From Microthrixaceae bacterium (GTDB taxonomy: Bacteria > Actinomycetota > Acidimicrobiia > Acidimicrobiales > Microtrichaceae), in contig JAMLGM010000003.1 in the NCBI GenBank assembly GCA_023957975.1, positions 252,501-316,500 of the forward strand: a stretch of DNA of 64,000 bases. Direction: 5' to 3'. Both the position numbers and the translations under genes were made by a program. Shown piece after piece: positions 1 to 64,000 of the stretch. The notes below the pieces were generated by a model, which saw only the letters and a program-made list of their open reading frames with translations, made no database searches and was not told the DNA's origin. Every line of letters begins with the position of its first letter. Positions within the stretch are counted from its first letter, which is position 1.

Positions 1-309
<309 letters not shown>

Positions 310-359
310 TTGTTCTACATGGTTGTTCGTACTTGCTATCAACTTTTCAAAGATCTTGG

Positions 360-478
360 TTTCGGTGGTTTTAGCGAGAGGGTCACACCCGTTCCCATCC
401 CGAACACGGTAGTTAAGCCTTTCAGCGCCGATGGTACTTGGGACGGGAGTCCCTGGGAGAGTAGGACGCCGCCGGATT
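360..478 (+). rRNA. rrf: 5S ribosomal RNA
   Basis: A ~118-base stretch with the conserved 5S blocks CCCATCCCGAACACGG and AGCGCCGATGGTACTTGGGA. The 5' end (TTCGGTGGT, 361-369) pairs with the 3' end (GCCGCCGGA, 469-477), forming helix I with wobble pairs. It sits about 50 bases after the 23S gene and just before a strong terminator, so it closes the rRNA operon. The ends are accurate to within a few bases. Confidence 0.95.
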
Positions 479-486
479 TCGTATGA

Positions 487-540
487 AACGGGTTGGAGGA
501 ACCAGTTGCTGGTTCCTCCAACCCGTTTTCGCTCGTTTTT
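487..540 (+). terminator. Rho-independent terminator of the rRNA operon
   Basis: A perfect 19-bp stem (487-505 with 509-527; core GGGTTGGAGGAACCAG) with a TTG loop, followed by TTTTCGCTCGTTTTT up to 540. It lies directly after the 5S gene, as expected for the end of an rRNA operon. The facing gene at 567 may also use it from the other strand. Confidence 0.93.
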
Positions 541-566
541 CCGTATTTAACCGCCATCAACCGCCA

Positions 567-1280
567 TCAACCGAGGAGATCGTCGACGGCGCGGGGAACG
601 TCATGGAGCGTCGATGTGCGGCGGTACCGCGGGTGGTCCAACGGATCCTCGGCGGTCTCGAGCGCCCAGGTGGTGTGATAGGGGACGTGAACTGCCCCGG
701 CCCCAAGCCCAAGCACCGGCCACACGTCCGAATGCAGTGAGTTTCCGACCATCACGAAGCCGGCGGAGTCGATCCCGTGACGTTGAAGGACCTTTGCGTA
801 GGTATCGCTGTCCTTTTCATGCATGATTTCGACGGCGTCGAAACGTTCCGCAAGCTGGGAGGCGTCGATCTTGCGATGTTGATCCTTTAGATCACCCTTG
901 GTGAGCAACACCAGGCGGTGGCAGGAAAGGGCGTCGAGCGCGTCGTGGACGCCGTCGAGGATTTCCACCGGATGGTGCATCATCGCCTTGGCTCGTTCGA
1001 CCAGCCGAAGTATCTGTGATGTGTCGATCTCGCCATGCGAGATCGCGATAGCGGCTTCGATCATCGAGATCGTCGCTCCCTTGATGCCATAGCCGAAGCT
1101 CGGAACGTTGCGGCGCTCGGTCTCGATCAAGGCATCATGGGCCGCTTGGCGTGGGTCGGCGTGATCGGCTTCGAGGTAAGGCGCGACGAGTTCAGCGAAG
1201 AGGTCGTAGGACTCGACGAAGTAGTGCTCGTTGTGCCACAAGGTGTCGTCGGCGTCGAAACCGATCCAGATGTCGCTCAC
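567..1280 (-). CDS. HAD-superfamily hydrolase (probable phosphatase)
   Basis: A 237-residue haloacid-dehalogenase-fold protein, probably a cytoplasmic phosphatase acting on a small phosphorylated metabolite. Motif I is at residues 8-14 (FDADDTLW, nucleophile Asp plus acid/base Asp). Motif II is the Thr in VLLTKGDL with the following Lys. Motif III is GNSLHSD near residue 178. The stretch between motifs I and II forms a helical cap. The start is GTG at 1278-1280; no better ATG exists upstream in frame. It faces the rRNA terminator and diverges from the deoC-like gene across a 232-base gap in which I see no clear promoter. The substrate cannot be read from sequence. Confidence 0.85.
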   Translation of the reverse strand: MSDIWIGFDADDTLWHNEHYFVESYDLFAELVAPYLEADHADPRQAAHDALIETERRNVPSFGYGIKGATISMIEAAIAISHGEIDTSQILRLVERAKAMMHHPVEILDGVHDALDALSCHRLVLLTKGDLKDQHRKIDASQLAERFDAVEIMHEKDSDTYAKVLQRHGIDSAGFVMVGNSLHSDVWPVLGLGAGAVHVPYHTTWALETAEDPLDHPRYRRTSTLHDVPRAVDDLLG

Positions 1281-1512
1281 CGCTCAAGTGTCGCTCACCC
1301 CCCAGTTCTGCGCACCCTCGCGAGGATGGCGGTGGCTCAGCTGGAGCCGCCCGGCAGGCGCCGATGACTGGCTCCCCCCGAGAGGATTAGTCTTTATGCG
1401 GTGTGGCGTCGCTGGGGCGCCATGACGAGGATGTGGCGATGGCGAGCGCGTATGGGCGGGCACGTGGCACCGCGGAGGTCGGCGGATCGTCGAGGGCCGT
1501 CGGTGGTTTTCG

Positions 1513-2511
1513 ATGAGCGGCGGTGGAACCCTGGGCTATCGGAGAGCTTCTGGGGTCGGGGCTGGAGCGTTCACGACCTTGTCGGTGAGGCCGGTTGGCG
1601 CTCCGGTTCCGGTGTTGTCGACCGGACCCGGACCAGCCGAGCTTGGCCGTGTTGCGTTGGAGGCGGTTCGATTCGGCTCGGTCGACGCTGCTGGGCTTGA
1701 GCGCCGCGCAGAAGAACTGGGCGGCCGGGTCGTTACGGGATCCTCGCTCGCTGCAGGTCTCGATCTGACGATTCGCTGTATGGACCTGGTCGGTCCAGAG
1801 AATCTCGAGTCGGCATCGAGCGTCGCAGCGCTTGCATCACGCGCCGGCGAACCAGACCGCTCCGACCCCGCGTGTCCGGCAATCGCTGCGGTGCGTGTCG
1901 ACCCCCGCTTCGTCGCGGCCGTGACCGACGCTCTCGCAGGGTCCCCGGTGCGGGTCGTGTCGGGCACCGCAAGGATTGCGATTGGCGAGCATCGGCCATC
2001 GCAGCGGTTGGTCGAAATCGGTGAGACCGTTACCGCTGGAGCCCACGAGGTCGACATCGTCTTCGAAGGCGGGCAGCGGTATTCGGACGGTATCGATCGA
2101 TGGTACGAAGCGATCGTGGCCGCGACGCGTGCGTGCGCGCCGGCAAAGCTCAACGTCGGTCTCGAGCTCGGTGGGCTCGACGGATACCAGGAAGTTCGGC
2201 GCGCCTCGATGGTGGCGATGGCGGCCGGGGCCGACATGATCAGGATCGCTACCGGGACCCGTACACCACGAGCGTCGCAGGCCGCAGTCCTCTGCGTGAG
2301 CGAGGCGATCAGCGATTTCGCAGTGCAGAGCGGACGGCGAGTCGGTTTGAAGGTCGACGGCAACGCGCTGGGTGTCGAGCAGGCGCTGCGCTATCTGGTG
2401 ATTGTCAACGAGACGTTGGGAATCGCCTGGCTCCGCCCCGATTGGTTTCGCCTCGCATCGACGGGCCTGCTCGATGAGGTAGTCGAGCAACGTCGGACGG
2501 GGCGTTCATGA
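1513..2511 (+). CDS. Deoxyribose-phosphate aldolase-like protein lacking the Schiff-base lysine
   Basis: This 332-residue protein resembles the long actinobacterial DeoC (DERA) form, which cleaves deoxyribose-5-phosphate to acetaldehyde and glyceraldehyde-3-phosphate. The TIM-barrel landmarks are clear: AHEVDIV (residues 177-183, Asp181 matching the catalytic Asp), RRASMVAMAAGADMI (229-243), and a C-terminal YLVIVNET...PDWFRLAS block. The Schiff-base Lys, normally in FIKTSTG, is Arg244 (codon AGG at 2242-2244), and the Lys in the usual KV-I-ETG strand is Asn214. The last-strand Lys is kept (Lys280). The protein is therefore unlikely to act as a normal aldolase. The first ~40 residues are poorly conserved, so the start could be further in. 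It overlaps the next ALDH-like gene by 4 bases (ATGA), so the two are probably co-translated. Confidence 0.82.
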   Translation: MSGGGTLGYRRASGVGAGAFTTLSVRPVGAPVPVLSTGPGPAELGRVALEAVRFGSVDAAGLERRAEELGGRVVTGSSLAAGLDLTIRCMDLVGPENLESASSVAALASRAGEPDRSDPACPAIAAVRVDPRFVAAVTDALAGSPVRVVSGTARIAIGEHRPSQRLVEIGETVTAGAHEVDIVFEGGQRYSDGIDRWYEAIVAATRACAPAKLNVGLELGGLDGYQEVRRASMVAMAAGADMIRIATGTRTPRASQAAVLCVSEAISDFAVQSGRRVGLKVDGNALGVEQALRYLVIVNETLGIAWLRPDWFRLASTGLLDEVVEQRRTGRS

Positions 2512-4070
2512 CCCCAGGCGACCCCACCTTCAACGCCACGAGGTCCGCCGGCGGTTTCGCCGACTACTCGCCGGCGCTTGAGAACCGGCGACGTGTCGTC
2601 ATACGTGAGGTCTACGCCCACGTGATCGACGGGGCATTCGTGCCATCGGCCAGTTCGAAGACGCTCACGGTCGTTGAGCCGGCAACGGGTGAATCACTCG
2701 CGGAGGTGGCCTCCGGGAATGCCGCGGACGTCGACCTCGCGGTTCGGGCGGCGCGTCGTGCATTCGACAGGTTGTGGAACGACACGGACCCGCTCGAGCG
2801 CGGCAGGCACTTGTTTCGCCTCTCGCAGGTGATACGACGGCGATGCCGCGAGTTCTCGGTCCTTGGAGCGATCGAAAGCGGCCGACCGGTGCGTTGGCTG
2901 CGGGAGACCGACGGGCCGGCGGCGGTGGCGCAGATCTTCCATTTCGCTGGTTGGGCCGACAAGTTGGAGTGGGCCGTCGGAGGCGGTGTGAGACCGGTCC
3001 CCCTCGGTGTGGTGGGCGTCATCTTGCCGCCGGGGGCCGGCGTGGCAGCATTGGCGCGCTCCGTCGCTGCGGCGTTGGCAGCTGGAAACACCGTCGTGGT
3101 GAAGCCATCTCAACGCGCGTCGCTGAGCGCGTTGATGTTCGCTCACATCTGCCGCGAGGCAAGGTTGCCTCCAGGGGTGGTCAACGTGGTCACCGGCGGC
3201 GACGACACGGGGGCCGCACTCGCTGCTCACCCGGCGCTGGGGGCCCTGGAGTTCACCGGTTCGGCTGAAGCCGGCAAAGCCGTCGCACAATCGACGGCGA
3301 AGGCTGGCACCCGGTTGTTGTTGGAACTGGAAGGCAACTCCGCGCAGCTGATCTTTGACGACGCGCCGCTCGATCAGGCGATCGACGCGGTCGTGCGTGG
3401 AATTTGGCAACATCGAAGCGAGCCATGGGATGTCGCGAGCCGAGTGCTCGTCGAGGAGTCGATCGCAGAAGAGGTGGTCGACCGTCTCGCCCGGAGACTG
3501 CAGCAGGTACGGGTAGGAGACCCGCTCGACAACAACACCGACGTCGGCCCGCTCGACTCGGCCGAACAGGTGGGTCGGACTGAGGCTCTGGTGGCGGCAG
3601 CGAGGCAAGATGGGGCTGAGGTCGTTCGCTGGGCCAAGCGGCCGCCCGAGCGCGGATGGTTCGTCAAACCGACCCTCTTGCACCGAGTTGAATTGCCTCA
3701 TCGCTCGCTGGCTGAGGTGACCCGCGGTCCGGTGCTCAGCGTGTTGACATTTCGGACTCACGACGAGGCCGTAGCGATTGCGAATCAGGTGGCGTCGGGG
3801 CGGTCGGCCGGGGTGTGGACCACCGACGCTGCCCGCTCACAGTGGGTGGCCGATCAGCTGCACGCCGGGTTTGTGTGGGTGAATTCCTACGACCTGGTCG
3901 ACCCTGCGAGTCCGACTTGGGGACTCGCCCGGTCGCTGGGAGGGGACCGTGGAGGGCGGTTCGGGGTCGGTGCTTATCTCGAGCTGTCCGCCGATCGCGG
4001 CCGGTGCGAGGGCGCCAGCGCAATCGACGGGTGTCGGCCTCGACACGGCGACGGGGGAGAGACGCCATGA
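2508..4070 (+). CDS. Aldehyde dehydrogenase-like protein without catalytic Cys and Asn
   Basis: A full-length (520 aa) ALDH-superfamily fold with recognisable blocks: cofactor-binding VVVKPSQ (Lys199), FTGSAEAGKAV (249-259), the general-base Glu in LLELEGN (Glu273) and a C-terminal GPVLSVLTF block. Key catalytic parts are gone. The PWN motif reads PPG (174-176), so the oxyanion Asn is absent. The GQxC loop reads SEPW (304-307), putting Trp307 in place of the nucleophile Cys. The second Glu of the EE-x-FGP block is Val404. Normal ALDH chemistry is not expected. It lies between the DERA-like gene (4-base ATGA overlap upstream) and a half-length ALDH-like gene (ATGA overlap downstream). An active role in acetaldehyde oxidation would be the usual guess for this gene order, but these residues argue against it; a structural or binding role, or decay, fits better. 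Confidence 0.85.
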   Translation: MTPGDPTFNATRSAGGFADYSPALENRRRVVIREVYAHVIDGAFVPSASSKTLTVVEPATGESLAEVASGNAADVDLAVRAARRAFDRLWNDTDPLERGRHLFRLSQVIRRRCREFSVLGAIESGRPVRWLRETDGPAAVAQIFHFAGWADKLEWAVGGGVRPVPLGVVGVILPPGAGVAALARSVAAALAAGNTVVVKPSQRASLSALMFAHICREARLPPGVVNVVTGGDDTGAALAAHPALGALEFTGSAEAGKAVAQSTAKAGTRLLLELEGNSAQLIFDDAPLDQAIDAVVRGIWQHRSEPWDVASRVLVEESIAEEVVDRLARRLQQVRVGDPLDNNTDVGPLDSAEQVGRTEALVAAARQDGAEVVRWAKRPPERGWFVKPTLLHRVELPHRSLAEVTRGPVLSVLTFRTHDEAVAIANQVASGRSAGVWTTDAARSQWVADQLHAGFVWVNSYDLVDPASPTWGLARSLGGDRGGRFGVGAYLELSADRGRCEGASAIDGCRPRHGDGGETP

Positions 4071-4933
4071 GTTCGGTCGATCCGCGGAGAGCCTCCCCGA
4101 TGTCGACGACGTCTCGACGTCGTTACCGGCATCTCATCGGCGGTGCCATGGCCGAATCGATGTCGGGGCGTTGGGCGGAGGTGACCCTCGCCGACGGTAC
4201 GACGGCAGGGATATGCGAGGCGGACACGGCCGAGGTTTCCGCCGCGGTCGCGGCCGCCATCGACGCACGCTCGGAGTGGGCAGCGCTGGCACCGCAACGG
4301 CGAGGCCAGGTGCTCTTCGAGGTGGCAGAGGCGCTCGACGGTCACCGCTCACATCTGGTCGAGGAGTTGTGCCTCGGAGGCACCGACCGGGAAGCGGCGG
4401 AGGCGGAGGTCGCCGAGACCATCGATTGCTGGACACATTGGGCCGGGTGGGCAGACAAGCTTGCGGCGGTGTTCGGCGGCGCCAGTGCAGTGGCCGGGTC
4501 GTTCCTCGCTTCGACCACCCCGCACCCGATCGGTGTTGTCGGCGTTGTCGCCTGCGCCCGACGCCCTCTGTTTGCGTCGGCAGCGTTGGTGGCTCCGGTC
4601 GTCGTTTCAGGCAACGCGGCGGTGGTCCTGGTAGACGGATTTGCCCCATGCGGTCCGCTTGCCGTCGGCGAAATCCTCGCAGCGAACGATCTTGCCGCTG
4701 GAGTGATCAACCTGTTACACGGCCCGGCGCCGACGCTGTCATTGGCCCTCGCTGACCGGGTCGATGCGATCGCGCTGCCCGAGGTGGCCATCGGCCTCGA
4801 CCTGGTGGGGGAACTGGCGGAGCGGGCCAGCAGGCGGTTCGTGAGGGTCGTCCGCCTGAGCGATGCCCGCGATCCGCGTGGGGCAGCCGAGTTCGTCGAG
4901 TTCTCGACGGTGTGGCACCCCGCCCGCGTGTGA
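4067..4933 (+). CDS. Short aldehyde dehydrogenase-like protein (cofactor-domain half only)
   Basis: A 288-residue protein with only the N-terminal, NAD-binding half of the ALDH fold; the region that would carry the catalytic Glu and Cys is absent. Recognisable parts are WTHWAGWADKLA (122-133), HPIGVVGVVA (153-162) and VVSGNAAVVLVDG (179-191). In active enzymes the last block ends in VKPS, but here no Lys is present, and PWN is replaced by CAR. It ends in STVWHPARV. The start is ATG at 4067, overlapping the previous stop by 4 bases. A short ALDH partner may be a standing trait of this gene set in actinobacteria; I cannot verify that here. No frameshift remnant follows: the 75 bases up to tatD hold no ALDH-like coding sequence. 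Confidence 0.78.
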   Translation: MSSVDPRRASPMSTTSRRRYRHLIGGAMAESMSGRWAEVTLADGTTAGICEADTAEVSAAVAAAIDARSEWAALAPQRRGQVLFEVAEALDGHRSHLVEELCLGGTDREAAEAEVAETIDCWTHWAGWADKLAAVFGGASAVAGSFLASTTPHPIGVVGVVACARRPLFASAALVAPVVVSGNAAVVLVDGFAPCGPLAVGEILAANDLAAGVINLLHGPAPTLSLALADRVDAIALPEVAIGLDLVGELAERASRRFVRVVRLSDARDPRGAAEFVEFSTVWHPARV

Positions 4934-5008
4934 TGTGGTCGCCGATCAAGCTGAGCGTGGTCTTGGTGGGGTTTTACCCACCGGGTGGCTGTGAACGAAG
5001 CTGTAGCG

Positions 5009-5797
5009 ATGTGGATCGATAACCACTGCCATCTTCCGGCCGATCAGCCGGAACTCGTGCGTCAGCTGATCGACGAGGCGGCTGCCGGGGGCGTGGAGGC
5101 CTTCGTCAATGTCGGATGCGACCTCGCCGGGTCAGCGGCGGCAATCCGAGTCGCCCGAGATCACCCTTCGGTCTACGCGACGGTCGGCGTCCACCCCCAC
5201 GACGCGAAGGACGGCACGGACGGGATTCGCGATCTTGCGGGCGGCGACCAGGTCGTGGCGATCGGGGAATGTGGACTCGATTACTTCTACAACCATTCTG
5301 AACGCGAGGTTCAACGAGCGGTGTTCGCCGAGCAGATCGGCCTCGCCCACGAACTTGGCTTGCCGCTCGTCATCCATTCGCGCGAGGCGTGGAAGGAGAC
5401 CTTCGAGATCCTCGATGTCGAAGGGGTGCCTCGCAATACGGTGTTTCACTGCTTCACCGGAGGTCCGGGAGACGCCGAGGAGTGTCTCGAACGCGGCGCC
5501 ATTTTGAGCTTCAGCGGAATCGTGACCTTCCCATCCGCTGAGGACCTCAGGCAAGCGGCAATGATGTGCCCGCTCGACAAGATGATGGTCGAGACCGACT
5601 CGCCGTACCTCGCCCCGGTCCCGCACCGGGGCAAGCCGAACCGTCCCGCGCACGTCGCAGTCGTCGGGGAGTACCTCGCGCAACTCCGAGGGGTCGATGG
5701 TGAACACTTCGCTCAGCTGACCTCGGCGACGACTCGGTCGTTCTACGGGTTGGGGACCGACGGTGGAGTTGCGCTGAGTCGCGGAGCGGGGGCATGA
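5009..5797 (+). CDS. tatD: TatD-family metal-dependent deoxyribonuclease
   Basis: A TatD/YcfH-type TIM-barrel metallohydrolase of 262 aa that acts as a 3'-5' exonuclease on DNA in characterised relatives. The metal ligands are visible: NHCHLP near the N-terminus (HxH), GECGLDY, LVIHSREAW, FHCFTGG and ETDSPYLAPVPHRG. The start chosen is ATG 5009, giving MWIDNHCHL as in homologs; a GTG at 4985 would add eight residues. It is the first gene of the tatD - anchored protein - rsmA run, and its stop overlaps the next start (ATGA). Confidence 0.93.
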   Translation: MWIDNHCHLPADQPELVRQLIDEAAAGGVEAFVNVGCDLAGSAAAIRVARDHPSVYATVGVHPHDAKDGTDGIRDLAGGDQVVAIGECGLDYFYNHSEREVQRAVFAEQIGLAHELGLPLVIHSREAWKETFEILDVEGVPRNTVFHCFTGGPGDAEECLERGAILSFSGIVTFPSAEDLRQAAMMCPLDKMMVETDSPYLAPVPHRGKPNRPAHVAVVGEYLAQLRGVDGEHFAQLTSATTRSFYGLGTDGGVALSRGAGA

Positions 5798-6408
5798 CGC
5801 CGATGCGCGGGGCGCAGAATTCCCCAGGCGAATCGGTTCGACGCGTTTTCATCATCGTGTTGAGCGTTCTGACCGTCGTGGCGGTTCCCTGGGTGATCAT
5901 CGGCAAGATTCGAGATGGTGGATCCGAATCCACGGCCGCGACGTCGACGACGGCGCAGGTCGGTTCCACCTCGGTGGAGACGACGTTGATCGAGTCGCCC
6001 ACGACGGTCGCCGAAGGCGGCGACGTGGTGCAGGTCGCGTTGAATCCGCGATGGGTTCAGCGGGGTACGAGTCGCTACTCCGAAACCGATGCGCAGCGGC
6101 GAGAACGGATTCGACGCCAGCAGCTCGGAGCCGTCGCTCCGTCGGAGTCGGCGGGGCGGGGCGACTCGACGGTTGACGCCTCGGAACCGACGCCGCAATC
6201 AGGTTCGGTGACAACGACGGTTGCGCCCCCGAAGAAGTCGACGACGACCGCTGCCGCGGGGACGGCGCCAGCCGCGACCGCCACCCCGACGACAGCCCCG
6301 ATCCCGACGACCGCCGTCACGGTGCCCGAAGTGGATCCGGTCGAGCCGCCGGTGTCGATCGAACCACCGCCGGCGGTGGCTCCGGCCATGGAGGTCCTCA
6401 GTCCATGA
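5794..6408 (+). CDS. Membrane-anchored Thr/Pro/Ala-rich protein in the rpfB position
   Basis: Function unknown. The 204-residue chain has a short basic N-terminus, one membrane helix (about residues 18-40, VFIIVLSVLTVVAVPWVII), and then an outside region. That region holds a compact 50-residue segment (VVQVALNPRWVQRGTSRYSETDAQRRERIRRQQ) and a long Thr/Ala/Pro-rich tail. In many actinobacteria the gene between tatD and rsmA is rpfB, a resuscitation-promoting factor with a lysozyme-like domain. No such domain, G5 domain or catalytic Glu context is visible here. It overlaps both neighbours by ATGA, so it is co-translated with tatD and rsmA. It may be a degenerate rpfB or an unrelated envelope protein. 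Confidence 0.8.
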   Translation: MTPMRGAQNSPGESVRRVFIIVLSVLTVVAVPWVIIGKIRDGGSESTAATSTTAQVGSTSVETTLIESPTTVAEGGDVVQVALNPRWVQRGTSRYSETDAQRRERIRRQQLGAVAPSESAGRGDSTVDASEPTPQSGSVTTTVAPPKKSTTTAAAGTAPAATATPTTAPIPTTAVTVPEVDPVEPPVSIEPPPAVAPAMEVLSP

Positions 6409-7265
6409 CCGAGCCGCGACCCGGTTCGACGTTACCGCTGTTGACCCGTACGCGGTTGCTTGAGGTGATGGCTGAACACGACCTCGCGCCACACCGCACC
6501 CTCGGTCAGAACTTCGTGATCGACCACAACACCATCCGAAAGATCGTGCGGCTCGCCGGTGTGCAGCCAGATGACGTGGTGGTTGAAGTCGGCCCTGGTC
6601 TGGGCTCGTTGACGCTCGGCCTGCTCGAGGCGGGGGCGTCGGTGCGCGCGGTGGAGATCGACGCCCGTCTCGTGCCAGCGATGCAAGCGATCACCGCGGG
6701 CGCCGCTGAGGTCACCGTCGCCGATGCGCTCGAGGTCGACTGGTCGAAGGTGACGAGAGGCGAACCCTGCACCCTTGTTGCGAATCTGCCCTACAACGTC
6801 GCGACCCCGGTCGTGTTGCGCATCCTCGATGAGGCGCCCGAGATCGGTCGGCTGGTCGTCATGGTGCAAAAGGAGGTCGCCGAACGGCTGGCTGCCACGC
6901 CTGGTTCGAAGGCGTACGGTATCCCGTCGGTCAAAGTGACCTACTGGGCCACCGCGCGAATGGTGGGCACCATCGGTTCGGAGGTGTTCCATCCGCGTCC
7001 GAAGGTGACCTCTGCGCTCGTGGAAATCATCCGGAGACCCCAGCCCGTCGATGGCTCCGATCCGACCGCGTTGTTCGCTCTGGTGAAGACGGGGTTCGGG
7101 CAGCGGCGAAAGACGCTTCGGCGTTCGTTGTCATCGCTGGTCGACGACGAGGCGTTCGTCGCCGCCGGGGTTTCCCCTTCGGCGAGGGCCGAAGAACTCG
7201 ACGTGGTGGCCTGGTGTCGTCTCGCTGCGGCGGTTCGTAACAAGGCGGAGTCAGCGCTGTCATAG
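6405..7265 (+). CDS. rsmA: 16S rRNA (A1518/A1519-N6)-dimethyltransferase
   Basis: RsmA/KsgA dimethylates two adjacent adenines in the 3'-terminal helix of 16S rRNA during small-subunit assembly. The 286-residue protein carries LGQNFVID (30-37), the SAM-binding motif VEVGPGLGSLT, the acidic loop AVEID, the catalytic NLPYN (about 127-131), and a C-terminal helical domain with GQRRKTLRRSL. Length is normal. It overlaps the upstream gene by ATGA and is followed 11 bases later by ispE, a classic actinobacterial arrangement. Confidence 0.97.
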   Translation: MTEPRPGSTLPLLTRTRLLEVMAEHDLAPHRTLGQNFVIDHNTIRKIVRLAGVQPDDVVVEVGPGLGSLTLGLLEAGASVRAVEIDARLVPAMQAITAGAAEVTVADALEVDWSKVTRGEPCTLVANLPYNVATPVVLRILDEAPEIGRLVVMVQKEVAERLAATPGSKAYGIPSVKVTYWATARMVGTIGSEVFHPRPKVTSALVEIIRRPQPVDGSDPTALFALVKTGFGQRRKTLRRSLSSLVDDEAFVAAGVSPSARAEELDVVAWCRLAAAVRNKAESALS

Positions 7266-7276
7266 GTTGGTGGACG

Positions 7277-7996
7277 ATGATTGAACTCCTTGCACCGGCG
7301 AAGCTGACCGTCTCGTTGCGCCTGACCGGCGTGCGGCCCGACGGCTATCACCTGATCGATGCCGAGATGGTGTCGCTCGATCTGTGCGATCGGCTGTGGA
7401 TGTCGCCGGGACGCGGTGTTGAGATGCGGGGTCGCTACGCCGGGGAACTGGCCGGGCCGACCGACGGTACCGACCTGGTGTCGAAGGCGCTACGCCTGAT
7501 CGGTCACGAGGCATCCGTGGTCGTCGAAAAGAACATTCCTGCCGGCGCCGGACTCGGGGGAGGTAGTAGCGACGCGGCCGCCATTCTTCGATGGGCGAAC
7601 TTCGACGACCTCGCGGCGGCGGCGGAGCTCGGCGCCGATGTCGCCTACTGCCTCGTCGGTGGGCGGGCCCGGGTCCGCGGCATCGGGGATATCGTCGAGC
7701 CGCTGGACGAGCGCCGCCAGACGTTCACCTTGGTGACGCCTCCCGTGCATTGCTCCACCCCGGTCGTGTACCGGGTCTGGGACGAGCTTGGGGGCCCGAC
7801 CGCGCCGATGGACGCGGTCGAACCGAACGACCTGACCGAAGCTGCGCTGATGGCATTTCCGGAGATCGCTCGGTGGAGAGACGAACTCGCCGAGGCGAGC
7901 GGTCTCACCCCCCGGCTAGCGGGGAGTGGGTCGACCTGGTTTGTAGAGGGCAGCTTCCCCGGCGCCGGTAGACAGGTCGTGACGACGTTGTCATGA
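7277..7996 (+). CDS. ispE: 4-diphosphocytidyl-2-C-methyl-D-erythritol kinase
   Basis: IspE phosphorylates CDP-methylerythritol in the MEP pathway to isoprenoid precursors, including the undecaprenyl carrier needed by the wall and exopolysaccharide genes nearby. GHMP-kinase motifs are visible: APAKLTVSLRLTGVRPDGYH at the N-terminus, the ATP loop PAGAGLGGGSSDAA (about 93-106) and a C-terminal LAGSGSTWF. At 239 aa it is shorter than the usual 280-320, mainly by compact loops; all core motifs are present. It follows rsmA and ends at a hairpin shared with the facing bS22 gene. Confidence 0.93.
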   Translation: MIELLAPAKLTVSLRLTGVRPDGYHLIDAEMVSLDLCDRLWMSPGRGVEMRGRYAGELAGPTDGTDLVSKALRLIGHEASVVVEKNIPAGAGLGGGSSDAAAILRWANFDDLAAAAELGADVAYCLVGGRARVRGIGDIVEPLDERRQTFTLVTPPVHCSTPVVYRVWDELGGPTAPMDAVEPNDLTEAALMAFPEIARWRDELAEASGLTPRLAGSGSTWFVEGSFPGAGRQVVTTLS

Positions 7997-8006
7997 CGCG
8001 TTCGGC

Positions 8007-8026
8007 GGCCGGAAAATTCTCCGGCC
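8007..8026. terminator. Hairpin between facing ispE and bS22 genes
   Basis: A 7-bp GC stem (GGCCGGA with TCCGGCC) and a 6-base loop between two converging stop codons. There is no long T-run, so its strength as a terminator is uncertain. Confidence 0.55.
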
Positions 8027-8032
8027 CTGGGG

Positions 8033-8134
8033 TTACTTGCCGCGTGCTCGACGTTGGTGACGAGTGCGGCGAAGGAGCTTGCGGTGCTTCTTCTTCCGCA
8101 TCCGCTTACGGCGTTTCTTAATCAATGAACCCAT
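8033..8134 (-). CDS. 30S ribosomal protein bS22
   Basis: A 33-residue, extremely basic protein beginning MGSLIKKRRKRMRKKKHRK and ending RRARGK. This is the actinobacterial small-subunit protein bS22 (AURKAIP1/COX24-domain family), which binds 16S rRNA near the decoding region in mycobacterial ribosome structures. The match runs over the entire length, and the family is exactly this size. The start is ATG 8132-8134 on the minus strand and the stop is TAA at 8033-8035. It is easily missed by gene callers because of its length. It faces ispE and diverges from the exopolysaccharide gene at 8344; the 209-base gap between them must hold both promoters, but I could not pick them out with confidence. 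Confidence 0.93.
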   Translation of the reverse strand: MGSLIKKRRKRMRKKKHRKLLRRTRHQRRARGK

Positions 8135-8343
8135 GGCGGGTGGAACTCTAGCGAGCACCCCCGTACGCGTGCGAACCCGCTGGTGTTCGACACAACACCA
8201 CCACCCTTCACAGTTCTTGCACGCGGCGCCTACTTCCGTTCGGGTGCGTGCACCGGTAGCGTGGACACGGCCCGTTCGCGTACGGCCGGACGGCGAAGGA
8301 CCACAGGAGGGACACTCCGGTGGCGTAGGGAAGTTGAGGTTTC

Positions 8344-9696
8344 ATGTCTGAGCTCGGGACGACGGCGGTGGGCACACTGGCGACACTGCCTGATCCGACC
8401 CTTGTCGAGGAACACAACCCGATCAGTTTCCGCTTTCCCCGTCGTACCTGGTTGCTGATCGGGCTGGCGACGCTGGTGGCAGGAGTTCTGGCGTCGCTGG
8501 CGACACTGGCGTTGCCCGAGCAGTACGCGGTGACCCGGACGTTGTTCGTGATGAACAGTTCCAATCCGACCGATATCGATACCCTCACCCGACTGCTCGA
8601 GGAGCTCATCGCCGACAAGGGCTTTGCGATGGAGCTCAAGCAGATGGCCGATGTCGATCTCCCCGTCGAGAAGGTCAAATCGATGGTGAGCACCAACCGG
8701 CCACCGTTGTCGGCGTCGCTCGACGTCGTTGTTCGCGCCGCCGACAGGGAAACGGCGGCGACCCTTTCGGCCGCGATCGTTCCCACGCTGGAAAAGGTCT
8801 TCGAAACCCCCTTCAAGAACGTCCCCATCAGCTCGCGTATCGCCACGCCGGTGGTGTTGGACATGTGGGAAGGCGGCGTCGCCGAACAGGAATACGTTCC
8901 GTGGTGGATGGGCTTCGTGGCCGGCGCTGCCGTTGCGTTCATGTTCGGGTTCGTGGTCGCTGCGTATCGCCAGTATCGGCGTCCGGTGATCGCCTCGGCG
9001 CGAGACGTGGGAGAGGCGCTCGATCTCCCGGTGCTCGCTCGCGTCGCGACGATCGGCGACGGCCGAGGAACCAACCCGTCCGACGCCGTTCTCGGCATGC
9101 TCAGCGCGATCGAACGGTTGGGAACCGCGGGCCCGATTCATCGCCTGGTGGTCGTTGGCCCCGAGGCGGATCTCGAGCGTTCGAAGCTCGTGTTGGCGCT
9201 CGGGTGTGCCATCGCCCGAAATTTCGATCAGCCGGTGGCGATCGTCGACGCTGACCTGCAGAACGCGTCGCTGTCCAAGTTGGTCGGAGCGATCGATGAA
9301 CCGGGTCTCGCGGAATGCCTCAGCGGCGATCTCCGGGTCGACCAGACCCTGCTTCGCATCGAGAACGGACATATGCCCGCGGTCCTCGACTCGATGGCTC
9401 CTCCTGCGGGCATGATCCGATTGATGCCCGCAGGCATCGATCGGAGCGGCAACCTGTTGCGCATGCGGTCGAACCTTCACCAGGTGCTCGGCACGATGTC
9501 GGGCAAGTACGTCGTGATCATCGACGGCCCGCAGGTGCCGGGATCGGTGCCGACCCACCAGTTGTTGACGCTTGCCGATGCGACGGTCGTCGTGGTGACA
9601 GAGGGGGGCACTTCGATTCGCGATGCCAGGTTCACCGGCAACGCGGTTCGGTCGAACACGACGAATCCGGTTGGCGCGGTGGTCCTGCGCCGGTGA
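8344..9696 (+). CDS. Wzz/BY-kinase-like membrane protein with degenerate P-loop
   Basis: The layout is that of a polysaccharide co-polymerase fused to a bacterial tyrosine kinase (CpsCD/Wzc-like): TM helix 1 (about 34-57), an outside region, TM helix 2 (about 189-208), and a cytoplasmic nucleotide-binding-like domain (about 215-450). Walker A' is recognisable (VAIVDADLQ, Asp302/Asp304) and Walker B-like VVIIDGPQ follows near 390. The Walker A loop is degenerate: where GKST is expected the sequence reads ERSK (278-281). No C-terminal tyrosine cluster is present, so kinase activity is doubtful. It probably controls chain length or assembly of a surface glycan together with the sugar transferase and GT2 downstream. 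The start ATG 8344 is preceded by TTGAGG. Confidence 0.8.
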   Translation: MSELGTTAVGTLATLPDPTLVEEHNPISFRFPRRTWLLIGLATLVAGVLASLATLALPEQYAVTRTLFVMNSSNPTDIDTLTRLLEELIADKGFAMELKQMADVDLPVEKVKSMVSTNRPPLSASLDVVVRAADRETAATLSAAIVPTLEKVFETPFKNVPISSRIATPVVLDMWEGGVAEQEYVPWWMGFVAGAAVAFMFGFVVAAYRQYRRPVIASARDVGEALDLPVLARVATIGDGRGTNPSDAVLGMLSAIERLGTAGPIHRLVVVGPEADLERSKLVLALGCAIARNFDQPVAIVDADLQNASLSKLVGAIDEPGLAECLSGDLRVDQTLLRIENGHMPAVLDSMAPPAGMIRLMPAGIDRSGNLLRMRSNLHQVLGTMSGKYVVIIDGPQVPGSVPTHQLLTLADATVVVVTEGGTSIRDARFTGNAVRSNTTNPVGAVVLRR

Positions 9697-9846
9697 ACGC
9701 AACCCGTATTTGTGAAGAAACTGAGGAAACCCCCTTGAGTGTTGAAGGGCGGCGTGCTTAGCTCTTGAGGTACTTGGGGAGTCGAGAGTCATGACGACGC
9801 GGCGTCGGGGCTCGGCACTGTTTGGGAAACCAACGGGAGTTGATCG

Positions 9847-11358
9847 ATGCTGAAGCCTGCCGCTGCGAGGCCATCCGAACACGACGCATCGGAATTCGAG
9901 GCGTCCGAGAGCTCGAAGCGTCGATCGCTGCGGCTCGTCGGTCGAGACGGGGGATTCGCCAGCGATTCGCACGGCGACGCGGCGCCGTTCACCCAGCAAC
10001 AACGTCGGGGTATCGGCGCATGGGCGTTGTTGCTCGGCGTTGCTCTCGACGCCGTCATCGTCTTGGGGGTCGCCTACCTCACGAGGCGGGGTTCCGGGAG
10101 CGATCGCGACCTTGGCAACATCATTCTCGCCTATACAGCGATTTCCACGGTGCTCCTCCTGCCCACGCACCGTCGCGGTCGGGTGGTTCCACGCCCGAGC
10201 GAAACCGCCCTTTCGGTTGTCGTGCGCATCGGATTGGCACCGCTGATCGCGTCGGTGCTCGCCGGGTGGGTCTCCGCCGTCGACATCACGGTCTGGGCCC
10301 AGTTGGTCGCCATCACCTCGGCACTCGTGCTGCTGGGCAGGCTCGTGTCGTTCAAGCTCGTCCAGGGCCTGCGTTCTCGTGGGTACGACCTGGAGGATGT
10401 GATTCTCGTCGGCGCCGGGGCGGTCGGCCGCGACCTCGCCGAGGCCATCGACCAGAACCCGGACTGTGGGCTGTTGCCGATCGGGTTTCTCGACCGCTTC
10501 GACGAGCGCGGCCGTCTTCCGGTGATCGATCGCCCCGAGAACCTCGCCGAGGTCTGCGCGGAGCGCAACATCCGCCACGTCATCTTGGGGTACGGTGCCG
10601 CCACCGAGCACGAGATCGTCGGGTATGTCCGCCAGTGCGCCGCCATGCCGATCCAGTTCTACACGGTTCCACGATTCTTCGAACTCGGGGTGGCCTCCGG
10701 TGCCACCGGCTTCGAGGTCGACGGGTTCGCCATCACCACGCTCGGCCGCGCCGGACGTCACCACCTCATGTGGCCACTCAAGCGGGCATTTGACCTCGTA
10801 GTGACCAGCGTGATGTTCATCCTCACGCTGCCGGTGTTCATCGTCGTCGCCGCGGCGGTCAAACTCACCAGTCCCGGCCCCATCCTGTTTCGCCAGGAAC
10901 GGGTGAGTGTCGACCACGTCCCATTCGAGATTCTGAAATTCCGCACGATGGCCCATGTCGCCGATCCGAAGAAGCAGGCGGAACTCGATCAGCGTGCACA
11001 GGCGGTCAACCTCGACGACGACCGAATCACTCCGATCGGTCGGTTCCTTCGCAAGTCGCACCTCGATGAGCTTCCCCAGTTGATCAACGTGTTGAAGGGC
11101 GAGATGTCGATCGTCGGTCCGAGGCCGGAGCGTCCGTACTTCGTCGACCAGCACTCCGAGGAGTACCCGGCCTATGCCCACCGGCATCGCGTTCCGGCCG
11201 GGATTACCGGCTGGGCGCAGGTGAACGGGTTCTGGGGCGATTCGTCGCTGGAGACTCGCGTGCGTCTCGACAACCGCTACATCGACGACTGGTCGCCGGT
11301 GCGCGACCTGGTGATCGGGCTGCGCACGATCCCGACGCTGCTCGGCAAGCGCCGCTGA
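9847..11358 (+). CDS. Exopolysaccharide polyprenyl-phosphate sugar-1-phosphate transferase
   Basis: This integral membrane initiating transferase (WcaJ/WbaP/CpsE type) moves a sugar-1-phosphate from a nucleotide sugar to undecaprenyl phosphate. Of 503 residues, the first ~60 are a polar cytoplasmic tail, then come several TM helices. A Rossmann-like CoA_binding_3 domain (DVILVGAGAVGRDLAEAI) follows, then the conserved catalytic domain from about residue 315 (KRAFDLVVTS, PGPILFRQERV, FEILKFRTM, SHLDELPQLINVLKGEMSIVGPRP, RHRVPAGITGWAQVNG). All signature blocks are intact. It follows the Wzz-like gene after 150 bases and precedes a GT2. A GGGAG ribosome binding site precedes ATG 9847. Confidence 0.94.
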   Translation: MLKPAAARPSEHDASEFEASESSKRRSLRLVGRDGGFASDSHGDAAPFTQQQRRGIGAWALLLGVALDAVIVLGVAYLTRRGSGSDRDLGNIILAYTAISTVLLLPTHRRGRVVPRPSETALSVVVRIGLAPLIASVLAGWVSAVDITVWAQLVAITSALVLLGRLVSFKLVQGLRSRGYDLEDVILVGAGAVGRDLAEAIDQNPDCGLLPIGFLDRFDERGRLPVIDRPENLAEVCAERNIRHVILGYGAATEHEIVGYVRQCAAMPIQFYTVPRFFELGVASGATGFEVDGFAITTLGRAGRHHLMWPLKRAFDLVVTSVMFILTLPVFIVVAAAVKLTSPGPILFRQERVSVDHVPFEILKFRTMAHVADPKKQAELDQRAQAVNLDDDRITPIGRFLRKSHLDELPQLINVLKGEMSIVGPRPERPYFVDQHSEEYPAYAHRHRVPAGITGWAQVNGFWGDSSLETRVRLDNRYIDDWSPVRDLVIGLRTIPTLLGKRR

Positions 11359-11407
11359 GCGCGCGCTGTGGTTCCTGCCACGACGAGGTCTCGGTAAGAC
11401 TGCTCGA

Positions 11408-12406
11408 ATGACTTCGACAACTCCGCGCTCCGGTGGCCAGCCGCTCGTGAGCGTCGTGATCCCTGCGTACAACGAAGAACGGTCCATCTCCACGTGTCTC
11501 GACGCGGTGTTGGCTCAGACGTGGGACAACCTTGAGGTGCTGGTGCTCGATGGTGGTTCCCAGGACCGAACCCGCGAGATCGTGGCGGAGTACACCGCCG
11601 TCGACCCGAGAGTTCGCGTCGTGGCGAATCCGGGGCGGACCCAGCCGGCCGCGTTGAATGCCGCCCGTGCGAGCATCACCTCGGACTGGATGATCCGGAT
11701 GGACGCCCACAGCACGATTCCCGCCAATTACGTCGAATCGGTGATGGCGCACCTCGGTACCGGAAAGTGGGGTGGGGTCGGCGGTCGCAAAGACGGTGTC
11801 GCCACCACCGCCGCCGGCCGTGCCATCGTCGCCGCGCTCGGGTCCAAGTTCGGGGTCGGCAACTCGAAGTACCACCACAGCACCGAGGTGGAAACCGTCG
11901 ATCACATTCCGTTCGGCGCCTACCCGATGTCGGTCGTCAACGAACTCGGTGGTTGGGATGAGTCGAACGTGTCCAATGAGGATTTCGAGTTCGACTACCG
12001 CGTGCGGCAGTCGGGACGCGAGCTGCTTTTCGACCCGGGCATCGTCATCTTCTGGCAGACCCGGGAGACGATCGGGTCGTTCTTCGAGCAGTATCGACGC
12101 TATGGCAGAGCCAAGGCTGTCACGCTGCTCACCCACCCGAAATCTGCCTCGCCGCGCCACGTCCTGCCGGCCGTGCTGGCGTTGGCGATGATGTTCGCGG
12201 CGGTCATCGGCTGGCGCAAGCCCAAGGTCGCGGCTGCGATCGTCACGCCCTATCTCGGCGGCATCGCGGTGGCGACCGCGTCGATCGCACCTAAGTTGAC
12301 CGCCCCGGAGTCGCTTCGATTCGTTCCGGGTGCGTTGATGGCGATGCATTTGGGGTACGGCGTGGGATTGTTGGAAGCGTTCGTGCTGGGTCGGCGTAAC
12401 CGCTGA
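11408..12406 (+). CDS. Family 2 glycosyltransferase (ExoA-like) with C-terminal membrane helices
   Basis: A 332-residue GT-A fold enzyme that probably extends the lipid-linked sugar made by the preceding transferase. The N-terminal region shows VSVVIPAYNEERSISTCLDAVLAQ, VLDGGSQDRTREI and the metal-binding RMDAHS (DxH form). An acceptor-site EDFEFDYRVRQSG with Trp (FWQTRET) follows. Two hydrophobic helices near 255-290 and one near the end suggest membrane attachment, as in ExoA-type succinoglycan enzymes. It lies 49 bases after the sugar transferase in the same direction. The sugar specificity cannot be inferred. Confidence 0.9.
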   Translation: MTSTTPRSGGQPLVSVVIPAYNEERSISTCLDAVLAQTWDNLEVLVLDGGSQDRTREIVAEYTAVDPRVRVVANPGRTQPAALNAARASITSDWMIRMDAHSTIPANYVESVMAHLGTGKWGGVGGRKDGVATTAAGRAIVAALGSKFGVGNSKYHHSTEVETVDHIPFGAYPMSVVNELGGWDESNVSNEDFEFDYRVRQSGRELLFDPGIVIFWQTRETIGSFFEQYRRYGRAKAVTLLTHPKSASPRHVLPAVLALAMMFAAVIGWRKPKVAAAIVTPYLGGIAVATASIAPKLTAPESLRFVPGALMAMHLGYGVGLLEAFVLGRRNR

Positions 12407-12445
12407 GGCGCGGTTCGGATTCGCGGCGGGCCACGGTGGTTTCGG

Positions 12446-12476
12446 TTGTGGAATGACGGGTTCGATCGAATACGCT
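12446..12476 (+). promoter_or_regulatory. Possible sigma-70-type promoter of tRNA-Gln
   Basis: TTGTGG (12446-12451) and TACGCT (12471-12476) are separated by 19 bases and lie 12 bases before the tRNA. The spacing is on the long side and the match is only partial, so this is a weak call. Confidence 0.3.
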
Positions 12477-12487
12477 CAACAGATCCT

Positions 12488-12560
12488 TCGCGGGTAGTTC
12501 AATTGGCAGAACACCGGACTTTGAATCCGGTTGTTGCAGGTTCGAGTCCTGCCCCGCGAG
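12488..12560 (+). tRNA. tRNA-Gln (anticodon TTG)
   Basis: A cloverleaf can be folded. The acceptor stem is TCGCGGG (12488-12494) with CCCGCGA (12553-12559), with U1-A72 as usual for tRNA-Gln. The anticodon stem is CCGGA/TCCGG with loop CTTTGAA, giving anticodon UUG. The T arm is GCAGG-TTCGAGT-CCTGC. The discriminator is G, and CCA is not encoded. It reads CAA (Gln) codons and stands alone between the GT2 and glmU. Confidence 0.95.
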
Positions 12561-12609
12561 CATTCATCGATTCGTCCGCACGGATGATGCGGGCGGTGCC
12601 GGGGGCGCC

Positions 12610-13722
12610 GTGACCACAACAGTCGAGCAGCGACGTCCGCTCTACGCCGTGGTGCTCGCGGCTGGGGAAGGGTCGCGGATGAAATCCGAACGACCCAAAC
12701 CGTTGCACCGGTTGTGCGGGAAACCGATGCTGGCCTACGTCCTGGAGTCCCTCGAGACGAGTTCGGTCGATGCGATCGCCATCGTCGTGGGTCACAAGGC
12801 CGAGGTGGTGACAAAGAAGATCACCGAACATCCGCTGTCGACCGCACTGCATTTCGCTCACCAAGAGGTACAGCGCGGCACCGGAGACGCAGCTCAGATT
12901 GGCCTTGCCGGTCTGCCGGAGGATGTCGATGACGACAGCGACGTGATCGTCCTGCCCGGCGATGCGCCGCTATTGCGCGCAGAAACGATGCGCGAGCTCG
13001 TCGAGCGGCATCGCAGCAGCGGTGTGGCGGCGACGCTGCTGACCGCGGAGCTCGACGATCCGACCGGGTACGGCCGGATCGTGCGGGCCGCGGGCGGGGC
13101 GGTGGTCGACATCGTCGAACAAAAGGATGCGACCCCCGATCAACTCGCCATCCGCGAGGTCAACACGTCGATCTATTGCTTCAAACGTTCGCTCCTCACA
13201 CCGGCCCTGCGGCGACTCAGCCCGGACAACGCGCAGGGCGAGTACTACCTGACCGATGTCGTGAAGGTGCTTGCCAGTGCGGGCCATAGCGTCGACTCGA
13301 TGATCGCGCCCAACCCGGAGGAGGCTTCGGGGGTCAATGACCGGTTGCAGCTGTCCCATGCGGAGGCGGAGATGCGTCGCCGCACGAACGAGGCGTTGAT
13401 GCGGTCGGGTGTTTCGATGCTCGATCCGGCGACGACCTATGTCGAAACGACCGTGACCGTCGGCCGTGACGTGACGCTGTTTCCCGGTGTCGTCCTCCAG
13501 GGGCGAACGGTGATCGGCGAAGGCGCCGAGATCGGTCCGAACTCGCGCCTCGTCGACAGCGTGGTCGGACGCGACGCGATCATCGAGTCGACGGTCGCTC
13601 GAGGAGCGGTGATCGGCGACCGCGCCGTGGTCGGTCCATTCGCCTGGTTGGGCGCTGGGTCCGAGATCCCGTCCGACGCGGTCACCGGAGCGTCCTACAA
13701 TTCTGACACCGCCCAGCCCTGA
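12610..13722 (+). CDS. glmU: GlmU-type N-acetylglucosamine-1-phosphate uridylyltransferase, C-terminal domain truncated
   Basis: The uridylyltransferase half is complete: VVLAAGEGSRMKSERPKPLH (14-33), QRGTGDA (88-94), LPGDAPLL (115-122), GYGRIVR (153-159) and EVNTSIYCF (183-191). This domain makes UDP-GlcNAc for peptidoglycan. The left-handed beta-helix starts at about residue 275 but stops after four or five turns (ending VVGPFAWLGAGSEIPSD, 340-355). GlmU normally has ~450-490 residues. The missing part would carry the catalytic His and acetyl-CoA site for acetylating GlcN-1-P. prs starts 13 bases after the stop, so this is not a frameshift within the window. Start is GTG 12610. It lies upstream of prs in the usual actinobacterial order. 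Confidence 0.92.
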   Translation: MTTTVEQRRPLYAVVLAAGEGSRMKSERPKPLHRLCGKPMLAYVLESLETSSVDAIAIVVGHKAEVVTKKITEHPLSTALHFAHQEVQRGTGDAAQIGLAGLPEDVDDDSDVIVLPGDAPLLRAETMRELVERHRSSGVAATLLTAELDDPTGYGRIVRAAGGAVVDIVEQKDATPDQLAIREVNTSIYCFKRSLLTPALRRLSPDNAQGEYYLTDVVKVLASAGHSVDSMIAPNPEEASGVNDRLQLSHAEAEMRRRTNEALMRSGVSMLDPATTYVETTVTVGRDVTLFPGVVLQGRTVIGEGAEIGPNSRLVDSVVGRDAIIESTVARGAVIGDRAVVGPFAWLGAGSEIPSDAVTGASYNSDTAQP

Positions 13723-13735
13723 TCGGGAGTTGCTC

Positions 13736-14722
13736 ATGGAGCTCGTCACCAAGAAGCGTTTGCACCTCGTCGCGGGGCGTAACAATCGCCCGCTCGCAGA
13801 GGAGGTGGCGCAACGCCTCGATGTCTCGCTCGGACCGATCTCGGTGTCGGAGTTCGCCAACGGTGAGCTCCACTGCAAGTACGGCGATTCGATCCGCGGC
13901 TCCGACGTGTTCATCTTCCAGGGGCATTCCTCGACACCCGAACTGTCCATCAACGACGCGTTGATGGAGCACCTCATCATGGTCGACGCCGCCCGCCGCG
14001 CCTCGGCCAAGCGGATCACGGTCGTCGCTCCGCTCTACGGGTATTCGCGTCAGGACCGAAAGGCAGAGGGACGCGAGCCGATCACGGCGAAACTCATCGC
14101 CGATCTGTTCAAGGTGGCGGGTGCGAAGCGGCTGGTGTCAGTCGACCTGCATTCAGGGCAGATCCAGGGGTTCTTCGACGGCCCGGTCGATCATCTCACG
14201 GCGATGCCGGTTCTGGTGCAGTGGATGCAGGACAACCTCGGCGATACCGATCTGGTCGTGGCATCCCCCGACGCCGGCCGGGTGAAGGTCTCCGAGCGCT
14301 ACGCGAACCAGTTGCACGCGAACATCGCCATGGTTCACAAGCGTCGCGTGCGCGGTCTGAAGAACACCGTCGAAGCCAAAGATGTCGTCGGTGACGTCGC
14401 CGGCAAGGTGTGCGTGCTGATCGACGACATGATCGACACGGGCGGGACGCTGGTGGCCGCCGCCGAACTGCTGGCCGAACGCGGGGCGTCCAAGGTGTAC
14501 GCGGCTGCGACCCACGGAGTCTTCAGCGGTCCGGCGATCGAACGGATCGAGAATTCCGTGCTCGAGAAGGTCGTGATCACCAACACCGTCTACCAGCCGC
14601 CCCAGAACCGGATCGCGAAGATCGAGGTCCTGTCGGCCGCCGGCATCATCGCCGACGCGATCGATGCGGTGTTCGAAGACACGTCGGTGTCGGAGATCTT
14701 CCACGGCGAGAACCAGCACTGA
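13736..14722 (+). CDS. prs: Ribose-phosphate pyrophosphokinase
   Basis: PRPP synthase makes phosphoribosyl pyrophosphate from ribose-5-phosphate and ATP, feeding purine, pyrimidine, His and Trp synthesis and, in this window, the apt reaction. Visible motifs: SVSEFANGEL near the N-terminus, PYG-equivalent LYGYSRQDRKAEGREPITAK, the metal site DLHSGQIQGFFDGPVDHL, and the PRPP loop VCVLIDDMIDTGGTL. Length is 328 aa, normal for class I. ATG 13736 is preferred over an in-frame TTG at 13730, because GGGAG at 13725-13729 is well spaced for the ATG. It is probably co-transcribed with glmU. Confidence 0.96.
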   Translation: MELVTKKRLHLVAGRNNRPLAEEVAQRLDVSLGPISVSEFANGELHCKYGDSIRGSDVFIFQGHSSTPELSINDALMEHLIMVDAARRASAKRITVVAPLYGYSRQDRKAEGREPITAKLIADLFKVAGAKRLVSVDLHSGQIQGFFDGPVDHLTAMPVLVQWMQDNLGDTDLVVASPDAGRVKVSERYANQLHANIAMVHKRRVRGLKNTVEAKDVVGDVAGKVCVLIDDMIDTGGTLVAAAELLAERGASKVYAAATHGVFSGPAIERIENSVLEKVVITNTVYQPPQNRIAKIEVLSAAGIIADAIDAVFEDTSVSEIFHGENQH

Positions 14723-14778
14723 TCCAAACGTCAGCGCTGACGCAAACCGCCGCGCTCCGGCACGATTTCGGGCCCCAC

Positions 14779-14808
14779 TTGGCCCTCGCGGGGGTGGGCG
14801 GATAGTCT
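14779..14808 (+). promoter_or_regulatory. Possible promoter of rplY
   Basis: TTGGCC (14779-14784) and TAGTCT (14803-14808) with an 18-base spacer, 60 bases before the rplY start. It lies in the 146-base prs-rplY gap, downstream of a 14-base palindrome (14729-14742). Confidence 0.3.
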
Positions 14809-14868
14809 CTCAATCCGGCCTTGGCGCGTCCCCGCGCGGCCGTGACGTTCGTTTGAGGAGTAATTGTT

Positions 14869-15480
14869 ATGGCTGAGGTCACCCTGACCGCCACCACCGG
14901 CCGCGAACTCGGCACCAGCTCGTCGCGCCGCCTGCGCGCCGAAGGCTTCATTCCCGCCACGGTGTACGGCATGGGCAAAGACGCGAGCTCGGTGCAGGTC
15001 GCTCGCCCCGACTTCCGCAAGGCGATGACGACCGACGCCGGTGTCAACGCGCTCATCAAGCTCACGGTCGACGGTGAAACCGAGTACGCGCTCGTCAAGG
15101 AGATTCAGCGTCACACGGTTCGTCGTGAGGTGATCCATATCGACCTCCTGCGCATCGATCCCGAGGTTCCGATCGTTCTTGACGTCCCCGTCGTGTTGAC
15201 CGGCGAGGCGAAGCAGGTCACCGCAGGTGGCGGCATGATCAACCAGCGTCTGCGTAGCCTCCGGGTGACGGTGCGGCCGGACTCGATCCCCACCGAGATC
15301 ACGATGTCGATCACCAACCTCGATGTCGAACAGACCTTCACCGTCGGCGACCTGGCGTTGCCGGACGGGGTGACCACCGAGTTGGACCCGACGACGGCGG
15401 TCGTGTCGGCCCCGCTGACCCGCGCTGCAATCGTCGCTGCCCGCCAGGCGGCCAAGGGCGACGACGCCGCGGAATCCTGA
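14869..15480 (+). CDS. rplY: 50S ribosomal protein bL25 (CTC/TL5 form)
   Basis: A two-domain 203-residue bL25 that binds 5S rRNA. The N-terminal L25 domain (about 1-90) begins with AEVTLTATTGRELGTSSSRRLRAEGFIPATVYG. The C-terminal TL5-type beta domain (about 95-185) contains DVPVVLTGEAKQVTAGGGMINQ, and the tail is Ala-rich and acidic. A GAGGAG ribosome binding site lies 8 bases before ATG 14869. It is followed by pth, the standard pair. Confidence 0.96.
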   Translation: MAEVTLTATTGRELGTSSSRRLRAEGFIPATVYGMGKDASSVQVARPDFRKAMTTDAGVNALIKLTVDGETEYALVKEIQRHTVRREVIHIDLLRIDPEVPIVLDVPVVLTGEAKQVTAGGGMINQRLRSLRVTVRPDSIPTEITMSITNLDVEQTFTVGDLALPDGVTTELDPTTAVVSAPLTRAAIVAARQAAKGDDAAES

Positions 15481-15515
15481 TCGCATCCGGTTCGCCCCGG
15501 CCCTGCTGATCGATC

Positions 15516-16148
15516 GTGGTGTTGCGGCGCGGCGGGTCCGCCAGGTCCGGTGCGAAGGAGCACACCACGACCCCGTGGGATCTGATGGTGGTCGGCCTCG
15601 GCAATCCGGGCCCGAAATACCGCGGGACCCTGCACAATGTCGGAGTCGAGGCGATCGAGTTGATCGCCGAGCGAACCGGCTCGCGGTTTCGGACCGCCAA
15701 GGAATCGGCGCTGGTCGCGGAGACCCGGCTTGGTCCGGCGCGGGTGGCGCTGGTCTTTCCGCAGACCTACATGAACGAGTCGGGCCGAGCCGTGGCCCCG
15801 CTGGTGAAGCGTTACGGAATCACCGACCTGTCAACGCTGGTGGTCGTGCACGACGAGCTCGACCTCGAGCCGGGCCGAATGAAGGTGAAATTCGGCGGCG
15901 GGCTCGCTGGCCACAACGGTCTTCGTTCCATCAAGGCCCACCTGCATTCCGACGGGTTCACGCGCATCCGCATCGGGGTCGGTAAGCCCCCGGGTGGCAA
16001 GGACCGAGGGGCGGATCACGTGCTGGCCCAGCCGACGAAACGCGACCGCGAACTGATTTCGGTGTGCGTGCACGAGGCGGCGGACGCGGTCGAGATGATC
16101 CTGACCGATGGGGTGGAGGCTGCGATGGGTCGGTATAACCAGAAATGA
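15516..16148 (+). CDS. pth: Peptidyl-tRNA hydrolase
   Basis: Pth releases peptides from peptidyl-tRNA that drops off the ribosome. Catalytic and substrate residues are visible in VVGLGNPGPKYRGTLHNVG (His of HNVG), TYMNESG, VVHDELDLEPGRMKVKFGGGLAGHNGLRSI and RIRIGVGKPPG. The start is uncertain. GTG 15516 gives 210 aa; ATG 15585, just before VVGLGNPG, gives the usual family N-terminus but has no close ribosome binding site. A GAAGGAG at 15552-15558 fits neither well. The stop overlaps mfd by 4 bases (ATGA). Confidence 0.95.
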   Translation: MVLRRGGSARSGAKEHTTTPWDLMVVGLGNPGPKYRGTLHNVGVEAIELIAERTGSRFRTAKESALVAETRLGPARVALVFPQTYMNESGRAVAPLVKRYGITDLSTLVVVHDELDLEPGRMKVKFGGGLAGHNGLRSIKAHLHSDGFTRIRIGVGKPPGGKDRGADHVLAQPTKRDRELISVCVHEAADAVEMILTDGVEAAMGRYNQK

Positions 16149-19100
16149 CCGTGACCGACCCACCGAGGCTCGAAGCGGGCCGCAGCGCATTCGACGGTGC
16201 AGGGGCGTTGGGCGCACTCGCTCCGCTCTTGCGCGATGAGCCGGCGCTCACGTCGACCTTTGGTCGGGTCTCGGCGACCATGGCGGTGCCCGAACCCGCT
16301 CGGGCCGCGACGATCGCAGCGATCGCCACGTTGTCGGAGCGTGCGCCGATCGTCGTGGCAACGCCGACCGCGCAGGATTGTGAGCGCCTCGCGAGCGATC
16401 TGGTGAGCTTCCTTGGACACGACGCGGTCGAGACCTTTCCGGCTTGGGAGACCCTCCCGTTCGAGCGCGTCAGCCCGTCGGTCGAAACGATGGGGCGACG
16501 TCTGCGCACGATGTGGCGTCTGCGGACACCCGGACGGTCGCCGAGGGTCGTCGTGGCCTCAGCGCGGGCGCTCGTGCAGCGCCTCGGCCCGCATGCGGAT
16601 GACGTCGAACCGGTCGTGGTCAGACCCGGCGCGGTGATCGACCAGGAACGGCTCGTGGGCGGCCTGGTCCAGGCCGGCTATCGCCGTGAATACCAGGTGG
16701 AACACCGCGGCGAACTGGCGGTGCGCGGTTCGATCGTCGACGTGTGGCCATCGACGGCGGACGGTCCGATTCGAATCGATCTGTGGGGCGATGAGGTCGA
16801 TCGGCTCACCTCGTTTTCGGTCAACGATCAGCGATCCGATACCGATGTCGACCAGGTTGAGATCTTCCCGTGTCGCGAGCTGATGCTCACCGACGAGGTG
16901 CGCGAGCGTGCGGCAGCGCTCGAGACCTCCGAGCCGTGGGGTGCCGAAACGTGGGCGCGCCTTGCCGGCGGAGAAACGTTCGACGGCATGGAGTCGTGGC
17001 TTCCGTGGTTGGTGGCCGGCGGGGCGTCTGGCGACGGGGAACGGGTGCTGTTCGATCTCATCGGCGACGACGCGCAGGTGGTCCTCGTCGAACCGCGACG
17101 GATGCGCGATCGGGCCGGTGACATCATCGCTGAAGAGGTCGACCTGGCGCGGGTGCTGTCGGGAACGTGGGGGGCGAGTTCGGACGGGGTGCTGCCGCGG
17201 CTGCATCTCGATTTCGATCGGTTGCTGAGCCACACACGGGCGCCGAGTTGGTCGATGACGGTCGCTCCCGAAGGGCCCGAGGTCGAGACGATCCAGGCGG
17301 CCGGGTGGGCGTCGGCCTCCGGCGACGGTTCGCGCTTGGTTGCACAATTGAAGGATCTCGCCAGCACGGGGTATCGCATCGTCGTCGCGGCGGAGGGTGC
17401 AGGATCGGCCGAGCGGCTTGCCCGGCTGCTCACCGAACAGGGTGTGTCCTACCCGCTGCACCTTGAGGGCGGCCCGGCGCTGTGCGAGCCGGGCGGTCAC
17501 ATCGTCGTGGCGCCGCTTCACCGCGGATTCATTCTCACGACCTCGAAGGTCGCGGTGCTGAGTGAAGCAGACCTGACGGGTCGTCGTCGCACTCACCGGG
17601 TCGTGCGCGCCCGCAAGCGTCAGTCGGAGAGCTACTTCGACGACCTCAAGGTGGGCAGCTACGTCGTACACCACCACCATGGGGTTGCTCGCTTCGGCGG
17701 CATGGTGAAGCGAAGCATCGGCGGGGTCGAGCGGGACTACCTGCTGTTGGAATACCGCGGCGACGACAAGTTGTACGTGCCCTCCGAGCAGATCGACTCG
17801 GTGCGGCACTACTCCGGCGGCGAGACGCCGACCCTGTCGAAGATGGGGGGCGCTGATTTCGCCAAGGCCAAGTCCAAGGTCGCGTCAGAGGTGGCGACCA
17901 TCGCCCAGGAGTTGGTGGTGCTGTACCAGAAGCGGGTGCATACGCCAGGAATCTCGTTCGCGGCCGACACTCCGTGGCAACACGAGATGGAAGACGCGTT
18001 CGCGTTTGCCGAAACCCCCGATCAGCTAGCGGCCATCGCCGACGTCAAGGGTGACATGGAAGCCGATCGGCCCATGGATCGACTGGTCATCGGTGATGTG
18101 GGGTTCGGCAAGACGGAGGTCGCGATCCGCGCCGCGTTCAAGGCGGTGCAGGACGGATACCAGGTGGCGGTGCTCGTGCCCACGACACTGCTCGCGCAAC
18201 AGCACTTTGCGACGTTCTCGGAACGCTTTGCCGCCTATCCGGTTCGCGTTGAGGTGATGAGCCGTTTCCTCACCGCGAAGCAGGGCAAAGAGGTCGCCGC
18301 CGGGCTGGCCGCGGGCGAGGTCGACATCGTGATCGGGACTCACCGCCTGTTGTCGGGCGACGTCGAGTTCAAACGGCTCGGCCTGTTGGTGGTCGATGAG
18401 GAACAGCGCTTCGGGGTCAGCCACAAGGAGGCGATCAAGCAGTTCCGCACCGACGTCGATGTGCTGACGTTGACCGCGACCCCCATCCCTCGAACGATGG
18501 AGATGTCGCTCACCGGAATTCGGGACCTGTCGCTGTTGCAGACGCCGCCGGCTCAACGTCAGCCGATCCTCACCTATGTCGGCGAGTACGACGACCGGGC
18601 GGTGGCCGAGTCGATCCGCCGTGAGCTGCTGCGCGAGGGGCAGGTGTTCTTCGTGCACAATCGGGTGGCCGACATCGACCAGAAGGCCGAGGAGCTGCGC
18701 GACCTGGTGCCCGAGGCTCGCATCGCCGTCGCTCACGGACAGATGGATGAGGGCACGCTCGAACGTGTGGTGGTCGAGTTCTGGGAAGGCGCGTACGACG
18801 TGCTCGTGTGTACGACGATCATCGAGTCGGGCATCGACATGCCGACGGTGAACACGCTGGTCGTCGAGCGTGCAGATCTGCTCGGGCTCGGCCAGTTGCA
18901 TCAGTTGCGCGGACGCGTCGGGCGCTCCGGCAGCCGAGCGTACGCCTATCTGTTCTTCCCGCCCGATCGTGAGCTGTCGGAGGAGGCCTACGAACGCTTG
19001 CGCACGATCGGCGAGGCCACCGAGCTCGGGTCGGGGTTCCGGATCGCCATGCGCGACCTCGAGATCCGCGGCGCTGGAAATCTGTTGGGAACGGGCCAGA

Positions 19101-19693
19101 GCGGCCATATCGCCGCCGTGGGCTATGACCTGTACTGCTCGATGGTCAACGAGGCGATCAACGAGTTGAACGGTGAGACGCCGACCGAACCGGCCGAGAT
19201 CAAGATCGAGTTGCCGGTGGACGCCAACTTGCCGGCGTCCTATGTCGCCCGTGACGACCTTCGCCTCGAGGCGTATCGCCGGCTGGCGGTGGTGACGACC
19301 GACGCCGATGTCGACGACATTGCGAGCGAGTGGACCGACCGCTTTGGGCCGATCCCAGAGCCGGCCCAGTCGTTGTTGGACGTGGCTCGGGTTCGCGTGC
19401 AGTGCGTTCGCACCGGAGTCACCGAGATCTCGGTCGCCAAGTCGACCGGGTTCGGCGGTCCCGCGCTCGTCGCCAAGCTCGCTCCGCTCGAGTTGCCGCA
19501 ATCGAAACAGATGCGTCTCGAGCGCCTGTACAAGGGGGCGCACTATAAGTCCGATCTGCGCCAAGTCCAGCTTCCTGTGAAGTCGGGTCGAGTCGTGATT
19601 GAGACCTTGTTGGACGCTTTTGCGAAACTCGTCCCCATCGATGACGTTGTTCCCGCCTCCGAGGTGACCTCCTCGGGCAAACGGGGCATCTGA
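16145..19693 (+). CDS. mfd: Transcription-repair coupling factor
   Basis: Mfd removes RNA polymerase stalled at DNA lesions and recruits UvrA. The 1182-residue protein has the N-terminal UvrB-like homology region, then the RNA-polymerase-interacting CarD-like domain (LKVGSYVVHHHHGVARFGGM, about 500-520). The SF2 translocase carries Walker A GDVGFGKTEVAIRAA and Walker B DEEQRFGV, and motifs TATPIPRTM, ESGIDMPTVNT and QLRGRVGRSG. The C-terminal TRCF domain closes the chain. Length and motifs are normal. It overlaps pth by ATGA and is followed 20 bases later by the SurA-like lipoprotein gene. Confidence 0.97.
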   Translation: MTVTDPPRLEAGRSAFDGAGALGALAPLLRDEPALTSTFGRVSATMAVPEPARAATIAAIATLSERAPIVVATPTAQDCERLASDLVSFLGHDAVETFPAWETLPFERVSPSVETMGRRLRTMWRLRTPGRSPRVVVASARALVQRLGPHADDVEPVVVRPGAVIDQERLVGGLVQAGYRREYQVEHRGELAVRGSIVDVWPSTADGPIRIDLWGDEVDRLTSFSVNDQRSDTDVDQVEIFPCRELMLTDEVRERAAALETSEPWGAETWARLAGGETFDGMESWLPWLVAGGASGDGERVLFDLIGDDAQVVLVEPRRMRDRAGDIIAEEVDLARVLSGTWGASSDGVLPRLHLDFDRLLSHTRAPSWSMTVAPEGPEVETIQAAGWASASGDGSRLVAQLKDLASTGYRIVVAAEGAGSAERLARLLTEQGVSYPLHLEGGPALCEPGGHIVVAPLHRGFILTTSKVAVLSEADLTGRRRTHRVVRARKRQSESYFDDLKVGSYVVHHHHGVARFGGMVKRSIGGVERDYLLLEYRGDDKLYVPSEQIDSVRHYSGGETPTLSKMGGADFAKAKSKVASEVATIAQELVVLYQKRVHTPGISFAADTPWQHEMEDAFAFAETPDQLAAIADVKGDMEADRPMDRLVIGDVGFGKTEVAIRAAFKAVQDGYQVAVLVPTTLLAQQHFATFSERFAAYPVRVEVMSRFLTAKQGKEVAAGLAAGEVDIVIGTHRLLSGDVEFKRLGLLVVDEEQRFGVSHKEAIKQFRTDVDVLTLTATPIPRTMEMSLTGIRDLSLLQTPPAQRQPILTYVGEYDDRAVAESIRRELLREGQVFFVHNRVADIDQKAEELRDLVPEARIAVAHGQMDEGTLERVVVEFWEGAYDVLVCTTIIESGIDMPTVNTLVVERADLLGLGQLHQLRGRVGRSGSRAYAYLFFPPDRELSEEAYERLRTIGEATELGSGFRIAMRDLEIRGAGNLLGTGQSGHIAAVGYDLYCSMVNEAINELNGETPTEPAEIKIELPVDANLPASYVARDDLRLEAYRRLAVVTTDADVDDIASEWTDRFGPIPEPAQSLLDVARVRVQCVRTGVTEISVAKSTGFGGPALVAKLAPLELPQSKQMRLERLYKGAHYKSDLRQVQLPVKSGRVVIETLLDAFAKLVPIDDVVPASEVTSSGKRGI

Positions 19694-19713
19694 CCAGTAC
19701 GATCTGAGGTTCT

Positions 19714-20694
19714 GTGAAACGACTTCTCGCCACCACCACCGCAGCCGCGTTGTCGCTTGCCATGTTCGCCACGGGCTGCGGGGTTGCCGCAGACGAGACG
19801 GCGGCCACCGTCGACGGCACCGACATCTCGACCCGCACGATCGGCGAACTCGCCGAGTCGAGCGAGATTCTCAAGAATCTGCAGATTGCCGCTACGTCGC
19901 GCGACGGTGTCGTCAACGCCGAAGCGGCGCGCGCTGCGTTGGGGCAGGTGGTCCAGGTTCGAGCGATCGAGGCGTTTGTCGAACGCTTTGGCGACGGGGT
20001 GACCGAAGCCGATCGGGCCGCGGCGGAAGCGATCTCCACCGGCGCGACCGACGAGGCCTTCGCCTCGCTCACCACGGACTATCTCGCGGCGAACAACGCG
20101 TTGACCAGGTTGTCGGATTCGCTCGCCGACATGGCCCCCGAAGAGGCCCGGTCGGAGCTCTTCCGTTGGACACACCGTTCGATCGGTGCGACCCACTGCA
20201 TCGAGGCCGCGCTCGTCGACGGCGCGGCGGCCGAGCAGTTCGGCGCCGCGGTCGGCACCGACGCGCCGCTCGCAGATATCGACGCGGAAGCGATCGAGTT
20301 CACCCCGCTCACCGATGGTGAGGAGTGCCACGCTGAGGCGGTGCTCACCGGGTTTGTGACGCCCATTCGCAACGCCCCGATCGGTTCGTGGTACTCCGAG
20401 GAGATCACCGTGCAGGGGATGACCTACACGATGTTCGTCAAGAAGGGGTCCGAGGAGGCCACCTCGCTCGACAACCCCGCCACCGTCGAGTTGATCGACG
20501 GGATCATGTCGTCGGGGCAGACCACCCAGTTCCTGCAGTTCGCCGCCGTCAGCCAGGCCCGTGTGGCCATCGATCCGCGATACGGCACGTGGAACGTCGA
20601 CCTGGGAGCCGTCGACTCGCCGTTGCGGCCGACGTTTCCGGCGGCTTCCTCGAGCAACGAACCCTCCCTTGAGGACCTGCTCGGAGCAGCGTGA
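19714..20694 (+). CDS. Putative SurA-like lipoprotein
   Basis: A 326-residue exported protein with a signal peptide and a lipobox-like ATGC (Cys22), so probably lipid-anchored on the outer face of the membrane. The mature part starts TAATVDGTDISTRTIGELAES, typical of SurA/PrsA N-terminal chaperone domains. An expected parvulin isomerase core (about 150-250) is hard to recognise; that stretch holds two cysteines (Cys162, Cys205) that could form a disulfide. Genes of this type sit between mfd and mazG in other actinobacteria. Start is GTG 19714. The stop overlaps mazG by 4 bases (GTGA). Its clients are unknown. Confidence 0.75.
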   Translation: MKRLLATTTAAALSLAMFATGCGVAADETAATVDGTDISTRTIGELAESSEILKNLQIAATSRDGVVNAEAARAALGQVVQVRAIEAFVERFGDGVTEADRAAAEAISTGATDEAFASLTTDYLAANNALTRLSDSLADMAPEEARSELFRWTHRSIGATHCIEAALVDGAAAEQFGAAVGTDAPLADIDAEAIEFTPLTDGEECHAEAVLTGFVTPIRNAPIGSWYSEEITVQGMTYTMFVKKGSEEATSLDNPATVELIDGIMSSGQTTQFLQFAAVSQARVAIDPRYGTWNVDLGAVDSPLRPTFPAASSSNEPSLEDLLGAA

Positions 20695-22097
20695 GCCCGC
20701 AGGTCATCGTCGTCGGGCTCGGTCCGGGCGGCGCGGATCTCGTCACACAAGGCGCCCTCGACCTGATCGGGGCCAGCGAAGCGGTCTTCGTTCGGACGCA
20801 GCGACATCCCGCGTGCGCGATTTTCGCCGACGAGGCCGCACCGGGGCGACGTCAGGTGACCTACTTCGACGACGTCTATGACACAGCGCCGACGATGGAC
20901 GACGTGTATCGCGAGATCGTCGATCGTCTGTGCGCAGCCGCCGTTGAGCACGGCTCGGTGGTCTATGCGGTGCCTGGGTCTCCGGTCGTGGCTGAACGGA
21001 CCGTGCAGTTGCTGGTGGCCGATGATCGGGTGGAGACGAGGATCGTGGCGGCGTTGTCGTTTCTCGACCTGGCGTGGGCGCGACTCGGGATCGATCCGAT
21101 CGATCGCGGGGTTCGGGTCGTCGACGGCCACCGATTTGCGACCGACGCCGCGGGCCAGACGGGCCCGTTGCTCGTGTGCCAATGCGACTCGGCGATGATC
21201 CTGAGCGACATCAAGCTCTCGCTCGAGGATTGGCCCGCCGAGCCGGTGACGGTCATCCAGCGACTCGGCTTGCCCGACGAGGCGATCTTCGAGGTGCCCT
21301 GGCAGGAACTCGACCGCGAGGTCGTGCCCGATCACTTGACGTCGCTGTACATCCCGACCCTCGACGCGCCGGTGGCGGCCGAGTTGGTCGCCTTCGACGA
21401 GCTGGTGCACGCGCTTCGCACCGGTTGTCCGTGGGATCGCGAGCAGACCCACGCCTCGCTGAAGCGTTACCTCCTGGAGGAAAGCTATGAGCTGTTGGAG
21501 GCGATCGACGACCTCGACCCCGTGACCGGAGACGGCGCCGACGAGTTGTGCGAGGAACTCGGGGACGTGTTGTTTCAGGTGTTCTTCCACGCGACGATCG
21601 CCGCCGAAGCGGGGTGGTTCACGCTTGCGGACGTTGCCCGCGACGTGCACGACAAGCTCTACCACCGCCATCCCCACGTCTTCGGCGATGCGGTCGTCTC
21701 CTCGACCGAAGAGATGGTGTCGCAGTGGGAGGCGACGAAGGTGGTCGAGAAGCAGCGCGAGTCGATGCTGGACGGAATTCCGCGCGAGCTCCCTGCGCTC
21801 GCCACGGCGCTGAAGATGGCGAAGAAGGCCGCGGCGAAGGGGTTCGTCGATGACGGTCCTGGCCCGCAGGTTCGAGCGCTTGCCGCCTCGATCGAGACCG
21901 CAGGGCTCGGGGTCGAGGATCTTGGCGATCTGCTGTTTGCGATCGCCGGGTCGGCGCAGGCCTCGGGGATCGACCCGGAGGATGCTTTGCGCCTGAGCAG
22001 TCGTCGGTTCCGGGAACGCTTCATCGAGGCCGAACAGGCCGAACAGGCCGAACACACGACTGTGGCGTCGGAGACGTCGGGGCCGCAGCGGTCCTGA
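20691..22097 (+). CDS. mazG: Tetrapyrrole methylase-like/MazG NTP pyrophosphohydrolase fusion
   Basis: A YabN-type two-domain protein of 468 aa. The N-terminal ~220 residues are tetrapyrrole-methylase-like (VIVVGLGPGGADLVTQGAL, VYAVPGSPVVAERTVQLL). The MazG domain follows (about 228-360: LRTGCPWDREQTHASLKRYLLEESYELLEAI, DELCEELGDVLFQVFFHA), with the EExxE and EExxD metal-binding sites. MazG clears abnormal or excess NTPs. The chain ends in a short AEQ repeat (9-bp units near 22030-22052). GTG 20691 overlaps the preceding stop. The order mfd - lipoprotein - mazG - eno matches other actinobacteria, apart from an inserted ureohydrolase. The role of the methylase half is unknown. Confidence 0.93.
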   Translation: MSPQVIVVGLGPGGADLVTQGALDLIGASEAVFVRTQRHPACAIFADEAAPGRRQVTYFDDVYDTAPTMDDVYREIVDRLCAAAVEHGSVVYAVPGSPVVAERTVQLLVADDRVETRIVAALSFLDLAWARLGIDPIDRGVRVVDGHRFATDAAGQTGPLLVCQCDSAMILSDIKLSLEDWPAEPVTVIQRLGLPDEAIFEVPWQELDREVVPDHLTSLYIPTLDAPVAAELVAFDELVHALRTGCPWDREQTHASLKRYLLEESYELLEAIDDLDPVTGDGADELCEELGDVLFQVFFHATIAAEAGWFTLADVARDVHDKLYHRHPHVFGDAVVSSTEEMVSQWEATKVVEKQRESMLDGIPRELPALATALKMAKKAAAKGFVDDGPGPQVRALAASIETAGLGVEDLGDLLFAIAGSAQASGIDPEDALRLSSRRFRERFIEAEQAEQAEHTTVASETSGPQRS

Positions 22098-22100
22098 GTC

Positions 22101-22121
22101 GGCCGCTGATTCGAGGCGGCC
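22101..22121. terminator. Possible hairpin between converging mazG and ureohydrolase genes
   Basis: GGCCGC (22101-22106) pairs with GCGGCC (22116-22121) around a 9-base loop, between two stop codons. There is no T-run; weak call. Confidence 0.35.
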
Positions 22122-22154
22122 GCTGTATCGCGGCGGCTGCTGTATCGATGCGGC

Positions 22155-23120
22155 TCAGCGAATGATTCCGGCGCGTCGGTCGCGGGCGATGCCGAGGAGG
22201 TAGAGCTCGTCGTGCGCAAGGGTTGCCCCCGCGAGCGCCGTGATTTGCCCGGTCGGGTCGTAGGCCGGTGCCACCTCGACCAGGTCGGCGCCGACGATGT
22301 CGAGTCCAGCGAGCCCCATGAGGAGCTGTCGTGCCTGCCACGTCGTTGCACCACCGACGACCGGGGTGCCAGTGCCCGGGGCGTACGCGGGATCGAGGAA
22401 GTCGATGTCGACGGTGAGATAGCAGGGTCGAGCCCCGACGATTGCGCGGATCTCCGCGATCGTCGCATCGACGCCGAGTTCGAAGAAGCGATCGGCACCG
22501 ATGACGTTGAACCCGTGTGTGTCGTTCGGGGTGCGCAGTCCGACTTGCACCGATGTCGTCGGGTCGATCAGTCCCTCGCGGGCGGCCCGCAGAAACATCG
22601 TGCCGTGGTTCAGTTCCTCGCCCGCATCCCAGGTGTCGCTGTGGGCATCGAAGTGGATGAGTGACAGCGTTCCATAGCGCTGCGAGGTCGCCTGCAACAG
22701 AGGGTAGGAGATGACGTGATCACCGCCGAGTGCGACGACGTTGACCCCGGCGTCGAGCAGGCGGCCGATGTGGTCGCGCACGTTCTGCGCCATTTCGGAG
22801 GGAATGCCGGGGTGATAGGCGATGTCGAAGTAGTCGATCGTGCGGTGACGCTCGAACACGTTCCATGTCCACGGCCACAGTCCGTCAGGGAACTCGCTGG
22901 AGAGCGTGGACGCCTCGCGAATGGCGCGGGGGCCAAAGCGGGCGCCGGGGCGATTCGTCACGGCGTTGTCGAACGGAACACCGACGATCGCGAGGTCGAC
23001 CCCGTCGAGGTTCCGGGTCGCAGGCCGTCGGCCGAAGGACAGCTGGCCTCCCCAGGTCATGTCGAATCCTGCGGCGTCGGAGACATCGCCCGACTCGGGC
23101 TTGGTGGGGTCCGATTCCAT
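22155..23120 (-). CDS. Ureohydrolase (agmatinase/arginase family)
   Basis: A 321-residue SpeB-like enzyme that hydrolyses a guanidino compound to an amine and urea. The Mn ligands are all present: GGDH (His135), DAHSD (Asp158, His160, Asp162) and DIDFLDP (Asp238, Asp240). APGTGTP is followed by Val254, where agmatinases often have Glu, so the substrate may not be agmatine; guanidinobutyrate- or guanidinopropionate-type activity is possible. The start is ATG 23118-23120, leaving 135 bases to the divergent eno start; a much longer open frame upstream is only the antisense of eno. It interrupts the usual mazG-eno order. Confidence 0.88.
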   Translation of the reverse strand: MESDPTKPESGDVSDAAGFDMTWGGQLSFGRRPATRNLDGVDLAIVGVPFDNAVTNRPGARFGPRAIREASTLSSEFPDGLWPWTWNVFERHRTIDYFDIAYHPGIPSEMAQNVRDHIGRLLDAGVNVVALGGDHVISYPLLQATSQRYGTLSLIHFDAHSDTWDAGEELNHGTMFLRAAREGLIDPTTSVQVGLRTPNDTHGFNVIGADRFFELGVDATIAEIRAIVGARPCYLTVDIDFLDPAYAPGTGTPVVGGATTWQARQLLMGLAGLDIVGADLVEVAPAYDPTGQITALAGATLAHDELYLLGIARDRRAGIIR

Positions 23121-23150
23121 GGGGCCAGCTTTGCAGCTGGATCGGCGTGA

Positions 23151-24892
<1,742 letters not shown>

Positions 24893-24975
24893 ACGGCCGT
24901 TCAGGAGCGGTGGGTCCCGTGGTAATCTGATGGGACGTCAGAAGGTGGCCGCGACGGCCGGACCGGGGGTTTGTA

Positions 24976-26442
24976 ATGGTTGATGTCCCGAGCTTCGACT
25001 CGCTCTTCATCGGCGGCAAGTGGGTCGCCCCCGCGAGCGATCGGCGTTTCGAGCTGCGAAGCCCGTCGACCGGCGAGCTGCTGGCGAGTGCTCCCGAGGC
25101 GGTCGAGGCCGATGTCGACGCGGCCATTGCCGCGGCGCGTGACGCGTTCGACAACGGCCCGTGGCCGCGCATGAGTGCGGCCGAACGTGGGGCGATCATG
25201 GACCGCTTCTATGACCTGTTCATCGAGCACTCCAACGAGTTGGCCGAACTGATCACCGCCGAGGTCGGCTCACCGTTGTTGTTCAGCCACTTCGGCCAGG
25301 TCGGAGCGTCGGGAATGACGCTCGACTTCTTCCGCAACCTCGTCAAGAGCTACGAGTTCGAACAGGTCCGCGACGGGATGTTGGGGCCGGTGCTCGTGCG
25401 TCGGGAGCCGGTGGGTGTGTGCGCCGGCATCATCCCGTGGAATGTGCCGATCTTCATCACGATGCTCAAGTTGGCCCCGGCGCTGGCATCGGGAAGTTGC
25501 ATCATTTTGAAGCCGTCGCCCGAGACTCCGATCTCGGTGCTTCGCCTTGCTCAACTCATCGAGCAGGCCGGGGTTCCCGCGGGTGTCGTGAGTGTGCTGC
25601 CAGCGGGCCGCGAGGTGGGCGAACACCTCGTGACCGCGCCCGGTATCGACAAGGTGAGCTTCACCGGTTCTACCGCCGCCGGTCGTCGCATCGGCGCGCT
25701 GTGCGGCGAACGTTTGCGGCGTGTGACGCTCGAACTCGGCGGCAAGTCGGCGGCCGTGGTGATGCCCGATGCGGATTTCGTCGAGGTGGCACCACAACTT
25801 CTGCCTTACGGGATCATGAACAACGGCCAGGCGTGCGTTGCCCAGACTCGCATTCTGGTGCCGCGCAGCCGCTACGACGAGGCGGTGGAGGCGTTCAGCA
25901 ACGCGGTGAGTGCGTTGAAGGTCGGCGATCCAGCGGAGATGGATACCGATGTCGGTCCGCTCATCGCCGAGCGACAGCGCGATCGCGTCGAGGGCTACAT
26001 CGCCAAGGGCATCGCCGAGGGCGCTCGCGTCGCGGTCGGCGGCGGACGCCCGGACAGTGAGTCCGGTTGGTTCGTCGAGCCGACGCTGTTCGTGGACGTC
26101 GACAACAGGATGACGATCGCGCAGGAGGAGATCTTCGGACCGGTTCTGGCGATGATCGCCTACGAGGACATCGACGACGCGATCGAAATCGCGAACGACA
26201 GCGATTTCGGCCTGTCAGGGTCGGTGTGGGGCCCCGATGTGGATGCTGCTCTCGACGTCGCCCGTCAGATCCGAACCGGCACGGTGAGCATCAACGGGTT
26301 TGCCATGGAGTGGTCGGCGCCGTTTGGCGGGTTCAAGGACTCCGGCCTCGGTCGCGAACTTGGGCCGGAGGGCCTTGAGGCGTACCTCGAGGACAAGTCG
26401 ATCGCCTTGCCCGCTGGCTACGAGCCGACGTTGACTCAGTAG
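24976..26442 (+). CDS. Aldehyde dehydrogenase (catalytically complete)
   Basis: A 488-residue NAD(P)-dependent ALDH with all active-site elements: IIPWNVPIF, ILKPSPETP, SFTGSTAAGRR, LELGGKSA (general-base Glu), NNGQACVAQTR (nucleophile Cys) and QEEIFGPVLA. It oxidises an aldehyde to an acid; the substrate cannot be read from sequence. It is not part of the eno-ftsB overlap chain but lies 83 bases further on. ATG 24976 follows GGGGG. It is a useful contrast to the two degenerate ALDH-like genes at 2508-4933. Confidence 0.93.
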   Translation: MVDVPSFDSLFIGGKWVAPASDRRFELRSPSTGELLASAPEAVEADVDAAIAAARDAFDNGPWPRMSAAERGAIMDRFYDLFIEHSNELAELITAEVGSPLLFSHFGQVGASGMTLDFFRNLVKSYEFEQVRDGMLGPVLVRREPVGVCAGIIPWNVPIFITMLKLAPALASGSCIILKPSPETPISVLRLAQLIEQAGVPAGVVSVLPAGREVGEHLVTAPGIDKVSFTGSTAAGRRIGALCGERLRRVTLELGGKSAAVVMPDADFVEVAPQLLPYGIMNNGQACVAQTRILVPRSRYDEAVEAFSNAVSALKVGDPAEMDTDVGPLIAERQRDRVEGYIAKGIAEGARVAVGGGRPDSESGWFVEPTLFVDVDNRMTIAQEEIFGPVLAMIAYEDIDDAIEIANDSDFGLSGSVWGPDVDAALDVARQIRTGTVSINGFAMEWSAPFGGFKDSGLGRELGPEGLEAYLEDKSIALPAGYEPTLTQ

Positions 26443-26476
26443 GTTTCCACCGACCCCACCACTCAGCACTGCATGG

Positions 26477-26502
26477 CCGACAGTGCCAGCCGGCACTGTC
26501 GG
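26477..26502. terminator. Bidirectional hairpin between converging ALDH and SDR genes
   Basis: A perfect 11-bp stem (CCGACAGTGCC with GGCACTGTCGG) and a 4-base loop AGCC, lying just before the SDR stop codon on the opposite strand. It probably ends transcription from both sides. Confidence 0.65.
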
Positions 26503-26503
26503 G

Positions 26504-27253
26504 TCAGATGAGCGCGGTGCTGGCGCCGCCGTCGAGTAGTAGCGAGGTGCCGGTGATGAACCCGGCATGCTCGCTGCACAGGAACGCGGCGGCCGCTCCG
26601 AATTCGGCGGCGTCCCCGAGACGCCCGACCGGCACCGAAGCGGCCGCACCCGATGGGTCACCCCCGTGAAGCGCCAAGACCCGATCGGTGGCGTGAAGGC
26701 CGGGCTGGATCGTGTTGGCGGTCACCTTGTCGGCGGCGATCTCCAACGAGAGCGTCTTGATGAACGAGGTCATCGCTGCGCGCGCCGAACTCGACGCGGC
26801 GAGATTCGCGATGGGTTGACGCGCCCCGATCGAGGTGACGGCGATCACCCGACCCCAGCGTTGCGCCCGCATCGGCGAGACGACCGCTTGGATCAGTTCG
26901 ACTCCGGAGATGAAGTTGAGTTCCAGCGCGCCGCGGTAGGCGTCCGGGTCGGTGCTCAACGCGGTGCCCGGAGGCGGCCCGCCAGCATTGGCGACCACGA
27001 TATCGATGGTTCCGCCAAGTCGGTCCTGCGCCTCCGCTGCGAAACGGGTCGCGTCCCCTGGCACGGACATGTCGGCGACGATCGCGACGGCCCCGCTGCC
27101 GAGCGAGGCGAGCGCGGCGTTCAGACGGTCGGGGTTTCGCCCACAGATCGCCACGGCGACCCCCTCACCAGCGAGCGCCCGTGCGGTCGCGAGCCCGAGT
27201 CCGGCAGATCCTGCCGCAACGATTGCACGCCGATGTGAAATTCCGAGGTTCAT
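26504..27253 (-). CDS. Short-chain dehydrogenase/reductase with atypical active site
   Basis: A 249-residue classical-length SDR. The N-terminal cofactor loop AAGSAGLGLATA (13-24), NAGG (89-92) and a C-terminal GTSLLLDGG are normal. The catalytic Ser141 is kept, but the YxxxK motif reads SSSAR (Ser154 in place of Tyr, Arg158 in place of Lys). A subfamily of 3-oxoacyl-ACP-reductase-like SDRs shows such an S-x-x-x-R pattern, so this is probably a subfamily trait rather than decay. Start is ATG 27251-27253. It diverges from the DUF501 gene. Substrate unknown. Confidence 0.85.
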   Translation of the reverse strand: MNLGISHRRAIVAAGSAGLGLATARALAGEGVAVAICGRNPDRLNAALASLGSGAVAIVADMSVPGDATRFAAEAQDRLGGTIDIVVANAGGPPPGTALSTDPDAYRGALELNFISGVELIQAVVSPMRAQRWGRVIAVTSIGARQPIANLAASSSARAAMTSFIKTLSLEIAADKVTANTIQPGLHATDRVLALHGGDPSGAAASVPVGRLGDAAEFGAAAAFLCSEHAGFITGTSLLLDGGASTALI

Positions 27254-27386
27254 GGTGCTCCCTGGTAGCTGCCGTTCGGACCCATCCTGTCGGACGTGAT
27301 GCCACGCGTCACCCCCGACCACAGGAACGGATCGGCGTCCCGGCGGGGAGTCCACCGGTCGGGGGCGCGATGGTACGGTCGTGGTG

Positions 27387-28328
27387 ATGTCCGTGCTCGC
27401 GATGCTGTTCGACCCGGCCGGGTTCGACCACCCGGTCGACCTGGCGCCGACCGACCGGTGGGGGGCGACGACGGTCCGTGCGGCCGCCGTCACGAACGTG
27501 TTGGCCATGGGCCTTGGAGAGGTCGTCGTCGTCAGCGACCGATCCGCCCACGCCGACCTTCGCGGCGAGGTCGAGGCGTTCAATCGAATCCATCGGCGTC
27601 GGTTCGCCTCGCCGCTCACCACGGCGGCGGTCCCACCGGTGACCGTCGACGCGAGTCGTGTTCTGGTTGGCTGGCTGGATCAGCCGACCGCGGCCCCGGC
27701 GTTGTGGCATCGCCTGCACCTCGCCGACCTTCCGGTGGTTAGCGCCGGGGTGATGACTCAGCGTGCTCCGATGGCGCTGGCGGCCCCGCGGTGGGACGCC
27801 GGTGCGCCGGGGGTGCCGATCCTCGGCGACACCGTTGCGGTCGAACTCGATGTGTGGGCGTCGTTTCAGCGCACGCCGACGCGGGATGGCGCGTATGTGC
27901 GCGAGTGCCTCGGGCGGGAGCCGCGTGCCGCCTTCACCATCGCTGCGCGACGTTGCGACGGCCGCCCGACCGTGATTGAGAACCCGCCGTTTCTCGACGA
28001 CGGGACCCCGATGCCGACGCGGTTCTGGCTGGTCGATCCCGACTACAACCGTCGCATCGGCACGATCGAGGCAAGCGGCGCGATCGATGAGGTGGAGGCT
28101 GCCCTCGGCCTTGAGGTGCTCGCCGAGGCTCACGACCGTTATGCCGCGCAGCGCGATGGCGCCATCGCCGACGACCACGAGGGGCCGCGGCCCACGGGTG
28201 GTGTCGGAGGCACCCGTGTCGGCGTGAAGTGCCTGCACACGCACTATGCGTGGTACCTGGCCGGCGGGGACGACCCGGTCGGCGCGTGGGTTCATGAACA
28301 ATTGAGTGGCGGCGAGGAGAACGAGTGA
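27387..28328 (+). CDS. DUF501 protein with long N-terminal extension
   Basis: The last ~150 residues are a DUF501 domain (CDGRPTVIENPPFLDDGTPMPTRFWL, DPDYNRRIGTIEASG, HDRYAAQRD, GGVGGTRVGVKCLHTHYAWYLAGGDDPVG). Its function is unknown, and it is located between ftsB-like and ppx genes in actinobacteria. The first ~165 residues are extra. They look like a folded alpha/beta domain (AAAVTNVLAMGLGEVVVVSDRSAHADL, SRVLVGWLDQP) that I do not recognise. DUF501 proteins are usually only about 170 aa. ATG 27387 is preferred to two adjacent GTG codons. The stop overlaps ppx (GTGA). Confidence 0.85.
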   Translation: MSVLAMLFDPAGFDHPVDLAPTDRWGATTVRAAAVTNVLAMGLGEVVVVSDRSAHADLRGEVEAFNRIHRRRFASPLTTAAVPPVTVDASRVLVGWLDQPTAAPALWHRLHLADLPVVSAGVMTQRAPMALAAPRWDAGAPGVPILGDTVAVELDVWASFQRTPTRDGAYVRECLGREPRAAFTIAARRCDGRPTVIENPPFLDDGTPMPTRFWLVDPDYNRRIGTIEASGAIDEVEAALGLEVLAEAHDRYAAQRDGAIADDHEGPRPTGGVGGTRVGVKCLHTHYAWYLAGGDDPVGAWVHEQLSGGEENE

Positions 28329-29248
28329 CCCGTTACGCAGCGATCGACATCGGTACCAATTCGGTGCGCCTACTCATCGGCGACGGCGTGACGAGCGATG
28401 AGCGCGAGATGCGCATCACCCGCCTCGGTCGCGGCGTCGACGCAACCGGCAAACTCAATCCGGACGGGATCGACGCCACGCTCGCGGTGCTTCGGCAGTA
28501 TCGAGACATCATCGACCGTTACGAGATCGGCGGTTTGCGTGCCACCGCAACCTCGGCGGCGCGCGATGCCGCGAACCGCGACGAGTTCTTCGGTCCGGCG
28601 ACCGAGGTGCTCGGGGTGACGCCGGAGCTGTTGAGCGGTGACGACGAGGCGAGGTTGAGTTTCCTCGGTGCCGTGTCGGGCGTTGACGCGTCGCATGCCC
28701 CGTTTCTCGTCGCCGACATCGGTGGGGGGTCGACCGAGTTCGCGTACGGCACGATCATCGACGGGGCACCGCGATTCGACCGAGGGATCTCCATCGATGT
28801 CGGCTGCGTCCGCATGACCGAGCGGTTCATCCACTCCGATCCGCCCGATCCGGCCGAGTTGGCGAACTGCCTCGAGGTGTTGTCGATGCACTGGGACGAC
28901 GTGCGTGGAGCCATTCCCGAGGCATCGATGGGCCCGACGTTCATCGGGTTGGCAGGAACGGTGGTGAACGTTGCCGCGGTCGAGTTGGGGTTGGCTGCGT
29001 ACGACCGAAACGCAATCCATCACTTCGTATTGACCAAAGACGCCGTCGAGGACGTGTTCAGAACTCTCGCCACCGAGTCGCTTGAGGATCGCAAGCACAA
29101 CCCGGGCTTGGAAGAGGCGCGCGCGGATGTGATCGTCGGGGGGCTGTGCATCCTGGTGTCGATCATGCGTAGCTTCGGCTTCAGCGAATGCCTGGTGTCG
29201 GAAAGCGACATCCTCGATGGGCTCATTCTGAGCCAAGCCAAACGGTAG
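28325..29248 (+). CDS. ppx: Exopolyphosphatase/GppA-type phosphatase
   Basis: A 307-residue Ppx/GppA-family ASKHA phosphatase that removes phosphate from polyphosphate, and in some relatives the 5' phosphate of pppGpp. Blocks seen: YAAIDIGTNSVRLLIGD at the N-terminus, RATATSAARDAANRDEF, LVADIGGGSTEFAYG and the late GLAGTVVNVAA. It is the short form lacking the HD-like C-terminal domains. Start GTG 28325 overlaps the DUF501 stop. A link with the rel gene at the other end of the window through (p)ppGpp turnover is possible but not shown. Confidence 0.93.
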   Translation: MTRYAAIDIGTNSVRLLIGDGVTSDEREMRITRLGRGVDATGKLNPDGIDATLAVLRQYRDIIDRYEIGGLRATATSAARDAANRDEFFGPATEVLGVTPELLSGDDEARLSFLGAVSGVDASHAPFLVADIGGGSTEFAYGTIIDGAPRFDRGISIDVGCVRMTERFIHSDPPDPAELANCLEVLSMHWDDVRGAIPEASMGPTFIGLAGTVVNVAAVELGLAAYDRNAIHHFVLTKDAVEDVFRTLATESLEDRKHNPGLEEARADVIVGGLCILVSIMRSFGFSECLVSESDILDGLILSQAKR

Positions 29249-29259
29249 GCTCAGCCGCG

Positions 29260-29904
29260 ATGTGGACTCGCCGGTCGATGCAGAAAAGCCTGGGGACTGC
29301 ACCCGTCGCTCAAGGGGTCACGCTGATCGGTCGTCGGGTCGTGCTTCGGCCATTGAGCAGTGCCGATTTCGACCAGTGGAGCGAAGTGCGGTTGAGTTCG
29401 GAGGAGTGGCTCACGAAGTGGGAGCCGGCACGGGTACCGGGGGCCCCCGACATCGTGGAAGACCGTCAAGCCTTCGCCGCGCGATGCGGCGCGCGCGGCC
29501 GCGAGATCCAGCTCGGGTCTGGCTACAGCTTCGGGATTTTCATCGACGGGAGCTTCGGTGGGGAGATCAACATCAGCTCCGTGCATCGCGGTCCGTTTCA
29601 AAGCGCGTACGTCGGGTACTGGATCGATGTGCGCCGGGCGGGGCACGGGTACATGCCCGAGGCGTTGGTCCTCGTGATGCAGTTTGCGTTCGAGCAGATG
29701 GGTCTTCATCGGCTGCAGGTGTCGATCGTGCCTCGCAACGCCGCCTCGCGGCGAGTCGCGGACAAGCTCAACCTCCGCAACGAGGGGATTGCGGAGCGGT
29801 ACCTGGAGATCAACGGCGTCTGGGAGGACCACGTTCGCTACGCGATCACCTCCGAAGAGTGGCAACAGCGGGGGCCGGAACTTCTGTCGACCTGGACCTA
29901 CTGA
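29260..29904 (+). CDS. GNAT-family N-acetyltransferase (RimJ/RimL-like)
   Basis: A 214-residue acetyltransferase. The N-terminal GRRVVLRPLSSADFDQWSEVR and the core VGYWIDVRRAGHGYMPEALVLVMQFAFEQMGLHRLQVSIVPRN...SRRVADKLNLRNEGI are typical of the Rim-type GNATs that acetylate ribosomal protein N-termini or small amines. The acetyl-CoA loop is R-R-A-G-H-G-Y. Start chosen: ATG 29260, 11 bases after the ppx stop; an upstream in-frame start would overlap ppx by 61 bases. The target is unknown. Confidence 0.88.
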   Translation: MWTRRSMQKSLGTAPVAQGVTLIGRRVVLRPLSSADFDQWSEVRLSSEEWLTKWEPARVPGAPDIVEDRQAFAARCGARGREIQLGSGYSFGIFIDGSFGGEINISSVHRGPFQSAYVGYWIDVRRAGHGYMPEALVLVMQFAFEQMGLHRLQVSIVPRNAASRRVADKLNLRNEGIAERYLEINGVWEDHVRYAITSEEWQQRGPELLSTWTY

Positions 29905-29920
29905 CCACGATCGTGGTCAG
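29901..29920. terminator. 20-base palindrome between converging GNAT and ECH-like genes
   Basis: CTGACCACGATCGTGGTCAG is a perfect palindrome covering the GNAT stop. The absence of a loop and a T-run makes terminator function likely but not certain; it could also be a protein-binding site. Confidence 0.45.
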
Positions 29921-29942
29921 GTCGGCGGCTGGAGCAGCGTGG

Positions 29943-30695
29943 TCAGCGACTCGTGATCTTCGCTTGGAGCGCGGCAAGGCGTTCGGCGAACGCCGGTTCA
30001 TTGAGCGACCACACCTGCGGTTCGAGCTCGGCGGCAACCGCTTCGGAGTGGTCGTCGATCGAAGCCATGGCTCCGAGCGATGCCTTGACCTTGATGACCA
30101 ACTCGCGGGGCGCGCTCGCGGCGCGATCCGCCATCGAGATGCAGTACTCGACGAGTTCCTCGTCCGCGACGCAGTCCCACGCCAGGCCGATGCGTTTGGC
30201 CTCCTCGCCGCTGAGAATCTGGCCGAACAGCACCATCGCCGCGGCGGCCGCCGGGCCGACGATACGGCGCATCATCCAGGTGTGACCGCCACCGGGGTGC
30301 AGGCCGAGATCTAAAAAGCGCGTGTCGAAGCGCGCCGACGCCCCAGCGACCCGCACGTCGCAGGCCAAGGCCAGGTTCATGCCAGCACCGACCGCAGCGC
30401 CGTTCACCGCGGCGATCGTGGGAAGCGAGCAGTTCGCCACCGCGAGGAACCCGGCGTAGATGCGCTTGAGGCCCTCGTGCTGAGAAGCGCCGAGCTGGCT
30501 GAGGTCGGCTCCGGCACAGAACGCCGGAGCGGCCCCGGTGATCACGATGGCACCGAGCGAGTGGTCGGCCTCGATGTCGCTGATGGCCTCGATCAGCTCA
30601 GCGTTCAGGTCGAGGTTGAGGGCGTTGCGGCGCTTGGGGTCGTCGAGGGTGAGCACGGCAACTCGGCCGTGGCGGGAGATTGAGAGAAATGACAT
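29943..30695 (-). CDS. Enoyl-CoA hydratase/isomerase-fold protein
   Basis: A 250-residue crotonase-fold protein. The CoA/oxyanion blocks are present (AFCAGADLS at 58-66, AVNGAAVGAGMNLALACDV at 97-114, LGLHPGGGHTWM at 130-141). The two Glu residues that catalyse water addition in true hydratases are missing: Asn107 and Phe127 stand in their places. An isomerase, thioesterase or decarboxylase-like activity, or a different acyl-CoA reaction, is more likely than hydration. Start is ATG 30693-30695. It diverges from a glycosyltransferase gene over 57 bases. Confidence 0.87.
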   Translation of the reverse strand: MSFLSISRHGRVAVLTLDDPKRRNALNLDLNAELIEAISDIEADHSLGAIVITGAAPAFCAGADLSQLGASQHEGLKRIYAGFLAVANCSLPTIAAVNGAAVGAGMNLALACDVRVAGASARFDTRFLDLGLHPGGGHTWMMRRIVGPAAAAAMVLFGQILSGEEAKRIGLAWDCVADEELVEYCISMADRAASAPRELVIKVKASLGAMASIDDHSEAVAAELEPQVWSLNEPAFAERLAALQAKITSR

Positions 30696-30752
30696 GGCCT
30701 CATCTTCACATGTCCCGCGCCGGCACCGCCGTCCCACCGCTACCCTGACCCG

Positions 30753-31988
30753 ATGAAATCGCTCGTCATAGCCGAGGCGTTCCCGTGGCCGACCGACGAC
30801 GGGTACCGGCTCCGGTTAGCCAACCTCCTCGGAGCATTCCTGGAGCTCGGGGAGGTGGACTTCCTGTGTCTCGACGGTCGACGCCGCACGCGGGATCACG
30901 CTCCGGAGGGGGTGACCGTCATCGACGCACCCGGCGGCCCCGACCGTGCGATCTCGTCGTGGCTCCGGCCGTGGCTCACCGGATCGGATCCTCGCCGGTT
31001 GTTGCGGAGCGACTTCAGCGAGGGGCGCCGCCGCCTCGAAACCCTCGATCAGTCGAACTACGACGTCTGCTTCGTCAGCCACGTCGACTGCTGGTACCCG
31101 ATCGAGGATCTCCTCACGATCCCCACGATCGTCGATTTCGACAATCTCGAGAACCTCCTGACGCGCACGATTCGCGAGGCGGGCCCGATCATCGAGCCGG
31201 GAGCGTCGGTCCGACGACGCGTTGCAGCGTCGGCTCGGTGGGTGGTGGCCAGTGCGTTCAATCTGGTGGATGAGCGGCGCTGGGACTCGGTGCAACGCCG
31301 TCTGGCGAATTCGGTCGACCTGGCGTTTGTGTGCAGCTCACTCGATGTGGAACGAAGCGGATATCCCAACACCGTCGTCGTGCCGAACGGCTACGAGCGG
31401 ACCTTTGAACCTGCCGACCACGTCGAGTTGAACGACTCGACTGCACCGGTGTTCCTGTTCGTCGGGTTGATGAGCTACGACCCGAATTCTGATGCTGTCC
31501 GCCGTTTCGCCTCGGCGGTGATGCCTCGCATCCGACGCGAGCTTCCGGGGGCGCGGTTTCGTATCGTTGGGCGCAACCCCGAGTCGGTGGCATCGCTTGA
31601 GCGCCTCGACGGGGTGGAGGTCGTGGGGGCGGTCGATTCCCTCGAAGCGGAGCTGCGTGGGGCGGACGTCGCGGTCGTCCCGTTACGTGCCGGCGCAGGA
31701 ACTCGACTCAAAGTTGTGGAGGCGATGGCGAATCGCCTACCGATGGTCACGACATCGATCGGGTGCGAGGGGATCGACATCGTCGACGGTGTCCACGCCT
31801 GGATTCGCGACGATGACGAGGGAATCGCTGAGGCGTGCATCGAGGCCGTGCGCAACATCGACGCCCGCCGATCGGTGATCGATGCCGCCGAGGCGCGATA
31901 CGAGGAGCGTTACCGCTGGGAGTCGATCCGATCGACGGTGGCCTCGATGGCCTCGTCGGTTGCATCGGAGGGCTTGCGCCGATCGTAG
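30753..31988 (+). CDS. GT4-type glycosyltransferase
   Basis: A 411-residue GT-B glycosyltransferase. The N-terminal half starts SLVIAEAFPWPTDDGYRLRLANLLGAF. The C-terminal nucleotide-sugar domain has VFLFVGLMSYDPNSDAVRRFA, GARFRIVGRNP, GADVAVVPLRAGAGTRLKVVEAMANRLPMVTTSIGCEGID, with the E-x7-E-like region at KVVEAMA. It resembles the enzymes that build cell-surface glycans. The 3' end overlaps the facing epimerase gene by 79 bases on the opposite strand. The sugar and acceptor are unknown. Confidence 0.88.
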   Translation: MKSLVIAEAFPWPTDDGYRLRLANLLGAFLELGEVDFLCLDGRRRTRDHAPEGVTVIDAPGGPDRAISSWLRPWLTGSDPRRLLRSDFSEGRRRLETLDQSNYDVCFVSHVDCWYPIEDLLTIPTIVDFDNLENLLTRTIREAGPIIEPGASVRRRVAASARWVVASAFNLVDERRWDSVQRRLANSVDLAFVCSSLDVERSGYPNTVVVPNGYERTFEPADHVELNDSTAPVFLFVGLMSYDPNSDAVRRFASAVMPRIRRELPGARFRIVGRNPESVASLERLDGVEVVGAVDSLEAELRGADVAVVPLRAGAGTRLKVVEAMANRLPMVTTSIGCEGIDIVDGVHAWIRDDDEGIAEACIEAVRNIDARRSVIDAAEARYEERYRWESIRSTVASMASSVASEGLRRS

Positions 31989-33097
31989 GGTGGGGCCTCG
32001 CGCACGACGGCGGGGGAGTGTCGGAAGAACTGCTCGACGTCGCGTTCGTATCGGTACTCACCGGAGTGGGATCCTACGGTGCGTCGGAGTCGAAGTCCCT
32101 CGATGAACGCCTTGATCGCTTGGGCCGACGTGTAGTCGTATTCGAAGCCGGATTGCTTCAGCTTCGTGTTGTCGACGCCGCGTCCGTAGCGCAACAGGTT
32201 GAGGTACTCCTCGGGAAGTCCGGACAGCCCGAACTGGCGCAGCGGCAACGTGGCGAGGGAGGTGACTCGGGCCATGAGCGGCAGGCGCCGTTTCCCACAC
32301 AGCGAGACCACCTCGCTCCACGGCAGCAGACCGTCGCCGGCGACGTTGTAGACGCCGGACAGATCGTGGTCCAGCACGTACAGGATCGACCGGATCACGT
32401 CGCTTTCGTGCACGAACTGAAACCGCGGATCGAATCCGAGCACCGACGGTACGAGTGGGAGTTCCAACGCTCGGGTGAGCGGGGTGGAGATCTCGGTGCC
32501 GATGACGTTCGAGAACCGAAGCAGTGAGACGCGAACGTGCGGGTTGTCCTCCGCGAAGTCGCGGACGTAGCTTTCGACCTGGTCGAGGCTGCGTTCGACC
32601 GGGCGTCGCAGCGGTGCGGACGGCTCCATGTCCTCGGTGAACCACGTCGGGTCGCTCGCCGCGCAGCCGTAGACCGCGGTGGAGGATTTCACGATCACGT
32701 TCCGCACCGTGGAGTCCGGTGCGGACGCCGCTGCGAAAAGGTTCATCGTGCCGATGACGTTGACTTCGTGCATCGCCCGAGCGGTCATGATGGTGGGGTC
32801 GACGATCAAGAACGTATGGATGATCGTGTCGATCTTCGCCGCGGCCACGATCTTGTGCAGGATCGAGTAGTTGGCGTCGACGCGCACGTATTCGGTTCGT
32901 TCGAGTTCGACGGTCGGTTCGGTCGTGTCGAGCCCGAGGATCACTTCGACGCAGGGGTCGTCCTCGAGAGCCTGCGCGATGCGACCACCCCAGAAGGAAC
33001 CGAGGCCCGTGACGAGGACCCGGCGGCCTCGGGGAGGAGTAACCGCTGGCCGTTCGCCGGAACGTTCGACGGATTCGTAGGTCGATCCGGGGGCCAT
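31910..33097 (-). CDS. NAD-dependent epimerase/dehydratase-family protein (galE2-like)
   Basis: A 395-residue extended SDR. The N-terminal Rossmann motif is VLVTGLGSFWGGRIAQAL (27-44), and SSTAVYG (138-144) follows. The usual YxxxK is not present; the aligned stretch is VERSL (Val167, Leu171). It is related to the mycobacterial Rv0501-type proteins, as I remember them, which sit next to an acyltransferase exactly as here. The C-terminal ~40 residues (rich in Arg/Asp) overlap the GT4 gene on the other strand. Start ATG 33095-33097 overlaps the acyltransferase stop by one base, so the two are co-translated. A sugar-epimerase role is not supported by the active site. Confidence 0.82.
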   Translation of the reverse strand: MAPGSTYESVERSGERPAVTPPRGRRVLVTGLGSFWGGRIAQALEDDPCVEVILGLDTTEPTVELERTEYVRVDANYSILHKIVAAAKIDTIIHTFLIVDPTIMTARAMHEVNVIGTMNLFAAASAPDSTVRNVIVKSSTAVYGCAASDPTWFTEDMEPSAPLRRPVERSLDQVESYVRDFAEDNPHVRVSLLRFSNVIGTEISTPLTRALELPLVPSVLGFDPRFQFVHESDVIRSILYVLDHDLSGVYNVAGDGLLPWSEVVSLCGKRRLPLMARVTSLATLPLRQFGLSGLPEEYLNLLRYGRGVDNTKLKQSGFEYDYTSAQAIKAFIEGLRLRRTVGSHSGEYRYERDVEQFFRHSPAVVREAPPYDRRKPSDATDEAIEATVDRIDSQR

Positions 33098-34128
33098 CAG
33101 CCGAACCAGACCGATCGTCGTTTGCTCAGCATTTCGTACAGAGCGTCCTGGATCTCATCGCGGATCTTTTCGGATTCGTCCATGATCCGGCTCTTTGAGT
33201 AGCGGGCGAGGTCGGGTTCGACGTCGAAATGGATCGGGTCGAGCACCCGGAGTTTGAACTTCGACGGGAAGTACGTGAACAGACCCGCCGGTCCGAACAA
33301 CAACATGTTGGCGGTGATGGGGACATACGGAGCACCGAACACTCCGGCCAACGACGGCAACTTGGCGACGATGGGCATCGACTCCTCGGCACCGACGACC
33401 GCGATCGGGATGATGGGAACGCCCGCTCGCATGGCGATCTCCACGAACCCACCCCGACCGAACCTGGCGAGTCGGTACCGTTCGTCCATCCGCTTCGCCG
33501 GACCCTTGGAGCCTTCAGGAAAGACCAGGACCAGCTGATTCTGCTCCCGTAGCAGGCGGTAGGCGTTGTCTGGGTGAGCCGGGAGGCCGCCGAGTCGTGA
33601 CCACATGGTGCCGACGACGGGCAGGGTGCGAAAGAAGTTGTCGGCGAGGCCGTAGACCGGCCGACGAAGCTGCGTCTCGATGCCGTGCATGATCGCCGGG
33701 GCATCGGACGGAATCGCTCCCGCGTGGTTCGCGACGAGCAACGCCCCGCCGTCGATCGGGATCTTTTCGAGCCCTTCCCATTCGACGCGGAAATACGACG
33801 AGTACAGCGGTTCGTAGAGGAAACGGGCGAGGCGCCGAGCTCGTTCGGATCGGCCCCACTCGTCGACGTCGCCGCGGCGGATCTCGGCATCGGTCAACTC
33901 AGGTCGCGAACGTCGCCGCGTGGGCTTCACCGGTACCAGCGCGGTCGAACTCGATGCGGTGGAGCCGTCCTTCGGCGCGGATCCGTAGGCGGTCCCCTGC
34001 GCCCGGGCAGCGACCCGGCCGAGAGATTCGCTGGTGAGGATGGGGTCTCGCGGTTTGGGTTCTCGCCTTGGTCCGCCTTGACGGCCTTGACTGCCTTGAC
34101 GGATGGCGGCGTCGCGTTCGGGGGCCAT
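33097..34128 (-). CDS. PlsC-like lysophospholipid acyltransferase family protein
   Basis: The 343-residue protein has a ~130-residue polar, Arg/Ser-rich N-terminus, then an acyltransferase domain. ALLVANHAGAIPSDAPAIM carries the His and Asp of motif I, spaced H-x6-D rather than the usual H-x4-D; I recall the same spacing in Rv0502-type proteins. LVFPEGSKGPAKRM is motif III and VPIIPIAVVGAEESM is motif IV. It probably transfers fatty acyl chains to a lipid or glycolipid at the membrane. Paired with the galE2-like gene downstream. An ATG at 34128 gives the longest form; a start further in is possible because the N-terminal region is low in complexity. Confidence 0.85.
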   Translation of the reverse strand: MAPERDAAIRQGSQGRQGGPRREPKPRDPILTSESLGRVAARAQGTAYGSAPKDGSTASSSTALVPVKPTRRRSRPELTDAEIRRGDVDEWGRSERARRLARFLYEPLYSSYFRVEWEGLEKIPIDGGALLVANHAGAIPSDAPAIMHGIETQLRRPVYGLADNFFRTLPVVGTMWSRLGGLPAHPDNAYRLLREQNQLVLVFPEGSKGPAKRMDERYRLARFGRGGFVEIAMRAGVPIIPIAVVGAEESMPIVAKLPSLAGVFGAPYVPITANMLLFGPAGLFTYFPSKFKLRVLDPIHFDVEPDLARYSKSRIMDESEKIRDEIQDALYEMLSKRRSVWFG

Positions 34129-34196
34129 TGGCGTTGAGCCTATCGGGGCACGCTTATCGTGGCTGCAATGTCTGGCGTCGAAACATCCCGCGAGCG

Positions 34197-35438
34197 ATGA
34201 GTGCTGGTGGGCTTCGTGGGGCCACGGTTGCGTTGCAACACCGGGAGTTCCGGATCTTCTGGATCGCGGCGTTCGTGTCGAACACCGGCGGTTGGATGCA
34301 AAGCGCCGGGCTCCCCTATGTCGCCTACCAACTGACCGGAACCAACGGCGGAGTCGGTGCGACCGGGTTCATGCAATACGTTCCCGTCCTGATCGCGGGC
34401 GCGGTCGGCGGGTGGCTCGCCGACTCGTTCGATCTGCGGAAACTGCTGATCCTGACCCAACTCGCGCAGGCGTGTATTGCGTTCGCTCTGTGGGTCTTGG
34501 TCTCCCAGGGTTGGGCGACCCCCACGAGTCTGGCGGCGGTCGCGTTTCTCGGTGGGTTGGCGAGTGGTCTGAACATCCCGGTGTGGCAGTCGTTCGTCGG
34601 CAAGCTGGTGCCGCGCTCGATCATGTTGAACGCGGTGACCCTGAACTCGACACAGTTCAACGCGGCCCGGGCGTGCGGCACGTTCAGCGCAGGGATTGTC
34701 ATCGCCCTGGCCGGCCCCAGCCTCGTGTTCGCCATCGATGCGGTGAGCTTCGTTGCCGTTCTGTTTGCGCTGTCGCTCATCCGTGACTACCGCCGCCGCG
34801 ACCCGGTCCCCCGTGTCCACCCGGTTCGGGACCTGATCGCCGGCGCCCGGTACGTCTGGGGCACCGGCGCAATCCGCAGCGCGTGTTTCGCCATCGCTGC
34901 CGTCGCCGGGTTCGCCAGCCCGTTGTTCTCGTTCCTGCCGGCGAGTTACGGACAAGACGAGTTCGGCGTGACCGGTTGGCGGCTCGGCCTGCTGTTGGGT
35001 GCCGGGGGAATCGGTTCGCTCGGGTTGGCACCGCTCATCTTGACGCGCGGGGCGACCATGAGTCGTCGGCGGTTGCTCGGGGTGTCGATGGCCACCTACG
35101 CGTTGGCGACGATGGCGGTCGGATTGGCGCCGACTTGGCAGGTCGCGGTCGTTGGGCTCGCCTGTTACGGCGGGTCGTACCTCGCCATCGCGTCGGCTTT
35201 GAACACGACGATTCAGCTGACGGCCCGCGACGACATGCGCGGCAAGGCGCTGGCGATCTTCGTGATGTGTCTCACCGGTGCACTGCCGCTTGGGCTCCTG
35301 GTGTGGGGATGGGCGGCCGATACGATCGGCATCCGGCCCGTCACCGTGGGGGCCGGCGCGATGTTGTTGGGGGCGACGGTGATCATGTGGTTCAGCGGAA
35401 CCTTCGACGCGATGGTCGTTCCGGTGGCCGATTCGTAG
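34197..35438 (+). CDS. MFS transporter (MFS_3, EntS-like)
   Basis: A 413-residue, very hydrophobic protein with about 12 membrane helices, resembling the MFS_3 group that includes the enterobactin exporter EntS. Typical N-terminal block: LQHREFRIFWIAAFVSNTGGWMQSAGLPYVAYQLTG. The cytoplasmic loop GWLADSFDLRKLLIL is the motif A equivalent (GxLaDrxxxkxx). Start ATG 34197; longer in-frame starts would add a non-hydrophobic stretch antisense to the acyltransferase start. The transported compound is unknown. Confidence 0.88.
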   Translation: MSAGGLRGATVALQHREFRIFWIAAFVSNTGGWMQSAGLPYVAYQLTGTNGGVGATGFMQYVPVLIAGAVGGWLADSFDLRKLLILTQLAQACIAFALWVLVSQGWATPTSLAAVAFLGGLASGLNIPVWQSFVGKLVPRSIMLNAVTLNSTQFNAARACGTFSAGIVIALAGPSLVFAIDAVSFVAVLFALSLIRDYRRRDPVPRVHPVRDLIAGARYVWGTGAIRSACFAIAAVAGFASPLFSFLPASYGQDEFGVTGWRLGLLLGAGGIGSLGLAPLILTRGATMSRRRLLGVSMATYALATMAVGLAPTWQVAVVGLACYGGSYLAIASALNTTIQLTARDDMRGKALAIFVMCLTGALPLGLLVWGWAADTIGIRPVTVGAGAMLLGATVIMWFSGTFDAMVVPVADS

Positions 35439-35473
35439 CGGCCAAACTCGGCTCCCCGGTCGGGATCGCTGGG

Positions 35474-36457
35474 TCAGGGCTCCCAGGAGTGGTCGTCGGC
35501 GATCTCCCCCGAGAGGTGTGATCGTCCGGTATCGCAGGACGTCAGCAGCGGGCACCATCGACACGACGGGGAGGCGACGAGGGTCGGCTCGCGTTCGCCG
35601 ATCATCAGCTCGACGATCTTGTGCGCCGCGGACGCGGTTCGTAGGACCGCCGAGTGCAGGACCTGTTCGTCGACGTCCTCGGTCTGCATCGACGCGCTGT
35701 CGAGGTAGTAGCTCACCAGGAGTCGCGGAGGAACTCCGACACGTAGAGCGTCGAGCAGTGCGTAGAAGCGCAGATCCTCGACGTGGGCCGGGGAGCGTCG
35801 GCCGGTCTTGAAGTCGACGATGACCTTGCCGGCGACGTGGCCGTCGGCCTGGCCGATCGTCAGGTCGGGCTTGCCGCTCAAAACGATGCGGCCCTCGAAG
35901 AAGTCGGCTCGCATCGGAACCTCGGTCGCCGGACGCCACTTGCGATCGAGCGGCGGGAAGCATTCCTGGAAGGTGACCAGCGCGTTGTTGGCCTCGGCGC
36001 GCACCATGTCGAGGTCTCCCGCCTCCGCGGTGGACAGCCATTCGCCGACCGACTTGGCCTCGGCGATGAGGCGGGCGATGGCCTCGTCGATGAGGTCGAG
36101 TGGTGCCCACTCTCGGGTCGTTGTGACGTCGACCTCGATCGCCTTGTGGGCGACGATGCCCCGGGCCACGGGAACGCTCCAGGAGAACTCAAGGTCCTCC
36201 TCGGCGAGATAGCGGGTCTCGCAGCCGTGCACCTTCTCCAACTTGTGTTTGGAGAGCCAGATTGTGTCGTCGAGGTCGTCTCCGAGCAGGCGAATCGTCG
36301 CAGCGAGCCGCTTTTCCAACTCGGCTCGTAGATGTTCCTTCAGCCCGGGCTCGAACGTCGGCCGTTGCGATCTCGGCGCGCCGAGACGGGCGAGAACCTC
36401 GGCCTGAGCGTCGTTGAAATGCGGGTCCGCTGGGACTCGATGCTCCGGCTCGCTCAT
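35474..36457 (-). CDS. PD-(D/E)XK nuclease-family protein with predicted 4Fe-4S cluster
   Basis: A 327-residue stand-alone protein related to RecB/Cas4/AddB nuclease domains. Active-site elements: His104 (VAHKAIE), Asp198 (GKPDLTIG), and Asp215-x-Lys217 (IVDFKTG). Four cysteines are in the iron-sulfur pattern of AddB and Cas4: Cys79 before the nuclease core and Cys299-x2-Cys302-x5-Cys308 after it (CRWCPLLTSC). It may process DNA ends or flaps. No CRISPR or helicase partner is adjacent, although a UvrD-like helicase lies 1 kb away on the other strand. Start ATG 36455-36457. Confidence 0.87.
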   Translation of the reverse strand: MSEPEHRVPADPHFNDAQAEVLARLGAPRSQRPTFEPGLKEHLRAELEKRLAATIRLLGDDLDDTIWLSKHKLEKVHGCETRYLAEEDLEFSWSVPVARGIVAHKAIEVDVTTTREWAPLDLIDEAIARLIAEAKSVGEWLSTAEAGDLDMVRAEANNALVTFQECFPPLDRKWRPATEVPMRADFFEGRIVLSGKPDLTIGQADGHVAGKVIVDFKTGRRSPAHVEDLRFYALLDALRVGVPPRLLVSYYLDSASMQTEDVDEQVLHSAVLRTASAAHKIVELMIGEREPTLVASPSCRWCPLLTSCDTGRSHLSGEIADDHSWEP

Positions 36458-36519
36458 CGAATCGAGTGTAGAGACGACAACGGATCGTCGTTGCCCGAGT
36501 CGCCACCGACCCGGTAGGC

Positions 36520-36996
36520 ATGGGCATCATGTTTCACATCGTGCTGGTCGCGCCCCAGATTCCTCCGAACACCGGCAACGTGATCCGATTGTGCGCCAAT
36601 GTCGGAGCCTCGCTGCACCTTGTCCGGCCGCTCGGCTTCGACATCGACGATGCGTCGTTGCGCCGGGCGGGCCTCGACTATCACGAGTTCGTGACGATGC
36701 GGGTGCACGACGACCTTGCTCAGTGTCGCGCCGCGATCGGCGACGGTCCGTCGTGGTATGGCCTGAGCCGTCACGGACGTCGCACCTACACCGACGTCGC
36801 GTACTCGCCCGGCGATGTCCTGGTGTTCGGTTCGGAGGCGTCGGGGTTCACGCCGGAGGTGCGTGCGGGGTTCGGCGAGCGACTCATCTCGCTGCCGATG
36901 CGGCCGGACAACCGCAGCCTCAACCTCTCCAACAGCGTGGCGGTGGTGGCCTACGAAGCGTGGAGACAGAACGGCTTCGCCGGAGCCCAGGACTGA
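36520..36996 (+). CDS. trmL: tRNA (cytidine/uridine-34-2'-O)-methyltransferase
   Basis: A compact SPOUT methyltransferase (158 aa) that methylates the wobble nucleotide of tRNA-Leu in characterised relatives. The knot motifs are VLVAPQIPPNTGNVIRLCANVGASLHLV, VLVFGSEASGF and LPMRPDNRSLNLSNSVAVVAYEAWRQ. It starts at ATG 36520, or at a second ATG at 36529 that gives the more usual MFHIVLV. It diverges from the nuclease-like gene by 62 bases. Confidence 0.94.
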   Translation: MGIMFHIVLVAPQIPPNTGNVIRLCANVGASLHLVRPLGFDIDDASLRRAGLDYHEFVTMRVHDDLAQCRAAIGDGPSWYGLSRHGRRTYTDVAYSPGDVLVFGSEASGFTPEVRAGFGERLISLPMRPDNRSLNLSNSVAVVAYEAWRQNGFAGAQD

Positions 36997-37018
36997 AGCG
37001 CTGGTCGGGATGCGGAGG

Positions 37019-37477
37019 TCAGAAGTTCTCGATCAACGAGGACGGATCGGCGACCAGATCGCGAACGAGCGCGGGGAGGTCGCCCGACGCCACATCAGCG
37101 ATGGTCGTGTGGTCGACGATCGCTCGTAGGTTGCAGCGCAGAGCGATCCACATATCGCGTAGGGGGGCGGCGGCGCCGGGGTAGTCCAACTCGGTGGGCT
37201 TGAGGCCACGAACTTGAGCGAGGGGGCCTTCGACCGACCGCACGACGTCGCCGATCGAGATCGAGGCCGCGTCGCGGGCCAGGCGGAACCCGCCGTTGGC
37301 ACTTCGCTGGGACACGATGAGGCCGGATCGGCGCAGGTCGGTGAGGATGCCGCGCAGGAACCCGAGTGGAATGTCTTGTGCCTCGGCGATCTGTTCGGCC
37401 TTCGCTCGGCCTTCCGGCGAGGCGGCGATCTCGATCATGGCGCGCATCGCGTAGTCGGCTTTGGCGGTGACATGCAC
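37019..37477 (-). CDS. Rrf2-family transcriptional regulator without cluster cysteines
   Basis: A 152-residue winged-helix regulator: HVTAKADYAMRAMIEIA, then the recognition helix region GFLRGILTDLRRSGLIVSQRSANGGFRLARD typical of Rrf2. IscR- and NsrR-type members carry three Cys ligands for an Fe-S cluster around residues 90-110. Here only one Cys (in ALRCNLRAI) is present, so it probably does not hold a cluster (compare CymR/YwnA types). It diverges from the UvrD helicase gene by 43 bases and may control itself or that gene. The effector is unknown. Confidence 0.9.
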   Translation of the reverse strand: MHVTAKADYAMRAMIEIAASPEGRAKAEQIAEAQDIPLGFLRGILTDLRRSGLIVSQRSANGGFRLARDAASISIGDVVRSVEGPLAQVRGLKPTELDYPGAAAPLRDMWIALRCNLRAIVDHTTIADVASGDLPALVRDLVADPSSLIENF

Positions 37478-37520
37478 GACGACAGTCTGGCAGACCCCGA
37501 CGCACTAGACTGCCGAACGA

Positions 37521-39680
37521 ATGTTCGTAGAACCGGATTTGGGCGATAGCGAAGCATCGAACCCTCGTTGGGCGCGAGGCCTCAATGCCGCGCAATACGC
37601 CGCTGCGGTGTCCGATGCCGACGCACTTCTCATCGTGGCCGGTGCCGGCACCGGCAAGACCGGCACGCTCGCGGCGCGGGTTGCCCGGCTGATCGAGGAA
37701 GGCATCCCGCCGAATCGCATCCTGTTGCTGACCTTCACCCGCCGAGCCGCCCAGGAGATGTTGGCGCGGGCCGGTCGGCTGAGCGACGGGGTCGCCACCG
37801 CGCAGGTGTGGGGCGGTACCTTTCATTCGGTCGCCAATCGGCTCTTGCGCCACTACGGGCGAGGAGTCGGACTCGACCCCAACTTCACGGTGCTCGATCA
37901 GGCCGATGCACTCGAGCTCTTTGGCATCGTTCGTGCGGCTGCGGTCGACACGGCGGGAACCCGCTTTCCCAAGAAGGAGACGATCGCCGCCGTCTACGAC
38001 CGCGTGGTGGGCACGCAGCGTCCGCTCGGCGAGGTGGTTCGCGCCGAGTATCCCTGGGTGGTGGGGCATCTGGAGGCGCTTCCCCCGCTGTTCGTCGAGT
38101 ACACGCGCCGCAAGCGGTCGCGGCGGGTGCTGGATTACGCGGATCTGTTGTTGTTCTGGCGGGCGATGTTGGTTGCCCCCGAGGTGGGTCCGGAGGTTGC
38201 TTCGCGCTTCGATCACGTGCTCGTCGACGAGTTTCAGGACACCGACCCGGTGCAGGCGGACATCGTGCACTCGCTGGCGGACTTTGGATGCAAACTCACC
38301 GTGGTCGGTGACGATGCGCAGTCGATCTACGGGTTCCGGGCGGCGACCGTGGAGAACATGTGGCGGTTCGTCGACCGTCGTCCGGGGGCTGAACAGGTCA
38401 CCCTGGAGGACAACTATCGCTCGGTGGCGCCCATTCTGGCCGTGGCCAATGCCGTGTTGGCCCAGTCGGACCGACACTTCGACAAGGAGCTACGCGCTCG
38501 TCGTTCGGGCGAGCGTCGACCCGTGCTGGTGTCGTGTCACGACGAGTTGAGCCAGGCCCGCGTGGTGGTCGACAACATCTTGGAGCTTCGCGAAGAGGGC
38601 ATGTTGCTGTCGGACCAGGCCGTGCTGTTTCGAGCGGGATACCACTCCGACCTGCTGGAGCTTGAACTCGGTCGCCGGGACGTTCCCTATGTGAAATGGG
38701 GAGGGTTGAAGTTTCTCGAGGCTGCACATATCAAGGACCTGGTGTCGTTGTTGCGGGTGCTCGACAACCCGTGGGACGAGCTGGCCTGGAGCCGTGTGTT
38801 GCGCACCCTGCCGGGGGTCGGACCGGCGTCGGTGCGTTCAATATCGGCAGCGATCGGACTCGACGCTCTGGGTGATGTCGAGTTCGATGGTGCAAGAGGC
38901 GACAGCGCTGCGCTCGCTGGCGGCGCTCGAACCCCGCTGGACCGGTTCCTACGGGATGAAATCGCAGTCCCAAGTGCGGCTCGCGAGGAGTTCCTGACCC
39001 TGCGGGAGGCGTTGTCGCAGTGCATCGGGCGGAGCGCTGACGGTGTCGGGCAAGAGCCGCCGGTCGCAGCGCAGGTCGAGCGGCTCATCGAGTGGTGCAA
39101 CCCCAGTTTCGATCGTCGGTACGAACGAGCCGAGGTGCGGGCAGGTGACCTGCAGCAGCTCGCGGTGCTGGCTGAGTCGTATGAGTCGCGCAGTCGTTTC
39201 CTGACCGAGTTGACGCTTGAACCCCCGGCGTCGACGGGAGACCTCGCGGATGAGCCGCACAAGGACGACGACGTTTTGACCCTGTCGACCGTGCATTCGG
39301 CCAAGGGGATGGAGTGGGGTGCGGTGCACCTCATCCATGCAGCCGACGGGATCTTCCCTGCCGACATGAGCCTTTCGAGCGTCGACGGGCTCGAGGAAGA
39401 GCGCCGGCTGATGTATGTCGCGTTGACGAGAGCCCGAGATGCCCTGAGCGTGTATGTGCCGCTGCGCTATCACCACAAGCGGGCTGGGGTGAGCGATCGT
39501 CATTCGTTCGCTCCCATCAGCCGGTTTCTGTCGCCGATTCGCGAGCTCTTCGACGAGACTTCGGACGGATCTGGCGAAGGTGGGGCTGCGGGGTCTGCGC
39601 TGCGTGGATCCACGCTTGACGCCACCGTGACGGTGGCCGACGAGGTCGACGCACTGAACTCATCGCTATGGAGTCTGTGA
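37521..39680 (+). CDS. UvrD/Rep-family superfamily 1 DNA helicase
   Basis: A 719-residue SF1A helicase. Motifs in order: Q-motif LNAAQYAAA, Walker A VAGAGTGKTGTLAARV, motif Ia LLTFTRRAAQEM, Walker B VLVDEFQDTDPVQ, motif III VVGDDAQSIYGFR, motif IV LEDNYRSV, motif V LSTVHSAKGMEW and motif VI YVALTRARDAL. There is no C-terminal nuclease domain. It translocates 3'-5' on single-stranded DNA and is likely a repair or restart helicase. Its length is similar to Rep/UvrD. The start (ATG 37521) is close to the divergent Rrf2 gene. Confidence 0.92.
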   Translation: MFVEPDLGDSEASNPRWARGLNAAQYAAAVSDADALLIVAGAGTGKTGTLAARVARLIEEGIPPNRILLLTFTRRAAQEMLARAGRLSDGVATAQVWGGTFHSVANRLLRHYGRGVGLDPNFTVLDQADALELFGIVRAAAVDTAGTRFPKKETIAAVYDRVVGTQRPLGEVVRAEYPWVVGHLEALPPLFVEYTRRKRSRRVLDYADLLLFWRAMLVAPEVGPEVASRFDHVLVDEFQDTDPVQADIVHSLADFGCKLTVVGDDAQSIYGFRAATVENMWRFVDRRPGAEQVTLEDNYRSVAPILAVANAVLAQSDRHFDKELRARRSGERRPVLVSCHDELSQARVVVDNILELREEGMLLSDQAVLFRAGYHSDLLELELGRRDVPYVKWGGLKFLEAAHIKDLVSLLRVLDNPWDELAWSRVLRTLPGVGPASVRSISAAIGLDALGDVEFDGARGDSAALAGGARTPLDRFLRDEIAVPSAAREEFLTLREALSQCIGRSADGVGQEPPVAAQVERLIEWCNPSFDRRYERAEVRAGDLQQLAVLAESYESRSRFLTELTLEPPASTGDLADEPHKDDDVLTLSTVHSAKGMEWGAVHLIHAADGIFPADMSLSSVDGLEEERRLMYVALTRARDALSVYVPLRYHHKRAGVSDRHSFAPISRFLSPIRELFDETSDGSGEGGAAGSALRGSTLDATVTVADEVDALNSSLWSL

Positions 39681-39716
39681 CCTCCGGCGGTGGCGGCGGG
39701 CGATGTGGCACGGCAC

Positions 39717-39731
39717 CCCGCCATGGGCGGG
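39717..39731. terminator. Possible short hairpin between UvrD and HNH genes
   Basis: CCCGC-CATGG-GCGGG in the 84-base convergent gap. The stem is only 5 bp and no T-run follows directly; weak. Confidence 0.3.
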
Positions 39732-39764
39732 TCTCGTTGATCGCCGGTTTTTGGGGCCGACGGT

Positions 39765-41285
39765 TCATTGGCGTATCGGTGGTTGGGGTGGTTTGGCCGG
39801 GGTGAGTGAGAGTTGCCCGGCGGTGGGGCGCCTGGCCCTCGTCGCTCTACCGGTTCGTCCAGTCCTGCCCGAGTTTCGGCGGGTGCGGGCGTCGTGGGGT
39901 CGGTGGATGCGGGTGTTGGGGGTGGCGGCCATTCGGTCGTAACGGCGCCGGATGGTGGCGATCGCGTCGGTCAAATCGACGGTTCCGCCGCGGACTTTCA
40001 CCTTCGGTCGGGCCGGGGGTTCGGGTTGGGTGGCGAGCTCTTCGGGGATGGGGCCTTGGCGTTGTACCCCGTGTTGTTGCCCCCAGATGGTGATGCCACA
40101 GGGGTGGGTGTAGAGGGTCCATCCGTCGGTGGTGATGTGCATGGCCCATCCGACGCGGTGCACCAGGCCGTGGTGGTGTCGGCACAGACAGGCCAGGTTG
40201 TTGACCGCGGTGGCGCCGCCGTTGCGGTGATGGCGGACATGGTGGGCTTCGGTCTGTTGGACCGGTGCTTCGCAGCCGGGGAAACAACACCCCCCATCCC
40301 GGGCGGCGAGTGCGGCGCGTTGAGCATCGGTGGCGAGACGCACGGAGTGGCCGACATCGAGCGGTTGGCCGAGCGAGTCCAACAGGACAGCGCGGAGTTC
40401 CGGGTCACACATCATCCGTTCGATCACATCGGCGGTGAGCGGATCGCCTGTGGGGTTGTACGCCTTCGGGGTGCCGTGTTCGTCGGCCTGCAAGATGATG
40501 GTGACTTCGGCGGTTCCTGGCCGGTAGTTGCCCGACAGGGTGAACTGGGTGCCGAACCGGCACAGGTCCATCAACGCTTTGGCCCGCAACTGCGATTCTG
40601 ACGTCGTCGGTGACCGGTCGAATTGTTCAGCGTCGTTTCGAACCTGTTTGCGGTGACGGTTGGTGGCGTCGGTGATGGCTTGGCGTACGACCTCGGCGTA
40701 GTCGCCGAAGAACTCTCCGACGATCTCTACACCGATGACACCGTCGGGGCCGTGGATGTCGCGCAGGTCGAGCCAGGACTCTTCTGCAGGTGGGGCGGGT
40801 TCGGTGCCGTCGGTGTCGACGAGTCGTGCCAACGCGGCGATGACTTTTTCCCATTTCGCGAACGTCAAATGCTCCGCCAAATCCAACATGGGCCCGGCGT
40901 TGTCGGACCAGGTGGGTTCGATCCGCGGGTTCGACCACCGTCCGATCACGACCAGATGATCAAACCCCGCAACACCGGAACGCAGGCGGTCCAACACGTC
41001 GGGCCGATACCGGCGTCGTACCGCCCGAGCGACCGAAACCCGACGCGCCGCGGTCACCCCCGAACAACGAGCGGTCTTGGACACCCACGCTTTGGTGGAC
41101 AGACCTTCGACGATGTCGGTCATCCCAACAGCATCCAACTCCCCGAGCGCGTCGATCATGTGTAGATCCAAACGGCGTTGCAGCTCGAACAGGACCGCCA
41201 CGTCGTCGATCCCGGAACCCAGGCTATTCAGTTCGGTGTCGAAGCCCTCGAACATGTGTATGACACTAAACGCGACCCCTGACAC
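39765..41285 (-). CDS. DUF222/HNH endonuclease-domain protein (13E12-like)
   Basis: A 506-residue protein of the actinobacterial 13E12-repeat type. The N-terminal DUF222 region is about 20-300. The C-terminal HNH nuclease has DGGCCFPGCEAPVQQTEAHHVRHHRNGGATAVNNLACLCRHHHGLVHR, with the zinc-binding Cys pairs and the HH/N/H catalytic residues. Such genes occur in many copies in actinobacterial genomes and may be mobile or multi-copy elements; no inverted ends or target duplication are evident here. The C-terminal tail is Arg/Thr/Pro-rich. The start could be the internal Met at MFEGF. It separates the UvrD gene from the aro block. Confidence 0.87.
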   Translation of the reverse strand: MSGVAFSVIHMFEGFDTELNSLGSGIDDVAVLFELQRRLDLHMIDALGELDAVGMTDIVEGLSTKAWVSKTARCSGVTAARRVSVARAVRRRYRPDVLDRLRSGVAGFDHLVVIGRWSNPRIEPTWSDNAGPMLDLAEHLTFAKWEKVIAALARLVDTDGTEPAPPAEESWLDLRDIHGPDGVIGVEIVGEFFGDYAEVVRQAITDATNRHRKQVRNDAEQFDRSPTTSESQLRAKALMDLCRFGTQFTLSGNYRPGTAEVTIILQADEHGTPKAYNPTGDPLTADVIERMMCDPELRAVLLDSLGQPLDVGHSVRLATDAQRAALAARDGGCCFPGCEAPVQQTEAHHVRHHRNGGATAVNNLACLCRHHHGLVHRVGWAMHITTDGWTLYTHPCGITIWGQQHGVQRQGPIPEELATQPEPPARPKVKVRGGTVDLTDAIATIRRRYDRMAATPNTRIHRPHDARTRRNSGRTGRTGRATRARRPTAGQLSLTPAKPPQPPIRQ

Positions 41286-41326
41286 TGAAGCCCGAGACAG
41301 CCAGATTCGCCCCGACCGGCGTCGAT

Positions 41327-42328
41327 TCAGCGCAACGCCGACAGGGCGTCGAGCAGCACCTCGTGTGGCACACCGGTCACCGGCTCGACCCCATTGGGCC
41401 CGTCGAGCACAAAGGTCACCTCGCGGGTCGCCTTCTTGTCCTTGGCGAACAGCGCGATCAGCTCCTCCGAACCCATGGCCTCCGGCACGGAATTCTTGAG
41501 CTCGTATCGGTTGATGACCCGGTAGTGCTCGGCCACATCATCGGCATCGATACGTCCGAGGCGGTGCGCCACCTCGGCGGCATACAACAGCCCGATCGCC
41601 ACGGCCTCACCGTGGCGAAGCTCATGGTCCCCAAGGGTCTCAAGGGCGTGGGCGAGGGTGTGCCCATAGTTGAGGATCGCCCGCCGACCGGACTCGCGTT
41701 CGTCCGACGCGACGACCTCCGCTTTGATCCGCACGCATGCGGCAACCCGCTCGTCGAGATCGAGGGCATCGAGATTGCCGCCGCCGAGCCAGTGGTACTT
41801 CGCAAGCTCCCCCAGCCCACATCGCCACTCCTCGGGCGGCAGCGTGGCCAGCACCTCGGTATCGCACAGCACCGCAGAGGGCTGCCAATAGGCCCCCACG
41901 AGGTTCTTACCCTGCGGAAGGTTCACGCCGGTCTTGCCCCCGATCGCCGCATCGATCTGCGCCAGCAACGTGGTCGCCACGTGCACCACGGGGATGCCAC
42001 GGTGGTAGATCGCTGCGGTGAACCCCGCGATATCGGTGACGATTCCACCTCCGACGGCGACGACCGCATCAGCTCGCGTCAGCCCCCACTCGGCGAATTC
42101 CCGGCACAGGCGTTCGACGGTCGACATGGTCTTGAAGTGTTCGCCGTCGCCGATGCGAAACACGCGATGTTCACGCCCCGGATCCACCGCAATCTGGAGG
42201 TTCTCCGACGTCACCACGGCGACCCGGCGAATTCGCGACGGCAACACCGATGCCAACTCGTGGCGGACCCCCTGCCCCACCAGAACCGGGTAGCTCCGGT
42301 CTCCCAACTCGACCTCGACGCGGATCAT
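41327..42328 (-). CDS. aroB: 3-dehydroquinate synthase
   Basis: AroB closes the ring in the second step of the shikimate pathway. The 333-residue protein has VVAVGGGIVTDIAGFTAAIYHRGIPVVHVATTLLAQIDAAIGGKTGVNLPQGKNLVGAYWQP, the zinc and NAD site, and the late RRAILNYGHTLAHALE. Length is normal. It overlaps aroK by 4 bases (ATGA), so aroK and aroB are co-translated on the minus strand. Confidence 0.97.
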   Translation of the reverse strand: MIRVEVELGDRSYPVLVGQGVRHELASVLPSRIRRVAVVTSENLQIAVDPGREHRVFRIGDGEHFKTMSTVERLCREFAEWGLTRADAVVAVGGGIVTDIAGFTAAIYHRGIPVVHVATTLLAQIDAAIGGKTGVNLPQGKNLVGAYWQPSAVLCDTEVLATLPPEEWRCGLGELAKYHWLGGGNLDALDLDERVAACVRIKAEVVASDERESGRRAILNYGHTLAHALETLGDHELRHGEAVAIGLLYAAEVAHRLGRIDADDVAEHYRVINRYELKNSVPEAMGSEELIALFAKDKKATREVTFVLDGPNGVEPVTGVPHEVLLDALSALR

Positions 42329-43053
42329 CGCGGCGCCCCAGTCCCGGCCCCAGTCCCGGCCCCAGTCCCGGCAACCTCATCCACCACGGCGGTGGCGACG
42401 GCCTCGCCGTCCTGAGCGGCCTCGCCGTCCTGAGCGGGATCCTCCACGGCCGAGAGCCGACTCAGCACCATTTCCACGACCTGTGGAATCGTTGCGGAAC
42501 CGACGTCGATTTCGATATCGGCGAGCGCACGGTAAAGCGGCTCACGCCGGGTTCGAAGGCGGGTCAGGTTCGCCTCGAGATCACCATCGAGCAACGGTCT
42601 GCGAACAGAACTGCTGCGAAGCCGGTCTGCAAGCACGTCGTCGGAGGATCGAAGCCACACCACGAGCGCCTGCCGCCTCAGCGCATCGAGGTTGCGTTGC
42701 CGCTCGACCACCCCGCCGCCGGTCGCGATGACCGCCCGCCGAGCCCTGCCCCGCACGCCGTTGCAAGCGCCGTCGAGCGCATCGAGCAACGCCGCGGTCT
42801 CGAGGGCACGAAATTCGTCCTCCCCGATCTCGTCGAAGATGGAACTGACGCTCTGCCCGCCCCGAACCGCAGACACCTCCGCGTCGATGTCGATGCATTC
42901 GACGCCGAGCGCTGTCGCCACACGCCGCGCCACGGCGGACTTGCCGACGCCGGCCATGCCCACGAACGCGATGGGTGCTGCAGTGGCGATCACGGTCGAC
43001 AAGGGTAGCGGCACCTCGTCAAGGCCGGCATCCGGCCAGATCAAGGCCGACAT
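42325..43053 (-). CDS. aroK: Shikimate kinase
   Basis: AroK phosphorylates shikimate. Walker A GMAGVGKSAVARRVA, the substrate-binding DIDAEV and ATGGGVV, and the LID region RRPLL are visible. Start chosen: ATG 43051-43053; a longer open frame would run into the PH-like gene. A start nearer the Walker A loop is possible. The C-terminal ~40 residues (AQDGEA repeat and TGAGTGAGTG) are low in complexity and are encoded by two short tandem repeats. The core is the normal ~170 aa. Confidence 0.93.
   Translation of the reverse strand: MSALIWPDAGLDEVPLPLSTVIATAAPIAFVGMAGVGKSAVARRVATALGVECIDIDAEVSAVRGGQSVSSIFDEIGEDEFRALETAALLDALDGACNGVRGRARRAVIATGGGVVERQRNLDALRRQALVVWLRSSDDVLADRLRSSSVRRPLLDGDLEANLTRLRTRREPLYRALADIEIDVGSATIPQVVEMVLSRLSAVEDPAQDGEAAQDGEAVATAVVDEVAGTGAGTGAGTGAPR
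42336..42371. repeat. 12-bp tandem repeat in the aroK 3' end (3 copies)
   Basis: Three exact copies of CCCCAGTCCCGG encode the Gly/Thr/Ala tail of AroK. Because the unit is a multiple of three, copy-number change would not shift the frame. Confidence 0.9.
42401..42436. repeat. 18-bp tandem repeat in the aroK 3' region (2 copies)
   Basis: Two exact copies of GCCTCGCCGTCCTGAGCG encode a repeated AQDGEA in the AroK tail. Confidence 0.9.
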
Positions 43054-43078
43054 CCGGCCGACGAGCGAGTGGCGGTTG

Positions 43079-44500
43079 CTACTGACCCAACCCGCCGACG
43101 AGGGTCGACGGATCGGCGCCGACCGACCCCTCAGTCGGCCCCAGAGCCAAGCCCTCAGCGGCGACGTCGGAACTCCCGGCAGTTTGACCACCAGTTTCCC
43201 TAGGACGGTTGGCCCTCCGGACACGCCCCGCGGCAACCATCGACATCACCGGCGCGAGTTCCGACCGAAGCGTCGGGGGTCGACGACCCACGGTCTCGAA
43301 GAACAGCCTGGCACCGTCGATCATGCCCACGACGACAACGCTGGAATCGGCGGGAACTCGGATGGCATCGCTGAACATGATCTCATCAGCACCGACCACC
43401 TCAACGTCGTTGACGTGGTTCCAGTCGAGTTCCATCTCCCAACGACTGATCCCGGTCCCCTTGACCTCCATACCGCCGGGTCCGAACGCCATGACGCCGC
43501 TCTTGCGCTTGCGTTTGATGTGCGGGTGACCACCGAGGTAATTGACCCCCACCACGACCTCCGGCCAGGCATCGCCCATGATCTCCCACGGAGCACGATC
43601 ATCGGCATCGAAACTCGGGATATCCGAGGCGGCCTCGGCCATCGCGTCCAGATCGCCGAAGAAGATGTCGTGAGCATCCGAGTCGACATCGGCAATGACC
43701 GGCATCGAACTGGTGACGGGGCCAGCCTTGAGATCGCCAGCCGACCCGGGCTGGACATCTGCTCCCAACTCCGCCTCCGACCGGGGCTCCGGCTGGGTCG
43801 CTCCGTGAAGGTTCGCAACGCCTGGCGCGAGATCAACCGGAGCGGTCCGGGGGGCAGGGGCTTTCAAGAAATCGAGCGCAGGTGCCGGAGCCACTGCAGG
43901 CTGAACCGGCACAGACTCGACCGGCACAGACTGAACCGGCACAGACTGAACCGTCACGGACTCTACCGGCACGGACTCGACCGGCACCGCGGGCACGGGC
44001 GCGATCGGCGGGGTCGCCCCTTCGATCAGGAACGGCTCGGGCATCGGGTCGGGCAGCGAATTCGGGATCGAATCCCCCAGCGGGCTCGTGGCCGGGGCCG
44101 AGCGGTCGCGCAGGCCGATCAGCACCTCGATCACTCGGTCGCTGAACGTCGAGGGCCAACCCACGAGCGACACCGAACCGTCGGCCTGTTGAAGCTCGAT
44201 CGTCTGCAGGGGGAAATCGGAGTTGTCGATGGCGTCGACGACCGTGATGTTCGAAAGCTCGATCCATCTCCGAACCCGAGCCTCGCCCGGATGGCCGATG
44301 CCAAGGCGGCTGTCGGTGAGGACGAACACCACATCGAGCAACGGGCGCTGGTGCCCCTCACCCAAGTGATACCAACCAGCCACAAGTTCATGAATCGGCG
44401 TCGCCGGGTTCAGCTGGTCGTCCAGCGATGCAAGCGCATCGGCGGCCCACGGGTTTTTCTGAGGGAACCGATGCGTCACCGCATCGACCAGTTTCATCAT
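43079..44500 (-). CDS. Unknown protein with two PH-like segments joined by a Pro/Val-rich repeat linker
   Basis: Function unknown; 473 aa. The N-terminal ~130 residues (LVAGWYHLGEGHQRPLLDVVFVLTDSRLGIGH, WIELSNITVV) and a later part (~310-410; KSGVMAFGPGGMEVKGTGISRWEMELDWNHVNDVEVV) look like PH-type beta domains that often bind lipids or proteins; this is by pattern only. Between them lies a low-complexity linker with a pentapeptide repeat (VPVES/VPVQS) and a Pro/Ala-rich stretch. No signal peptide or membrane helix is seen. It lies between aroK and the DUF4388 gene in the same direction, which suggests co-expression with the aro block and possible partnership with the DUF4388 protein. Confidence 0.8.
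   Translation of the reverse strand: MMKLVDAVTHRFPQKNPWAADALASLDDQLNPATPIHELVAGWYHLGEGHQRPLLDVVFVLTDSRLGIGHPGEARVRRWIELSNITVVDAIDNSDFPLQTIELQQADGSVSLVGWPSTFSDRVIEVLIGLRDRSAPATSPLGDSIPNSLPDPMPEPFLIEGATPPIAPVPAVPVESVPVESVTVQSVPVQSVPVESVPVQPAVAPAPALDFLKAPAPRTAPVDLAPGVANLHGATQPEPRSEAELGADVQPGSAGDLKAGPVTSSMPVIADVDSDAHDIFFGDLDAMAEAASDIPSFDADDRAPWEIMGDAWPEVVVGVNYLGGHPHIKRKRKSGVMAFGPGGMEVKGTGISRWEMELDWNHVNDVEVVGADEIMFSDAIRVPADSSVVVVGMIDGARLFFETVGRRPPTLRSELAPVMSMVAAGRVRRANRPRETGGQTAGSSDVAAEGLALGPTEGSVGADPSTLVGGLGQ
43902..43988. repeat. 15-bp tandem repeat in the PH-like gene (about 6 copies)
   Basis: Imperfect copies of TGAACCGGCACAGAC encode the VPVES/VPVQS/VTVQS pentapeptides of the linker. The unit keeps the reading frame. 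Confidence 0.85.
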
Positions 44501-44533
44501 CGAAATCTCACTACAGAGTCGGAGTTCGGCTGT

Positions 44534-45520
44534 TCACGGCGTGTCGAAAAATCTAGCCACACGGGATGGTCGGGCGTCGTCGAAACTGGTGACGGTCTCA
44601 GCACCAGCAACCGCCTCGGCGGCGCGGGGGCTGAGCATGGCCAGTTGTCGAGCCAGCTCGGCCTCCGAATCGTCGTTGATCCGGAGGGTGCCGATACCTC
44701 GCGAAGGTATCGGCGAGTTGGAAACGTTCAGGGCCGGTCGGGGATCGGAAACGTCACCAGTATCGGACGAGCGCGCCATCGACGCGAAATCGGGGGCGCC
44801 GGGAAGAACCGGAACGTCGGCGACGGCCGCCTCAAGCGCCGCTGGAGCGGGCCCAACACCTGGCAATTCCGGCGGTGCAACCATCGACCGAGCGGTCGGC
44901 GCCGGAGAAGGAGCAGGAGCCGGAGCCGGAGCCGGAGCCGCCGAACGTTCAGGTCCGACGTCGAACACACCGAGACCGACCAGTTCGTGCGCGAGGCGCA
45001 ACGCATCGAGTTCACCCAGGCCGAGGTGCTCGACGAACGCACAAACGTTGGCGAACCCGTCGCGGATCGACACGTCGACCACCGCACACAACGCCAACCA
45101 CCGCCGCTCATCGAAGTCGACCTCCGTGCCCGGAGGCGAGGTTTGCAGCGTCAGTGTGGACGTCAGCGATGGCACCGTGGCGACGATCATCGTCCACTCC
45201 TCCAGCGCTGCTTGCGCCTCGGAGATCGCCGTCGACGTGTCGGTGGGGGCGCACGGTTCAGGACAGCGCAGGTCCGGCTCGAAGTAGAACGCGCCCTCCC
45301 TGCACCGCAACAGGTCGAACAACACACTTGCGGGCTCGCTGCGCTGCGCCGACTGTCCCGGCGCCGAGGTCGTCGCGCCCACGATCGACCCCAACTCCAG
45401 CCACAGCGCGGCACCGCAGCGGTCGGCGTTGACCACGAGCCGACCGCTCTTTTGAGAGGAGGACAACATCCCCAACACGTCAACGAGCGGAAACGACTCG
45501 AGGTTCCCTTGCAGTGCCAT
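44534..45520 (-). CDS. DUF4388 (PATAN-like) domain protein
   Basis: A 328-residue cytoplasmic protein. The first ~90 residues are a DUF4388 domain (LQGNLESFPLVDVLGMLSSSQKSGRLVV, GAALWLELGSIVGA, ASVLFDLLRCREGAFYFEPD). Domains of this kind occur in regulators and motility- or polarity-linked proteins and are thought to mediate protein contacts. A helical middle region, an Ala/Pro repeat linker (near 44895-44945) and a short C-terminal helix (DSEAELARQLAMLSPRAAEAV) follow. No partner kinase is adjacent; the upstream-encoded PH-like protein is a plausible partner since both have linker-joined domains and adjacent genes. Confidence 0.83.
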   Translation of the reverse strand: MALQGNLESFPLVDVLGMLSSSQKSGRLVVNADRCGAALWLELGSIVGATTSAPGQSAQRSEPASVLFDLLRCREGAFYFEPDLRCPEPCAPTDTSTAISEAQAALEEWTMIVATVPSLTSTLTLQTSPPGTEVDFDERRWLALCAVVDVSIRDGFANVCAFVEHLGLGELDALRLAHELVGLGVFDVGPERSAAPAPAPAPAPSPAPTARSMVAPPELPGVGPAPAALEAAVADVPVLPGAPDFASMARSSDTGDVSDPRPALNVSNSPIPSRGIGTLRINDDSEAELARQLAMLSPRAAEAVAGAETVTSFDDARPSRVARFFDTP

Positions 45521-45668
45521 CGTTCCTCCAGCGTCGAATGGTCCCGGGTCTCTATCGGCACGTCGACCCGATCCATGAAGCCCAAAAGCCCGGCTTTATC
45601 GCAGATCCGTCGATTCGGTGGCGCTCACCCGCCCACGGCCGCCGTCACTCGCCTGCCCCCAGCAGCCG

Positions 45669-46514
45669 TCAGTCGCGCTCGACCGCCCTCAACATCGCCT
45701 CCGTCGACGCCTTCACCCCGGTCCAGCGTTCGAACTGAACCGCGGCCTGCCCAATCAGCATCGACAAACCGTTCGCCGTCCGTGCGCCGCGTGCCTCCGC
45801 GGCGGCCATCCACGCGGTGACCCTCGGGTGATACACGAGGTCATAGGCCAGTTGCCCTTCGGTCGGAACATAGGCCGGCAGCGACACCACGCCGGCATCG
45901 CCCATGCCCTGCGGGGTTGCGTTGAGCACGATCCCACACGAGGTCAGGTCCGGGGCCTCCCCGACCCGAGCGACGCCCGCCACGGCAGCGTTCGTCGTCG
46001 CCACCGCGGCCTCGGCGCGACTTCGGGTCCGGTTGACGACGGTGATCGAGTTCGCTCCGGCCTCGGCGAGCGCCACCATCGCAGCACGGGCCGCGCCACC
46101 GGCGCCGACCACGCCGATGGCGGTGCGCACGTCCACGCCCAGGTGGTCGCGAATCGCCCAGACCAACCCGGCGCCGTCGGTGTTGTCTCCCACCAGGTCG
46201 TCGCCGTCCCACATCACACAGTTGACCGCTCCCAGCAATTCCGCCGACGGCGTGAGCCGATCGAGGTGGGCGATCACCGCCTCCTTGTCGGGCATCGTGA
46301 CCGACAGGCCGAGCCACCGTTGACGACGCATCTCGGCGATCACCTCGCCGACCTCGTCGACGCCGGCGCGAATGCGGCCATACACATGAGGCAACCCGGC
46401 GGCGGCGAACGCGGCGTTGTGCAGGTCAGGGGATTTCGAATGCTCGATCGGGTCGCCGATCACGAACGCCGATCGGCCAGTCGGCCCCGCTGCGAGGCTC
46501 GGTTCGCTCAACAC
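45669..46514 (-). CDS. aroE: Shikimate dehydrogenase
   Basis: AroE reduces 3-dehydroshikimate with NADPH. Substrate-binding GDPIEHSKSPDLHNAAF and SVTMPDKEAV (catalytic Lys), the NADP-binding GAGGAARAAMVAL and NRTRSRAE, and the final GLSMLIGQAAVQFERWTG are present. The 281-residue length is normal. ATG 46512-46514 overlaps the end of mltG by 7 bases. Confidence 0.96.
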   Translation of the reverse strand: MLSEPSLAAGPTGRSAFVIGDPIEHSKSPDLHNAAFAAAGLPHVYGRIRAGVDEVGEVIAEMRRQRWLGLSVTMPDKEAVIAHLDRLTPSAELLGAVNCVMWDGDDLVGDNTDGAGLVWAIRDHLGVDVRTAIGVVGAGGAARAAMVALAEAGANSITVVNRTRSRAEAAVATTNAAVAGVARVGEAPDLTSCGIVLNATPQGMGDAGVVSLPAYVPTEGQLAYDLVYHPRVTAWMAAAEARGARTANGLSMLIGQAAVQFERWTGVKASTEAMLRAVERD

Positions 46515-47665
46515 CAGCCGTTTTGCTGGCAGACCTTCTTGCCGGCCAGAAACTCGTCGTAGCTCGCGGTGAACAGGTGCTCGCGCGGCCCGACGCTCTT
46601 GAGCACGTAATAGATCCAGTCTCCGGCGGCCGGACTGATGGCCGCTTCGAGGGAGGTCTTCGACGACAAGGCGATCGGGGTCGGGGGCAGCCCGTCGCGG
46701 GTGTAGCTGTTGTACGGCGTGTCGGTCTCGAGTTCCGTCTTGGTGAGACCGCCCTCGTTGCCCCGGCGTTGCACGCCGTAGAGCACCGTCGCATCGATCT
46801 GCAGGCGCATCGGCTTGTCGAGACGATTGAAGATGACCCGAGCCACGCGATTCGCCTCGCCCTCGACGTCGCCCTTTTCACGCTCGATGATCGAGGCCAT
46901 CGTGACGAGTTCCGCTGCGCTGTAGCCGGTTCGGGCCTCGGCGTTGCCATATCCGGCGGCGTCGAGCACCTTGTCGAACTCGCTGACGAAACGCTGCAGG
47001 ATCTCCTGGGCCGTCGCATCGGACTTGAAATCGATGGTCTCCGGCAACAGGTACCCCTCCCAGTTCTGGGTGGGGTCGGTGTGGTATTTCGAGGTCACCT
47101 GACCGGACGCGAGCACCAGGCTCATCTCATCGACGGAGATCTCGGGGAACACCTTGTTGATCGCCCCGAGAGCGTCGACGAGCCACATGCCGGGAATGAT
47201 GGTGACGACCCGGCTCTGTTCGGCGACCGGGCCCCCGTTGAGCACGTCGATGGCATCACCCATCGCCATGTTCTTCTCGAAACTGATGTACCTGCCGGCC
47301 TGCACCGGCTTCACATCCGCGAACTTCGAATACCAGCCCATGACCCGAGCGCTGGAGATGATCTCCTCGGACTCGAGCTGGTCGGCGACGTCGCTCAACG
47401 TGGCGCCCTTCGCGATGACGACCTCGGCGATCGCCGGCCCCGCCTCACCGGACGGGTTGATCTGTCGCGCGGTCCACACCAATGTGCCGGCGGCGACCAC
47501 CCCGATCACCGCGATCACCGCGACGATGGTCAACCCGATCGGGTTCGCCCGACGGGCCATCGGCCGATACGGCTCGTAGTCGTACCCGTCGTCGTAGTTG
47601 GCGTCTGCGTACCCGTCGTCGTAGTAGTAGTCGTTGTCGTAACCGTCGTGGTCGTCGTAGCTCAC
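46508..47665 (-). CDS. mltG: Endolytic murein transglycosylase MltG
   Basis: MltG cleaves nascent peptidoglycan strands at the membrane. The 385-residue protein begins with an unusual ~35-residue Asp/Tyr-rich cytoplasmic tail, then a TM helix (IGLTIVAVIAVIGVVAAGTLVW), a LysM-like segment (VVIAKGATLSDVADQLESEEIISS), and the YceG domain. Seen in that domain: catalytic Glu in MASIIEREKG, NRL...MRLQIDATVLYG and YNSYTRDGLPPTPI. The C-terminus CQQNGWC has two Cys. Start is GTG 47663-47665, overlapping the ruvX stop (GTGA); a longer frame upstream lies within ruvX. It is coupled to ruvX and aroE. Confidence 0.95.
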   Translation of the reverse strand: MSYDDHDGYDNDYYYDDGYADANYDDGYDYEPYRPMARRANPIGLTIVAVIAVIGVVAAGTLVWTARQINPSGEAGPAIAEVVIAKGATLSDVADQLESEEIISSARVMGWYSKFADVKPVQAGRYISFEKNMAMGDAIDVLNGGPVAEQSRVVTIIPGMWLVDALGAINKVFPEISVDEMSLVLASGQVTSKYHTDPTQNWEGYLLPETIDFKSDATAQEILQRFVSEFDKVLDAAGYGNAEARTGYSAAELVTMASIIEREKGDVEGEANRVARVIFNRLDKPMRLQIDATVLYGVQRRGNEGGLTKTELETDTPYNSYTRDGLPPTPIALSSKTSLEAAISPAAGDWIYYVLKSVGPREHLFTASYDEFLAGKKVCQQNGWC

Positions 47666-48105
47666 GGATCCTGCTCGGGTGCGTCGGCGGCGGCCCGGCG
47701 GTGATCGAGCCACGCCTGCAGCATCACCGCGGCGGCGACCTGATCGATGGCCCGCTTTCGGGCCGCCGGACTCAAGTTCAATTCCTGCAGCGACCGCGCC
47801 GCGGTCACCGTAGTCAGACGCTCATCGTAGGTCTCCACGGGTAGCCCGGTGGTGGCACGCAGTTCGTCGCACTCAGCCAGCGCCTTGTTGGCGCTCTCGC
47901 TCAGGCGACCGTCGAGGTGCAGCGGCAGCCCGACCACGATGACCTCCGCCTCCGCCTCGAGCGCAAGATCACGGATCTTTCGGTGATCGCGCTGGCGATC
48001 CCCGCTGCGCTGCACGACCTCATAGGGGGTGGCGAGCACGCCGTCGCTGGTGCTGAGTGCGACCCCGATCCGTTTCGAACCCAGGTCCAGCCCGATCGCT
48101 CGCAT
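47662..48105 (-). CDS. ruvX: Putative pre-16S rRNA nuclease/YqgF-family resolvase
   Basis: A 147-residue RNase H-fold protein: MRAIGLDLGSKRIGVALSTSDG (catalytic Asp), EVIVVGLPLHLDG, ETYDERLTTVTAA and the C-terminal DQVAAAVMLQAWLD. YqgF matures the 16S rRNA 5' end in E. coli. ATG 48103-48105 gives the standard N-terminus. It lies between alaS and mltG, the usual order, 14 bases after alaS. Confidence 0.95.
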   Translation of the reverse strand: MRAIGLDLGSKRIGVALSTSDGVLATPYEVVQRSGDRQRDHRKIRDLALEAEAEVIVVGLPLHLDGRLSESANKALAECDELRATTGLPVETYDERLTTVTAARSLQELNLSPAARKRAIDQVAAAVMLQAWLDHRRAAADAPEQDP

Positions 48106-48118
48106 CGCGATCGACGCC

Positions 48119-50704
48119 TCAGATGCCGAGCTTGGCGCGCACGTTCGCGATCGCGTCGCCGATCGCCTCGACATTGCGTCCGCCCGCCGTGGCGAGGTCC
48201 GCGCCCTTGCCGCCGCCACCGCCGAGCAGCTTCATGGCCTCGCCGATCAGTTCGCCCGCGTTCAGGTCGCCTCCGACCTTGGTGGCCGACGCGACGGCGA
48301 CCCCTTTACCGCCGGGGGAACTGATGAGCACCACCGCGTCGAGCCCCTTGTCGCGCAACGACACGGCGAGGTCGCGAACCTCGTCGCGGGTCCCCGCGGC
48401 GACCTCGGCCACCAGCTTGTTGTCGACCGCATCGTCGATGAGGTCGCCGGCCGCCGATGCCGCGAGTTGGCGACGAAGCTCGGCGATCAGGGCCTTCGAC
48501 GACTTGGCTTCCTCGATGCGCTTGCGAACCGCATCGATCAGATCCTCCACGGGCACGCCCAAGGCAGCGGATGCCTCGACGATCCGGTCTTCGACAGACC
48601 GCAGCCGATCGATCAGCCCCGTCCCCGCGACCGCCTCGAGGCGACGGATGTTCGAACCGATCGAGGTTTCGCTCGTGATCTTCACCGGCCCGATCTCGCC
48701 GAGGGAGCTCACGTGGGTGCCCCCGCAGAACTCGATCGAGCGAGGCCCGGCCTGCAGCACCCGAACACGGTCGCCGTACTTGTCGCCGAAGAACGCGATC
48801 GCCCCGAGTTCCAACGCGTCCTGCTTGGCCATCTCGGTGTGGGTCACCGTGGCGTTGGACAGGATCTGTTCGTTCGCGAGGTCTTCGATGTCACGGATCT
48901 GTTCACGTGACAGGGCTTCGAAATGACTGAAGTCGAAACGCAGCCGGTCGGGGCCGACCCACGAACCCTGCTGTTTGACGTGATCGCCGAGCACCTCGCG
49001 AAGCGCCCAGTGCAAGATGTGGGTGGCGGTGTGGTGGCGACGAATCGCGGCTCGGCGCGGCGAGTCGATCGACGCGGTCACCCGCTCGCCGACCTCGAGC
49101 GCGGCCAGTCGGTCGACGTCGTCGGGGGCCACCACGTGGCGCACCAGCCCGGGCGCACCGTAGGTCGTATCGCTGATGTGGACCTGGTGACTGCCCCACG
49201 AGATCAGCCCGGTGTCACCGATCTGGCCGCCCGATTCGGCGTAGAACGGAGTCCGGTCCAACACGATGGCGTTGCCGACGACGCCGAGCACGTTCGCCTC
49301 GCACTGCTCGACCTCTCGGCCGACGAAGACGGTCTCGCCGCCCTCGCGCAGCTGAGCGAAGGCCGAGGACTCGCTGTCGGTGGCCACCTTGCCCTTCTTG
49401 GCCGAGGCCTTGGCGCGATCTCGCTGATCGGCCATCGCCTCGTCGAATCCGTGCTGGTCGAGGTCGTAGCCGGCGATCTCGACAAACTCCTGGGTGACCT
49501 CGAGTGGAAACCCGAAGGTGTCGTGCAGTTTGAAGGCCACCGCACCGTCGAGGCGCCCGCCCGTCGGGAGCTTGTCGAGTTCGCTGTCGAGCAACGCCGA
49601 GCCGGTCTTGAGGGTCTGGCGGAACTTCGATTCCTCGCGTTCGACCGTGGTGAGCACGGCGTCGGAATTGGTCCGCAGTTCCGGGTAGGCGTCGCCCATC
49701 ACCTCGATGCAGCGAGACACGAGCCCGGCGAGAACCGGCCGATCGACGCCGGTGAGGTAGGCGAAACGGATCGCACGCCGAATGACCCGCCGAAGCACAT
49801 ATCCACGGTCCTCGTTGGAGGGAATCACGCCGTCGGACACGAGGAAGGTCATCGTGCGGGTGTGATCGGCCATCAGGCGCAACGCCACGTCGGTGATCTC
49901 GCCGTCACCGATGCGGTGACCCGTCACCCGCTCGGCCTCGCCGACGAGGTCGGCCAACACGTCGGCGCTGTAGAGCGAATGGCTGCCGCCGAGCAGCGCC
50001 AGGATGCGCTCCATGCCGGCACCGGTGTCGACATTCGGCGTCGGAAGGTTCGCGAGCACGCCGTCGGCACCGCGGAAGTACTGCATGAACACGAGGTTCC
50101 AGATCTCGACGAAACGGTGTTCGGCCGCGGGGTTGGCCGGGCCGCCGTCGGGGCCGAGGTCGGGTCCGAAGTCGTAGAAGATCTCCGAGCTTGGGCCACA
50201 CGGGCCGGTTTCGCCCATCTCCCAGAAGTTGTCGGCGTCGAGGCGTTGGATGCGGGCGCGGGGAACGCCGATCGAATCGGCCCAGATGTCCTCGGCGTCG
50301 TCGTCGGAGGTGTGTACCGTCACCCAGATGCGATCGCCGTCGACCCCCAGCACCGAGGTCACGAACTCCCAGGCCATCGCAATGGCCTCGGCCTTGAAGT
50401 AGTCGCCGAAGCTGAAGTTGCCGAGCATCTCGAAAAACGAGAGGTGGCGGGGGCTGCGACCGATGGCGTCGAGATCGTTGTGCTTGCCGCCGGCGCGGAC
50501 GCACTTTTGCACCGACACCGCCCGGGGCGGGTTGAACGGCACCGGTTCCTCGCCGAGGAAATACGGCACGAACTGCATCATCCCCGAGTTGTTGAACATC
50601 GGGGCCGACGGGTGGTGAGGGATCAGTCCCGCAGACGGAACGACCGTGTGTCCCTTCTCCGCGAAATAGTTCGTGAAGGCGAGGCGAAGATCATTGGCGC
50701 GCAT
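48119..50704 (-). CDS. alaS: Alanyl-tRNA synthetase
   Basis: A class II synthetase of 861 aa. The catalytic core begins RANDLRLAFTNYFAEKGHTVVPSAGLIPHHPSAPMFNNSGM. The editing domain carries HTATHILHWALREVLG and CGGTHVSSLG (zinc and editing His/Cys), followed by the C-Ala domain. ATG 50704 is preferred over a GTG three codons upstream. It is the head of the alaS - ruvX - mltG - aroE run. Two small membrane-protein genes follow directly upstream (50717-51540). Confidence 0.98.
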   Translation of the reverse strand: MRANDLRLAFTNYFAEKGHTVVPSAGLIPHHPSAPMFNNSGMMQFVPYFLGEEPVPFNPPRAVSVQKCVRAGGKHNDLDAIGRSPRHLSFFEMLGNFSFGDYFKAEAIAMAWEFVTSVLGVDGDRIWVTVHTSDDDAEDIWADSIGVPRARIQRLDADNFWEMGETGPCGPSSEIFYDFGPDLGPDGGPANPAAEHRFVEIWNLVFMQYFRGADGVLANLPTPNVDTGAGMERILALLGGSHSLYSADVLADLVGEAERVTGHRIGDGEITDVALRLMADHTRTMTFLVSDGVIPSNEDRGYVLRRVIRRAIRFAYLTGVDRPVLAGLVSRCIEVMGDAYPELRTNSDAVLTTVEREESKFRQTLKTGSALLDSELDKLPTGGRLDGAVAFKLHDTFGFPLEVTQEFVEIAGYDLDQHGFDEAMADQRDRAKASAKKGKVATDSESSAFAQLREGGETVFVGREVEQCEANVLGVVGNAIVLDRTPFYAESGGQIGDTGLISWGSHQVHISDTTYGAPGLVRHVVAPDDVDRLAALEVGERVTASIDSPRRAAIRRHHTATHILHWALREVLGDHVKQQGSWVGPDRLRFDFSHFEALSREQIRDIEDLANEQILSNATVTHTEMAKQDALELGAIAFFGDKYGDRVRVLQAGPRSIEFCGGTHVSSLGEIGPVKITSETSIGSNIRRLEAVAGTGLIDRLRSVEDRIVEASAALGVPVEDLIDAVRKRIEEAKSSKALIAELRRQLAASAAGDLIDDAVDNKLVAEVAAGTRDEVRDLAVSLRDKGLDAVVLISSPGGKGVAVASATKVGGDLNAGELIGEAMKLLGGGGGKGADLATAGGRNVEAIGDAIANVRAKLGI

Positions 50705-50716
50705 GATGCGCACAGC

Positions 50717-51178
50717 CTATCGGGCTTGTTTGCGGCGCCGGTCGGGGTTACGCGAGCGCCGTGCTGAGCCTCGGGTGGCTTCGGTGTCGCCCGCGACATC
50801 GGCGGCCTTGGCGTCGGCGGCCTTGGCGTCGAATCTGTCGGCGGCACTCGCCGCGAAGTTCGACACGCTGTTCGCGAGGGCCGCAGCGTTGTCGGCGGCC
50901 GACGCGGTGGTCGCCGCCGCGCTGCCGGCGAAGCTGCGAGGCAACCCGGCGCGCAGGTCGGCCTCGGTCTGACGCCCCTCGGCGATCCCCTCGTTCACCG
51001 CCGTGACCACCCGGTCTTTCAGGTCGGTGGCTTTGGTCTTGGCGACGTCGACGACGTGCGACGGCGTGGCCTTGGACTGAATCGCCTCGACCTGTCGTTT
51101 CACCTTGCGTTGACCCCACACGGTGGCCGCCGAACCGGTCGCGGCGCCGACGCCCAGCCAGAACACGCGCTTGAACAT
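50717..51178 (-). CDS. Small Ala-rich membrane-anchored protein
   Basis: A 153-residue protein of unknown function. It begins MFKRVFWLGVGAATGSAATVW (one short TM helix at about 4-22), then a basic/helical segment (KVKRQVEAIQS, VVDVAKTKATDLKDRVVTAVNEGIAEGRQTEADLRAGL) and a long Ala/Asp-rich helical tail with repeated KAADAKAAD. The tail ends very basic (RRSRNPDRRRKQAR). Such proteins commonly follow DUF948 genes upstream of alaS in actinobacteria. TGATG overlap (1 base) with the DUF948 gene means coupled translation. Confidence 0.75.
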   Translation of the reverse strand: MFKRVFWLGVGAATGSAATVWGQRKVKRQVEAIQSKATPSHVVDVAKTKATDLKDRVVTAVNEGIAEGRQTEADLRAGLPRSFAGSAAATTASAADNAAALANSVSNFAASAADRFDAKAADAKAADVAGDTEATRGSARRSRNPDRRRKQAR

Positions 51179-51540
51179 CAGGACTCCTCCGACTTGGTCA
51201 GGCGACGGGCGGCCTTTCGGGTTCCGCGGGCGACCGCCGCGGTTTTGATGACCGGATTCGACAGCACCCGAACGGCCGACGCGGTCGCGCCGTCCATCGT
51301 CTCGGTCACCGAACCTGCGACGTCGATGAGGTTCTCGAGGCGCGCCACCTGACGTGCTGCGGTGTCCGCCGCGGCCTCGAGGCGCTCGGCGGATGGCCCG
51401 GCGACCTCGGTGAACGCGTCGAGCTCCTTGCGTAACGATCGCACCACGAGTCGCAATTGACCGACCGTGATCGCCAGCGCGGCAATCGCCCCAAGGCTCA
51501 CGACGGTCGTGACGATCAAGACGATGTCGGTCGCACTCAT
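51178..51540 (-). CDS. DUF948-like membrane protein
   Basis: A 120-residue protein with one N-terminal TM helix (IVLIVTTVVSLGAIAALAITVG) followed by an amphipathic coiled-coil-like region (LRLVVRSLRKELDAFTEVAGPSAERLEAAADTAARQVARLENLIDV), typical of DUF948 proteins. It lies directly upstream of the Ala-rich protein and alaS. Function unknown. ATG 51538-51540. Confidence 0.82.
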   Translation of the reverse strand: MSATDIVLIVTTVVSLGAIAALAITVGQLRLVVRSLRKELDAFTEVAGPSAERLEAAADTAARQVARLENLIDVAGSVTETMDGATASAVRVLSNPVIKTAAVARGTRKAARRLTKSEES

Positions 51541-51604
51541 CTCCAAACACCCTAGTTCTCCCAGCCTGTCCCACCCGTCCCAGCACCTCGCCTGCCCCAC
51601 CCCA

Positions 51605-51662
51605 GCCTGTTCTCCGATAACCAGTGGTCGTGATCACGACCACTGGTTATCGGAGAACAGGC
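51605..51662. repeat. 58-bp perfect palindrome, copy 1 (29-bp arms)
   Basis: The two arms are exact reverse complements with no loop; arm start GCCTGTTCTCCGATAACC, centre TGATCA at 51631-51636. It lies between rarA (stop at 51680) and the DUF948 gene. The inner 40 bases recur exactly at 53667-53706. It could act as a terminator after rarA (reading minus strand) or be a mobile REP-like palindrome. Confidence 0.95.
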
Positions 51663-51679
51663 GTTTTCGGGGATCCGGG

Positions 51680-52783
51680 TCAGTGCATGTAGGCCGACTC
51701 CGGCGGGGGTTCCAGCTTGGTGGTCGACGCGGCGGCGATGAAGTCGCACACCTCGCGGGACTTTGCGGCCCTCGACAACACGATCGCTGCGTGGGTGAGG
51801 TTGTGTCGCACCTCGGGCATCCCGATGAACTCGCTCGCGTGGGCGGCCCCGGTTGCGATGATCAACGCCGAACGGTCGGCCGGACCGATGTCCTCGGAGG
51901 CGAAGATGACCATCCGTCGGGCCAGGAATCTCGGGTCCTCGCCGCGGTCGAGCATGTGGTTCAACCAGGCGGAAGCCTGCTCGGCGTTGCCGGATCGCAT
52001 GTGCTTGATGAACGCGCTCGCGGCGTCGTAATGGTCGCCAGCCTGATAGTGCGCGATCCCGGCGCCGAGGGCCTCGGTCAGCAGGTCGAAGGTGATCTCG
52101 CCACCGCTGCCCGGCCTGGTCAGATCGGCCGCCGCCTCAAGCCCGGTCAACAGACGTCGCCCGTCGCCCTCCACCGACCCGATGAGGTGGTCGGCAGCGT
52201 CCTCGGCGACCGAGATCGGCCGACGTTTCGCGAGCTCCTCGACGCCGCGATCGAGCAGCGCCCGCAGGTCCGCGTCATCGAGCGGCTCGAGCTTGAGCAC
52301 CGTGCAACGGCTGAGCAGCGGCCGGTTCACCGTCGCCCAGGGGCTTTCGGTCGTCGCTCCGATGAGGGTCACCAGCCCCGATTCGACGTGGCCCAGCAGC
52401 GCATCTTGTTGGCTGCGGGTGAAACGGTGAATCTCGTCGAGGAACAACACCGTCGAGATCTCGCTCATCCCCAGGCGGGCGGCGGCCTGATCGGCGACCG
52501 TGCGAATGTCCTTGACCGACGCCGTGACCGCCGAGAGCATCTCGAAATGCGACCCGCATTCCGCGGCGACGAGTCGAGCGATCGTGGTCTTTCCGGTCCC
52601 CGCCGGGCCCCACAGGATGCAACTGCGGACGAACCGACGCTCGACCATGTTGCGCAACGGTCGGCCTCGCCCGACGAGATGCTGCTGACCCAACACGTCG
52701 TCGAGACGCCGGGGTCGCAGGCGTTCGGCCAACGGGGCGCGGGTCGCGAGTTGATCTCCCGCCGACGCGCTGAACAAGTCCAT
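51680..52783 (-). CDS. rarA: Replication-associated recombination protein A, C-terminally short
   Basis: A 367-residue AAA+ clamp-loader-like ATPase that helps rescue stalled replication forks. Present: RLRPRRLDDVLGQQHLVG, Walker A GPAGTGKTTIARLVA (59-73), Walker B VLFLDEIHRF, the sensor TTESP and the helical domain through MPEVRHNLTHAAIVLSRAAKS. Usual RarA proteins have ~440-450 aa and end in a conserved tail (a PLHLRNAPTKLMKELGYG-like block). That ~70-residue part is missing here; the protein ends AYMH 17 bases before the 58-bp palindrome. Confidence 0.92.
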   Translation of the reverse strand: MDLFSASAGDQLATRAPLAERLRPRRLDDVLGQQHLVGRGRPLRNMVERRFVRSCILWGPAGTGKTTIARLVAAECGSHFEMLSAVTASVKDIRTVADQAAARLGMSEISTVLFLDEIHRFTRSQQDALLGHVESGLVTLIGATTESPWATVNRPLLSRCTVLKLEPLDDADLRALLDRGVEELAKRRPISVAEDAADHLIGSVEGDGRRLLTGLEAAADLTRPGSGGEITFDLLTEALGAGIAHYQAGDHYDAASAFIKHMRSGNAEQASAWLNHMLDRGEDPRFLARRMVIFASEDIGPADRSALIIATGAAHASEFIGMPEVRHNLTHAAIVLSRAAKSREVCDFIAAASTTKLEPPPESAYMH

Positions 52784-52843
52784 CGCCAGAGACTAGAGGT
52801 CGACCCCAACCGCATTTTCGCGACTCCTCCGTAGCCTGAAGCC

Positions 52844-53647
52844 ATGACAGGGTTTGTGATCATCCCGCTGTTGCTCGCGGTCGCTGCCGGTATCGGCATG
52901 GTGTTGACCCGAGCGTCGAAGGAACGCCGCGAGGTGATGGCTCGCCTCGACCGTGAACGCACCATCCGCCCCGGCTACAGCCCCACGGCGGAACTGTTTC
53001 GCAGCGCCGGCGTGTCCGAGGCCCACATCGAACAGATGGCGCCGTTCGTTTCGGCCCCACGCATCGCTTCCGCCGACCCGCCGACCAGTTCGATTCCGGC
53101 ACCGGTGTCCCCGGAGGCAACGGGGGCATCATGGCCGTCGGACCGGCCATCGCAGTGGCCATCGGAGCACGCTGTCGTGTCGGCTCCGACCGCCGGTGCG
53201 AAGCGGCCACCAGCACCCTCCCCGGCGGCGCCCGCGCCCACCGTGCCGGCATCCGCACCGGCACCCGCCCCGTCAGCACCCGCCCCCACCGTGTCGATGC
53301 CCGCCGTCGCCGCCACCTCCACCCGCGCATCGGGCGGACTGTCGATGCTGCGCCACGTGTCGATTCCCTCAGGGTTCATCCCGCTCGGACCCGAGGGCGA
53401 TGAGCGCGTCGTCTTCGCAGTGGAACGCAGCGCCCGATCCGTCCGCGACCAGATCGAGCAGCTCTTCGCCGAGGCGGGGGCATCGGTCTCGTGGCTCGAA
53501 CCGACGGTGGCGGCCGTGGCGCGCGACGGCGAACGGGCCCTGGTGAGCCTCTACCCCGATGCACACACCACCCGCGACCTCGACGGCAACGCGCTGTTCC
53601 CGACTGCACGTCCCGACGAGACGGTCGTGCGCATCACGGCGGCCTGA
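52844..53647 (+). CDS. Unknown protein: TM anchor, Pro/Ala linker, C-terminal domain
   Basis: A 267-residue protein I do not recognise. One N-terminal TM helix (GFVIIPLLLAVAAGIGMVL) is followed by a charged helical segment (residues 23-65). A ~90-residue Pro/Ala-rich linker follows (about 75-165). The C-terminal ~95-residue domain contains HVSIPSGFIPLGPEGDERVVFAVERSARSVRDQIEQLFAEAGASVSWLEPTVAAVARDGERALVSLYPDAHTTRDLDGN. The composition suggests an envelope- or membrane-tethered binding domain, most likely cytoplasmic. It diverges from rarA by 60 bases and is followed by the second palindrome copy. Confidence 0.75.
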   Translation: MTGFVIIPLLLAVAAGIGMVLTRASKERREVMARLDRERTIRPGYSPTAELFRSAGVSEAHIEQMAPFVSAPRIASADPPTSSIPAPVSPEATGASWPSDRPSQWPSEHAVVSAPTAGAKRPPAPSPAAPAPTVPASAPAPAPSAPAPTVSMPAVAATSTRASGGLSMLRHVSIPSGFIPLGPEGDERVVFAVERSARSVRDQIEQLFAEAGASVSWLEPTVAAVARDGERALVSLYPDAHTTRDLDGNALFPTARPDETVVRITAA

Positions 53648-53659
53648 CGCCCCAGATCA

Positions 53660-53713
53660 CCGTTCTCCGATAACCAGTGGTCGTGATCACGACCACTGGT
53701 TATCGGGAAACGG
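53660..53713. repeat. Palindrome, copy 2 (40-bp perfect core)
   Basis: The central 40 bases (53667-53706) match the copy at 51605-51662 exactly. Outside the core two pairs are lost, then pairing resumes over five more (53660-53664 with 53709-53713). It lies between the stop at 53647 and the next gene on the plus strand. Confidence 0.93.
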
Positions 53714-53734
53714 GTTGTACGCTGGCGCGTGCCC

Positions 53735-54037
53735 ATGACGCGCTCACGCCACCGCACACCGACAGCGCCCAAGGCGCCGACACCGGCCGAGGTGGAACTC
53801 GTCGCCAGGATCTCGGTGGGTCTGGGGGTCGGCAGCCTCGTGAGCGTCCTGGTGCCGACCGTGCCGATCATCCTCGGCATCGCCACCCTGCTCGCGGCAT
53901 TCACCGCCCGACGTCACCGCAGCACCGAAGGCCCCGGCCCGGAACGTCACGCCATCGTGATGGGCATCATCGGTATCTGCGTCGGTGCGCTGATGATGGC
54001 GTTCTACCTCTACGGCGCGTCGAAGCTCCGGGGCTGA
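53735..54037 (+). CDS. Small two-TM membrane protein (DUF4190-like)
   Basis: A ~100-residue protein with two TM helices (about ISVGLGVGSLVSVLVPTVPIILGIATLLAAF and IVMGIIGICVGALMMAFYLYG) and a polar N-terminus. This is the pattern of DUF4190-like small membrane proteins. Function unknown. GTG 53729 or ATG 53735 can start it. It faces aspS across 24 bases. Confidence 0.7.
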   Translation: MTRSRHRTPTAPKAPTPAEVELVARISVGLGVGSLVSVLVPTVPIILGIATLLAAFTARRHRSTEGPGPERHAIVMGIIGICVGALMMAFYLYGASKLRG

Positions 54038-54061
54038 CGGGCCGTCGGCCCGTCGGCAGAC

Positions 54062-55888
54062 TCAGTCGGCAGCCTTGGGCAGCAATCGCAGGCCCAACTC
54101 ATCGAGCTGGGCGCGGTCGATCTCGGTGGGGGCCTTCGTCAGCGGATCGCCGCCCGACTGGGTCTTGGGGTACGCGATGACCTCGCGGATGTTCTCCTCG
54201 CCGACCAGCAGCGCGACGATTCGGTCGATCCCGAACGCGAACCCGGCGTGCGGCGGTGGGCCGAACTTGAACGCATCGAGCAGGAACCCGAACTTCGACT
54301 GTGCTTCCTGCGCCCCGATGCCCAACAGTTCGAAGATGCGGTTCTGAATGTCGGCGCGGTGGATACGAACCGAACCCGAACCGAGTTCCCATCCGTTCAA
54401 CACCAGGTCATAGGACTGACTGCGCACCTTCAACAGGTCCTCGGGGGTTCCGTCGAGCAGACCCCAGTCCTCCTCGTTGGGCATCGTGAACGGGTGGTGG
54501 GCCGACACGGGCTTACCGGTGGCCTCGTCGATGTCCTCGAACAGCGGGAAGTCGACGATCCACAAGAAGTTGAGTCCGCCTTCGTTCACCGGGGGACGGC
54601 CGATTTCCAGGCGCAACAGTCCGAGCACGTGGCGGACCTTGATCCGTTCATCGGCGACGATCAACAACAGGTCGCCGGTCTGCGCCTCCGTCGCCGAGAC
54701 GAGCGCGGCAAGTTCGTCGGCGGACAGGAACTTGGCGACCGGGCTGTCGAGTTCGCCCCCCTCCTTCACCCGCATCCACACCAGGCCCTTGGCCCCCCAG
54801 CGTTTGGCCTGATCGGTGAGATCGTCGAGACGACTGCGGGTGAACTCGGAACCTCCGGGAACCCGGATGCCCTTGATGCACGGGGCCTTGAACGCGTTGA
54901 ACCCGGTGTTCGAAAACACCTCGGTCAGCTCGATCAGTTCGAGGCCGAACCGCACGTCGGGTTTGTCGGAGCCGAAGCGCTCGACCGCCTCGGTCCAGGT
55001 CATCCGAGGGATCTCTCCGATGTCGTCGCCCGTCACCGACTTCACCACCGCGGCGACGGCGTGGCTGATCGCCGCGAACACGTCTTCCTGGCTCGCGAAG
55101 GACATCTCGGCATCGAGCTGGGTGAACTCGAACTGACGGTCCGCTCGCAGGTCCTCGTCGCGGAAACACCGCGCGATCTGGTAGTAGCGATCGACCCCAC
55201 CCACCATGCAGAGCTGTTTGAACAGCTGCGGCGACTGGGGCAGTGCGTAGAACGTGCCGGGCTTCTGGCGGCTCGGCACGACGAAGTCGCGAGCGCCCTC
55301 GGGGGTCGAGGCGATGAGCATGGGCGTTTCGACCTCGAGGAACCCCTGCTCCTCCATCGCCGACCGAATGGCACTGTTGACCTTGGCCCGGGTGCGCAGA
55401 TTGCGCTGCATCTGCTCGCGACGAAGGTCGAGGTAGCGATGGCGCAGGCGGATCGTCTCGTCGATCTCCTGGCGGTCGTCGAGCTGGAACGGGATCGGCT
55501 CGGAGGTGGACAGGATCTCGACCGTGCAGTCCTTCAGCTCGACCTCACCCGTGGCCAGATTCGCGTTCGCCGTCCCCTCGAGCCGCGCGCTCACGGTGCC
55601 GGTCACGCTCACCACGTACTCGCTTCGCAGATCCGCGGCACCGTCGACGACGCACTGGGTCAGGCCCGTGTAGTCGCGCAGGTCGATGAAGGCGAGGTGT
55701 TCGCCGTGCTCGCGGCGCCGGGCCACCCAGCCAGACAGCGTGACAGTCTCACCGATATTCGCGGCCCTCAGCTCCCCACAGGTGTGGGTGCGAAACGCGG
55801 TCGTCAACGACGGCCGAGCGACACTCGTCGAGGCGGAGGTGCTGGCGGGCGCGGGGGTGCTGGCGGGCGCGGAAACAGAGTCGGTCAC
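54062..55888 (-). CDS. aspS: Aspartyl-tRNA synthetase (bacterial type)
   Basis: A 608-residue class IIb synthetase with an N-terminal OB anticodon domain (TLSGWVARRREHGEHLAFIDLRDYTGLTQCVV) and catalytic core RHRYLDLRR, TPEGARDFVVPSR, ARCFRDEDLRADRQFEFTQLD and FGIDRIVALL. The bacterial GAD insertion domain lies between. The Ala/Ser/Thr-rich N-terminal ~25 residues are low in complexity. Whether it discriminates Asp from Asn tRNA needs knowledge of gatCAB, which is not in the window. It is followed upstream by hisS (17-base gap). Confidence 0.97.
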   Translation of the reverse strand: MTDSVSAPASTPAPASTSASTSVARPSLTTAFRTHTCGELRAANIGETVTLSGWVARRREHGEHLAFIDLRDYTGLTQCVVDGAADLRSEYVVSVTGTVSARLEGTANANLATGEVELKDCTVEILSTSEPIPFQLDDRQEIDETIRLRHRYLDLRREQMQRNLRTRAKVNSAIRSAMEEQGFLEVETPMLIASTPEGARDFVVPSRQKPGTFYALPQSPQLFKQLCMVGGVDRYYQIARCFRDEDLRADRQFEFTQLDAEMSFASQEDVFAAISHAVAAVVKSVTGDDIGEIPRMTWTEAVERFGSDKPDVRFGLELIELTEVFSNTGFNAFKAPCIKGIRVPGGSEFTRSRLDDLTDQAKRWGAKGLVWMRVKEGGELDSPVAKFLSADELAALVSATEAQTGDLLLIVADERIKVRHVLGLLRLEIGRPPVNEGGLNFLWIVDFPLFEDIDEATGKPVSAHHPFTMPNEEDWGLLDGTPEDLLKVRSQSYDLVLNGWELGSGSVRIHRADIQNRIFELLGIGAQEAQSKFGFLLDAFKFGPPPHAGFAFGIDRIVALLVGEENIREVIAYPKTQSGGDPLTKAPTEIDRAQLDELGLRLLPKAAD

Positions 55889-55905
55889 GCAGCGAGCCTA
55901 CCGGC

Positions 55906-57189
55906 TCAACCAGCGTCGATCTGCACCCGCCGGCGCAGCACGTCGACGATCTCGCCACGCGGCACGGTCGTCTGTGCCCCCTCGTGGTCGCTCGAGCGAA
56001 GGTCGCGCAACGACACGACGCCGCCGGCCCGTTCATCGTCGCCGACGATGATTCCCCACCGCGCTCCCGAACGATCCGCCTGTTTCATCTGCGCCCGCAG
56101 CGATCGCCCGCCGTAGGCCCGGTCACACGACACTCCCCCACGACGGAGCTCCAACAACAGGTCGCGCCCGTGGGAACCGTCGCCTCCGAGTTCGACCACG
56201 AACGCGTCAACCGTCAACTCGGGCGTCTCGAACACACCCTCTCGATCGCATGCCAACAGGATCCGCTCGATTCCCGACCCGAACCCCACACCCGGCAATG
56301 GCGGGCCGCCGAGGGATTCCACCAGTCCGTCGTAACGCCCGCCCCCGCCGATCGTCGACTGGGCTGCGTCCATTGCCTCGCTGATGATCTCGAACACCGT
56401 GTGGGTGTAGTAGTCGAGGCCGCGAACCAACCGCGGATTGAGCGTCACTGGAACCCCGGCCGCGGCCAACCCTTGTTGAACCCGGTCGAAATGGGCGAGC
56501 GCAACCTCCGACATCGACTCCATCAGGGTCGGCACCCCGTCGAGCGCAGCGCGGGTCGCCGCTCGCTTCGAGTCGAGGACGCGCATCGGATGCCGGTCGA
56601 TCTTGGCGGCATCCTCGGGGTCGAGATCGCCGACGCGTCCGTTCAGAAACGCTCGCAGGGCGTCCATGTAGCGCGCACGGCTCTCGGGGTCTCCGATCGA
56701 GTTCAGCTCCAACCGGAGCTGCGACAGCCCGAGCGACCGGTAGAAGTCCCACAGGCCGACGATCAATTCGACGTCCACGTCCGGCTCCGCCGCACCGAAA
56801 CACTCCGCACCGAGCTGATGATGCTGGCGATAGCGCCCGGCCTGGGTGTTTTCGTGGCGGAAGTGCTGGGAGAAGTACCAGACCTTGAAGGGGGTCAGCG
56901 GCCGATGCTGGATGACCGAGCGAGCCACCCCCGCCGTCGACTCGGGCCGCAACGCGATATGGGTGCCGTCGCGGTCGGTGAAGTCGTACATCTCCTTGGT
57001 GACGACATCGGTTCCCTCACCGACCCGTGCGAACACCGCAAGCTCTTCGAGAATCGGAGTCTGAATGTACCGATATGCGCTTCGACCGAACTGCTCGGCA
57101 AAGCGGCTGATGAGCTCGAGCCAACGCTGGGAGGTCGGGGGCACGAGGTCGTGCATCCCCTTGAGGGACTGAAAGGTCGGTGCGGCCAC
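55906..57189 (-). CDS. hisS: Histidyl-tRNA synthetase
   Basis: A class II synthetase of ~427 aa: FQSLKGMHDLVPP, motif 2 region WYFSQHFRHENTQAGRYRQHHQLGAECFG, the His-binding RGLDYYTHTVFE, and motif 3 GSGIERILLA. The anticodon domain closes the chain. GTG 57187-57189 gives the usual family N-terminus; longer starts at 57267 or 57291 would add ~26-34 residues without homology. A repeat-rich 207-base gap separates it from rel, the common actinobacterial order. Confidence 0.94.
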   Translation of the reverse strand: MAAPTFQSLKGMHDLVPPTSQRWLELISRFAEQFGRSAYRYIQTPILEELAVFARVGEGTDVVTKEMYDFTDRDGTHIALRPESTAGVARSVIQHRPLTPFKVWYFSQHFRHENTQAGRYRQHHQLGAECFGAAEPDVDVELIVGLWDFYRSLGLSQLRLELNSIGDPESRARYMDALRAFLNGRVGDLDPEDAAKIDRHPMRVLDSKRAATRAALDGVPTLMESMSEVALAHFDRVQQGLAAAGVPVTLNPRLVRGLDYYTHTVFEIISEAMDAAQSTIGGGGRYDGLVESLGGPPLPGVGFGSGIERILLACDREGVFETPELTVDAFVVELGGDGSHGRDLLLELRRGGVSCDRAYGGRSLRAQMKQADRSGARWGIIVGDDERAGGVVSLRDLRSSDHEGAQTTVPRGEIVDVLRRRVQIDAG

Positions 57190-57269
57190 GGCGTCACAGG
57201 CTAGTGCCCTGTCTGCGAACCTCAGGGCGACGACCGGGCCAGCGTTGCCTCGCTCCGACTCTGCCATGG

Positions 57270-57315
57270 ACTGGGCGCGCCAGCGGGTCACATCCGACCC
57301 GCCAGCGCGCCCAGT
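57270..57315. repeat. Imperfect hairpin in the rel-hisS gap
   Basis: ACTGGGCGCGC (57270-57280) pairs with GCGCGCCCAGT (57305-57315), then CGGGTC pairs with GACCCG after a small internal mismatch; the loop is about 6 bases. It may be a rel terminator or a hisS leader structure on the minus strand. Confidence 0.6.
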
Positions 57316-57384
57316 CCTGTCCGCCAGTCCTGTCCGCCCGCCAGTCGTGTCCGCCAGTCCTGTCCGACCCGCCAGTCGTGTCCG
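57311..57384. repeat. 13-bp direct repeat array between rel and hisS (5 copies)
   Basis: Five copies of CCAGTC(C/G)TGTCCG at 57311, 57324, 57341, 57354 and 57372, directly joined or spaced by 4-5 bases. The short irregular spacing rules out a CRISPR array. Confidence 0.9.
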
Positions 57385-57396
57385 CCGGCCGACCCG

Positions 57397-59610
57397 CTAT
57401 TCCCGGGTGCCGGACCGATAGGCGTCGTACACCGAATCGATCTGGCGCAGGGTCGACAGGATCGCGTCGAGATGGCTCGGATCGCCGAGTTCGAACTCGA
57501 AGCGCATCTTCGACACGCGATCGGCCCCGGTCGAGGCGTTGCAGCTCAAGATGTTGACCTGCTGGTCCGCCAGCGACAGCGTCACGTCCTGCAACAGACG
57601 GCTGCGGTCGAGCGCCTTGACCTCGACCGCAACGGTGAAGGTGCCCGTCGACTGCTCGTCCCAGGAGACGTTGATCAGTCGTTCGCCGTGGCTGTGCGCC
57701 AGCGAGGCCCCGGTCTCACAGTCCGCCCGGTGCACCGACACCCCCCGACCCCGGGTCAGGAACCCGATGATGCGATCGCCAGGAACCGGAGTGCAGCAGC
57801 GGGCGATGCGCACCAGTTCGTCGTCGTGACCCTCGACGTGCACGCCCACGGCGTGGCGGCGTTTGCCGCGCGAGGACACCGCCCCGGTGGAGATGACCTC
57901 GGTCTGTCCCTCCGACACCCCGCGCTTTTCGGTCGAGAGTTTCGCGACGACGTCGGCCGGGTCGATCCGGCCCTCGACGAAGGCACGCAACAGCGCCTCG
58001 AAGGATGCGACCCCGAACTGGGGGGCCAACGCGTCGAGGGTCTCGTCGGTGGCGAGGCGGCGAACCGCCGGCGGCTCCGCCCGAAGCGACTTCGCCAACA
58101 GCTCACGGCCGGCCTCGACCTCGTCCTCACGGCGCTCGCGGTTGAACCACTGCTTGATCTTCTGCTGTGCCGACCGGGTGGCCACGAACTCGAGCCAATC
58201 GAGCGACGGGCCGGCGCCGTCCACCTTCGCTGTGAAGATCTCGACGGTGTCGCCCGACTGCAGCTTGTGGTCGAGGGTGACGAGCCGACCCCCAACCCGC
58301 GCGCCGATACACCGGTGCCCGACCTCGGTGTGGATCTGGTAGGCGAAATCCACCGGGGTCGAACCCTTGGCGAGGGTGTGGACGTCGCCTTTCGGCGTGA
58401 AGACGTAGACCTCGTCCTGTTCGAGGTCGGTCTTCAGGTTCGCCATGAACTCCTCCGGGTCGAGCAGCTCGCGCTGCCAGTCGACCATCCGGTTGAGCCA
58501 GGGCAGATCCTCCGGCGGCGCGCCCGCACCTTCCTTGTAGACGAAATGCGCGGCGAGGCCTGACTCGGCGCGCTGGTGCATCTCCCGGGTACGGATCTGC
58601 ACCTCGAGGGGCTTGCCCTGCGGACCGACGACGGTGGTGTGCAGCGACTGGTACAGGTTGAACTTCGGCGATGCGATGAAGTCTTTGAACCTCCCCACCA
58701 CCGGCATCCACGCCGAGTGAATCGCGCCGAGCGCGGCGTAGCAGTCCTTCTCGGAGTTCACGATGACCCGCAACCCCACCAGGTCGTAGATGTCGTCGAA
58801 CTCCTTGCCGCGAAGCACCATCTTGTCGTAGATGCTCGACAGGTGCTTGCTGCGCGACGTGACGTCGGCCTGAATCTGCACGAGCGCCAGCCGTTGGCGC
58901 AGCTCCTCTTCCACCTGGGTGAGATAGAGCTCGCGCTCCGGCGCACGGGTGGCGACCATGTGATCGATCTCGGCGTAACGCTTCGGGTGCTGTGACGCGA
59001 AACACAGGTCCTCGAGCTGCTGTTTCAGCTCACCCATCCCGAGGCGATGCGCCAGCGGGGCGTACACCGCGAGCGTCTCGTTCGCCGTCTTGTTCTGCTT
59101 GTCCGCCGGAAGCGCCGCAATCGTTCGCATGTTGTGAAGGCGATCGGACAACTTGATGACCAGCACCCGGATGTCGTCGGCCATCGCCACGAGCATTTTG
59201 CGAATCGCCGCCGCCTGTTGGGCCTGCTTGGAATCGAAATGGATTCGATCGAGCTTGGTCACGCCGTCCACGAGGCGCGCGACCTCCGGACCGAACTGCT
59301 CCGCAAGGTCGTCGAGGCTCACGTCGGTGTCCTCGACCGAATCGTGCAACAGCGCCGCACAGATCGTGTCCTCGTCGAGGCCGTAGGAGGCGACGATCGT
59401 CGCGACCGCGAGCGGGTGGGTGATGTAGGGCTCCCCCGACTTTCGCTTCTGCCCCTCGTGCGCGATCGCCGCCACCTCATAGGCGGACTGGATCTTGTCG
59501 GTGTGGCCCCGCGGATGAGCGGCGCGGTACTGCTCGATCAGTGGTGCGAGAGCTTCGATCGGTGGCTGCTGATTGCGCCTCCATGGAAGAACTCGAGTCA
59601 TCGTCGCCAT
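57397..59610 (-). CDS. rel: Bifunctional (p)ppGpp synthetase/hydrolase
   Basis: Rel makes and degrades (p)ppGpp in the stringent response. The 737-residue protein has an intact HD hydrolase domain (AHEGQKRKSGEPYITHPLAVA, ALLHDSVEDTD), and the synthetase domain (KFNLYQSLHTTVVGPQGKPLEVQIRTREMH). TGS follows (VYVFTPKGDVHTLAKGSTPVDFAYQIHTEVGHRCIGARV), then the ZFD/CC-like region (IARCCTPVPGDRIIGFLTRGRGVSVHRADC) and a C-terminal ACT domain (TVAVEVKALDRSRLLQDVTLSLADQ). Both catalytic halves look active. It is followed upstream by apt, the usual actinobacterial pair. Confidence 0.97.
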   Translation of the reverse strand: MATMTRVLPWRRNQQPPIEALAPLIEQYRAAHPRGHTDKIQSAYEVAAIAHEGQKRKSGEPYITHPLAVATIVASYGLDEDTICAALLHDSVEDTDVSLDDLAEQFGPEVARLVDGVTKLDRIHFDSKQAQQAAAIRKMLVAMADDIRVLVIKLSDRLHNMRTIAALPADKQNKTANETLAVYAPLAHRLGMGELKQQLEDLCFASQHPKRYAEIDHMVATRAPERELYLTQVEEELRQRLALVQIQADVTSRSKHLSSIYDKMVLRGKEFDDIYDLVGLRVIVNSEKDCYAALGAIHSAWMPVVGRFKDFIASPKFNLYQSLHTTVVGPQGKPLEVQIRTREMHQRAESGLAAHFVYKEGAGAPPEDLPWLNRMVDWQRELLDPEEFMANLKTDLEQDEVYVFTPKGDVHTLAKGSTPVDFAYQIHTEVGHRCIGARVGGRLVTLDHKLQSGDTVEIFTAKVDGAGPSLDWLEFVATRSAQQKIKQWFNRERREDEVEAGRELLAKSLRAEPPAVRRLATDETLDALAPQFGVASFEALLRAFVEGRIDPADVVAKLSTEKRGVSEGQTEVISTGAVSSRGKRRHAVGVHVEGHDDELVRIARCCTPVPGDRIIGFLTRGRGVSVHRADCETGASLAHSHGERLINVSWDEQSTGTFTVAVEVKALDRSRLLQDVTLSLADQQVNILSCNASTGADRVSKMRFEFELGDPSHLDAILSTLRQIDSVYDAYRSGTRE

Positions 59611-59640
59611 CGCGTCGCTCCGGGGTCCGCTCGGATGGGG

Positions 59641-60162
59641 TCAGTCGTAGGTCACGATCGACGATACGGCAACATCGGGAACTCGCGACCTCCCACCGAG
59701 GCCAACCAATTCCACGAGGAAGCTCGTGGCGACGACCGTCGCTCCGACACTGCGTAACAACGCCACCGCAGCGCCGGCTGTTCCCCCGGTGGCCAAAACG
59801 TCGTCGACCAACAGGACCCGTTGGCCGGGGCTGACCGCGTCGCTGTGGATCTCGAGCGTGTCGGTTCCGTACTCGAGGGCATATTCCTGGCGGTGAACGT
59901 CGCGCGGCAGCTTGCCAGGTTTACGCACCGGCACGAACCCGACTCCGAGCCGAACCGCGACCGGGGCGGCGAACACGAAGCCCCGGGCTTCGATGCCGGC
60001 GACCACATCGACCTTTCCGAAGAACGGCTCGGCGATCGTGTCGATGGACGAGTTGAATGCCGACCCGTCGGCCAACAACGGAGTGATGTCACGAAAGGTC
60101 ACACCGGGGGCCGGATAGTCGGGAAGGTCCGTGATGAAACGCGAGAGGTCCTCTGGGGTCAT
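59641..60162 (-). CDS. apt: Adenine phosphoribosyltransferase
   Basis: Apt salvages adenine using PRPP (made by prs elsewhere in the window). The 173-residue protein has DYPAPGVTFRDITPLLAD, the flexible loop RKPGKLPRDVHRQEYALEYGTD and the PRPP loop VLLVDDVLATGGTAGA. ATG 60160-60162 is chosen because it gives the normal N-terminus; a start at 60204 adds 14 residues. It lies between secF and rel. Confidence 0.96.
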   Translation of the reverse strand: MTPEDLSRFITDLPDYPAPGVTFRDITPLLADGSAFNSSIDTIAEPFFGKVDVVAGIEARGFVFAAPVAVRLGVGFVPVRKPGKLPRDVHRQEYALEYGTDTLEIHSDAVSPGQRVLLVDDVLATGGTAGAAVALLRSVGATVVATSFLVELVGLGGRSRVPDVAVSSIVTYD

Positions 60163-60243
60163 GGGCGCCGAGCGTAGCGGCACCCGCTGCGGGTCCTCGC
60201 CCACCGATCGGCGGCGCGGGCGCCGGGCACCCGCGCCACAGAC

Positions 60244-61437
60244 TCAGCGCTTCTTGCCCTGCTTGCGCGGACGCGGCGGCACCGCTCGGTCGTACTTCTG
60301 TGCCAACTCCGCCGTGGTCGCGGCCTGATCGACGGAACGCTCCACAGCCCCGACCTTCGCAGTCTCGCGACGGCGGGTGGCCCCTTCGGGAACCACGCCG
60401 ACCTCCCAACTGTCCACCTTGGGGATGTGATCGGCCTCGGCCTCGATACCCCGGGCACGTGCGCGCGAGCGAACCCGGGAATACGCAGGCTCGCGTTCTT
60501 TGAGCCACACCAGCATGGGAGCGGCGACGCCGATGGAGGAATACACCCCGATCGCCAAACCGATGATGAGCGCCAACGAGAAGTCCATCATCGTCGGCTG
60601 ACCGAACATCAGCCCGCCCACGATGAAGATGGCCAGCGGCGGAAGGATCGCAACCATGGAGGTGTTCACCGAGCGCATGATCACCTGGTTGAGCGAGCGC
60701 CTCATGATGGCGTTGTAGGTGTACTTGCCGCTCGGGTCGTACTTGGCGGCGTTCTCCCGCACCCGGTCGTACACGACGATCGTGTCGTACAACGAGAACC
60801 CGAGAATGGTCAGGATGGAGATGACCGTCGCCGGGGTGACCTCGAAACGGGCGATGGCGTAGATGCCGACGGTGATCAACACGTCGTGGGCCACCGCGAG
60901 CAGGCCCGACACCGCCATGCGCCACTCGAGGGTCCAGGCCATGTAGCCGGCGATCACGATGAAGAACACGATCAGCGCCCGAACCGCGTCGCGGGTGATC
61001 GACTTACCCCACGACGGGCCGATCGTGTTGGTGCCGATGTCGGTGACGTCGATCTGGGCGTCGTCGGGAGCGCTGGAGTTCGCGGCATCGGCGAGGGCCT
61101 GGCGGATCTCGTTCGACTCCGAAATGTCTTTCGCAGCAGTCGCCTGCACGCGAAGGATCGACGTGCCCTCGGCGTCGGTGATCCGCTGAATCTTGGCGCC
61201 ACCAAGCTTGTCGAACGATTCGAGTACCTGCTCGGCCTGATCGCTGGAGATGTGTTTGGAGGGAACCTCCCAGACGGCACCACCTTTGAAGTCGATCGAC
61301 AGGTTGAGACCCCAGATCGAGATCACCACCACCGACACGACCGTCGCCGCCGCGCTGACGAGCATCATCCAGCGCCACAGGCCGGTGAAGTCGAAATCCG
61401 TCTGAACCCGATAGAGCTTCTTACGTGTGCTGCTCAT
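60244..61437 (-). CDS. secF: Protein translocase subunit SecF
   Basis: A 397-residue RND-like membrane subunit that, with SecD, uses proton flow to help release proteins after Sec transport. N-terminal TM helix, SIDFKGGAVWEVP in the periplasmic domain, and a C-terminal helix set with FEVTPATVISILTILGFSLYDTIVVYDRVREN and MRRSLNQVIMRSVNTSM. The last ~90 residues are a polar, basic cytoplasmic tail longer than in many relatives. The ATG overlaps the secD stop by 4 bases. Confidence 0.96.
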   Translation of the reverse strand: MSSTRKKLYRVQTDFDFTGLWRWMMLVSAAATVVSVVVISIWGLNLSIDFKGGAVWEVPSKHISSDQAEQVLESFDKLGGAKIQRITDAEGTSILRVQATAAKDISESNEIRQALADAANSSAPDDAQIDVTDIGTNTIGPSWGKSITRDAVRALIVFFIVIAGYMAWTLEWRMAVSGLLAVAHDVLITVGIYAIARFEVTPATVISILTILGFSLYDTIVVYDRVRENAAKYDPSGKYTYNAIMRRSLNQVIMRSVNTSMVAILPPLAIFIVGGLMFGQPTMMDFSLALIIGLAIGVYSSIGVAAPMLVWLKEREPAYSRVRSRARARGIEAEADHIPKVDSWEVGVVPEGATRRRETAKVGAVERSVDQAATTAELAQKYDRAVPPRPRKQGKKR

Positions 61438-63386
61438 GCGGACACACCTCCCTCCACGGGACCCTGCTGTCGCACCTCGTCCCTCGTCGGTGGAACCGAA
61501 ACACCGAACAGCGCCGGCCGGTCACCCAGCTTCGAACGCACCGACAACAGGGTCGCCGGGCGGATGAACGTGTAGGCCAAGATGAGGTCGAGCAGCGTCG
61601 TGACCGCGAGGTAGAACGCGAACCCCTTCACCGCGCCGACCGACAGCGCGTAGAGGATGACCGCTCCGATCAGCTGGCTGACGTCAGCCTTGATGATCGT
61701 TCCCCACGCCTGATCGAAGCTCTTTTCGACGGCTCGGCGGAAGTTGCGGCCTTCCGACACGTCCTCTTTGACGTTTTCGAAATACACGATGGAACTGTCG
61801 AGCGACACGCCGATCGACACGATGATGCCGACGATGCCGGCGAGGGTCAGCGCCAACCCCTGGGTTTCACCGAGGAACCCGACCACCGCCCACAGCATCG
61901 CCGCGGTCACCAACAGCGAGCCGATCGTGATCAACCCGAGGATGCGGTAGTACGCGACCATGTAGATGATCACGACGGCGAGACCGATGAGACCAGCGAT
62001 GATCCCAGCGCGAAGCGCGCCTTCGCCGAGGGTGGCCGAAACGAACTGCACGGTCTGAGGCTCAAGTTCGATCGGCAACGAGCCGTAGCGCAGCGCCAGC
62101 GACAGGTCGCGGGCCTCCTGTTCGGTGAACCCGCCGGCGGCCGAGTTTCCGGAAATCGTGATCTGATCGCGGGTGTAGCTCGCCGCCTGAATGACCGGGG
62201 CCGATATCACCTCACCGTCGAGCACCACGCCGAGCTGCCCGGCCTCGGCCCCGACGGCGGGACAGGTTGGCTGGCCGGCGTAACACTGCGCCGCGGCCTG
62301 ATTGAACAGGTCGATGCCGTCGGCGCCAGTCTTGAACTTCGGCATCACCACCCACTGACCGTTCTGCAGGCTCGGGGTGGCATCTTCGATGGCGCGACCG
62401 GTCAACAGCGTCGGGCCGAGTTGGTAGATAACCCGGTTGCCGTCCTTGTCGGGGGTGCCGAAGAGCGTGACGGGCTGATCGGCCTTGTCGTCCTCGGGGG
62501 CCGTGATCCCACTCGAGGCCGCCTCGATCGAGTACTCGAGGCCGAGCAGTTCGAGGAAATCCTCGTCGCTCACGTCGATTCCGAACTGGTTCGGAACGGT
62601 CGTGGGCGGGCTGGCGGGGTCCGTGGTCGGCGCCTCGGTCGCCGGATCTGCGGCGGGGTCGGCTGCCGGGTCCGCGGCAGGGTCTGCTGCGGTCGTCGGG
62701 GCCGCGGTCGTCGGGGCCGCGGTCGTCGTCTGCAACGGGGCCTTGCGGCCACCGCCGGTTCCGTCGCCGGAGACCGCGGCCGTGGTCGGCGTCGACTCGC
62801 TGCCCTCGGTGATCACGGTGCCGTCGTCGGTGGTGATCTGCCCACCATCCTCGGCGACGAGGCCGTCGGTGCCGGTCGCATCGGTGCCCGTCGCGTCGGT
62901 TCCGGTGATCCCGTAGGACTCGTTGTAGATCGACTCCGCCGTCACGCCCTCGGGAACGTTGAACTGCGCACGGAGCTTGGCCACACGCTCCTCGGCGTCG
63001 GCCGGAGGCGCATTGGTCGAGGCGGCGACGAGCGGGCGGAACCGCAACTCGGCCGTACGGCCGACGAGTTCGAGCACCTGCTCCTGATCCTTGCTGCCGG
63101 GCAACTCCAACACGATCGTGGAACCCTGGACGCTGATCTCGGGCTCGGCCACACCGATGGCGTCGACGCGGGTCTGGATGATCCGCTTCGTCTGTTCGAG
63201 GGTGTCGGCCGAAATGTCGGTGAGCTTCTCGCCGTCGGCCACCGGCTGCAGCACCACCGACACTCCACCTTGGAGGTCGAGGCCGAGCACGGGCTTCCAA
63301 CCGGCGATGATCACCGCAACGCACGCTGCGATCGACAGCACCGTGGTCAGCAGCAGCGGGATGCCGCCGGAACGCTTCTTCGCCAT
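61434..63386 (-). CDS. secD: Protein translocase subunit SecD with large low-complexity insertion
   Basis: A 650-residue SecD. The core is normal: N-terminal TM, LGLDLQGGVSVVLQ, QTKRIIQTRVDAIGVAEPEISVQG, and later helices with SIGVSLDSSIVYFENVKEDVSEGRNFRRAVEKSF. The first external domain has a ~105-residue Thr/Ala/Pro/Asp-rich insertion (residues 161-266) with TGTDATGTDATG, TTAAP and AADP repeats, not part of the usual fold. It overlaps secF; yajC lies 69 bases upstream. Confidence 0.96.
   Translation of the reverse strand: MAKKRSGGIPLLLTTVLSIAACVAVIIAGWKPVLGLDLQGGVSVVLQPVADGEKLTDISADTLEQTKRIIQTRVDAIGVAEPEISVQGSTIVLELPGSKDQEQVLELVGRTAELRFRPLVAASTNAPPADAEERVAKLRAQFNVPEGVTAESIYNESYGITGTDATGTDATGTDGLVAEDGGQITTDDGTVITEGSESTPTTAAVSGDGTGGGRKAPLQTTTAAPTTAAPTTAADPAADPAADPAADPATEAPTTDPASPPTTVPNQFGIDVSDEDFLELLGLEYSIEAASSGITAPEDDKADQPVTLFGTPDKDGNRVIYQLGPTLLTGRAIEDATPSLQNGQWVVMPKFKTGADGIDLFNQAAAQCYAGQPTCPAVGAEAGQLGVVLDGEVISAPVIQAASYTRDQITISGNSAAGGFTEQEARDLSLALRYGSLPIELEPQTVQFVSATLGEGALRAGIIAGLIGLAVVIIYMVAYYRILGLITIGSLLVTAAMLWAVVGFLGETQGLALTLAGIVGIIVSIGVSLDSSIVYFENVKEDVSEGRNFRRAVEKSFDQAWGTIIKADVSQLIGAVILYALSVGAVKGFAFYLAVTTLLDLILAYTFIRPATLLSVRSKLGDRPALFGVSVPPTRDEVRQQGPVEGGVSA
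62589..62906. repeat. Low-complexity repeat region inside secD
   Basis: This region encodes the Thr/Ala/Pro/Asp-rich insertion of SecD. It contains 12-bp AADP-coding repeats (near 62648-62695) and 15-bp TTAAP-coding repeats (near 62692-62735), all multiples of three. Confidence 0.8.
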
Positions 63387-63455
63387 GTATTGCCTTCGCT
63401 GTTCGTCTGAGTGTTTCGGGGGTGGTGACGTCGGGTCCGTGTGGCCCCGTTGGCG

Positions 63456-63785
63456 TCAGGACTTGTCGGGCTCCGCAGCGTCCGCGGACACCTTACGGGC
63501 GATGGATGCTCGGGTAACTCGAATGACCGCGTCGGTGTCGACCGAGAGATGAACGATCGGCTCGTCCGATTCGATGTAGCTGATCGTGCCGTAAATGCCC
63601 CCGCTGGTCACGACCTCGTCGCCCACGGCCAGGCTGTCCATCAACTCTGCGTGCTGCTTGCGCTGCTTTCGCTGCGGCACGATCAGCATGTACAGCAGCG
63701 GGATGAAGATGATGAGCGGAAGCAGTGCCCCAAGGCCGCCGCCGGAGGAGTTCTGTGCGAGCAGGGTTGCGAGATTGGTGGTCAC
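63456..63785 (-). CDS. yajC: Preprotein translocase subunit YajC
   Basis: A 109-residue single-TM protein of the SecDF-YajC accessory complex: LGALLPLIIFIPLLYMLIV (TM), PQRKQRKQHAELMDSLAVGDEVVTSGGIYGTISYIE, and an acidic C-terminus. It lies between tgt and secD, the usual order. ATG 63783-63785. Confidence 0.95.
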   Translation of the reverse strand: MTTNLATLLAQNSSGGGLGALLPLIIFIPLLYMLIVPQRKQRKQHAELMDSLAVGDEVVTSGGIYGTISYIESDEPIVHLSVDTDAVIRVTRASIARKVSADAAEPDKS

Positions 63786-63840
63786 GAAGGGTGCAGCCTA
63801 GTGCCACGTGTGCGTTCCGTGGTGGTCCTGGCCCCGGGCG

Positions 63841-64000
63841 CTACTGCCAGACCGCCGCGACCTCGGCGCGCAGATCCGACAGTGTGCCGGCCCCGATCGC
63901 GGCGCGAATGTCGTCCATGAAGCCGAGCAGCCAGGCGAGGTTGTGCAACGTGCACAGGGTCGCGGCACTCGGTTCGTTGACCGCGATGAGGTGACGAAGA
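63841..64000 (-). CDS. tgt: Queuine tRNA-ribosyltransferase, C-terminus (partial)
   Basis: The 53 C-terminal codons are visible, ending at TAG 63841-63843; the rest lies beyond the window. The sequence LRHLIAVNEPSAATLCTLHNLAWLLGFMDDIRAAI matches the end of Tgt, which exchanges guanine-34 for a queuosine precursor in certain tRNAs. The tgt - yajC - secD - secF order supports the call. Confidence 0.85.
   Translation of the reverse strand, partial: LRHLIAVNEPSAATLCTLHNLAWLLGFMDDIRAAIGAGTLSDLRAEVAAVWQ

Follow-up and report, generated by a model that had tools for sequence, protein, structure and literature searches.

Two successive enzymes of one operon, an aldolase and an aldehyde dehydrogenase, have together lost catalytic residues in the genome of a Microthrixaceae bacterium. 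The operon lies within a 64,000-nucleotide stretch of contig JAMLGM010000003.1 (hereafter, the window) and consists of a DERA-like gene followed by two ALDH genes, ALDH-A and ALDH-B (Table 1). Pseudoenzymes are a known kind of protein, and ALDH16A1 is a close parallel; the joint loss in two consecutive enzymes of one operon is new here. We favour a retained non-catalytic assembly over ongoing decay, a new enzyme or protection of downstream genes, and we judge the chances to be even that a formerly catalytic complex has been retained as a pseudoenzyme assembly. The wider proposal, that the whole operon (aldolase and two-subunit ALDH16) was turned into such an assembly in one lineage, in parallel to animal ALDH16A1, is more tentative, with a probability somewhat short of even.

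Table 1. Features of the degenerate operon and its surroundings (window coordinates).
Feature	Position	Strand	Description
HAD-family hydrolase, divergent conserved neighbour	567..1280	-	DxDDT motif intact; 73% identity to sister copy
Short gap upstream of DERA	1281..1512		Site of the purine nucleoside phosphorylase gene in the two sister genomes
DERA-like gene	1513..2511	+	332 codons; TIM barrel; K167R, C47R, T18V, K172T, G205N; D102 and K201 kept
ATGA stop/start overlap, DERA/ALDH-A	2508..2511	+	Sequence
ALDH-A	2508..4070	+	Homologous to the N-terminal, catalytic part of bacterial ALDH16; Lys192, Glu268 and FTGS motif kept
ATGA stop/start overlap, ALDH-A/ALDH-B	4067..4070	+	Sequence
ALDH-B	4067..4933	+	ALDH of half length, with homology to the non-catalytic C-terminal domain of ALDH16
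TatD-type hydrolase, conserved downstream neighbour	4985..5797	+	Identified by eye from translation; 67% identity to L051

A sequence-only reading of this locus had described three intact, translationally coupled frames, and the window sequence and its translations bear this out: all three are open and joined by the two ATGA overlaps. The true start of the DERA-like gene may lie downstream of 1513; its residues 1-43 are unconserved and predicted to be disordered. GC3 of the three genes is 71-77%, close to the 75-79% of the genes around them. A promoter and terminator scan at the operon gave nothing above chance, and no promoter was recognised. The 3′ end of a 23S rRNA (1-313) and a 5S rRNA (361-477) precede the locus on the plus strand (window 1-477), and the HAD gene converges on both. 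This hydrolase, intact in the window, adjoins the deoxyribose operon in several genomes (the window, L051-L053) and may be part of the deoxyribose pathway.

The comparison set comprised 83 loci with a homologous DERA, one of them (L098) from Nitratireductor and carrying its ALDH16 in fused form. All three homologues were present in 79 of the 83, as a three-gene operon with its catalytic residues intact in every case. The three window genes are orthologous to this intact deoxyribose operon and occupy the same locus; the identity proposed earlier, a deoxyribose catabolic cassette, holds. In the DERA and ALDH-B trees, the window copy grouped with two sisters from the same family (L051 and L052) on a very long branch; its placement in the ALDH-A tree was unsure because of the length of its branch. 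Both sisters have the HAD gene beside the operon, and L051 has the TatD gene there as well; downstream, L051 carries an intervening region of about 1.1-1.3 kb that the window lacks. Paralogous or horizontal origin was ruled out by the grouping with family sisters and the shared neighbours.

Divergence of the operon is far from uniform with that of its surroundings. Identities between the window and L051 were 45, 49 and 42% for DERA, ALDH-A and ALDH-B, whereas those between L051 and L052 were 76, 75 and 65%. The HAD gene showed no such difference (73% window-L051, 65% window-L052 and 68% L051-L052), indicating that only the operon has been accelerated and ruling out a globally fast genome.

The losses affect the residues on which both chemistries depend. 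In the DERA-like protein, the Schiff-base Lys167 is replaced by Arg244 (E. coli numbering, then window residue), and further changes are Cys47 to Arg128, Thr18 to Val93, Lys172 to Thr249 and Gly205 to Asn284; Asp102 (D181) and Lys201 (K280) are retained. In ALDH-A, the catalytic Cys302 has become Trp307 and the oxyanion Asn169 has become Gly176, accompanied by Glu399 to Val404, Phe401 to Arg406 and Trp177 to Arg184, while the general base Glu268 (E273) and Lys192 (K199) are kept. When orthologues were collected and their active sites aligned, as the sequence-only reading had advised, the window alone was degenerate. T18/C47/D102/K167/K201 were kept in 83 of 83 homologous DERAs (V, R, D, R and K in the window), and N169/K192/E268/C302 in 79 of 79 homologous ALDH-As (G, K, E and W). 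Because none of the 83 DERAs is changed at T18, C47 or K167 and none of the 79 ALDH-As at N169 or C302, the losses in the window are not chance. Among sites invariant in the intact set, the window copies have lost 31 of 73 (DERA), 56 of 160 (ALDH-A) and 12 of 41 (ALDH-B); each intact copy loses at most 4.

Compared with DeoC as represented by TIGR00126 and E. coli DERA, the window protein has the common barrel fold, D102 and K201, but Arg in place of the Schiff-base lysine that a functional class I aldolase of this family carries, and its scores are below the cut-offs (73 bits for the deoC equivalog TIGR00126, cut-off 117; 22.6 on Pfam DeoC, cut-off 23.8). ALDH-A scored 386 bits on Aldedh; it has the Glu268 and Lys192 of a catalytic ALDH and lacks its Cys302 and Asn169. 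AlphaFold models, which lean on intact homologues in the alignment, predicted a DeoC TIM barrel for the DERA-like protein (TM-score against E. coli DERA about 0.90, by target length; best structural matches 1jcl and 5c5y) and a kept ALDH fold for ALDH-A. In the latter, confidence was low for two loops, the former catalytic one (304-310) and the substrate one (460-483). Both proteins thus combine a predicted fold that is kept with catalytic residues that are lost; a pseudoenzyme would, in addition, still be functional.

These features could also be read as remodelling of the active sites for a different reaction. Very fast evolution with a conserved fold would agree with such new catalysis, as would the retention of D102/K201 in DERA and E268/K192 in ALDH-A, and the DERA barrel accepts other chemistries in design work (KE70 Kemp eliminases were among the PDB matches). 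However, in ALDH-A, Trp, Gly, Val and Arg stand in place of the nucleophile, the oxyanion Asn and the cofactor residues, model confidence is low in the loops that once formed the active site, and a single sequence defines no new conserved motif. We consider this explanation improbable.

The sequence-only reading had held that each of the three genes lacks key catalytic residues. This applies to DERA and ALDH-A, but not in that sense to ALDH-B, which matches just the first 207 of 461 Aldedh positions. Since every homologue of ALDH-B is without the catalytic half, its missing residues are the normal state of the family and not degeneration. In the window copy, the C-terminal tail still has its invariant TVWH (STVWHPARV). 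Bacterial ALDH16 of Loktanella sp. (PDB 6MVR/6MVS/6MVU) clarifies the relationship between the two ALDH genes: among PDB sequences, each matched 6MVR best, ALDH-A corresponding to its N-terminal catalytic part and ALDH-B matching best its C-terminal part, a non-functional cofactor domain. These matches to two parts of one protein show ALDH-A and ALDH-B to be a split ALDH16; judged by sequence, they are ALDH16 by descent, spread over two genes in the window whereas the Loktanella protein is encoded by one. In the ALDH16 dimer, the C-terminal domain mimics a tetramer interface.

A fused counterpart was found on a Nitratireductor thuwali plasmid (L098, 3429-7268), where deoC, a fused ALDH16 gene and an RbsD/FucU gene are consecutive. 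As in the window, deoC lies directly upstream of ALDH16, which is here one protein of 794 codons instead of the two ALDH genes of the window. The DERA-ALDH16 pairing therefore spans two phyla, and the gene row suggests that in Alphaproteobacteria, too, ALDH16 is part of deoxyribose catabolism. At another locus (L101, genome G443), a single open frame of 919 residues matches both ALDH-A and ALDH-B and may be a fused ALDH16 within the same taxonomic order.

Human ALDH16A1, like ALDH-A of the window, is without the catalytic Cys and Asn (PMC10650815, PMC8160307). It is also reported to lack Glu268, which ALDH-A retains, and it differs from ALDH-A in that the latter is paired with an equally degenerate aldolase. 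In addition, degeneration in the window concerns a single bacterial lineage, whereas all other sampled bacterial copies have their catalytic residues.

If the operon had simply drifted, damage to its frames would be expected. We simulated neutral change by letting the sister sequences drift until their loss equalled that of the window copy, with normal divergence subtracted. The mean number of stops was 11.0 at an equilibrium GC of 0.67 and 16.9 at 0.5, and none of 1000 runs was free of stops; the window has 0. No frameshifts were found in the three window genes, and DERA and ALDH-A have no indels relative to either sister. The stop codons, frameshifts and truncation that mark pseudogenes are thus missing, in agreement with the earlier suggestion that the frames are under selection. 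In each of the three proteins, replacements were more conservative than neutral change would give (z 2.6, 4.8 and 3.0), a signal that in DERA and ALDH-B could partly stem from normal divergence before catalysis was lost. Over the divergence measured here, evolution of the three genes has not been neutral, although their degenerate state is known from just a single genome.

The distribution of losses within ALDH-A points in the same direction. Using residue sets based on what is generally known of ALDH2, we found that 16 of 20 catalytic or substrate-side residues were lost (p=0.0018) and that 15 of 17 positions in the oligomerisation strands were kept (p=0.005); because several sets were tested, and their mapping by motif was done once the losses were already apparent, p-values for these sets are indicative. 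Invariant sites within 2 residues of catalytic or substrate-side ones were lost in 24 of 37 cases, against 32 of 123 elsewhere (p=2.6e-5, to be read likewise). Such clustering at the catalytic site, with the oligomerisation strands spared, is not what uniform drift would produce. DERA is much flatter, retaining 57% at invariant sites and about 50% elsewhere, and its active site is weakly enriched in losses (p=0.05 when invariant sites are counted, 0.32 when all are); it is therefore the weakest case for retained function.

The nearly flat DERA profile might instead mean that the frames are kept for the sake of translation, which would shield the TatD-RsmA-IspE genes (same strand, 51 bases 3′ of ALDH-B) from transcriptional polarity while the protein sequences themselves are irrelevant. 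Against this, ALDH-A and ALDH-B show site-dependent constraint, deletion would be a simpler solution, and nothing indicates co-transcription. We regard such a shield as very improbable.

The metabolic context counts against retention. A genome search found no other deoC in the window genome. Both deoA (pyrimidine nucleoside phosphorylase) and cdd (cytidine deaminase) were detected in 12 of 12 tested genomes with the intact operon, some of the deoA matches being pieces at contig ends, whereas the window genome, 98.8% complete, yielded neither and has a weak, partial match as its sole hit to TIGR02644. The purine nucleoside phosphorylase (PNP) gene that stands directly upstream of DERA in both sisters is missing there in the window, whose genome has just a weak match to the family, and a search of the gap for a PNP remnant gave nothing convincing. 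With deoA, cdd and the PNP gene missing from the genome, the deoxyribose pathway is taken to be gone, and the supply route for deoxyribose phosphate appears to have been lost.

Because these upstream genes are gone, decay in progress stays a live alternative. The operon would have become useless after their loss, its frames being open by luck or recency. Gradual decay would also fit the loss of the whole operon from most of the family, where 30 of 33 genomes have no strong match to the window DERA, the near-equal loss of conserved and variable sites in DERA, and the disappearance of the intervening downstream region along with the PNP gene. Yet drift to the observed divergence predicts stops, which are missing here, and indels, of which DERA and ALDH-A have none; the ALDH-A losses follow structure, and the partner genes vanished without trace while a 3.4-kb stretch stayed intact. 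On balance, we find decay rather unlikely, although it is the most serious rival to a retained assembly.

That only one genome carries the degenerate form also counts against retention. No second degenerate relative was found among 33 family, 395 class and 397 order genomes searched, nor in contig scans, and the degenerate state is not conserved across the class; among the genomes sampled, the window genome alone has it. Two weak family matches were discarded: the one in G018 is intact and belongs to a different type of DERA, and the one in G023 is not convincingly a DERA. The former (L097, 4243-5038, minus strand) lies near a PNP gene in a family member that has deoA, cdd and PNP and is without the split-ALDH16 operon. 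Elsewhere in the window genome (G000, C6:92720-94123, minus strand), another aldehyde dehydrogenase carries one in-frame TAG.

For the retained non-catalytic assembly that we favour, the following course may be proposed. The operon would descend vertically from a working deoxynucleoside-catabolism operon (PNP, then DERA, then split ALDH16), in which the split ALDH16 would oxidise the acetaldehyde produced by DERA. The supply side (PNP, deoA and cdd) was presumably lost in the window lineage, and the three leftover proteins, having lost catalysis, would have been kept as folded, probably still assembling, non-catalytic proteins. ALDH-A and ALDH-B most likely still form an ALDH16-type assembly, perhaps with partial dinucleotide binding, which would act via protein or ligand binding and not turnover, as thought for the human pseudoenzyme ALDH16A1. 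We infer that the three proteins are made, co-assemble and have a selected function. A complex or scaffold role for the three products, as first suggested from sequence, is plausible, given that ALDH-A and ALDH-B constitute a split ALDH16 with its oligomerisation strands retained.

Pseudoenzymes are usually single proteins that exist beside an active paralogue. Here, two successive pathway enzymes lost catalysis in one operon, the genome has no active aldolase copy left, and sisters from the same family whose operons are intact allow a clean before/after comparison. The occurrence of DERA and ALDH16 as neighbours in two phyla suggests a role of ALDH16 in deoxyribose breakdown. If the window operon is decaying, it is losing function without losing its frames. 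If the retained assembly is real, ALDH16-type assemblies would have a selectable non-catalytic role; and if the proteins are functional, they would be a bacterial counterpart of ALDH16A1 and could reveal what such an assembly does once catalysis is gone.

Follow-up and report, generated by a model that had tools for sequence, protein, structure and literature searches.

The glmU locus and its retained half

The window examined here, a stretch of 64,000 nucleotides from the genome of a Microthrixaceae bacterium (order Acidimicrobiales), carries on its forward strand a truncated glmU (12610..13722) that starts with GTG and encodes 370 amino acids, made up of a uridylyltransferase domain and a left-handed beta-helix stub. 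A tRNA-Gln gene (anticodon ttg; 12488-12561, forward strand) lies directly upstream, and prs (13736..14722, forward strand), named as a ribose-phosphate pyrophosphokinase by resemblance, lies directly downstream. The glmU stop codon occupies 13720-13722 and the prs ATG begins at 13736, which leaves the gap of 13 bases counted in an earlier reading of these letters (hereafter the sequence-only reading); since prs starts so close to that stop, the missing ~100 residues do not lie in another frame.

The uridylyltransferase domain (12643..13338, forward strand) spans residues ~12-243, equivalent to E. coli GlmU 7-227, and residues R18, K25, Q76, G81, D105, G140, E154, and N227 (E. coli numbering) are common to the window GlmU and all 31 of its truncated relatives. 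Together with the N-terminal profile match, these conserved residues identify the protein, as far as homology can, as a GlmU in its uridylyltransferase half, the half that the sequence-only reading had called intact. The leftover left-handed beta-helix turns (13402..13680, forward strand; ends set by eye from alignments) cover residues ~265-357, with a Hexapep match at 282-314. Compared with the NCBIfam glmU model (TIGR01173), the window protein covers profile positions 3-342 of 452, and its closest solved relatives are the GlmU of M. tuberculosis (query 13-362) and, at a lower rank, that of E. coli (query 12-360, matching E. coli 7-345). The final E. coli-aligned position in our multiple alignment is 355 and the distal residues are missing, which bears out the earlier claim that the beta-helix ends near residue 355, before the acetyltransferase site.

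Loss of the acetyltransferase site

We aligned the GlmU of E. coli and the window protein with 31 truncated proteins of the same order, 7 shorter ones, and 32 full-length proteins from the rest of the class. The E. coli residues R333, K351, H363, Y366, N377, and K392, which we take to form the acetyltransferase site (a literature search on the six residue names found nothing), were invariant in 32/32 full-length proteins. In the truncated order proteins, the positions of H363, N377, and K392 were gaps in 31/31, that of Y366 was a gap in 30 and a valine in one, and those of R333 and K351 were mostly still covered and never held an arginine or a lysine. In the window, the position of Arg333 is kept and its residue mutated (codon 348, Gly; 13651..13653, forward strand). 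Since neither the window protein nor any of the 31 relatives keeps the active-site residues, the alignment rules out that the remaining turns form an acetyltransferase site like those known, and with it one of the two findings that the sequence-only reading had named as able to overturn it. The other, a second full-length glmU, was sought with TIGR01173 in the genome that holds the window (3.6 Mb, 98.8% complete), where none was found; there were 11 further matches, each of them partial and with a weak score (E 1e-12 or worse). With its acetyltransferase residues absent or changed, the window protein would thus not qualify as a bifunctional GlmU.

Truncation across the order Acidimicrobiales

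The sequence-only reading had proposed a check of GlmU length in related genomes, and the 31 aligned order relatives proved to be 342-379 amino acids long (median 367). We then searched 296 genomes of the class, 96 of them from the same order, with the glmU model (match threshold E <= 1e-30). A GlmU match was present in 77 of the 96 order genomes, and all scored as truncated (best E 3e-110); full-length GlmUs of other orders, among the matches listed, reached at least 500 bits and E 1e-149 or better. With the window protein as query, 119/148 order genomes matched, and in 96 of these 119 the open frame did not exceed 430 amino acids and so could not hold a full GlmU. The remaining 23 had longer stop-to-stop frames, two of which were read (L055 and L057) and were both truncated; alignment ends in this search are uninformative, because the query itself stops at residue 370. 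As the lengths, scores, and open frames of the relatives agree, the truncation is not a sequencing artefact, and this free-living order as a whole appears to have lost the acetyltransferase half of GlmU.

Outside the order, some GlmUs of family f31 are truncated too, in a different way that leaves a shorter protein. Seven GlmUs of this family reach profile positions 2-244 at most and stop inside their contigs, directly after the uridylyltransferase domain (profile 239-244), with scores of ~1e-65 to 1e-70 in the glmU-model search. Partial matches in six other genomes (G183, G009, G098, G257, G119, and G191) were rejected as truncations, being contig-end fragments; a match in two pieces (G170) was left out of this contig-end reading. 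In trees of the uridylyltransferase domain, the f31 short forms fell far from the Acidimicrobiales forms, and full-length f31 proteins were placed among the short ones (98/83); the starred branches of the GlmU tree require two or more changes to account for the f31 group. Because the tree separates the Acidimicrobiales from the f31 short forms and intersperses the full-length f31 proteins, it suggests that the acetyltransferase half was lost separately at least two times in the class, and probably three or more.

A candidate GNAT acetyltransferase

The sequence-only reading had also called for a search for a separate acetyltransferase. A listing of GNAT proteins (PF00583) gave 15 in the genome under study and 103 matches in nine small order genomes, and 105 of these 118 (all 15 of its own and 90/103 of the others; the 13 omitted were among the weaker, E 4e-7 or worse) were clustered. 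Over the ten order genomes, three groups occurred in 10/10 and one, c4, in 9/10. Candidate c4, a GNAT protein of ~145 amino acids encoded outside the window (G000:C1:415946-416404), was chosen before its distribution was known, as one of the four groups present in at least 9/10 genomes, and a class-wide profile was made for c4 alone among the four.

In the 296 class genomes, 109 had a c4 match at E <= 1e-15 and 104 a strong one (E<1e-30), comprising 93 genomes of the order, 7 of f31, and 4 of f42; the five weak matches outside the order (E 1e-16 to 2e-21) were set aside as other GNATs. Strong c4 was thus found in 93/96 order genomes, with none in G122, G145, and G217. Outside the order, among the 183 genomes with a GlmU match, it was present in 7/7 with a short GlmU versus 4/176 others, and within f31 in 7/7 with a short GlmU versus 0/20 others (Fisher p 1.1e-6, a value that ignores relatedness). 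The distribution of c4 therefore follows the loss of the GlmU acetyltransferase half, on the basis of about three independent events: a phylogeny-aware test found 3 pairs, with c4 following truncation in ~2 and opposing it in none (median p 0.5), and it cannot reach significance with so few events. Four f42 genomes (G046, G050, G152, and G232) have a full-length GlmU and c4 together, possibly an intermediate state before loss.

The tree of c4 was poorly resolved. Record titles of c4 loci included Candidatus Microthrix, Aquihabitans, Ilumatobacteraceae, a Ferrithrix MAG, and many Acidimicrobiales; it is from these titles that we take the order sampled to be Acidimicrobiales. Two MAG contigs titled Acidobacteria (L334 and L336) also encode a c4 that is 60% identical to the copy in the genome under study, and are possibly mislabelled Acidimicrobiia. 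In 80 loci, read with flanks of up to 8 kb, c4 was not found near glmU, glmM, glmS, or prs; its usual neighbours were PAC2-like, Nudix-like, and GlnD-like genes (named by eye).

No GlmU match at E <= 1e-30 was obtained for 19/96 order genomes (G258, G039, G059, G075, G126, G169, G181, G187, G202, G205, G211, G217, G242, G246, G248, G265, G271, G287, and G295), and 18 of these 19 carry c4. The match was missing from every sampled member of families f7 (4/4) and f12 (4/4), all of which carry c4. As GlmU is absent and all sampled members of both families are affected, another UDP-GlcNAc uridylyltransferase is expected in these genomes. A search for the eukaryote-type UDP-GlcNAc pyrophosphorylase (PF01704) gave matches in 0/40 genomes, and was uninformative since control genomes were likewise without a match.

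Sequence and predicted structure of c4

Mean column identity in c4 was 59-60%, with invariant E-D-V and R-G-x-G motifs, and in an alignment of 35 rows (A2) both the acetyl-CoA loop R-G-x-G-x-G and the tyrosine of an L-Y-x-x-x-G-F motif were invariant. An AlphaFold2 model of a c4 relative (L277), made from A2, had a pLDDT of 95.2 and a GNAT fold; this predicted fold and the RxxGxG-type acetyl-CoA loop place c4 in the GNAT superfamily. By sequence, the best solved relative of c4 was 1z4e, a GNAT of unknown function, with GNA1 proteins lower, and the c4 protein of the genome under study reached no NCBIfam cut-off and matched only general GNAT families in Pfam.

By structure, the top Foldseek match of the model was 3fb3; its sequence is identical to that of 3i3g, and a table in a review (PMC4964394) gives the latter as T. 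brucei GNA1. The GNA1 proteins of C. parvum and C. elegans were within the first 43 matches. The VIA-align ranking put PaiA first (Z 18.1), with PaiA and others slightly ahead, and C. parvum GNA1 at Z 16.7, in a field of near ties; because PaiA outranks GNA1 there, the substrate of c4 cannot be read from the fold. Taken together, the modelled fold and the sequence allow, without proving, that c4 is an amino-sugar-phosphate acetyltransferase.

Proposed pathway and alternatives

GlmM in the genome under study exceeds its family cut-off and adjoins GlmS; with both present, the route leading to GlcN-1-P appears complete. The GlmM motif GGEQSGH was identical in 13/13 order genomes (the one under study included) and in the 8/8 others examined, and this unchanged motif suggests that GlmM still makes GlcN-1-P. 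The GlmS gene (L080:6521-10090, i.e., G000:C14:12521-16090, outside the window) encodes 1189 amino acids, about twice the usual length, with ~220 extra residues near the N terminus and ~300 at the C terminus that have no known domain.

The sequence-only reading concluded that another enzyme must acetylate glucosamine-1-phosphate, or that the pathway differs; the lost site, the lack of a second full GlmU in this genome, the presence of GlmS and GlmM, and candidate c4 all support it, and add the extent of the truncation across the order and a named substitute, neither of which it contained. In our proposal, a bifunctional GlmU would have been reduced by loss of its C-terminal beta-helix acetyltransferase, its remaining N-terminal half would convert GlcNAc-1-P and UTP to UDP-GlcNAc, and c4 would acetylate an amino-sugar phosphate with acetyl-CoA. 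We consider that c4 very probably does the acetylation in place of the lost GlmU half. For the whole reading, in which c4 replaced that half with GlcN-1-P as the likelier substrate, likely is the appropriate word; this choice of substrate follows from the retention of GlmS and a canonical GlmM, and the favoured order would be GlmS, GlmM, c4 on GlcN-1-P, and then truncated GlmU. A broader version is tentative, and somewhat less probable than not: c4 would be a GNAT-family GlcN-1-P N-acetyltransferase that made several replacements in the class and is essential to the cell wall of the order, and in f7 and f12 another uridylyltransferase would complete the replacement of both GlmU halves.

The second choice is a eukaryote-like order, in which c4 would acetylate GlcN-6-P like eukaryotic GNA1 and GlmM would then act on GlcNAc-6-P. 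The GNA1 structures among the Foldseek matches, with that of T. brucei at the top, speak for it, as does the use of GlcN-6-P by GNA1 enzymes (PMC4964394). However, GNA1 is not closest to c4 by sequence, and the usual GlmM motif in all 13 order genomes gives no sign of adaptation to GlcNAc-6-P, and we therefore judge this order unlikely, though worth weighing.

It is less probable again that the correlation of c4 is incidental and that another acetyltransferase acts, such as c3, a PAT-like GNAT group found in 10/10 genomes. Three other GNAT groups are indeed at least as universal in the ten order genomes, but two of them, RimI-like c1 and MshD-like c2 (by eye), point to general functions, and chance would hardly produce the split within f31, few though the independent events are.

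A separate left-handed beta-helix acetyltransferase outside the GNAT superfamily might instead perform the step, given seven Hexapep_2 matches in the genome under study, several of unassigned function. In a search of this genome and the nine small order genomes with that single family model, however, the widest groups were DapD types (by eye) and one acyltransferase in 7/10, with none in 10/10, which makes such an enzyme highly improbable.

Slighter still is the chance that acetylation de novo is absent and that GlcNAc is imported or recycled, as was proposed for Rickettsia with NAG-1-P imported from the host, where GlmU is without its entire C-terminal domain (PMC5615194). Import of that type would go with absent upstream amino-sugar synthesis, whereas by homology GlmS and GlmM are both kept in the genome under study, and 12 further order genomes also have GlmM; moreover, the genomes measure 1.4-6.4 Mb, and we read their record titles as pointing to free-living bacteria.

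That the site was rebuilt in the remaining GlmU turns or in the extended GlmS is barely conceivable: the 1189-residue GlmS does have unassigned stretches, but none of the 31 truncated proteins keeps the E. coli residues at 363, 366, 377, and 392 or has R or K at positions 333 and 351, and the GlmS extension also occurs in genomes with a full-length GlmU and is absent from the listed order genomes of f3, f5, f6, f13, and f20. The giant GlmS was accordingly rejected as carrier of the lost activity, because its C-terminal extension, present in 115/296 class genomes, does not track GlmU truncation.

Comparison with known systems

UDP-GlcNAc is required for peptidoglycan; bacteria are generally considered to make it through GlmU, which is also regarded as a drug target. 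The order-wide loss of one GlmU activity, with a small candidate substitute, suggests that another fold can take over this step. It also bears on annotation, since family models wrongly call these GlmUs bifunctional: their best NCBIfam matches are so named, with scores below the cut-offs of those models.

The window GlmU shares with the bifunctional GlmUs described by TIGR01173 (e.g., those of E. coli and M. tuberculosis) the uridylyltransferase half and its conserved residues, and differs in lacking the acetyltransferase half beyond profile position 342 of 452. An engineered truncated E. coli GlmU, a fragment with the uridylyltransferase only, is active; that protein was made in the laboratory, whereas in this order a truncated GlmU occurs naturally. 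The rickettsial GlmU has likewise lost its acetyltransferase domain in nature, and import of NAG-1-P is proposed there (PMC5615194); here, by contrast, both GlmS and GlmM are retained, alongside a candidate GNAT. A truncated GlmU alone is therefore already known, and its combination with a GNAT stand-in in bacteria is apparently new: in a literature search that most subscription papers fell outside, no report of a GNAT replacing this GlmU half in free-living bacteria was found.

Acetylation of an amino-sugar phosphate by a GNAT is known in eukaryotes, where it is the work of GNA1. Like GNA1, c4 is a small GNAT with, in its model, the same fold, acetyl-CoA loop, and tyrosine, and by analogy it would catalyse the same reaction type with an amino-sugar phosphate as substrate. 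In contrast to GNA1, c4 is bacterial, does not have GNA1 as its closest relative by sequence, has a putative substrate, and is paired with a GlmU-type uridylyltransferase.
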